Positions 1-41,244 of a stretch of 41,244 bases of DNA are shown here, one piece after another. A program made the translations under genes and the position numbers. A model generated the notes under the pieces. It saw only the letters and a program-made list of their open reading frames with translations, was not told the origin of the DNA and did not search any database. Source of the DNA: Cochliopodium minus (Eukaryota; Discosea; Himatismenida; Cochliopodiidae); NCBI GenBank assembly GCA_024220525.1, contig JAMYWO010000127.1:50282-91525 (forward strand), in the 5' to 3' direction. Numbering within the stretch: position 1 is the first letter of the stretch; each line of letters opens with the position of its first letter.

Positions 1-66
1 AAAAATAAAAAAATAAAAAAATAAAAAAAATAAAAAAATAAAAAAATAAAAAAATAAAAAAATAAA

Positions 67-98
<32 letters not shown>

Positions 99-175
99 AA
101 TAAATAAAATTAAATAAAAATAAATTAATTAATTTCATTAAAAAATAAAAAATAAAATAAAATAAAATAAAATGA
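1..175. repeat. Left-edge low-complexity (TAAAAAAA)n tract
   Basis: The first ~95 bases are an almost pure 8-bp repeat, T followed by seven A, with occasional unit-length changes. It then grades into mixed TAAAA repeats. The same 8-mer fills the right edge of the window. It lies inside an intron of the cyclase gene that continues off the left edge, because that gene's last visible exon ends in a normal splice donor. Confidence 0.9.
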
Positions 176-218
176 ATAATCAAAAAAATAAAAAATAAAA
201 AATCCAAAAAATATTTAC

Positions 219-3200
219 CTTATGTTCTACTTGAATGACACGAAAAAAACTAAAGTTACACTTGTTAACATTTGAAACCAATTTTTGAAAAACAGATTTC
301 TGAATGTGCTCCTTTTTGAGAAGCAAAATATGGAGAGACTCCTCATACTTGAAAGAAAGCAATTTGAACCATTCGTTCTCAGCGGGGATTTTTTGAACGA
401 GTTTTTCAGCGAAAACGCATTTGTTGGAGAGATCTTCGTATAGAAACTCGGAGAGATCTTCTTCTCTTATGGTGAAGATGAGCGAGAAGATGTAGTTTGC
501 TACTTTGACGGATTCTTCTGTGTTCACTTCTTTGAGGTCGTCTGAGATTGCTCTGATCCAGTGGTGGGTTAATGTTTCGAATATTTTTTTGTCTTTGGAT
601 GAGTTGTTTCTGAACATATCATCTATTGAGATCCTAAACGAAAAAAAAATAATAAAATAAAAAAAAAATGATAAGGATCAAAAGAGAAAAAAATAAAATG
701 ATGAAATTGTGAAGAAAAAATTTTTTTTTAAAAAAAAAAAAATAAAAATCAAATAATGAAAAATCTAACATTTGAATTCAAAAAATAAAATTAAACATAA
801 TTGAATTAAAAAAAAATTTAAATAATAAATAATATATCAAAAAAAAAAAAAAAATGAGATTAAAACTTTAAAAAACTAGTTTTACTTATATTTCTGAAAT
901 TTTTTTTCGTAATAAATCGCAATTTTCTTGTGCAAATCCTGCCTCTGTTTAAACAAAAGTCGAGAATAGATGATATCAATACATACTTTGTTCCTGAACT
1001 TATACTTGCCATTATTGACTTGTAAAATGTTGGAATCAGTGAGATGTTGGAGGTAGAAAGAGATTTGAGAGATTTCTTCTGTTATCGGATAAATCTCCGT
1101 TAATAAATCCAACGTGAACTTTTTTCCCACCACACTTGCTAGTTTCAAGAGAAGCCCTTCTCCCACGTTTATTCTGTCGATTCTGCTTGAAAAATATCCT
1201 TCGAATGTGTTCGTAAGAGAAACTCTCTTTGTGTCACCTAAATAAAAATTAAAAAGAAAATATTTGAAATAAAAATAAAATTAATTCAAAATCAATAAAA
1301 TTAATTCAAAAATAATAAAAATAATAAAAATAATAAAAATTTAATTCAAAAATCAAATCTAAAATTGGAATAAAAAATAAAAATATATTCAAATTTGAAT
1401 TTAAAATTTGAATAAATAATAAAATAAAATTTTTAAATCAAATTAAAGTACCTATCACAAGACACTTCTTGTTTTCAATAGCTATGATTTCACTGTTTTT
1501 TAATGAAAGAGCAATTTCTTTCGCAAATTTGGGGTTCCCAAAAGACCTAAATTAAAAAAATTGTATAAAAATTTCGAAAATAAATATTGAAAAAATATTG
1601 AAAATAAATCAAATTTTTAAAAAATAAAATAAAAATAATAAAATAATAAAAATAAAATAAAAAATAATGAAAAAATGACATATCAACAAATTTGGAGAGA
1701 CCCTCTGGAAAATTGGTGCATTGAAAACTATTTTTCATTATTGCTTCAATGTTTTGAGAAGTAAGAGGTTCCAAGACAAATTTTTGGACTTTCAAGAACT
1801 TCTTCTCAATTAGCTTTACAAGTTGAGTGTCTTCGCTGGATCCCATGACCTTTTTGGTGAAAATGACAAGGATATTTTTGACATCAGAAAGTATTTCCTC
1901 CAACAAATTTAGTGAGTATTCATCTATCCATTGAACATCTTTTAAAAAATAAAATAAAATTATAAAATAAAATTAATAATATTTGAAATTTAAAAAATAA
2001 AAAAGTAAAAAAAATCAGAAAAAAAAAAAATAGTAAAAAAAAATTAAAAATAAATAAAATTTGGAATTTTTTTAAATAAAATAAAATTAAGAAAATGAAA
2101 ATAAAAAAATAAAAAATAAAAAAAAAAAAAGAAAATAAAAAAATTTTTAATAAATAAAAATTTTTTTACCTTCTATTACTATCACAATCTTTTTCTTGTA
2201 TTCTTCAATAATGTATTTAATCAAAGACATGACAGATTTGTACCTGGATTCTCCCTTCAAACCCATGGTGAAAGAGTTCTGCTCGAAAGGCAAGGGCAAA
2301 CAGTTGAGATCGTTTAAAAGAGGCAAGTATTCCTTCCAAGATGTTTGAAACAAATAATTTAGTTGAGAAGAAGAGTTTATTTCGAGCTGTTCCTTGATCC
2401 CGAGGACGAACATCGACTCCCTTTTCTTTTTGTGTTCAAAGTATTCTTTGAGGAGATTCTTCCAAACGAAGAAGTTGCTGTCTTTTTGGAATTCTTGAGC
2501 GGTGGAGGTTATCAGTGATATTTTTGATTTTCTAAACTTTGAAATCATGAAATCTTTCATTGTTGACAAACCCTTTAAATATGAATCAAAAAATGTGTTT
2601 TAAAAAAAAATAAAAAAAAAATTAAAGTAAAATAAAGTAAAACGAATAAAAAAGTAAAATAAAGTAAAAAAATAAAAAAATATATTTATAAATAAAAAAA
2701 AATTGTTTAATAAATTAATATAAAAATAAAATTAAAAATAAAAATAAATAAAAAAATTTCAAAAAATTTAATATTAAAGAAATTTAATGTTTTACCATTC
2801 CCCTTTCTGCTTCTACTAATAAAACTTGAGATTCAGCATACTTGTTCTTATTGAAAAGAGTAATAGCGTTTGAAATATCGTTCATGATCTTCTCCCTGCC
2901 CACAATCAAATCAACAACAGTGACATCCATGGTCGAAGTGTTGTTGCTGTTGGTGTAATTGAAAAGAGATCGATGTCTCTCTTGCTTCCTGAATTTGCTT
3001 GACAAGTTTTTAAGTTTGGGTTTGTTTGAATTTGAGATCTGGTTGTTCTGTTTCTCTTTGAGAGGTTGGAAGATTGAGATCTTGTCTAACTTACCTTTAG
3101 GGACAGTTTAAAAAATTTTCAATAAAAAAAATATTTTACGGTAAATTCAAAAAATTTTAAAATTATTTTTGTAAAATCCAAAAGAAATAATTTATATTCA

Positions 3201-3954
3201 ATTTAAGATGTTTACCTTTGACAGTTTGCTTTTCGAAATCCACTTTGAAAACTATGTCTTGCGATTCGCACCTCTTGTAGGTGTTTTCATCACAAAGAAT
3301 GTCCAGATTCTTGCTGTATGCTAATCCCATCAATCTTTTTTCGAGTTAAAATAATTTTTTAATAAATTTTTAAAATAAATAAAAACCTGGCCTTTTATCT
3401 TAAACCAGATAAAAACTTTATTAAATTAATTTTTTAGTAAATGAATAAACTTTTTGAAAATTTATTCGTTTTTATTTATTAATCACCTTGCACTCAAATT
3501 TACAGAATCTCCAACCTTTTTTTATTGTAGATTTTTTTAATTTTTTTAAAATTTTTTTTTTTAAATTTTTTTACCATTGCATATTCCCTCCTTTCATCTG
3601 ATCCAACCTTTTATTTTTAACAATTTATTAATTATTTCATTTGTTTATAATTTTATTACAGATCCACAAAAAACATTTCCAGTAGTGATCCCAATGGAAT
3701 GTTTCATAGAGATAATGTCAAGTTTCTTGGAGATGTCCAAACTGGTCTTTACAGCCCTTAGAGGATCATCATTGTGTTTATAAGGAGGAATACCAAAACA
3801 AGCAATCAAAACTTAAAAATAAAAAAGTAAAAAATAGATAAATAAAAAAATAAAAAATAAAAAAATAAAAAATAAAAAAATAAAAAAATAAAAATAAAAA
3901 ATAAAAAAATAAAAAATAAAAAAATAAAAAATAAAAAAATAAAAAATAAAAAAT

Positions 3955-3991
<37 letters not shown>

Positions 3992-6060
3992 AAATAATAA
4001 ATAAAAAATAAAAAATAAAAAATGAAATAAAAAATAAATTGAATCAAAAATCTTTTTAACCTGTTCCTTTGTCATCAACAAGAAACTGTCTTACAATCCC
4101 TTCATATTTGAAAATCTCCTTCTGCATTTTCCGAAAAACGTTGTTGATGAGATCAGTTTCTATAGGCTGCTCTGGTTTGTAAGCAAGGCTCGAGAGTTTG
4201 ATGAAAATAACACTTGTTTCTCTCAATTCCGCCAACCAAAATATTTGTGAACTATCTATTTTCATGCATACATTCTGAAAAAAAAAATCAAAAAATAAAA
4301 TCAAAAAAAAAATAAAATCAAAATTATTTTTTTGTAAGAAAATATTTAAAACAAAAAATGAAATAAAATTAAAAATCACAAATAAATTTCAAAAAAAAAA
4401 AAAATTAAAAAAATAATTGTTAAAAATAATCTAATTAAAAATAAAATAAAATTAAATCAAATTTTAGAAAAAATCAAAAAACAAAAAAAAAATTTACTTT
4501 TTGAATAAACCTTCTCAAATACTTCTCTACTGATAATGGAACGAAATAATTATTTAGTTTGTGAGAAGATCTAAGAGGAATAGGCTTGTTGATTTTCGTC
4601 ACCAAAAAATCATTGCCTCTTGGTTCTCCATCACACAAATCTTTTACGAGATTCCAAACTTTATCTGAAACGACCACTTCTCCTGTTTTACTATTATCTA
4701 CTGCTGTTTTGAGTTGTCTATTTAAAAAATTATTTTTTATTTAAATTCATTTTGTAAAAAAAAAAAAATTTTAATTTTAATTTTTTAAATTTTAAATATT
4801 TTAAATTTTTAATTTTTTTTAAAATTAATTTTTAATTAATTTTAAAAAAAAAATTTTACATAAGAGGATCACCCATTACTAGAAACTCCCAACTGTCTTC
4901 AACACCTCCGACATGTAAAGCATTCAACTCTCCAGATCCTATACCTATGTGTAATGTCAAAACAAACCCCTCATTACTGTCATACTCCTTCAGATTAGTT
5001 TGTATTTCAATTCCACTATTTTAAAACGAAATTTAAAAAATTTAAAAAATATTTTTAATAATAATAAAAAAATAAAAATTAAAAATTAAAAGCAATTACC
5101 ATTGAATTGCTCTGATTGTCAGTTCTGTCAAATTTTCTTTTTCATACTCAAACATCTTTTTTTTTCATTTTAAAGATTAATTTTATAAAAAAATTATTTC
5201 TCAAAAAAAATTATTTTTTTACACATATCAATGCATCACCTAAAAAAATAGTTGATTTTTATTAAAAGAAATTTTTTTTTAAAAAAAAATTTACCAGCAA
5301 ATTTGATAACATCTCCACCATGTCTGTCTACTTCTTCAATTAGTTTTCCAAAATAAGAATTGAGATGTTTGGAAACAAGTCTTTTTTTTTTTCAAAATCA
5401 AAAAATAAATAAATTTTTATTTTTAAATTTAAAAATGTTATTACTCTGGTCCTTTTGTTCCAATCTTTCCTAGTTTTTCATTTAAAGCAGTAAAACCACT
5501 TATCTAATTAAAAATAAAAAAATTTATATAAAATAAAAATCATATTAAAAATAAAAAAATCAAATTGAAAAGAAAATTAAAAAAATAAAATCATATTAAA
5601 AAAAAATAATTAAAATATTTAAAAAATAACAAAAAATAACAAAAAATGAAATTAAATGTTAAATTTAAATTTTTTTACATCAATGAACAATATTGCAGAA
5701 TTTAAAGTTTTCATGAATGGTTTATCTTCCACTATCCCCCTCTCCTCGTTCTCAAGATCCAAAACAGAAAAACTGGCAGCCAAACTGATTTTGTCAATCT
5801 GAACGAAATGGTTGATTAAATGACGAGGAACGTAAGTGGAAAGCTGCAAAACAATGTCTTTCAATTCACTGTTAGTTTTGATTTTTTTGGTGTTGGAAGA
5901 GAACATCTCTAAGAAGATGTAGTAATATGACTTTTCTTTTTTCTCTTGGATGAAATAGTGGTTTTTGAGGACTATTACGATGTACATGTTCTCTACGAGC
6001 TCTGTCAAACAGCTTATTTTGATTTGAATATCTTTGGATCCTTTCTCATTGAAAACCAGC
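219..6060 (-). CDS. Soluble-adenylyl-cyclase-like protein with two cyclase domains and a STAND-type ATPase (both ends missing)
   Basis: Class III nucleotide cyclase of the ADCY10 type, expected to make cAMP or cGMP. Eighteen exons can be chained in phase: 5679-6060, 5445-5503, 5295-5380, 5223-5239, 5100-5155, 4860-5015, 4498-4717, 4061-4274, 3660-3811, 3575-3607, 3487-3515, 3216-3334, 2796-3094, 2170-2572, 1680-1938, 1452-1546, 886-1237, 219-633. Cyclase domain 1 has both metal-binding aspartates (FIDISGFTAL and KFAGDALIC). Domain 2 lacks the first (FIKL) but keeps the Asn/Arg transition-state motif (GDSVNLSARLM), which domain 1 lacks (GDPLIQLKTA), so one pseudo-heterodimeric site is expected. 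An ATPase region follows with Walker B IVIEDVQWIDE and a degenerate Walker A (RGMGLST, no lysine). The first exon or exons are lost near the N at 6279. The last visible exon ends at a donor at 219, so the C-terminal part lies outside. Cyclic AMP versus GMP product cannot be told. Confidence 0.9.
5223..5239 (-). other. 17-nt exon in cyclase domain 1
   Basis: This exon encodes the second half of the metal-binding motif KFAG-DALIC. It is flanked by a TTTTTTTAG acceptor and a GTAAAA donor. Phases match both neighbours (enters with one base, leaves at a codon boundary), and it carries the invariant second aspartate, so skipping it would destroy the active site. Confidence 0.9.
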
Positions 6061-6179
6061 CTTTTAAAAAAAACAATTAAATGAAAAAATTTAACAGAAT
6101 AAATAAAAAAAAAAAAATCAAATATTCTGAAGTAAATTAACAATAAAATAAAAAAATATAAAAAAGAATTAAATGAAAC

Positions 6180-6279
6180 TATTAAAAGTATTTAATAAAA
6201 TAAAAAATAAAAAAATAAAAATATAAAAAAATAAAAAAATAAAAAAATAAAAAAATAAAATTCAACATTAAAAATTTTN
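6180..6279. repeat. A-rich repeat ending at an undetermined base (N at 6279)
   Basis: TAAAAAA repeats run to about 6260, and an N stands at 6279. No first exon of the minus-strand cyclase is visible between 6061 and 6279. On the other side the plus-strand LRR reading frame begins abruptly at the N with no splice acceptor or ATG. The N is probably an unsized gap or collapsed join rather than one ambiguous base. Confidence 0.6.
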
Positions 6280-8139
6280 TCAACTTGTCCAACAACTCCA
6301 TCAAAGGTATTCAAACAAGCTACAAAAAGTTTTAAAATTTCATTATTTATTAATGTTTATATTTTTACTAAATTAAAGCCCAATTCAATTTTTTTTTATT
6401 TTATAATTTATTTTATTATTTATTATTTTTATTTTATTTTTTTATTTTTTATTTTTTATTTTTTTATTTTTTTTTTTATTTTTTATTTTTTATTTTTTTT
6501 TTATTTATAATTTATTTTTTATTTTTTTATTTTTTTATTTTATAATTTATTTTATTTATTTTATTATTTTATTATTTTATTTATTTTATTATTTTATTAC
6601 TTTATTACTTTATTATTTTATTTATTTTTTTATTTTTTTATTTTATTATTTTATTATTTTATTATTTTATTATTTTATTATTTTATTACTTTATTATTTT
6701 ATTTATTTTTTTATTTTTTTATTTTTTTATTTTTATTTTTTATTTTTAAACAAAATATTAAACAAAATCCTTTTAACCATTTTAGAAGAAAACATGGTCG
6801 GACTAGGAGAAGTGTTAAAAACCAATCAAACACTAAGTGTACTCAACTTATCAAACAACGAGATGAAAGACAATGGAGCCAAAATCATTTTGGAATCCAT
6901 CAAAAACAACTCCACCATTTTGTCTTTGGACCTCTCCGAAAACTTGTTGTCCCCTGCTTCTGGCAATCATTTGTCCGATTCTCTTAAAACTAACCGTAGT
7001 TTGACCAACATCAACCTTTCTTCTAACAATTTGGCTGAAACTGGCGTTGAATATGTTTGTTCATTTTATTTTTTAATATTTATCCTATTTTAATGTTTTA
7101 TATTTAAATATTTTTTAAAAATATTTTTAATATCAAAATATTTTAATAATTTTAATATTTTCATTATTATTTAATTTTTAATATTTTTAACATTTTCATT
7201 ATTTTAATTTTTAATTGAAATTTTTATTTTTTAAACTTTTAATCTAATTTTTGTAATTTAATTTCATCCCAATTTATTTTTTTAAAAAAAAATAGTTGTC
7301 AAAATGCTTTTCAGATAACAAGTCAATCACCACACTGATACTCGACTCGAACAACATCTCAGATAATAGTATAGCCTTCCTCTCTGATTCGCTGTACCAA
7401 AGTAAGTCTTTGGGGACTCTTTCACTTAACGACAACAACATCGGGAGTAAAGGAGCTAGGTAATTTAAGAACATAATTTGTTAAAAAAATAAATTCAAAA
7501 TTTTAAAAAATATTTAAAATAATAAAATGTATAAAAATTTTAATAAAATTTAAAAAAATTTTAAAATTCAAAGTTCAACTCATTTTTTTACAAGATCTTT
7601 AGTTAAACTGATAGAATTCCAAAAATTTCTTTCAACACTTTCCTTGGGAAGAAACAAAATTGGAGATGAAGGAGCTGATTATATTTCCCAAGCTATTAGT
7701 AACAACAACTCTATCACTTATTTGGACCTGAGTCGTAATGAACTCAAAACATCTGCGGTCTTTTCGATTTGTGAAGTAAATTTTTTGAATTATTTTTTTA
7801 TTTTTTATATTTTCTTTTTGAAAGACTTTCAAAACTAATGAATCTATCACCAACTTGAATCTTTCTGGTAATAAAATGCATGACTCTTTTATCCCTCCTA
7901 AAAACCCAATCAGCGAATTACTTAAAAAAAACTCACACATAGTAAATCTTGATATGAGTGGAAACTATGTTGGTGTGGATATACTCAAATCCCTTGGAGA
8001 ATTGGTGCTCAAAAACAAAATCTTTCGAGGAACCACCCAAAAAAAAAAGTTTATTTTCCTCTTATTGAGAAGAACAAAAGGATGTATCATTTCCACTATA
8101 CCCCGCCGATTGTTGATTTATTTGTTCCAATTTTTATAA
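6280..8139 (+). CDS. Leucine-rich-repeat protein, ribonuclease-inhibitor type (5' end missing)
   Basis: Exons: 6280-6306 (fragment), 6786-7054, 7296-7459, 7595-7775, 7825-8139, all in phase. The fragment reads NLSNNSIK and splices to EENMVGLGEVLKTN, giving a correctly spaced 28-residue repeat. Repeats of the form LNLSNN-(I/M)xDxGAxxIxxxIKNNxTIxxLDL continue through all exons, about eight in total. Such proteins are usually curved scaffolds for protein binding; no catalytic domain is seen. The intron at 6307-6785 is long and filled with TTTTATTTTATTA repeats. The last ~30 residues in frame (KKKFIFLLLRRTKG and on) look unlike an LRR cap. After the A10 run at 8039-8048 the alternative frame gives a more protein-like tail, so the C-terminus is uncertain. 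The 3' end faces the next gene at only 47 bp. Confidence 0.85.
6307..6785 (+). repeat. Long intron of T-rich microsatellite
   Basis: This 479-nt intron of the LRR gene consists largely of TTTTATTTTATTA and TTTTTTATTT repeats (about 6400-6760). It contains no conserved coding or structural signal that I can see. Donor GTATTC and acceptor CATTTTAG are phase-consistent. Confidence 0.8.
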
Positions 8140-8186
8140 TAAATAAAAACAGTTGAGAATAAAAAAAAAAATCTTTAATTTGACAT

Positions 8187-10038
8187 TTAATTCTTTTTGA
8201 TTAACCCTCTCCTTTGTAAAAAATCATATTTGGTTACATGAAGCGAGATTAACATATCTCCATGAAGAGCACAAGTGACAAAACTGCCATACTCTTCGTA
8301 TGAAACATTTTTGTTCCAAGTGAGAACCCCCTTATTACTGATTTCCCCTATTTGATAGTTCCACTCATTGTTGCTGTTGAAAATCAAAACGATGTTTTCG
8401 AGGCTGTTGCAGCAGACCCTGGGGAGTGTGCAAGAATAGCCCCAAATCGAAGTCAGCTTGGACTTTGATAATAACTCTATTGTATTTTTTTCTGTGATCC
8501 TGGCTAAGAAAAAAAATTTAATTCTTGCAATCTCAAATAAAAAAATAAAAAAATAAAAAAATAAAAACAATAAAAATAAAAATAAAAACAAAAATAAAAA
8601 AATATATATTTAATAAAATATAATATATTTTTTTATTGATATAATATAAAATATTTAATCAATAAATAAAATTACCAACGTTGTGGTACAAAGAATTGCT
8701 TTTTGACCTGTGTACCTCAACAATATTCCCTTTGTTGGTCAAGGTGAAGTCGAAATCGAAGCCATAGTCGAAATACATTTCCTCGCTCAAATCTACATTT
8801 CCTATGTTTGTGATTTCAGCCATCCTAAAATACAAATAGTTCTTCTTCGAGTACAAGAAAACAACCTATAAAAAAGTAGGTAAAAATTATCAGAATTTAT
8901 CAATATTCATTCAAAAATAAAAAATAAAAAAATAATAAAAAAATTAAAACCAAAAAAATAAAGTACATATTTTAACAATTAAAAAAAAAATTAAAAAAAA
9001 ATTAAACTTGGTTCTGATTATTGCAAGCAATTTTGACCTCATCACCATTGGCAACCACCTTTTTGTAGCTCCACTTAATCTCGTTGTAATTCTGGGAATT
9101 GATCTTGCCTATATGACAGACGATCTCGTTCTCTCCGTTTTTGACGTTTTTGTTCTCTTTTTTGGCGGGTTGGATGTGTACAGAGATGATGTAATTCGAG
9201 TTATTGATGCATATTTGGGTGTTAGGATCTTTGTTGTCGATTTTGATGGGCTCTTTCGATAACTAAACAAAAAAACGATTAGATAAGTTAAAATAAAACA
9301 AAAAAATATAATCAAATAATAAGAAAATTAACCATAAAAAAAAAAATTTCGTTTTTAAATAATAAAGAATAATGAATTTTAAATTATAAAATAAATTTTA
9401 CTTTTTTACTAATTTAGAACATAAAACAAAAAGTTTTATTTAAAGAATTGATTTATATTATATTAATATAAATTTAATTTAGAGAAAAAAATTTAAGCAA
9501 TAAACGAGAAATAAAAACAAATTAAAAATAATGTGTACCCATTTAAGCTTGTCATACATTTCTCCAAACACCACCTCGCTTCTCAAATCCTTTTTATTGA
9601 AAGACAGACAAGCAAAAATACCATTGGTGTTGCAACATATTTTGTGAGGTAAGCTGTATTTGATTGCATGGTCCCAGGCTATGTATGGGGGCGGTGTGTG
9701 GTTCACCATTACAAAGTCTTGTATTTTTTCTTGTTTGTCTGATATTATTTCGTTTTTCATCTTTTTAAACTCAGCGTTTTCCCTTTCTAGGTTTAATACT
9801 TGTTTGTACTAAAAAAAATATTTTTGTATTTAAGATTTTTCTAATTTTTATGTTATGATATTTTTTTTACCAATTCCTTTCTATCTGCCTCGATAATTTC
9901 ATAATTTTGCAACAAGAGATTATATTTCTTCTCCATTTCTTCCAATTCCAATTGATGCAATCTTTTGATTTCAATATCCTTATGATCAGATTTGGATTGG
10001 GTTTTTGAATTTTTGTGAGAATCATGTGTATTCTTCAT
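8187..10038 (-). CDS. Coiled-coil plus beta-propeller-like repeat protein, 399 aa
   Basis: Five exons (9871-10038, 9539-9808, 9008-9262, 8676-8865, 8187-8503) sum to exactly 400 codons. Residues ~1-85 are Lys/Glu-rich and coiled-coil-like (LHQLELEEMEKKYNLLLQNY). The rest is made of ~50-residue units with a recurring pattern: a Trp strand (KLKW, EIKWSY, VLTWNKN), a Y-x-x-G turn, and a strand such as GNIVEVHRSKS followed by LYHNV. This resembles lectin- or sialidase-like beta-propellers in which each blade carries a VVEVH-type strand. I do not recognise a named family. No signal peptide or membrane segment is present, so a cytosolic location is likely. It is convergent with the LRR gene. Confidence 0.75.
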
Positions 10039-10207
10039 TTTTTTTATAAAATTCAACAAAAAAAAAATAGGATATATCCATTCAATATATAGTGGATAAA
10101 TGATCAGAATCAATAAATTTTTAAGCCTATTTATGTTTTCAAAAACTTTTATCTTTCAAACAATTTAATAACATATAAATAAAAAGGATTATAAAGCAAC
10201 ACTATGC

Positions 10208-11261
10208 TCAATTGCCCTTGCAAAAGATACTCTGGAACAAATTCTGAAGATTGGCAAAGTCCTCTTTCATCTTGCCTATCTCCGAATTGAGAAATTTGAT
10301 ATCTTCCTTCAATTCAGAGACGAGGAGATTTTGATCCAATTCGGGATTGCTGGATGAATGTTTGGTGTTGTTATTATGATCGGAGGGATCTATTTCCTCA
10401 TGATTCTTTTGGTAGCAGGAGGCTTCGATGAGGATATCCAAATCAAAATTTAAGGCCTTTTGCTCCTCCTCTTTATTCTCATGTGTATCTATCCATTTAT
10501 TGTCATAATGACCCTCTTCATTGATACATTCGATCACTTTATCTCCTATTTCGTTGAAAATTAATCAATATAAGCTTTTCGAAAAATATATTTGTGGGCA
10601 TCTTCATCATATGAGATGGGTAAAAAATTTTATATGTTTGTTAATGTATGATATTGGATAATTGATGAATAACTACCTTGATTATGCTCCCTTTTAATAT
10701 TTTTGTTGCATTCATTTTTTGTGCGGATCTTCGAAGAATAATTCTCATCATGATCCTCACTGCTGATATCATCCCTCAGTTTCTTATTGTTATTTTTTTG
10801 TGATCTCTTCCTCTTATTGTTGCTCTCTTTGGTGGGTTTATTTAAAATTACCTCCTTCTCCCTCTCTGAGTTCCTCAATCTTCTGCAAGCTGCACATACA
10901 CATATCGATGTGCATTTGAAGCAGATCCAACTCTCCAATTTCTCCAGATCCGAGAGTTTCTTGCCATAATGTCTATTGCAACAATTCGCGCAATATCTTC
11001 CATTACATTTCGTCGATTTATCTGTATCCCAAAAATGATCGCATACCACTATCTTATCATGCTTTATTTTACCTAATAGATGTTTTGATAAAATCATTAT
11101 TTAATTAAACATTGAGAATTCAAGTGAAACAAACATTGATGACACCAACTCAATAGTTGCACTCTTTGTATTCCTAAAGTTTGTTATATATTTAAGAGTT
11201 ATTATTCCTTTACAACAAAAAAGAATATTTTACGATTTCCGATCGTTTGTATGTTCTTCAT
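10208..11261 (-). CDS. CDCA7-type 4CXXC zinc-finger protein, copy 1, 266 aa
   Basis: Four exons (11234-11261, 11135-11173, 10677-11072, 10208-10545) give 267 codons. Two very short leading exons of 28 and 39 nt encode MKNIQTIGN and LLSWCHQ. The domain (residues ~20-90) has WCHQC, VVCDHFWDT, CNGRYCANCCNRHYGKKL, WICFKC and CVCAACRRLR. This is the zf-4CXXC_R1 pattern known from CDCA7-like proteins and some plant JmjC demethylases, a zinc-binding chromatin module. A basic tract (NNKRKRSQKNNNKK) looks like a nuclear localisation signal. The C-terminal part is acidic and ends in a short coiled coil (SELKEDIKFLNSEIGKMK). The paralogue at 13364-14340 shares the domain nearly residue for residue and both intron phases. 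The short exons rest on phase agreement and on the paralogue. Confidence 0.88.
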
Positions 11262-11446
11262 ATGAAATTGATTCTAAAATGTGAAAGTATTTCAAACTAA
11301 TTTCTCAAATGATTGAAATTTTTTTTTTATAAATTTTTTCAAGTGTTGATGACGAATAAATTAGGTTGTATCATAAGATTTATAAATGGATGATAGGTAT
11401 GGTTATTTAATCTTTCAAATGTACAAAGAGAATCACTGTATTGGTT

Positions 11447-12961
11447 TTATTTCTTGTCTTGTCCCAAAGTATTGGCATCATTATCCTCAACCATATATCC
11501 CTTGAAGAAGAGACTCTTGCCACCAGCTTTTCCACCGATAGCAGCATTGAAAAGATGATAAGCAGCTTTGAGATTGAAGAGAGTACCCGCAGACAATAAA
11601 GGATTCCTCTTCATGGACATGATAGGATCGAAGATAGGAAAATCAATGCCATATGTGATCCCAAGATTTTGTACAGCATGCCACCACATGGATGGAAAGA
11701 ATAATACATCACCAGGCTCCAATATCACCTCGAATCCTTTGGCCAATTGCAATTGGGGATACTTGGCGAGATTAGTCTCGTTGAAATTGAAGATATCAAT
11801 GATGGTATTGTAGGCGACGTTGAATTGATGAGGCATGGGGAAGAGAAACATCGTCTCGGAAGGAGGAAAAAATATCCATCTCTTTCTTCCTTCAATCATC
11901 AAGAATGCGCCTAAAAAAATTTGATTATATCAGTGAAAAATTCTATTCGTTTAACATGTTGATGGATTATTGATTTTTCAATTAAGGCTATAAAATTATT
12001 TATTTTTCTTACTGGTTCCGATATCACAATGCATGTTTGTATTCAATTTGTTATTTCCGACAAAGATACATCCGGGTGTTTTTCCATTGTTCACTAAATT
12101 ATCATTTCAAATGAATTGAATTAGATAAATGGTATTGTTTTGAAATTTAAGTGAATATTTTATTTGAAATAATAGAATCCAATGAAGATTTTTTTTTTTT
12201 TACCAGCATGTGTGAATCTCTCCCCGAATTGCATGTTCATCAAATCCAATATCACTTCTCTATCATATGCCTCATCAATAGAATTATCAGGATAATCCAA
12301 ACAACGAGCATAACCTTTGTTTTTATGAAAGTGAATTGTTTTTTATTTATATTTATTGATTTATCAGAAATTTACCTTTATAATCTGGTTTATGTAAATT
12401 TTCTACATATTCATCGAATGGTTCCAATACAGCACTTTTATCCTTCATGTGATCTTCATAAAAAATAAAATTTTCAAAATCTCCTTCAAATTTTTTTTTT
12501 TTGATTGATTTACCTTTGAACACAGGGATTTTTTTTTTACCAAAGCTTTTGGTTATTTGTTTGAGGGACCATTTATCTGCTCCATGAAAATACTTTTTGT
12601 TTTTCAATAATCCTCTAACTACAACTGCATGTTCTTGTTGGATGAATATTTCTTTGAATTGTTTTTCCCAACCATCTTCGGATGCATTCAATGATGGCAA
12701 TTGTTTCATAGTATATGGTTGTTTATTTGATTCCAAATTTTTATATGTTATATTTGATGATGTAGCATAGTAGTTGGAAAAATATGGAACATCGTATGTT
12801 GATTTTAATCCCAATATGCTCCATAGACAGGATGTGTAAAAAGAAATTCTTGGAGCTAAAGTATCTATTTGGGAGGGATATGGAAAAAAGAATACAGAGG
12901 CGATGCTCAAGGTTAGGATGAGGAAAAATGAATATGCAAATAATTTTCTGATGAAACCCAT
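11447..12961 (-). CDS. Membrane-anchored JmjC/cupin-8 2-oxoglutarate oxygenase, 413 aa
   Basis: Exons 12376-12961, 12204-12314, 12013-12093, 11447-11910; phases sum to 414 codons from the ATG at 12961. The N-terminus (MGFIRKLFAYSFFLILTLSI) is a single hydrophobic segment with basic residues before it, so a type II signal anchor with a lumenal or extracellular catalytic domain is likely. The Fe(II) triad is HCD (about residues 254-256) plus the distal His in SMWWHAV (about 337). The GRKRW lysine is a candidate 2-oxoglutarate contact. JmjC hydroxylases of this size act on protein side chains; the substrate is unknown. A membrane anchor argues against a histone demethylase role, although the gene sits between two chromatin-type zinc-finger genes. 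A 69-bp dispersed repeat abuts its start codon. Confidence 0.88.
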
Positions 12962-13028
12962 TTCTTCAAACAATATTTTTTTTATATTTTATTAAAATCA
13001 TTTATTCAAAATGAATACGATTTCAATT
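12960..13028 (+). repeat. 69-bp dispersed repeat, copy 1, at the JmjC start codon
   Basis: Bases 12960-13028 match 25241-25309 in the same orientation with two mismatches. The repeat contains a small hairpin, TATTC-AAAAT-GAATA or a near variant. Here it covers the 67 bp directly upstream of the JmjC ATG (probable 5' UTR/promoter); copy 2 lies inside an intron of the SLC45-like gene. Confidence 0.85.
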
Positions 13029-13363
13029 GATAGAATTCGATTCATTTTCTGAAATATCAATGATATTTTATGATTAATATTTTGACCGTTTATTAAAAAT
13101 ATATTGATCATAATTATGGATTTGATTCTCAAAAAAAAGGTCTTACTCAAATCCTTTGATCAAAATTCAAAACTCATTAACTGTGAATTTGATAGAAAAT
13201 TGGATATTTTTAAATCTTTATAAATAATCTCGCATTCTTAAAAATTTTTTTTTTTTTTAAAAGGAAAGTTGTCAAAGAAAGATAATCAAAGATTGGATCA
13301 AAATTTTAATTTATTAAACTCATTCTTTAAATAAATAGATCGGAGGAATTTTTCGGGAGGGTT
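13029..13363. other. Intergenic spacer between JmjC and 4CXXC copy 2
   Basis: This AT-rich spacer carries the upstream region of the JmjC gene and the 3' flank of the next minus-strand gene. A T12 run lies near 13247. No open frame, RNA gene or repeat beyond the 69-bp element is visible. Confidence 0.6.
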
Positions 13364-14340
13364 TTAATAATTCCTATCAGTCAAACAAAATCGATTGTTG
13401 TTCTCTTGTTGGATGTGGGCTTGGAAAAGTTTTTGGAGGGAAAGGAACTGAGATTTCATGTGGGAAATCTCGGAAGTCAAAGATTGGACCTCCTGTCTCA
13501 ACAAAACAACCTGAGAAGGATTGAAATTGTTCTCACAAGAAAACTGATCGTTATTGAGGGAATTATCATCGACGGGATTCAAAAGATTCTTGATATCGTT
13601 TCTTTTATGCTCGGTCACAAGCTGTACCTCGCTCTGATCGTTGTTCATTGATTGAAGCGAAGCCTCTAAAAGAACATCCAAGGAATTGAAAGAGAAATTA
13701 TCAGATGTTTGCTGGGGATTAACTATCTCGCTCTTCATTGATGGATTTATCTTTTCCGGAATCGATTTATTGCTCTTTGAGGAAGACAATCGTGTTTCTC
13801 TTTTTGTTGTCAACTCAAAATTTTCTGTATGCAATTTTTTTTTCTCACTTAACAGATTATCGGATTCTTTGGAGATTGTTCTCTTCTTATTCTTATTCAA
13901 AATCACCTCTTGTTCTGTCTCTGGATTTCTCATTCTTCGGCATGCTGCACATACACATATCGATGTGCATTTGAAGCAGACCCAACTCTCCAACTTCTCC
14001 AGATCCGAGAGTTTCTTGCCATAATGTCTATTGCAACAATTCGCGCAATATCTTCCATTACATTTTGTTGATCTATTTGTATCCCAAAAATGATCGCATA
14101 CCACTATCTTCTCATGCTTTATTTTGCCTATTTATAATTTATCACAGAATTTAAAAAAAATATTTTCAAGATAATTAATTTACATTGATGGCACCAAGTA
14201 TTGTGGAGTACACCTTGATTTTTTCAATTTTCAAAATTTTATTGAGTTAAAAAAAAAAAATTGTTACAATAAAAAAAATTTTTTTTTTTACGAGTTATCT
14301 TCCCATTGTCTTGTATTGGACTACCGTATCTTGAATTCAT
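13364..14340 (-). CDS. CDCA7-type 4CXXC zinc-finger protein, copy 2, 280 aa
   Basis: Three exons (14292-14340, 14184-14213, 13364-14127) give 281 codons. The 49- and 30-nt leading exons encode MNSRYGSPIQDNGKIT and NTWCHQ, supplying the first CxxC of the domain. The third exon continues KIKHEKIVVCDHFWDT, CNGRYCANCCNRHYG, WVCFKC and CVCAACRRMR. Domain sequence and intron positions match copy 1. The tails have diverged: this one is Ser/Asn-rich and ends in a coiled coil (VLLRQEVQSLTSEISHMK). A nuclear, chromatin- or DNA-associated role is inferred from the zf-4CXXC_R1 family. The pair is a local duplication now separated by the JmjC gene. Confidence 0.88.
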
Positions 14341-14711
14341 TTGTGCTTCCTTGAAAAAAATAAATAAATAATGTTGTTGGTTTTTATACTATTTGAATAA
14401 TAGTATTTTTTTTTTTTTAAATATTTATAATATTTATAAATTCATATTTATTTATTTGAAAAGAGAATGGAAAAAATGAAATTTTTGTTATTTTTGGAAT
14501 CAATTATTCAATTACACTTGGATGGAATCTAAAATGGATTCTCTTTATTATTTCAAAATTTTTTTTATTAATATTTTCAATTTTGATTAATCAAAGATCC
14601 TATCGTTAGAAACAAATTTGAGATTGAAAAAAGTAACAGAAGGAATAAAGTAATTCCTCAAATATGAAAATGTATATGCTTTTGATTTTTAATTTGAAAA
14701 AAAAAGAAAAT
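14341..14711. other. Intergenic spacer with small inverted repeats
   Basis: This AT-rich 371-bp spacer lies between two minus-strand genes. It holds short perfect hairpins such as ACTATT-tga-AATAGT near 14388 and GGAAT-aaagta-ATTCC near 14640-14656. No gene is visible. The hairpins are short enough to be chance in DNA of this composition. Confidence 0.5.
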
Positions 14712-16104
14712 TTATAAGTTTGATTTAGAAATATGCTTTGGGGGATGATTTTGATGCCAATGCTTTGCAATATCGATTCTCCTGCAAACCCATATATCCT
14801 TAAAATTCTTGATGTAATCGAGAAATTTGATCAAACCAGAAGCACGGCCAGGTTTACCAACAACCCTACAATGGAGTCCAATGGACATCATTTTAGGTTT
14901 TCCTTTGCATCCCTCTTGGTAGAGTTGATCAAAATTTTCTTTGAGCATTTCAAAGAATTGATTTCCTTTTAAGATATAAATGAGGATTTCCGATTTAGTT
15001 TAAAAAAAATTAAAATTTATTTTTGACGAAATTTGATTTAAGAATTATTGTGGAAAAATAAAATTTTTTGAAAGCAAAACTTATTTTATTCTTACCAGAT
15101 GAGAAGGATCCATTCACTGAAACAAACTTCATATCATTGATTTCGAGGGTATAAGGAATTACGAGATGGGGTTTTCCGTAATCGTAGTTCCAATAAGGCA
15201 AATCATCGTTATAAGCATCAGAATCATAGAGGAATCCACTTTTTTCAAATAAAAATAATTAAAGGATCTGAAAGAATGCTTTCTTATAAAATTGAGAAAT
15301 ATCAAATAATTGAATAAATTAAGCATAATATTTTCAATTTTTATTTTACCCTTCTTCTACAACCAATTTCCTTGTGTTGATTGATGGTTTTCCTTGATAT
15401 ATTCCGTAAGGTCTTTCTCCGACATATTTCTCATTTGCTTTGATGGCCAATTTGATATGTTCCCTCTCCACGCTTTCGGAAACATTTTGATATTCCCACC
15501 ATCTCCATCCATGAGTGGCCACTTCCCATCCTGCTTCTCTCCTATTTAAAAAATTTAATTTTAAAAGTCGATAATAGGATGATATATATCGATTTGATCT
15601 TTCAGAATATGTATTTGAATTCAAATGACAAATAATTTGAGTATATTTTTTATTATTGAGATGATTTCTATATGTATTTGAAATGTACATTGCTTTTCCT
15701 GCTTCTGGATTCTTTTGGAGTGCCAATCCATTTGCATAGGATGTAACAGGGATATTTCTTTCAGTGAATATATCATATAATCTCCAAAATCCAGCCCTAG
15801 ATCCATATTCATATAAGCTTTCTACATTCAAATTTCTTTCCAATCTAATGGGTTGACAATTAATTTCATTTAATAAATTCTCTGAATTAGAATCACCATC
15901 AAGTATATTTTTCTCTGATCCTTCTTCATAATTCACAACAAATTGTACAGCTACTTTAGCCTATAAGTTTTTAAGAAAAGAAAAAAAATTAGTTTTATTT
16001 TTTGAATGTGATCAAATTATATCAACCTGATTTGGCCATTTTGGATCATAAGAGTTTCTTCCATAACCAATAAAATTTCTTGGGTTTAATTTGTAAGAGT
16101 CCAT
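14712..16104 (-). CDS. Polysaccharide deacetylase family protein, PuuE/allantoinase-like, 312 aa
   Basis: Five exons (16027-16104, 15689-15960, 15350-15541, 15096-15238, 14712-14965) give 313 codons. Diagnostic segments are AKVAVQFVVNYEEGSE, YGSRAGFWRLYDIF, PVTSYANGLALQKNPEAGKA, GWEVATHGWRWWEYQ and LHCRVVGKPGRASGL, ending FKDIWVCRRIDIAKHW. These match the PuuE/SpCDA1 subgroup, described as metal-dependent amidohydrolases acting on allantoin or chitin-like substrates; which applies here cannot be told. The C-terminus is SNL, a weak peroxisome-type (PTS1-like) signal, compatible with a ureide role. The intron at 15542-15688 has no stop in frame, but removing it joins KAM to REAGWEV exactly as in the family. 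Confidence 0.92.
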
Positions 16105-16321
16105 TTTTTTTTTTTTAAAATGAGTTGATCTAGAAAAAAAAAAAAGAAGAAATGGAAATCTCCAAGGAATATCTGCCATAGTTTTTTATATGATGGTGAA
16201 GAATAATTAAAGAATGGGATATTTTCGATATATTATTACCAACTCATTTTGATTGAATACAATATTTATTATATTCTAATTTTAGAAAAGGAGATGATAG
16301 TTTATCAATTTTTGTTTCCCG

Positions 16322-16500
16322 AATAAAGTCAAATGAAGAATGGAAACCAGAGAAGCATTCACGTTTTTCGGCTCACTTTAAAGAAAGTGTTTTGATACTA
16401 GTAAAATGTTTGAAAAGCAAACAATCTCTTTGGGAGTTTAAAATTCCAAAGTTTGTTTTGTTCGAGATTATAAAATTTTTTTCGATGCCTCCATTTTATT
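16322..16500 (+). mobile_element. MITE-like ~179-bp dispersed element, copy 1
   Basis: This stretch matches the reverse complement of 28998-29173 at roughly 90-93% by eye. Its core, about 50 bp from TTTTGATACTAGTAAAATG to TTTGGGAGTTTA, is conserved without a change. The ends AATAAAGT and (reverse complement) AATAAAAT form a short imperfect terminal inverted repeat. No target duplication is visible here. It carries no coding capacity. It lies between the deacetylase start and the RhoGAP 3' end. Confidence 0.8.
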
Positions 16501-16527
16501 GGAAGAAATAAATTAAAAACAACATTT

Positions 16528-19424
16528 TTAATTATTTACATTTTCATCTTCAAAAAAACCATCAAGAGATTGATTAAAAAAAGAAACTCTATCGAGGGAA
16601 TACTCATTACTATGAGGGTTGCTTACAATTATACGAGGACTGGTGTCCTTACTAGAAAGAGGGACGCTGGGACCATTAGTCTCATGGAGTTGGTGATCTA
16701 GATATTGAATCTCATCAAGAAAAGAGTCTATCTCATTTGCAAAGTTGTCAGATTCTTGGTTGGGCTGGGTATGGATGTCAAATTCAATGGCGGAAATCTC
16801 CTCTTGACCTTCTTCTTCATTGATCGTCTCCAAATACTCGAGTTCTTCGTGTTGGATCTCGTTAGAATCAACGTGATAAGTATTGTCATACTCAATATAC
16901 TCGATTTCATGTTCCAAAGCCTCCCCTTCACCATAATCATTTTCACCTTCACCGTAATCGTTTTCGTCGTACTCAACAGTCCCTTCTTCTTCTTTTTCGG
17001 GTTCTCTCTGAGGGTTCTTGTCTTTTTGGGGAGACATCATATTGGTGAACTGATCCAACTCGTAGAGAAATGAGTCCATTTCTTCTTGGGGACTTTGGAA
17101 CTGTTTGGAGGGAGATTCAAAGAGATCATCATTGTTGTTTTTGTTATTACTTTCATTCGACAAAAAAAGATCGTTTTGTGAATGATCGTCTTCCTTTGAA
17201 AGAAATGTTCCATTGTTATTGTCATAGTCATTGTTAACTTTATTATTTTCGATTAATATATTATTAACACCAACATTATTGTTGTAATTGATGTTATAAT
17301 AATAATTGTTGTTGTCCATTTCATTGTAAATTGTTTTATAATTATTCTCATTATTTTTGTTGTGACTGTTATTGCTATTACCATTATAATTATTTCCATT
17401 AAGAAAAGATTTTTCGTTGTTTTCTGTAATAGAAGTTTGCTCCTTGGAAACTTTTTTGTTCAAGAGGCGAAACTCCTGCAAAAGTTTGTTTTCACTGATA
17501 TCATCAAAAGGAGCGACGTCATCACGAGAAGAATTCTTGACAGAAGAAGAAGAGGGGTTGTTGAAAATTGGCTCGGTGAATCTCACACCTGACTTTGATA
17601 ATCTTTTCTGAACGCTCACCTCCTCGACCTCGCTTGACCAATCTTCGGAATCGGAACTTTGGTTGTTGAAGACCTTTTTTTTTGTCAAATTAAAATTGTC
17701 AATTTTTTTTTTTGTAAAATATTATCTTTTTTGAAATAAAATTGTTTTTTTTTTTTATTTTCAACTTGTTTGAAAATCATCATATAAAACAGCCAACGTG
17801 AATATAAATCCTTTATTTATTAATTCTTCTGATTATACAAAGAAAAATTCTTTGTAGGATATTCTATGTTTAGTCCTTTATAATTAAAGTATCAAAAGAA
17901 TATAAAGAATTTTTTTTTTTTTTATATTCTCAGATTTTCAGTAGAAACAAGTTTTCCTTTTCAGGAACTTGTATAACTCTTATTGATATATCAATTCATT
18001 TTTCAATAAAAAATTTCATTGAGTGGAATATTATATTTTATAATTTTAATTTAAAAAGAAAAATCCAAATAAAAGTAAAATTTTTAAAAAATTGATACCT
18101 TGGGAGGCGGTCTTTTTGGAGGGGTTCCTTTTTTGGGAGGGGGTCCTTTTGGCCTAAGAAAGTTAGAAACCTTCTCTGGAGCGAAGTTTGGCCTTTCTGG
18201 TTTGGTTGTTACTGTGCGATGTCTCGTTTGGGTGATGGAGGGTACGGGATGGCTTGTGGGGGTTGGTTGTAGGGAGGGTTTTTTTGATTTGAGAGATTCC
18301 AGCCACTTTCCAAAAGGATCTTCTTCTTGGTTTTCGAAAGGCTTTAAATGTAGTTTGTTGAGAATTAAAATTATTTTTATTTTATTCAATGAAAATTATA
18401 AAAAAAAAATTAATATTAATTTTTTGAATTGGAAATTGGATTATTAATCTTGATTTGTAAGAGCATATTAAAACTTTTTTTTTTTACTTTGAATATATAA
18501 TCATAATTCTTCACTAGTGTCATCATGGCTGATAATGCTTTGGGTGTATTGACAAATTCATTCAATGCTTTTTTGTTTGATCTGATCACATTGGGAGCAA
18601 ACACAATGCTAAGATTCTCTGCTGTCATATTGTTGATGGCGGAGTATCCAGAGAAGATGATGATCAGATTTATCAATCTGCAGAGAAGGATTCTATGTGA
18701 TATGGGAAGCGAAAATACCAAGTTATGATAATATAATATTTTTTGATCAATATTTGCTTTATAAAATAAATAAATATGAATATTTTTATTAAATAGAAAA
18801 AAAGCTTATATATGCATTTGAAATTATAATTCTTACGTATATTATTCCCTTGCAAGAAATATTCATAATATTTGAATGTGCACAATGGTTCAGGTATTTC
18901 CCTTATATACAATTTCAATAATCCCGCAATGGTGTGAGGATCTTCATTTTCGAATTCTATCTCCATCACTATTTGCAATTCAGTCAAATATTTGTTAAAT
19001 ATTTCAAATTAATAATATTTTGTGATTTTATATTTTCTTACACAATTCAATATATTCTTTCAATTCAATTATTCGATTCTTATTTCCTGATAATCTGAAT
19101 ATTCCTGTTGATTTATACACTATGAAAGAAAATATTTTGTGAGATATATATATTAGATTTGAATATTCAAAAAGAATAAATCTCTATCTTATTTTACCAT
19201 GCTCTTGATTTAATGATGAAAATATTAATTCCAAAAATTTTGGCAACTGATTTCCTTTTGATATTTCCTCTTTAGTTAATTGCCTATCGAAGGTATCAAC
19301 CAAAGAAGCTGAAAAAACATTGTTCCTTTCAATTTTTGAACAATATCTTTTGGACTATTGATTAAATAGGTAAATATTTTGCGTTTTGATTTTTAATTGG
19401 ATCTATCATTACCCTATTATTCAT
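16528..19424 (-). CDS. RhoGAP-domain protein with proline-rich and acidic/Asn-rich tail, 678 aa
   Basis: Seven exons: 19413-19424 (12 nt, MNNR), 19198-19354, 19042-19119, 18837-18968, 18488-18756, 18099-18341, 16528-17673, totalling 679 codons. The RhoGAP domain spans about residues 13-215: NVFSASLVDTFDRQ, the arginine finger in STGIFRLSGNKNR (about R65), EDPHTIAGLLKLYIREIPEP, LPISHRILLCRLINLI and NNMTAENLSIVFAPNVI. It should accelerate GTP hydrolysis by Rho/Rac/Cdc42-type GTPases in actin control. Residues ~215-300 hold a proline-rich stretch (RPKGPPPKKGTPPKRPPPK), likely an SH3 ligand. The remaining ~380 residues are low-complexity, with Asn runs and Glu/Asp-rich repeats (NDYGEGE twice), probably disordered. 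The intron 17674-18098 (425 nt) shows no further feature. Confidence 0.92.
17674..18098 (-). other. Long RhoGAP intron, no recognised content
   Basis: This 425-nt intron lies between the proline-rich exon and the last exon. It has several T-runs and short local duplications such as AAGAATATAAAGAAT. No open frame, RNA gene or match to the dispersed repeats is seen. Confidence 0.6.
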
Positions 19425-19508
19425 TTTTGGGTTGTTAGTATAGTTTTGGTAAACTATGAATTTTTTTTAAATTTTTTTTTTTTTGAAATATAAAAAAAAT
19501 TGAGGATA
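19425..19508. promoter_or_regulatory. 84-bp divergent intergenic region, RhoGAP / F-box gene
   Basis: The ATG of the minus-strand RhoGAP (19424) and of the plus-strand F-box gene (19509) face away from each other with 84 bp between them. The region is rich in A/T homopolymers, including a T11 run near 19475. Both core promoters and 5' UTRs must fit here, so a shared bidirectional promoter is inferred. I see no specific transcription-factor site. Confidence 0.6.
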
Positions 19509-21371
19509 ATGCTTGGAGAGAAAGAATGTTATCACGAATTCAAAGAGATAGATTATTTCAGATGCACTATTTGCAGGGTAATTTTGGTGAAGCAGTTATA
19601 AATAATATCTATTATCATTCTTTATTGATGGAATAGAGAATCAATTGTTAATGATATTGATATATCATTATATAATGTTATTTCACCTTTTATAACTATT
19701 AATTTCTTGTAATCATCTCAGAATTATGAAAATTGAGTTACTGAATATTATTTGTATGTTGATCCTTTTATAAACATATTTTTCATCCATTCAATCTAGT
19801 ACGTAAATAAAATCTGGTGTAGCAAATGTGGTAAGAGATTTTCAATTTGAGTGGAACATTTATGATTAATCTATCCAATTAAAAAAAAAAGATGAATGCT
19901 TAACATGCCACAAATTTTTAACACAAGCATTCAAAATAGAAGTGAGTGAGCAACAAAAGAAATGGAAAAGCGAAATGTACCTTTCAAACACAACATCCTT
20001 AAGCAAGTTTGGAATTACCATGGTGCCCACCATGGTATGGTCAATAATTTTCAGGCATATTGATGGTCAATCCAAAAAAAATTTGAGATTATCTTGTAGT
20101 TATTTTTATGAATTGACGTGGAAGTTGACCCGTTGGATTAAAATTGCAAGAATATATGATATTCAAGAAGTAAAAACAATTTTTTATTATAAATTATTTG
20201 ATAAATTTTTAATGTTATTTATTTCCAATATTTTTTTTTATTTTTTTTTTAACATTGTAGATTATAATTAAAGGTGGTTTCAAAAATATTATCAGAGACA
20301 AATGCAAAATGCTTGCCCACTTGTCTTTCGAGGGTTGCAACAACTTGATTCGCTACTCACTGAAAGACTTTGGGAAAGTGTTACCCAAATCGTTTTTTTC
20401 TCTTAATCTAATGAACTGTAGAAATCTGAAAGAAGATGTACTTTTGGAATTTCCTTCCACTCTGAGAACTTTATACATTTCTTTCAATGTAACAGAAAAG
20501 TTTGAAAAAATCATGGATCTTTTCCCTAATCTGAATATTTTGTATTTTTTGAGTCTACGTAATTCCACAAGTTTTTTTTTTTTTAAAAAATAAATATTTC
20601 GTTTGATTTGGTTTTTTTAATTTTCTTTTGATTTTTTTTAAGCAGCAAAGAGATATGACTTCTCACCATATAATTCGGCAACTGTCAACAAGACAATAAG
20701 CAAACTTCCATTAACAAAATTATTTTATGACAAAGTCCTTCACAATTTCATTCCAAAGAATGTGAACACCCTTTTCTATGATCTAGATCTGAATCTTAGG
20801 GATTTTAAAATGCCCACAACTAAGCTTCTTTGTTTAGAAAATCTCAAAATCTTGTTTTTACAATTCTTAGCCAGTTTTGAGATTCCTGTTTCTTTCCATC
20901 TTCCTCTTTCTGTTTATGACAACATCCTCTCCCAAAACCTCAGCCAACTCTATATTTCTTCCATCTTTTTGAAGGACTTGAACAAGGTGATTGAGTGGTG
21001 TTTTAGGCTTAAGGTTTTTTTTTGTGGTAGAAATTATAATGATCAAGAAAATAGGGTTCACATTTTTTAAATTTTTTATTTTTTATCATTTATTTTCGAC
21101 CAAAATGATACTCAATAATTTTTTTTTTCTTTAGGTTTGTTTGCACTTGAATCAACTCAAAAACTTGGAAATCTTTTCTACCAATCATTGTTTGGCATCA
21201 GAACAAAGTGAGTACCTTCCCACCACTTTGACTCACCTCAATTATACTGAATATGATTCTGAAATTTCTCCCAACAAACTCTCCCCCACTTTGGTGGTGA
21301 ATGACAGTTCTTATGCTTTTGATAGCCGAGGTTTTGCCGAAATTTTTCGAAATTTAATTGAAGAATTTTGA
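19509..21371 (+). CDS. F-box protein with N-terminal Cys cluster and LRR-like region, 440 aa
   Basis: Six exons (19509-19577, 19800-19830, 19892-20169, 20261-20558, 20646-21055, 21135-21371) give 441 codons. Residues 1-45 hold evenly spaced cysteines (CTIC, WCSKC, CLTCHKF), which look like a small zinc-binding module. The F-box-like helix bundle follows at about 75-120 (MVPTMVWSIIFRHIDGQSKK, then LRLSCSYFYELTWKLTRW). The rest contains irregular leucine-rich repeats (LAHLSFEGCNNLIRYSL, SLNLMNCRNLKEDVL, LRTLYISFN). By family it would be an SCF ubiquitin-ligase adaptor, with the F-box binding Skp1 and the LRRs the substrate. The intron 4 acceptor is a tandem AAG-CAG site at 20640-20645. Confidence 0.82.
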
Positions 21372-21530
21372 ATTTTCATTTGGACAATCTCAAAAAAACA
21401 ATATATCTAATCAACATTTGAATTCAAAAAAATTAATTAAACATTATTAATATAGATTCTCTGTAATTTCCAGGCTCTTTTTCATTGAAATTAAATTTAT
21501 AAAAAATAAATATATATATAAAAAAAAAAA

Positions 21531-22875
21531 ATGGACGATGACCTATCATTTCTCAATAATGTTTGGAAAGATATTTCTCCCTCGATATTAAAGGAGGGAA
21601 AATTATCCAAAGAAATTGCTCCTTCAGTTCTCAGATGCAACATTTTCAATGATAAATTTTGCGAGAAGATGAGAATGAGTTTTGAAAATATCAATTACGA
21701 TTTGAATGAGTATAAGAGGTATTTCATCGAATTGGAAAACATATTCAACAAAATTAATGATCATCCAGCCATGAAGATAATTTATAAAACCTCTTCAATC
21801 TATGCAATTGTAATTCAAAGAAATAATATTTGAAATTCAAAAATTATATTAATTTAATTCAAAAAAATTGTTAGAATTTAGGTTTTATTGGAGTTAAAAA
21901 GTTTGAAATAAATCATGGTGCTTTCGTAAAAAAAAAAGTGATTACAAGAAAAAATTTTTAATAACAAAATTTTCAAGGTTGTGAACGTCAATTTGGGATT
22001 GTACCCCATCAGCTTAGAAATTTCAACCAATAAATTCTCTTCAAGAAATTCAGAGTTTGAGGCTGAGAAAGTGAAATCTTTGAGTGATGAAAATATAATG
22101 AGTGAAAACGATAATGAGAAAATGCTTGATTATTTAGGAAGGTTCGAGACAATAAATCGTAAGGACAATCTTAATATTAATGTAAAATTGCCAAATCAAA
22201 AAGAAAAGAAAATTGATTACATTATTTAAATTAAAAATTTTTTTTCATTGAATAATTTAAAGGTTACAAGAAACAAAATAAAGCAGCTTAACAAAAAAAA
22301 CTTTTATGAAATTAACATGAAATCAAATGAGTCAATCATACACCGATGTGAGCAAGAAATTTCGACAAACCATACTCAGCCTTTAACATTATTAATAATT
22401 TATGACACACAATACGAACCCTTTAACTTTGGGAGCCTTCCCAATGTGTTGAAAATGAAGATTTTGATGTACTTGGATGAATTCACCATTTGTAATGTGG
22501 GCATGACTAACAAGGATAATCAAAATCTTGTTCGTCGTGATCTTTTTTGGGGTGATCTTTACTTTCAAGCTTTCGGAAATCCTTTTTTTGATTACAAACC
22601 TTATGTTCCTTTTCCAATCAAAGTAATTAATATTTTTTTTAATTTTTAAATCAATATTCTATTTTTTTTTTTAAAAGGGATTGACTAAAGTTACATTCCC
22701 TCTTGAAGACAAATTGTCTCAGAAAAATGATTGGAGATCCAAATACATAAAAAGAAGGATTCATGACATGAAGTCTGCTATTTATTTGAACTCTGATCAA
22801 GACAGAATTTTCAAGTACACTTTTGAAAAAAATCCTCCCCTCTTTTCCTTGAATCAATTTTGTTGCATTTTTTAA
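21531..22875 (+). CDS. F-box protein, 346 aa
   Basis: Four exons (21531-21809, 21978-22181, 22263-22622, 22678-22875), all at phase 0, give 347 codons. The F-box is internal (about residues 218-270): GSLPNVLKMKILMYLDEF, then ICNVGMTNKDNQNLVRRD with the typical LFWGDLYFQAFG that follows F-boxes in many protist proteins. The N-terminal ~215 residues (MDDDLSFLNNVWKDISPSI and onward) match nothing I recognise and are polar and acidic. The last ~65 residues are basic. A role as SCF adaptor is inferred from the F-box alone. It lies 158 bp downstream of another F-box gene on the same strand, but the two proteins are not obviously similar outside the F-box. Confidence 0.75.
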
Positions 22876-22904
22876 AAATAATTATTAAAATAAAAAATAA
22901 AAAA

Positions 22905-23553
22905 ATGAACAGTAATATTTCAAATGAAGAATTTAATTTTTATTTGGAAGCTTTGAATGAATCAAAATTGGTAATCATCTCATATCAATTTATCTCAAGA
23001 TTGTTTCAACAATAATTTTCCCCTTTTAGGGATTGGAAGAAAATGGGATTCCCATTGGATCCATTCTTGTTCATGATAAAAAGATAATAGGAAGAGGACA
23101 TAATCAAAGGATTCAGTATAAAAAATTTTTTTGAATTTTTTAATTTTTTAATTTTTTTTTTTTGATATATTTTTTTGTCAAACAGAAAAAAGAGCTCCAT
23201 ATTACATGGAGAGATGGATGCACTCGAGAAATCAGGTAGATTGAAAGCTGAAGTCTATCAAAACTCTGTTCTTTACACAACTCTTTCTCCCTGCAGTATG
23301 TGTTCCGGAGCGATTTTACTTTACAAAATACCCAAGGTCATAATTGGAGAAAACAGAAATTTTAAAGGTTAAAAATTTAAAAAAAAATTTGATAAAAATA
23401 AAAAATTTGTAACTAGGAGAAGAAGAGTTGTTGAAGCAAAGAGGTGTTGAAGTGATTGTTTTGGATCACAAAGAAACATATGAGATGATGGGGGAATTCA
23501 TAAAGAACAACCCAACCTTATGGAATGAGGATATTGGAGAAATTGATAAATAA
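22905..23553 (+). CDS. FCY1: Cytosine deaminase, yeast Fcy1 type, 156 aa
   Basis: Converts cytosine to uracil plus ammonia in pyrimidine salvage; cytosolic. Exons 22905-22970, 23030-23115, 23186-23367, 23417-23553 sum to 157 codons, close to the 158 residues of the yeast enzyme. Zinc ligands are visible: H58 and catalytic E60 in LHGEMDALE, C87 and C90 in LSPCSMCSGAILLY. Other family-specific stretches are GIPIGSILV, GRGHNQRIQ, SGRLKAEVY, VIIGENRNFKG and the C-terminal LWNEDIGE. The IGENxNFKG and WxEDIGE motifs separate it from tRNA adenosine deaminases and bacterial CodA. It sits 29 bp after the F-box gene. Confidence 0.96.
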
Positions 23554-23948
23554 AAATAAATTATCTTTAATTTTTAATTTTTTTCAAATATTAAAAATTT
23601 TTCAAACAAAAAAAACATCAATTAATAAGCTTTTCTTTCTCATTATCATTATTTTCTTCTTTCTCTGGCGGAACAACTATGAACAAGTCAAAAATCAATC
23701 CAATGTATCCAATTCTAAAAAAATTTTTAAAAAATTTAAAAATAAGTAAATAATAAATAAATAAATAAATAATCATTAAAAATAAAACTAAAAATGAAAA
23801 TAAAAATAAAACAATAATGAGAATTAAAATTACTTCTTAAAGATAAATGTTTAAAAAAATGAATAAAAAAAAAAAATAAAAGATAATAACTATTATAAAA
23901 AATTTTTTAAATATTAAAATAAAAACTTTTATAAAAATTATTTATTTT
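23554..23948. other. Convergent intergenic spacer, cytosine deaminase / SLC45-like
   Basis: This 395-bp A/T-rich spacer lies between two convergent genes. It contains TAAA repeats near 23748-23770 and several AATAAA-like signals on both strands. A 74-codon frame here is Phe/Ile/Lys-rich read-through of low-complexity DNA. No gene is supported. Confidence 0.6.
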
Positions 23949-26133
23949 TTACATTCCAGAAATTATCAGTCCTCCAGCAACTCTCTTGAAAATGTTGTCA
24001 ATAAACACGCCGCCAAGTAAATTGGATGTGAGCTGGCCAGAAACTTGGATGATGTTGAGGATTCCCAAATAAAGACCGTATTCTTCTTTTGTTACCCAAA
24101 GTCCCAACAATGCAAATGGCGCGGTGCAGTAAGTTGCATTCAAGATTCCTCCAGAACTAACCTGATTGAAACAGAATTTTTAATATTTTATAATTTTTTT
24201 TAATTTTTTATTCATTTATTTTAATTTATTTTAATTTTTTATTTTTTTATTCATTTAATCAAATGTTTATATTTTTATTTTTATTTTTATTTTTATTTTT
24301 AATGATTATTCATTCACTTATTTATTTTTAAATTTTTTAAATTTTTAATGTTATTTATTACAAGGGCCATTGCCCAACTTTTTTTGGCGAAATAAGTGAA
24401 GAGAGGCAAAAAAAGAGCAGTACTTCCAATCAAATTGGCAAAAAAATAATTAATTTTGATTCCTATAGTCTTGTGGATCAAGGGGAGAAGGAAAGCATAG
24501 ACACAACTCACTATTGAATTGATGGCCAAGCAAAGAGATCCTAGTAAAATTTGGATTAAAAAAAAAGAACCAATAAAATATTTTTTTATTTATTTTTATT
24601 TGTTTTTTATTTTTAATTAAATTTAAATTTAAATTTAAATTATTTTTATTTTTTATTTTAAAATTGTTTTAGATTTTTCAACTTTTTTTTATTTGTGTTA
24701 TTTTTATTTTACCATACTTCACCCCTTCGTTGTAGTTATTAACTATGACAGGGTTATTAGAATTGGGGTTTCCATGATAAACATCTTCGCCGACATAATC
24801 AGTATAAATATAATAATAAGGGCTGTACGCGGCCGAAGAAAAGAAATAGATGAGCATGATCCTGAAGACGGGAGAACTCATGTGTCTGACCCCTTTGTAC
24901 AGTTCCTTGAAGAAGGAGAATTTCTTTTCGGTTTTTTGTTCGTTGTGCTTTTCTTTGGTTGTTAACAATGTGATTGTGGTGGTGATTATCATAAATACGA
25001 TGCATATATAACATATTCCCTGTGAATTACCTAAATTTAAAAAGTTAAGATTGAATATAATTTTTAAAAATGTATTTTAATTATTGTTATTTTTTTAAAA
25101 TCAAATAAATTTACATAAATCAAATAAAATTTCAAATTAAAAAATTTAAAATAAAATAAATTTCAAATCGAATAAATTTACATAAATCAAATAAAATTTT
25201 CATCATCAAATTCTATGAAAATTAATTTCTGTTGATTAAAATTTCTTCAAACAATATTTTTTTTATATTTTATTAAAATCTTTTATTCAAAATGAATATG
25301 ATTTCAATTAATTTTAAAATTATAACAGAAAAAATTTTTATTTTGTTCTTACTCGAAAAAATTTTCAGTTTAGTGAGATTGACCCACCCAAACACAAATG
25401 CAAGGAAAAAAGAAGCAGTGTTCATAATTGTTATCACGCTTGTACCTCTGTTCACATCCGTAGTAGTTTCACAGCAATCCAGCAACAGAGCTATGGATGT
25501 GGGTTGCATGATGTTCAGTCCTATGTTCATCACCCATAAAAACGACACTGATATTCCTATCGCATATTTTTTTGTTGTTGTAGTGTCACCAAGCCATTTG
25601 CCAATGGTAATGGAATTTCCAAATATCTAAGATAAATTAAACATATTTTTATTATAATTTTATTATCTTACAAAATATCCAATGATGGTACAGATCAATC
25701 CTGTTTTGTCCAGTTAATATATGATAATTTATTATTTAATTAAATAAAAACCTCCAAGTATAAATGGTCTTCTTCTCCCCCATTTGCTTTTATTTGAATC
25801 ACTAAACGTTCCAACTATCACTTGTAACAAACCAGGTCTATCAAAAATGTATATGAATATGAAATTTATATTTGATGTGGTAAATTTACACAGGTCCTAG
25901 GATTCATCATAAGATGATATATAGTTGATCTAATGATTAATTTGGGAAATCTTCTCACCTGCAAGCCATGCAAGAGAACTCCAAAAATGTGATAATCCCA
26001 GTGAGATGAATACTGGCGTGACAAAGATATATTGAGCAGCAAATCCAAAATTCAATGCTGCATTTGCACTCGCCAGAAGATACAATTTGATATATCCAAG
26101 ATCTTTTTTGATAGGAATATCTGTTGTATCCAT
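23949..26133 (-). CDS. SLC45/sucrose-carrier-like MFS transporter, 426 aa
   Basis: Eight exons (25959-26133, 25890-25896, 25752-25837, 25672-25700, 25353-25626, 24713-25030, 24362-24540, 23949-24161) total 427 codons with every phase matching. The family (GPH/SLC45 branch of the major facilitator superfamily) moves sugars with protons. Signatures: FVTPVFISLGLSHF in TM2, then WLAGPVPGLLQVIVGTFSD followed by the loop WGRRRPFILGG, and a second-half TYCTAPFALLG. About 10-12 hydrophobic helices are visible. The 7-nt exon is needed to write AGPVPG. A 69-bp dispersed repeat lies in the 322-nt intron 25031-25352. Substrate and membrane are unknown. It is divergent from the phospholipase B-like gene. 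Confidence 0.9.
25241..25309 (+). repeat. 69-bp dispersed repeat, copy 2, in an SLC45 intron
   Basis: Second copy of the element at 12960-13028, same orientation, two mismatches. It lies inside intron 25031-25352 of the SLC45-like gene. Similarity stops sharply on both sides. No flanking direct repeats are evident. Confidence 0.85.
25890..25896 (-). other. 7-nt microexon (GACCTGT)
   Basis: On the minus strand the order is CCTAG|GACCTGT|GTAAATTT. It enters after one base of a Gly codon and leaves two bases of a Val codon, giving WLAG-PV-PGLLQ, the conserved loop of SLC45/sucrose carriers. Without it the frame is lost. Donor and acceptor match the consensus of the other introns here. Confidence 0.88.
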
Positions 26134-26243
26134 TTTTTTTAAAATTTCGCAATTTAATTTCAACCCAATATGCAGATCAAAAAAGATATATAGGTATTCT
26201 TTGTTGATGAAATTTAGGCTTATTTCAATTATAAATAAAAAAA
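26134..26243. promoter_or_regulatory. 110-bp divergent region, SLC45-like / phospholipase B-like
   Basis: The start codons at 26133 (-) and 26244 (+) are 110 bp apart and transcribed away from each other, so the two promoters share this region. A TATATAGG-like stretch lies at about 26187. The function is inferred from position only. Confidence 0.55.
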
Positions 26244-28574
26244 ATGAAAAATGAACACATAAATTTGCTTATATTTTTTCTTTTCTTTCTTTTCATCTCA
26301 TGTCATGAATCCAATTATGAAAATTTGAGATTAAGTATGGAAGAAAAGAGGTGGCTGTCTTCATCATCCAGGACAGATATCAATGGATGGATTCATATTG
26401 TGGTGAATGGGGATCCATATGCCAGGGGATTCCAAGTGAATATCCAATTATAAAAAATATGTAATATTTAATTTAATTTAAACATTAATTCTTAGTATGG
26501 TTATTTGACATCCAAAGAATTTGCAGAAGCATGGAATGTATTTGATGCATTAACATATCAAGGTATATCTTATTTTTTTTTTTTTTTTCATGAAGATTCA
26601 TTTAAATAGGCTATGGTATGAAAATGTCCTTCTACAATGAAAAATCAATTCAAATGCACAAAAAAATGATCCCAATTGAATATCTGGATGAGATGAAAGG
26701 TGAAATATATCCCAATAATTTATAAAACTAAATTCAAAATTGAATTAATTAAAAAAAATAGGGATTGCTGATGGGATAACAAAAGGTGGATATATGAATG
26801 TTACATTAGATAATATAATTGCATGGAATGATTATCAAGAGATGGTGAGAAATTTCAATTGAATTTAATAATTTATAAAATAATTCAAAATTTCTTTTTG
26901 AAGACTTTGTATTGGTGGCCTACTGTCCAATCTAATTACACCAACACCCAAAGTACCTCTAGTTTTGGCAAGAGGTTTGCAAAGGGAGGGCATTGCTCTG
27001 CTTTTGCTGCAACAGGAAACGCGACACAAGACGGAAAAATAGTAATCGCCCATACAACTTTTGTTGATTTTTGGCAAGGTAAAGATTATTTCAGAACCAC
27101 AAATATTGAACTCTTTTAAACAAGTGTATTTCAAAAAAAGAATTTTTAAATTTTTTTTTTATGTAACTGTTTCAATTTTTCAATTAATTTAATTATTTCA
27201 AGAAATTTGATATTTCAAATAAACTGAAATTTCTTAGCAACAAATTTTCGAGATTTGTTAATTTCTTTAAAATTAAAATTAAAATTCTTTTTAAAATTAA
27301 AATAGGACAATATTTCAATGTAATGCTCGATATGACACCAACAAACGGAAATAGAATGGTGTTCCAAGTAACTGTAGGCTGGATAGCTTCGTTTTCTGAC
27401 TTTTGGGTGACATCAGGAGGCTTGATCATTGTGGAAACTTCTCTCGTCAATTATTTTGGTTACGACACAACCAAAATGCCCGAGTGGGTTCGTAATAGAG
27501 ATGCAGCTCAATACTCTGATTCAATTGATGGCTGGGTAAGTCGTCTAAATAATGGGAATGACGGTAATTTGTTTTTTATTTCATTTTCTATTTTTGTTTA
27601 TTTTTATTTATTAAACATTTTAAATCTTTTAAATCTTAACATTTTTATTTTATAATAAAGGAGCGTTTGCCAACCAATGGCTCGTTGGAGACATCAAAAC
27701 TAATGAAATTGCAATTTATGAGCAAGGGTTACTCTACCAGAGTTTTAGCAAGAAATCAGATGGATATCTTTTTTCAATCAATTCTCCTTTTGACCCACAA
27801 ATACGCCATTTGGGTATATTTTTTGATTTTAAAAAATTTAATTACAATGAAGTAAATATTTGAATTAGAATGTAAAGACACTGGCTTCAGTGATATCAGA
27901 CAAGTTGTAGGTGCAAGAAAAGTGAGATTTCCAGAGCTTTTGAATAAAAATTTTGGAAAGATAAATGGCTCTATTGCTCAATCAATTATTTCAGAGTAAA
28001 AAAATTTTTTTTTTTAAATTTTTTTTTAAAAATTTTCTTTAAAAAAAGCACCTATGACCCTTATTTAAAAAAAGAAAATCCTTCTGGTCGTTGTATTTGT
28101 GCTCATTTTGATGCTGATCCTCAATACTATTGTTCAGATCCTAATGCAGGCTGGTGAAAATTTTAATAAAATTTTATTACTAAAACTAACAAAAAATATC
28201 AACAGGAATGGTACATCATTTTATTTTAAAAATATTAATTCGATAATAAATTTAATTTTTAAAAGTTCCATTTTACCCAGCTGGATCTATTGATGGAAAG
28301 TATTCAACTTCATCTTTAGCTGCTAACATGTCCGTTTGGTAAAACAACAATGTTTATTTAAAAACTAATTTTGTGGTTTGTAATAGGGGTAAAATAAAAA
28401 AAAATTTTTTTACCAAAATCTGAAATATTTTGTTACTTTTTAGCTCGCTTTGGAAGGGCCGATGGAGTTCCTTTTGATTCAGAATCCTTTTTTCAACAAA
28501 ATCCTCAATGGGACTGGCAAAAACCTTTTTTAAAAAGCCGTCCAAGCCAACCTTGGACTTTTTTTGGGAATTAA
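26244..28574 (+). CDS. Phospholipase B-like (PLBD/LAMA) hydrolase, 486 aa, 13 exons
   Basis: Exons 26244-26435, 26496-26562, 26610-26699, 26762-26844, 26904-27078, 27306-27563, 27661-27813, 27869-27995, 28049-28153, 28206-28210, 28266-28338, 28387-28388, 28444-28574 sum to 487 codons. A signal peptide is clear (NLLIFFLFFLFISC), so the protein is secreted or lysosomal. Family features: GDPYARGFQYGYL near the N-terminus, the N-terminal-nucleophile cysteine in GGHCSAFAATG (about C175), IVIAHTTFVDFWQG, YTTLVETSL-type segment GGLIIVETSLVNYFGY, WVGDIKTNEIAIYEQ-like core, and the C-terminal FGRADGVPFDSESF ending QPWTFFGN. Members are Ntn hydrolases matured by self-cleavage and active on phospholipid acyl or amide bonds. 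Two microexons (5 and 2 nt) are required. Confidence 0.9.
28206..28210 (+). other. 5-nt microexon (GAATG)
   Basis: The order is CAACAG|GAATG|GTACATC. It receives two bases (TG) of a Trp codon and gives one base of the next Val, producing GW-N-VPFYPAGSIDGK. Reading on past the donor soon leaves the family pattern and meets a stop. The frame downstream needs exactly this length modulo 3. Confidence 0.75.
28387..28388 (+). other. Candidate 2-nt microexon (GG)
   Basis: Between exons ending TCCGTTTG|GTAAAA (28338) and starting TTTTTAG|CTCGCTTTGG (28444), direct joining gives the wrong frame and an early stop. Inside lies TAATAG|GG|GTAAAATAAA, a full acceptor and donor two bases apart. Using it gives SVWARFGRADG in frame, with introns of 48 and 55 nt, typical sizes here. 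A sequencing indel is the alternative. Confidence 0.6.
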
Positions 28575-29805
28575 ATAAACATTTTGAGAGCAAAGAAGAA
28601 AATTTTTTTCAAATGATCAAAATTTTAAAAAAAGCATATATATATCTTTAAATTTTGAAACATTAAAGGAAAATGATTTAAAATAGAATATACAATTCTC
28701 AAAAGAAAAAAATCTCATTATTATTATGGTTTCATGATTTGCAAAATCTTGAATTTTTCGAAATTTCTTAGCATCAAATTTTGAGTTCTGTTTATATCAG
28801 AGCATTTCAAGTATAATGCTTAAAATCATTGTTTTTATTTTTTTCATTGAAATCACTTTCTTTATAATGCATTCAAAAAATTTTAGTGTGGGTGCTCATT
28901 ATGCCCGAGAATAACATATCTTAATTAGAAAGAAAATTATTTTATTTTTTGTTTTAATTTCAATGCGATTATTGGTTTTTAACTCGATTAAGTTTATAAT
29001 AAAATGGAGGGATCGAAAAAAATTTTATAATCTCGAATAAAACAAACTTTGGAATTATAAACTCCCAAAGAGATTGTTTGCTTTTCAAACATTTTACTAG
29101 TATCAAAACTTTTTCTTTAAAGTGAGCCAAAAAATGTGAATGCTTCTCTGGTTTCCATTTTTTTGACTTTATTAGTTTATAAATGAATATTATTTACAAA
29201 ATGAAAAGAATTGAAAAAAAATAAAAAAAAGTTTGTCATTTGAGGTAAAAATACTATATCCTTTTCTATCTCATCCTAATCATACAAATATACAAATTTA
29301 TTTTCCCTTATAAATAATGAATTCCTCTTAAAAGCTTTTATTTTTTTATACAACCATTATTCTTTTTTCAATAGCTCTATTTATAAATTATGATTGTTGC
29401 TTTTGATTATAAAGAAATATGAGTGATAATATTTAAATTATTATTTCATTTTTTCTATAAAGAATATTATTATCGTGTATAAATTCGGCATCTTTTCAAT
29501 ATCTCACAAATATATTCGACATCTTTTGAATTATGTATCAAAATAAAAATGCATTTCGATAAATATTTTGAATGAAAGGATGCACCAAATATAGTTCCTT
29601 CTCTTTTATATTAATTTTTTTGATATGGTGGAAGGATTTTTTTGATTCTTTTTTATCTAAATAATTAATAATACAAAAATATTTAAATACATAAAAAACT
29701 AATAATTTTACGAAATATTAATGTTTCCATCTTTTGCAAAATACTTTTCTTCTAAAATTTAATTTTATTATTTTTACATTTTTTTTACAATAAAAAGAAT
29801 TCAAA
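28575..29805. other. 1.2-kb intergenic region holding a MITE-like element
   Basis: The longest gene-free stretch in the window. Apart from the MITE-like element at 28998-29173, it shows a small near-duplicate (TTCGGCATCTTTTCAAT and TTCGACATCTTTTGAAT, about 29480-29535). The last ~100 bp upstream of 29806 are the likely RCC1-like promoter. No tRNA, rRNA or convincing open frame is seen. Confidence 0.6.
28998..29173 (-). mobile_element. MITE-like ~176-bp dispersed element, copy 2, with 7-bp target duplication
   Basis: Inverted relative to copy 1 at 16322-16500 and ~90-93% identical by eye. The ends AATAAAATGG and GACTTTATT form a short imperfect inverted repeat. A perfect direct repeat AGTTTAT flanks it at 28991-28997 and 29174-29180, as expected of a target-site duplication. 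It has no coding capacity, so it would be a non-autonomous DNA element mobilised in trans. The transposase family is unknown. Confidence 0.78.
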
Positions 29806-31565
29806 ATGAAACAAAGCTCTACTTCTTGTTTTTCTGACCACAATATTTTCTTTAAAGGTAATTCAAATAAAAATAAAATAAATAAAATGAATAATGAAAA
29901 ATATTAAAAATAAAAATATTAAAAATAAAAATATTAAAAATAAAATTTAAACAAAATAAATAATTATTGATAAAATGAAATAATAAAAAATATAATAAAA
30001 AATAATAATTAAAACAAATTTAGAAAATGGAGATGTTTATTCATTTGGACATAACGGTCAAGGACAATGTGGAACAGGATATATGGGCCATGTGCAAACA
30101 CCTACTAAAATAATGAATAATCCCAAAATAAAATCTATTGTCTTGGGAGTGTATAATTCTTTTTATTTGGAAAGTAAATTATATTGTTTTATTGTTTTAA
30201 TTTTTTCTTTATTTTTTATTTATTGTTTTAATTTTTTCTTTATTTATAATTTAAATTTTAGTTTCTTATTTTTATTTTTATTTTATTTATCTTTTTTATC
30301 TTTTTTTATTTTCTGATCCGAGATGATGGAAATTTGTATGGATGTGGTAATTTCATTTCAAAAATAATGTGTTTTTTTTGTATTTTTATTTTATTTAAAA
30401 TTTTATTTTAAGGGAGGAATGATTGTGGACAATTAGGAATAAAAAATAATAAAACAAATTTATCAACATTTACACTCATTTCTTCTAATGTTACTCAAGT
30501 TTGTGCTTCTCATCTACTCTCTATTATTCAAAAAGGTAATTTAAATCTTTTTTTTTTTGAAAATATTTTTTATTTATACAAATTATTTTTTGCTAAATTA
30601 TTTTTTATTTTTATTTTATTATTTTAAAATTTTGGAATATTTTTTATCATTTTTTTTTTATTAAACTTTGAATTTTTTGTTAAAAAATATTCAATATTTT
30701 TTTAATTTTTTATCTTGTTTGGAAGGTGTAGATTTTAAAAAATTATTATTATTTTCTCTTTTTTTTTTTTTTATTTATTCATTTTAGATTTTTTATTTTT
30801 CAATAATTTTTTATTTTTTTTTTTAAAAGATGATGGGAAAATATATTGGAGTGGAAATTGGAATGGATTAAGACAAAGTGATGGTTTTACAGAAATAAAT
30901 ATTGATAATGTCATCTATTTTTCTTGTGGATACGAGCATGCTTTGTTTTTAAAAAGTAAACAAAAAAATCAAAAATAAAAAATTAATTAAATAAAAAATA
31001 TTTTAAAAAATAAAAGAAAATTTACATTTATTTACAAAATTAAAAAATAAATTAAAAAAATCATTAATTAATAAATAAATTGAAATAATTATTGAAAAAT
31101 AAATTTAAGTTAAAGATTAAAAAAGTTAATAAAAAATAAAAAAAATAAAAAATCAAAAAATAAAAAAATAATTATTTTTGATTTTACAAAAAATAAAATA
31201 TTTTTTTTACAAAAGAAAATGGAGAAGTATGGGTGATGGGAAATAATAATTATGGACAATGTGGATTTGAACCAACAGTAAGTGTTGTAGATGTTCCTTG
31301 TCTTTTATTAACATATCCTAATATTCTTTCTATTTCTTGTGGATATTATTCTTCTTTCATTTTAACTCGTAAAAAAAATTATTTAAAATAAATAAAATAA
31401 ATTTGATAAATTTGATAAATTTGATAAATAAAATAAATTTGATAAATAAAATAAATTTGATAAATTTGATAAATANCTTCAAAAATCAATTTGTTAGATT
31501 CAAATCTTTCAAGTGATCCCAATTCTCCTTCCCTTGAATCTCCCAAATTAAAAAGCTCAATTTGA
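29806..31565 (+). CDS. RCC1-repeat protein, small, 231 aa
   Basis: Exons 29806-29857, 30024-30173, 30323-30346, 30413-30535, 30830-30955, 31216-31368 and probably 31498-31565 give 232 codons. RCC1 blades are plain: ENGDVYSFGHNGQGQCGTG, NDGNLYGCGRNDCGQLGI, DDGKIYWSGNWNGLRQS and ENGEVWVMGNNNYGQCGF, each followed by a VxxVSCGYxHxLxL-type strand (YFSCGYEHALFL, SISCGYYSSFIL). Four to five blades are encoded against seven in a full RCC1 propeller, so it may be an incomplete or assembling propeller. RCC1-like domains serve as GTPase exchange factors or protein scaffolds; which is open. The last exon (ends KSSI) is less certain because an N lies in the preceding intron and an antisense frame overlaps it. 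Confidence 0.85.
31476..31476. other. Undetermined base inside an RCC1 intron
   Basis: A single N interrupts TAAATTTGA repeats between the sixth RCC1 exon and a phase-compatible last exon. It may hide an unsized gap in repeat DNA. Confidence 0.6.
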
Positions 31566-32566
31566 GAAGCTCGACAAATTGTAATCTACTTCCATTATCT
31601 AACAAATATTCCAATTTCACCAGTGTTTGAATACAACTTTTATTAAACAAAATCATTTTACTTGAAAAAATTGTTTAATCATAAATTCTCCATTTCTGCT
31701 GGATTCCTTTGCAGGAAACAAAATTGAAAAAAATATTAATTTGTTTTGCAACAAAAAGCTGCATTTTTCCAATCCCATTCAGTTAAGAAAGGGTGGGTAT
31801 TTTTTTTTGTTCCGAAGAACGGTTTAGAATAGTAAGAATTTGTTTATTTCTCGAAATCAGAAGCCCAAGACAGTAAGATCCAGCTCCAGACAAATAAAGG
31901 TGATCAAGATTCCTCCTGACAGATTTTTTTTTGGTAAATTTATTCTCTTCATAAGTCCAGTAAATAGATCCAGTTCATAGTAGCTAAAAGAGTATTCCTT
32001 CAACAACGTATAGAAATGTCCATGATCAAAAGATAATGAGTCCATTCTTGAGAATTATATCTGAATTTAAGAATTAATTTTCCTTCGTACCATTATATTT
32101 TTGAGAAAATATATCAGAATCAGAAATTATTTTTTCTCAGGTATTTCTCATCAAGTTCCAGCATCATTCCTGCTTCACATCCTCTGTTGCTTGGTTGTTC
32201 TAAAAGCTTGTCTGAAGGAAAAAAGAAAACCTTAGAGGCCTTTTACCATGCCGAATATGAAGACAATTGGAATGATTAATGCTTTTCCTCTTTGAGTATC
32301 TCAAGCACAAGAGATGGAAAAAAATAGGTCAGTCAATAAACTTTTTATTGAAATCGATTTTTTTTTTATTTTTTTTGCCTTAATATCTATTTTTTATTTA
32401 TAGGTTCTTTTATTTTCCAGAATCGTTCAAAAATCAACTTTTCACTTTTCTTGTTTGCCACTGCATCTATTCTAAACAACACAAACAACTCAAAATAATA
32501 AAGCCTCTCATAAATTCCATTGTTCACTACGCATCTACTTTTTATTTGTTTGTTTAGTTTTCCAAA
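31486..32566 (-). pseudogene. Unrecognised minus-strand gene remnants or unresolved gene
   Basis: Between the RCC1-like gene and the F-box/SPRY array, base composition rises towards that of coding DNA. Four minus-strand frames look protein-like: 32387-32566 (YYFELFVLFRIDAVANKKSE), 32120-32239 (LEQPSNRGCEAGMMLELDEK), 31857-32045 (MDSLSFDHGHFYTLLKEYSF, then YYELDLFTGLMKRINL) and 31486-31656 (MILFNKSCIQTLVKLEYLL and on to DLNLTN). Each ends in a stop without an obvious donor, and I could not chain them in phase. The last overlaps the final RCC1 exon in antisense. Either a decayed gene or a gene whose introns I misread; no family is recognised. Confidence 0.35.
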
Positions 32567-32646
32567 TTAAATTTTTTTTTTTTTTGATTTTAAAAATATT
32601 TATTCATTCAGTGAAAATTAAATAAAAAATAAAAAATAAAAAAAAA

Positions 32647-34796
32647 ATGAATTGTGAAGATAATCAATCCAATAAGAAAAGGAAGATAAACATAGATCTC
32701 AATAAAGAAATGATTCAAAAGATTAATAATAACAAGGAAAATTTTAAGAATGTAGTTGGGCAAATAGAGATTCTCCCGAAGAATGTGTTGAGCGAAATAT
32801 TTCAGAATTTGGATTTCAAACAAGTGATCATTTGCTCCCAAGTTTGCAAGGCAAGAAATAAAAAAATCTACCGAATTTTATAAGAAGAATTCTTAAAGGG
32901 AAAAAAATTAAGATAAAATTTATATTAACATATGTACTTTATATTCATCAATAGTAATGAATCTTTCCAAATTGATAGGCGAATTGAATTAAAATTATCT
33001 ATTATATTTTCACTCAAATAAAATCAAATAGATATTTTTAAAGAACTATATTTGGATTCAAATTCAATTCATTATCCTCCCAACAAAAAACCCTAAATAT
33101 ATTTTTTTTTTTTCTTTAATTTTTTTATATAAAAAGAAATGGAACAGTTCATCAAAATCAGGAAACATTTGGAAAAAATTGTTAATAAAAATTTTTGGAA
33201 CTTTAAACATTAAAAACCCTCAAAACGATTTTTATGAGGATTTCAAGTTCATGCATCTCAACTGGTGGAACAATCCCATTTCGAACCGACTTCAAATAAA
33301 AAACTATTTTACACTAAAGCACAATACAGAGTCCAGCAGTTCCGAGGATGCACACGTTTCTATAAGAAGGTAAATAAAAAAATATTTTATTTTTAAAATT
33401 GATTGATTTTTTTTGTTGTAAATTTATTAAAAATTTAATACATTTTTTTTAATTAATTTTTTTAAATTTATTTTTTTATTTTAAAAATTTTAATCTTGTT
33501 AAATAATTTTTAATTTTTTTTGTTAATTTTTTTTTGATTAATTTTTTAACATTTATTTCTTCTCTTTTTATTTTTGTTTGGTTTTTTAAAAAGAAATGCT
33601 GCTTTCACAAAAGAAAATAATGAAGGACTTCATTATTTTGAAACATATATAGAAACGTATTCTGAGGGAATTCCCTATATTTTCATTGGAGTTTCTCTGG
33701 ACTACATTGACCCAGAAAATACCCTGTCTAATGTTAGTGACACCAACAATCCCGATTATTGTTGGATCTACAATTCTGATGGTAAAAAAAATTTATTTAA
33801 AAAATAAAAATATGAAAAATAAAATAAAAATTATTTATTTACAAAAATTATTATTAACAAATATAAAAATAACAAAATCAAAAAATCAAAAAATTAAGAA
33901 TTACATTTATAATAATAAATAATTTTTTAATAGGTGCTCTGATTTTTACTTCAACAAAACTTTTTGTCGAGCAAACTGTGTGTAATATATTTTCGTAAAT
34001 TGTAAAACAAATTCTAATTTATTTAATAGTTTCTAGAGAAAGAAGAGGTTTTTCGGAGAAATACAAAAGTGGAGATACCGTTGGAGGTAAAATAATTTTA
34101 TTGATTAATTATTTTTTTAATTATTCATTTTATCTTTAATTTTTTTAATTTTTTAACTATTTTTATTTAGTTGGAGTTTATTTTCATGACAAAGAAGTTT
34201 CTGTTGGGTTTTACAAGAACCAAAAGTTTTTGGGAGTAGGTTATAAACTAAACTACAAAAAACTTTATCCTGCTTTTTCTCTTCCTGGTAAAATGTTCAA
34301 AATATTTTTTTTTTATTTTTATTTTTAAATTTTTATTTTATTTTATTATTTTTTTAATTTTGAATATTATCAAATTTTTATTTTTATTTTTAAATTTTTA
34401 TTTTATTTCATTTTTATTTTTAATTTTATTTTTTATTCTTTATTTTTTTTTTTAAAAATTTTTTTCTTTTTTGTATTTTATTTTTTGTTTATTTGATTTT
34501 AAAATTATCAAATTTTATTTTTATTTATTTTAAATTTTTATTTTTATTACTTATATTTTTTTTTTATTTATTTTATGTTCAAATTTTTATCATTATTTAT
34601 TTTAAAATTTTTTAATTTTATATTATCAAATTTTTATTTTTATTATTTTAAATTCTTTTAAAAAGGATATGGAACAACCATTCGTGTTAATTTTGATGCA
34701 AAACAACCAAAGAATCTGCTGAATGACATGATGAACACCCCAAAATGGACTCAACAAGAGTTACCTAAAACAGAAAAATTTCAATATTATAAATAA
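32647..34796 (+). CDS. F-box/SPRY protein, copy A, 325 aa
   Basis: Seven exons (32647-32850, 33137-33369, 33594-33781, 33934-33981, 34030-34086, 34171-34287, 34666-34796) give 326 codons. A lysine/asparagine-rich 40-residue extension unique to this copy precedes the F-box (IEILPKNVLSEIFQNLDFKQ, ending ICSQVCK). The SPRY domain spans about 150-310: GLHYFETYIETYSEGIPYIF, DYCWIYNSDGALIF, SGDTVGVGVYFHDKEVSVGF, YKNQKFLGVGYKLNYKKLYP and GYGTTIRVNF. F-box/SPRY proteins act as ubiquitin-ligase adaptors, with SPRY as the substrate reader. Intron 1 has a GC donor (AAG|GCAAGA). The intron 34288-34665 is pure T/A micro-repeat. First of four tandem copies. Confidence 0.9.
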
Positions 34797-34896
34797 AAAT
34801 GAAAATAAAAATTTGGAAAAATAATAAAAAAAAAATTAAATAAAAAAAAATAAAAAATAAAAAAAATAAAAAAAAAAATTTGGAATACATACATTC

Positions 34897-36506
34897 ATGG
34901 AGATAGATATTCTTCCAAAAAATGTATTGAGCGAAATATTCCAGAATTTGGATTTCAAACAAATTATCATTTGCTCCCAAGTTTGCAAAGTAAGAAAAAA
35001 TAACAAATAAAAGGAGAAAATTATTAAAAAATTTATTCATATTATTTGAAAGAGAAATAGAACACCATATCTTTGTTTCAAAAAATAAAGTATATTCGAT
35101 TAATATTTTTACCAAAGATTATAAATAATTTTAAAATATAATTTGGGGAAATCTATAATACCTTGTATTGCATCTATGCATTTCATAATCCGATAATAAT
35201 TGAAGCACTATAAATTTAAATTTTGTTTAATTTTAATTATTTTTTTTTTAATTTTTTAAGAAATGGAACAATTCCTCGAAATCAGGAAACATTTGGAAGA
35301 AAAAATTGTTAGAAATATTCTCAACTTTAAACACAGAACATCCTCAAAATGATTTTTATGAGGATTTCAAGTTCATGTATCAAAATGGGTGGGAAAACCC
35401 TGTCTCACGTCGTCTTAAAATCATAAATTTTTTTACTTTGCAACATGATACTGAATCTTATTCTAATTGTACACATGTTTCTGTAAGGAGGTAAAAAAAT
35501 AATAAAAAAAAAAAATCATCAGCTTCATTTTTCATTTTTTTATTATTTTATTTTTTATTTTTATTTTTATTCTTTATTTTATTTTAATTTTTTATTTTTT
35601 TTTTTTTAAAGAAAAATGGGGTACACCAAGAAATATAACGAAGGACTCCATTATTTTGAAACTTACATTCAAAAATTTGGTGGAAACATTGCCTTCATTT
35701 TCATTGGTGTTTGTCTTGAACATGTTAATATAGAAAATCCCCTCTCTACTTTAAATCCCAAAACTATTGATCCTGATTATTGTTGGATTTACAATTCTGA
35801 TGGTAAATAAAAGAAAATTAAAATTAAAAAAATAAAATGAATAAAATAAATAAATAAAAATATTTAAAAATAAATAAAAATAAATGAAAAATAAAAATTG
35901 AAAATAAAGTGTTGTTAAAAATTTTTCTTTTATAGGTGCACTAGTTTACACTTCAGAAAAAAGTGACTATTTTTAGTATCAGAAAATTCTTCATTAAATT
36001 TAAATAATTTTAGTTTTGAGGGAAAGATGCGACTTTTCGGAGAAATACAAAAGTGGAGATACCATTGGAGGCAACAAAATTTTTATCATATTTTTTTTAT
36101 TTTTTATTTTTTAATTATTTCACTATTTTTATTTAGTTGGAGTTTATTTTCATGACAAAGAAGTTTCTGTTGGATTTTACAAAAACCAAAAGTTTTTGGG
36201 AGTAGGTTATAAACTAAATTACAAAAAACTTTATCCCGCTTTTTCTATTCCTGGTAAAATGTTCAAAATATTTTTTATTATTTTAAAAATTTTATCAATT
36301 TTTTTTGAAAATTTTTATTTTAAAAAATTTTATTTTTCAATATTGGTTTTTTAATTTTTTTTAAAAAAGGTTATGGAACAACTATTCGTGTTAATTTTAA
36401 TTCGAAACATCCAAAGAATTTGTTGAGTGACATGATGGGAGAACCAATCAAATCAGAAAAAGTTTTACCAATGACAGAGAATTTCCAATATTATAAACAT
36501 AATTGA
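34897..36506 (+). CDS. F-box/SPRY protein, copy B, 283 aa
   Basis: Exons 34897-34989, 35261-35490, 35612-35802, 35936-35962, 36014-36070, 36137-36253, 36370-36506 give 284 codons. The start MEIDILPKNVLSEIF lacks copy A's extension. The SPRY part has diverged from copy A in its middle (YIQKFGGNIAFIFIGVCLEH) but keeps GVYFHDKEVSVGFYKNQKF and GYGTTIRVNF. Intron 5 has a GC donor (GGAG|GCAACA); exon 4 is only 27 nt and its donor is the weak GTGACT. From 35153 to the stop region it is identical by eye to copy C, introns included. Role as for copy A: inferred SCF adaptor. Confidence 0.9.
35153..36493 (+). repeat. 1341-bp tandem-duplicate tract, first unit
   Basis: This stretch, from inside intron 1 of copy B to its stop region, is identical by eye to 36831-38171, offset 1678 bp, including all introns and homopolymer lengths I compared. 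Upstream of 35153 the two copies differ by many substitutions and indels. Confidence 0.88.
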
Positions 36507-36564
36507 AAAATAAAAATAATTAAAAAAATAATAAAAGAAAAAAAAATTTGGAATACATACATTC

Positions 36565-38172
36565 ATGGAGATAGATATTCTTCCAAAAAATGTATTGAGC
36601 GAAATATTCCACAATTTGGATTTCAAACAAATTATCATTTGCTCTCAAGTTTGCAAAGTAAGAAAAAATAACAAATAAAAAAAGGAGGAAAAATTAAATA
36701 AAAATATAATCATATATTTGAAGGGAAATAGAACCATATCAATCTTCGTTCCAAAAAATAAAGTATATTACGATCGATTAATATTTTTACCAAAGATAAT
36801 TAATAATTTTAAAATATAATTTGGGCAAAGCTATAATACCTTGTATTGCATCTATGCATTTCATAATCCGATAATAATTGAAGCACTATAAATTTAAATT
36901 TTGTTTAATTTTAATTATTTTTTTTTTAATTTTTTAAGAAATGGAACAATTCCTCGAAATCAGGAAACATTTGGAAGAAAAAATTGTTAGAAATATTCTC
37001 AACTTTAAACACAGAACATCCTCAAAATGATTTTTATGAGGATTTCAAGTTCATGTATCAAAATGGGTGGGAAAACCCTGTCTCACGTCGTCTTAAAATC
37101 ATAAATTTTTTTACTTTGCAACATGATACTGAATCTTATTCTAATTGTACACATGTTTCTGTAAGGAGGTAAAAAAATAATAAAAAAAAAAAATCATCAG
37201 CTTCATTTTTCATTTTTTTATTATTTTATTTTTTATTTTTATTTTTATTCTTTATTTTATTTTAATTTTTTATTTTTTTTTTTTTAAAGAAAAATGGGGT
37301 ACACCAAGAAATATAACGAAGGACTCCATTATTTTGAAACTTACATTCAAAAATTTGGTGGAAACATTGCCTTCATTTTCATTGGTGTTTGTCTTGAACA
37401 TGTTAATATAGAAAATCCCCTCTCTACTTTAAATCCCAAAACTATTGATCCTGATTATTGTTGGATTTACAATTCTGATGGTAAATAAAAGAAAATTAAA
37501 ATTAAAAAAATAAAATGAATAAAATAAATAAATAAAAATATTTAAAAATAAATAAAAATAAATGAAAAATAAAAATTGAAAATAAAGTGTTGTTAAAAAT
37601 TTTTCTTTTATAGGTGCACTAGTTTACACTTCAGAAAAAAGTGACTATTTTTAGTATCAGAAAATTCTTCATTAAATTTAAATAATTTTAGTTTTGAGGG
37701 AAAGATGCGACTTTTCGGAGAAATACAAAAGTGGAGATACCATTGGAGGCAACAAAATTTTTATCATATTTTTTTTATTTTTTATTTTTTAATTATTTCA
37801 CTATTTTTATTTAGTTGGAGTTTATTTTCATGACAAAGAAGTTTCTGTTGGATTTTACAAAAACCAAAAGTTTTTGGGAGTAGGTTATAAACTAAATTAC
37901 AAAAAACTTTATCCCGCTTTTTCTATTCCTGGTAAAATGTTCAAAATATTTTTTATTATTTTAAAAATTTTATCAATTTTTTTTGAAAATTTTTATTTTA
38001 AAAAATTTTATTTTTCAATATTGGTTTTTTAATTTTTTTTAAAAAAGGTTATGGAACAACTATTCGTGTTAATTTTAATTCGAAACATCCAAAGAATTTG
38101 TTGAGTGACATGATGGGAGAACCAATCAAATCAGAAAAAGTTTTACCAATGACAGAGAATTTCCAATATTAA
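36565..38172 (+). CDS. F-box/SPRY protein, copy C, 279 aa
   Basis: Exons 36565-36657, 36939-37168, 37290-37480, 37614-37640, 37692-37748, 37815-37931, 38048-38172 give 280 codons. Exons 2-6 and their introns equal copy B base for base; the F-box exon differs slightly (SEIFHNLDF against SEIFQNLDF) and the last codons differ, ending ENFQY. The GC donor of intron 5 and the GTGACT donor of intron 4 are shared with copy B. Only 58 bp separate copy B's stop from this ATG, so the promoter must be very short or lie within copy B's 3' end. Confidence 0.9.
36831..38171 (+). repeat. 1341-bp tandem-duplicate tract, second unit
   Basis: Counterpart of 35153-36493. The boundaries fall inside intron 1 and a few bases before the stop codon, not at gene borders. 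That points to recent gene conversion or an assembly artefact rather than a fresh whole-gene duplication. Confidence 0.88.
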
Positions 38173-38251
38173 AACAATATCACAAATAAAAAAATAATTA
38201 AAAAAAAACATTTAAAAAATTATAAAAAAAAAATTTGGAATACATACAATA

Positions 38252-39836
38252 ATGGAGATAGATATTCTTCCAAAAAATGTATTGAGCGAAATATTCCAGA
38301 ATTTGGATTTCAAACAAGTGATCATTTGCTCCCAAGTTTGCAAGGCAAGAAATAAAAAAATATATCGAATTTTTTTGAGATTATGAAAGGAAAAAATTAA
38401 GATAATTTTTATATTAACATATGTACTTTATATTCATCAATAGCAATGAATCTTTCTTCAATTAAATCATATTTTTTTAATACATTTTTTTCTATGAAGA
38501 AATGGAACAGTCCATCAAAATCAGGAAACATTTGGAAAAAATTGTTATTAAAAATTTTTGGAACTTTAAACATTAAAAACCCTCAAAACGATTTTTATGA
38601 GGATTTCAAGTTCATGTATCTCAACTGGTGGAAAAATCCCATTTCGAACCGACTTCAAATAAAAAACTATTTTACTCTAAAGCACAATACAGAGTCTAGC
38701 AATTCCGAGGATGCACACGTTTCTATAAGAAGGTAAATAAAAAATATTTTATTTTTAAAATTAATTTTTTGTTTTTAATACATTTTTTATGATTTCAAAT
38801 GTTTGAAATTTTTTTTAAAGTTAATTTTTTAAAACTTTAATCTTTTTTTAATTCTTTTTTTGTTGTACATTTTATTTTTAGAAGTTAATTTAAATTCTAA
38901 ATTTTTTTTTTTAGTTTTTTAATGTTTTATTTTGATTTTATTTTGTTTGGTTTTTTAAAAAGAAATGCTGCTTTCACAAAAAAAAATAATGAAGGACTTC
39001 ATTATTTTGAAACATATATAGAAGCGTATTCTGAGGGAATACCCTATATTTTCATTGGAGTTTCTCTGGAGCACATAGACCCAGAAAATACCCTATCTAA
39101 TGTTAGTGATACCAACAATCCCGATTATTGTTGGATCTACAATTCTGACGGTAAAAAAAAATTTATTTAAAAAATAAAAATGTGTAAAAAACATATAAAA
39201 CCTAAAAATTGTTTAAAAATGAAAATAACAAAAAAATTTAAAAATTAAAAATTAAATTTCAAATAATTAATTTTTTATTAGGTGCTCTAATTTTTATTTC
39301 AACAAAAATTTTTTTTGAAAAAACTGTGCGTAATCTTTTTTTTTTTTTGTAAATTGTTCAACAGATTCCAATTTATAATAGTTTCTAGAGAAAGATGCGA
39401 CTTTTCGGAGAAATACAAAAGTGGAGATACCATTGGAGGTTTTAATTTTTAATTTTTTAAATAATTCATTATTTTTATTTAGTTGGAGTTTATTTTCGTG
39501 AAAAAGAAGTTTCTGTTGGGTTTTACAAAAACCAAAAGTTTTTGGGAGTAGGTTATAAACTAAATTACAAAAAACTTTATCCTGCTTTTTCTCTTCCTGG
39601 TAAAATGTTCAAAATATTTTTTATTATTTTAAAAATTTTATCAGTTTTTTTTAAAAAATTTTATTTTTCAATGTTGGTTTTTTTTAAATTTTTAAAAATT
39701 CTTTTAAAAAGGTTATGGAACAACTATTCGTGTTAATTTTAATTCGAAACATCCAAAGAATTTGTTGAATGACTTAATGGGAGAACCAATCAAATCAGAA
39801 AAAGTTTTACCAATGACAGAGAATTTCCAATATTAA
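38252..39836 (+). CDS. F-box/SPRY protein, copy D, 286 aa (mosaic of A and B/C)
   Basis: Exons 38252-38344, 38500-38732, 38963-39150, 39282-39329, 39382-39438, 39483-39599, 39712-39836 give 287 codons. Exons 1-4 and intron 1 follow copy A (GC donor AAG|GCAAGA, STNIWKK-type second exon SGNIWKKLLLKIFGTLNIKN). From exon 5 on it follows B/C (RERCDFSEKYKSGDTIG; the tail LMGEPIKSEKVLPMTENFQY) and shares their last intron. The SPRY core is intact. Function as for the other copies. The last array member; the next gene is convergent. Confidence 0.9.
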
Positions 39837-39933
39837 AAATGCACATTGAAAAAAATAAAAAATGAGAAATATTTGAAAATAATAAAATTAAAAAATAAAA
39901 ATAAATAATTTTTTTTATTTTTCTTTTTGATTA

Positions 39934-41065
39934 TTAATTTTTGATTGAAACTTCTAGTTCAAATATTTGATTCTTTTTAGAAACAGCCCAAACTTTATCA
40001 TTAGAAACAGGAAAAATGAAGTTTATGGGAGTATTGAAAGAAATTTTCTCAACAAAAATGATTCCACTAGCATCATAGATAGATACATCTCCATCTAATG
40101 AAGATGAAAAGACCAAGTTGTTTTCTTGAAACGTTAATGAAGAAAGGTAAGAGATTTTGTTTTGGTGGGTGTTGAGTATTTTGAGGATCGATTTTTCTTT
40201 GATGGGAAATTCTTTTGCCAATATTTTTTCAATTGAGAAAACTCCAACAGAACTCAAAGAAGCAGTCCAAAGAAAATTTCTTAATAAAAAAAAATTCAAA
40301 AAAAAAATTTAATATTTAAATAAAAAAATAAATGAATTGAATGATTTTTTGTTTTTTTACCCAAAAATAATGAAATGATTAATGTCATGGTCATGTGCTT
40401 TGAAATTCAAGAACAACTCTTTTTTTTCAACATTAAAAATATAAATGTCATGAACACTGCTGACCCAAAGAAAGTTGTTGAGAGGATCAAACTGCAGACA
40501 GTTTATCTTTTGTTTCGTGTCAAACAAAATTTCTGCATCGAATTTACCCATTTTCTTGAATAAATCCTTCCATATCACTATTTTTCCGGAGTTGTCTCCT
40601 GAGATGAAGAAACGCTGTTTTTTGGATGGCAGAACGCAGAGGGAGGTGATTGCTTGTTTGTGGAAGTTGAGTGAGATGTCCACTTTTTCGTTGATGTGGT
40701 TTCTAACACTAATCAGTCCTATTTAAATAAATAAATCAAATTTATTATACAAAAATTCAAAAACAATTAAAAAAGAAATTTTTGAATAATAAATGAAAAT
40801 TAATGAAAAAACAAAAATAATCTAAAATAAAAAATAAAATGATCTAAAAATAAACAAAAAAAATAAAATAATAAAATTAAAAACAAAAATAACCATTTTC
40901 AAATCCAATTATGTTGAAATCTTCGTAAAGAGACAAGCAAGTGATGCTTTTCTTCTCCTTATGAGTAGAATAGATCTGAAAATCGTTTTTATGGACATAC
41001 AGTACACATTTCCTGGAGTTAAGAATGACATCTTCATCCCTCTTGAATATGTTCAAAATCTTTTT
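39934..41065 (-). CDS. WD40-like beta-propeller protein (N-terminus outside the window)
   Basis: Three exons (40894-41065, 40361-40718, 39934-40279) chain in phase for 292 codons to the stop. The first begins at an acceptor (TTAACAG), so upstream exons lie beyond the right edge. Weak WD40 repeats are visible: ITCLSLYEDFNIIGFENGLI, ITSLCVLPSKKQRFFISGDN followed by SGKIVIWKD, INCLQFDPLNNFLWVSSVHD then IYIFNV, and LVFSSSLDGDVSIYDAS. These are protein-interaction scaffolds; no fused domain is seen in this part, so no specific role can be given. Confidence 0.82.
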
Positions 41066-41166
41066 CTGTTAAAATAAATAAATTTAAAAAACAATAAATA
41101 ATATAAATAAGAAAGAACAAATAAAATAAAATAAAAATAATAAATAATTAATTAATTTCATCAAAA

Positions 41167-41244
41167 TATTAAAAAATAAAAAAATAAAAAAATAAAAAAA
41201 TAAAAAAATAAAAAAATAAAAAAATAAAAAAATAAAAAAATAAA
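41167..41244. repeat. Right-edge low-complexity (TAAAAAAA)n tract
   Basis: An almost perfect 8-bp repeat (T plus seven A) runs to the last base, the same motif as at the left edge. It lies in an intron or the 5' flank of the WD40-like gene. Confidence 0.9.

Follow-up and report, generated by a model that had tools for sequence, protein, structure and literature searches.

Exons of a single nucleotide have been described in the plant genes APC11 and VPS55 (PMC4674806, PMC8831610) and in the Fusarium gene CYP621A, where the exon sits in the context AG|G|GT (PMC12940212). The plant exons are internal and required for the reading frame, are missed by annotation, are kept in many land plants, and are confirmed by RT-PCR and RNA-seq. 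For APC11, the 2015 study further suggests that the introns are recognised by intron definition and taken out one at a time (PMC4674806). The CYP621A exon was reportedly inferred from a phase mismatch in a conserved motif and from an intronless homolog, that it occurs in 24 genes with SRA reads, and that it may have rescued a lost base (PMC12940212). A mitochondrial 1-bp exon is the subject of a further paper (PMC5436844). In stwintrons, one intron lies inside the splice signal of another and the two are removed by consecutive reactions (PMC9024468, PMC12403724, PMC5639578). None of the matches listed in a search of open-licence papers described a 2-nt exon, which is weak evidence of absence, and a search of the open-licence literature for microexons and intron definition in protists gave only a software paper.

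The window considered here, i.e. the whole stretch of DNA that was analysed, comprises 41,244 nt of the Cochliopodium minus genome. One of its genes appears to contain a 5-nt exon, GAATG, and a 2-nt exon, GG. As in APC11 and VPS55, GG is an ultra-short internal exon required for the frame and missed by annotation. Unlike those exons, it has 2 nt instead of 1, occurs in one gene, is absent from two paralogs, and is known from genomic sequence alone. It shares with the CYP621A exon a composition of G only and a derivation from phase and conserved motif; in contrast to CYP621A, its setting is an intron-packed gene family with a continuous tail of exon sizes. The first-pass annotation had ranked a 2-nt exon among the smallest possible, rightly, given the published 1-nt exons (PMC4674806, PMC8831610, PMC12940212). 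The GG exon would join these published cases in an intron-rich genome.

The gene spans 26244-28574 (+) and was modelled with 13 exons, all on that strand, giving a product of 486 residues plus the stop codon; the earlier count of 13 exons and 487 codons is thereby borne out. All 12 introns are GT-AG, with lengths of 47-227 nt, ten of them between 47 and 62 nt. Exon 1 (26244-26435, 192 nt) has the start codon, is placed by frame and spliced profile alignment, and encodes a hydrophobic N-terminus, a possible signal peptide. Exons 2 (26496-26562), 3 (26610-26699), 4 (26762-26844), 6 (27306-27563), 7 (27661-27813) and 8 (27869-27995) are supported by frame and by spliced alignment, including alignment with window-free profiles, i.e. 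those built without the window protein. Exon 5 (26904-27078) is placed by frame and spliced alignment and was split in three of five window-free runs, so this part of the model is less sure and the gene could have 14 exons. A candidate extra GT-AG intron of 36 nt lies in exon 5 at 26953-26988 (+), in a stretch of low conservation; it is shorter than the smallest intron modelled in the nine genes of this family discussed below (43 nt). A possible 14th exon in this region leaves the microexon finding untouched.

The two microexons lie in the 3′ part of the gene. Exon 9 (28049-28153), placed by frame and spliced alignment, ends in the TG of codon Trp417 and is followed by intron 9 (28154-28205, 52 nt, GT-AG). 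Exon 10 (28206-28210), in the genomic context CAACAG|GAATG|GTACAT, would supply the last base of Trp417, the whole of Asn418 and the first base of Val419. After intron 10 (28211-28265, 55 nt, GT-AG), exon 11 (28266-28338, 73 nt) ends in the TG of codon Trp443. Intron 11 (28339-28386, 48 nt, GTAAAA..TAATAG) and intron 12 (28389-28443, 55 nt, GTAAAA..TTTTAG) then enclose exon 12 (28387-28388), read as TAATAG|GG|GTAAAA, whose two bases would finish Trp443 and begin Ala444. Exon 13 (28444-28574) encodes RFGRADG and ends the reading frame with its stop codon. Inclusion of GG, by the junctions 28338/28387 and 28388/28444, would give an mRNA that reads CTGCTAACATGTCCGTTTGGGCTCGCTTTGGA across this point. 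The introns on both sides of each microexon have complete donor and acceptor sites, and the bases of each microexon are required for the frame and for a conserved product.

If either microexon is omitted, or both are, the frame soon runs into stops; the rest of the 487 codons holds no further frame or stop problem. That both microexons are needed for an open frame is, at the level of the predicted coding sequence, a confirmed observation. Microexon skipping is known in other systems, and frequent skipping of GG would shift the frame, bring an early stop and down-regulate the product, so that the locus would be a pseudogene or a case of regulated truncation. The stop soon after a skipped GG suits that account, but apart from this point the reading frame is open and its product conserved, and we regard the account as very improbable. 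Skipping of GG in a minor isoform is possible.

The microexons were also found by a spliced aligner that compares a family profile with genomic DNA and accepts exons as short as 1 nt. With the main profile, made of 120 listed of 531 homologs plus the window protein at weight 0.4, the aligner returned the 13-exon model including GAATG and GG, and the same model came back when the splice-site scores had been trained on another gene. As a control for circularity, five profiles were made without the window protein (three reference rows; two of the profiles also without P0001, a EukProt protein described below). Both microexons were recovered in all five of these runs.

Conservation was counted over the 120 listed of 531 homologs, in which columns 418-451 are gapless. 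Around the 5-nt exon, Trp417 and Asn418 are each present in 114/120 homologs and Val or Ile stands at position 419 in 115/120. At the 2-nt exon, position 443 is Trp in 92/120 and Ser in 18/120, so this Trp is not universal; the first G of GG is predicted in those homologs that keep it. Position 444 is Gly in 79, Ala in 40 and Val in 1 of the 120, all with codons that start with G, and the family therefore predicts the second G in every case. Gly447 and Arg448 are invariant (120/120).

Alternatives at the GG site were enumerated with the 5-nt exon taken as given, by combining all GT donors in 28300-28420 with all AG acceptors in 28340-28520, both for single introns, where two GC donors were admitted as well, and for pairs of GT-AG introns with a minimum length of 20 nt. 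In nine solutions, two with single introns and seven with pairs, the frame stayed open as far as the proper stop. The sequence SVWARFGRADG, read in the first-pass annotation as well, was obtained from only one of the nine, with GG between introns 28339-28386 and 28389-28443. The two single-intron solutions drop five and eight residues, including columns 444-448, which are gapless in the 120 listed homologs. One of them uses the acceptor at 28456 (GGAAG|GG) and stays in frame without GG, with a product five residues shorter (SVWADGVPFD). Its frame is open and its intron canonical GT-AG, but it deletes ARFGR and with it the two invariant residues, and the deleted codons are intact and in frame in the genome; this solution is exceedingly improbable. 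A non-GT-AG single intron was rejected, as it would need TA..TA ends; we know of no such intron class.

An error of assembly or base calling would offer a different explanation, in which 28339-28443 is a single intron of 105 nt, two bases are missing at the exon edge, and GG is coincidental. The assembly has one copy of this DNA, which is AT-rich and rich in homopolymers, and introns of ~100 nt occur in these genes. Such an error would nonetheless have to remove two bases exactly at a splice edge and coincide with a chance AG-GG-GT between introns of typical size, while the remaining codons show no frame problem. How often chance provides this layout was estimated by shuffling 28339-28443 for GG and 28154-28265 for the 5-nt exon 20,000 times, with dinucleotide composition preserved and the hexamers at the ends held fixed. 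An AG-NN-GT, whatever its NN, that had 45 nt or more on both sides appeared in 276/20,000 shuffles, and one with NN = GG in 76/20,000; when 40 nt on both sides sufficed, the counts were 447 and 140 of 20,000. In none of the 20,000 did GG, with at least 45 nt on both sides, come with donor and acceptor scores at least equal to those observed. For the 5-nt exon, 29/20,000 shuffles held any such exon and 2/20,000 one that spelled W-N-V or W-N-I. Among the 36 modelled introns of at least 92 nt in the nine genes, AG-NN-GT with at least 45 nt on either side occurs once, with NN = AT, and hence GG in 0/36. An error at this point is, on these grounds, improbable.

Introns 11 and 12 have donor scores of 5.0 each and acceptor scores of 0.4 each, inside the range of 20 training introns from a paralog (C14, see below); the acceptor of intron 9, at -1.0, falls just under the lowest of the 20 (-0.9). 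Together, homolog conservation, the enumeration at the GG site and the chance tests support the claim, already made in the first-pass annotation, that the exons at 28206-28210 and 28387-28388 are both needed.

The same annotation had also placed the AG-GG-GT arrangement close to a recursive-splice (ratchet) site, and this part is not supported. In a ratchet site, AG|GT forms an exon of zero length, of which the mRNA keeps nothing, and such sites occur in long introns. The layout here resembles a ratchet point, and a recursive site of one long intron would account for it, but GG lies between AG and GT, and the mRNA requires both G, which preserve its frame and contribute to two codons of a conserved motif, Trp443 and Ala444. 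The dimensions are 48 + 2 + 55 nt, with no long intron. Because the message has to retain GG, this is not a ratchet layout, and that reading has next to no probability. A stwintron was likewise rejected: each of the two introns has its own intact GT and AG, and neither interrupts a splice signal of the other. The proposed processing is like that of stwintrons in the consecutive removal of two introns; it differs in the complete sites of each intron and in the retention of GG in the mRNA (PMC9024468, PMC12403724, PMC5639578).

The locus is thus very probably an intact nuclear gene of the PF04916 family with a 5-nt and a 2-nt exon, whose introns are recognised by intron definition and removed singly, and whose microexons arose by near-random intron insertion. 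Each ~50-nt intron would be recognised as a unit, and with intron definition exon length would hardly matter. Introns 11 and 12 each carry complete signals of their own and are of a length usual in these genes. On steric grounds, spliceosome parts bound simultaneously at the two edges of GG would probably collide, which points to sequential removal. If the 2-nt exon is really spliced, exon definition has no role at the GG site, and the exon offers a simple test of the minimum distance between two introns. Ordinary annotation may call such genes broken or truncate them, as reported for plant microexons (PMC8831610).

The gene is single-copy in the assembly and has two close paralogs in the same genome, C14 (L029) and C117 (L030). 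For C14, the spliced aligner gave 21 exons, including exons of 8, 8, 10 and 13 nt. P0001 is, by its name, a protein from a Trinity transcript assembly, and it was compared as protein, not as transcript bases. It is identical to the C14 model over 482/482 residues when P0001 itself guides the alignment, and over 452/452 residues of the model from the family profile, in which P0001 is one of the 120 rows. This agreement indicates that 8-nt exons do pass through splicing, whether in this species or in one almost identical to it. Eight nucleotides is the smallest exon size with transcript support; exons of 4 and 7 nt are homology-based. The C117 paralog (C117:96800-101200) was modelled with 25-26 exons, one of them of 7 nt, and has one internal stop at about codon 139, which is either a mis-modelled exon or a sign of a damaged gene. 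A further PF04916 gene, L067 (C205:57300-60000; also L004), holds a candidate 4-nt exon, AAGG, and an 8-nt exon, TCTCACAC, both proposed by homology only.

For the window gene itself, a full-length query found no transcript-derived protein near 100% identity, the best among the matches listed being 56-58%; the last 162 residues as query gave 10 matches, the best at 64% and none near 100%. We therefore infer the splicing of its microexons from the genomic letters. A search with a C51 query gave no further protein of this genome, and since P0001 is the only one of 250 proteins that corresponds to a gene here, homology alone underlies eight of the nine gene models.

The window gene and the C14 and C117 genes have 56 introns at 52 distinct positions, four of which are common to two genes. 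Of the three paralogs, only the window gene has introns 9, 11 and 12, while intron 10 is matched in C14 in both position and phase. Since the intron on the 3′ side of the 5-nt exon is common to a paralog and that on its 5′ side is not, this exon best fits a history of chance insertion. A new intron would have been inserted 5 nt upstream of the old intron 10, and two new introns would have come to lie 2 nt apart. Tiny exons would follow from the insertion of introns at many almost random places, occasionally two of them within a few bases. Loss of introns from a still denser ancestor, instead of insertion, is also possible. The idea that intron 11 is a copy of intron 12 was rejected, the best local match being only 14 low-complexity columns. 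With exons down to 2 nt and paralog intron positions that nearly all differ, the organism looks good for tests of intron spacing.

Exon sizes were compiled from nine PF04916 genes, picked because of the microexon finding, with 115 internal exons, 124 introns and 12,261 coding nt; several of the models are partial. Intron density in this set is 10.1 per kb, and introns have a median length of 63.5 nt and a minimum of 43 nt. Internal exons range from 2 to 389 nt with a continuous tail. Against an exponential with the observed mean, there are 3 exons of 5 nt or less (2, 4 and 5 nt) vs 6.3 expected, 8 of 8 nt or less vs 10.0, and 12 of 15 nt or less vs 18.0. Short exons are somewhat rarer than random placement predicts, yet have no visible floor; the deficit of very short exons makes some cost of small size likely. 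Elsewhere in the genome, 1 to 9 exons make up the HSP70 loci, which are on the whole less intron-dense than the PF04916 genes. The cytosolic HSP70 begins much as in social amoebae, a likeness that is no test of affinity. The ValRS gene, with 13 exons over 921 reference residues and a smallest internal exon of 26 nt, is also less dense, and a CTP synthase gene was partially recovered by spliced alignment. No clear branch-point motif was seen in a pool of 59 introns, 2 of which are false. A bolder generalisation is that exon size in this genome has practically no lower bound, near-random insertion into gene families having left exon lengths of 1-5 nt and upwards in a geometric distribution, and introns being removed strictly as independent units. 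We consider this conceivable but doubtful; if true, the genome would be rich in exons of 1-5 nt, perhaps beyond any species described.

The assignment to phospholipase B-like proteins, made from the sequence at first pass, agrees with a PF04916 (Phospholip_B) match of 50.2 bits over residues 113-470, above the Pfam cut-off of 27. In the PDB, PLBD1/PLBD2 were the only matches to the window protein, and weak ones. Identity to it is 49-58% among the 120 listed of 531 homologs; the organism is named for ten, all bacteria, two are EukProt proteins, and 108 are without a name. Unlike the eukaryotic classical PF04916 proteins, the window protein groups with bacterial-type ones, and its subfamily is best known from bacteria. 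In a tree of 128 proteins made by a quick method, a well-supported branch parts the window protein and the bacterial-type proteins from five eukaryotic classical proteins; the branches of the window and C117 proteins are long, and the grouping of this genome's genes has support 0. As this quick tree does not place the genome's genes, transfer of the subfamily from bacteria is a guess.

An Rfam scan of the window gave nothing at the gathering threshold. Other features of the window include two zf-4CXXC_R1 zinc finger frames, apparent duplicates, at 10630-11100 and 13364-14131 (-), which flank a Cupin_8/JmjC-like frame at 11447-11929. Exons with matches to Polysacc_deac_1 (15346-15960), RhoGAP (18416-18805) and RCC1 (29999-30316) were seen, as was an exon with a weak WD40-like match (40357-40722). 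An array of up to four related segments, ~1.6-2.1 kb apart and 62-100% identical, occupies 32688-39887; segments 35082-35381 and 36760-37059 are 97% identical, and 36094-36344 and 37772-38022 are 100% identical. Related short reading frames lie in the array at 33032-33373 and 38401-38736, the latter with no match in Pfam. Elsewhere in the genome, the set of Ras-family GTPases is very large, with at least 164 matches over many contigs (150 of 771 candidates scored). One Ras-like match, at C1:633782-634150, falls within a reading frame open for 14,711 residues, which would be remarkable if real.
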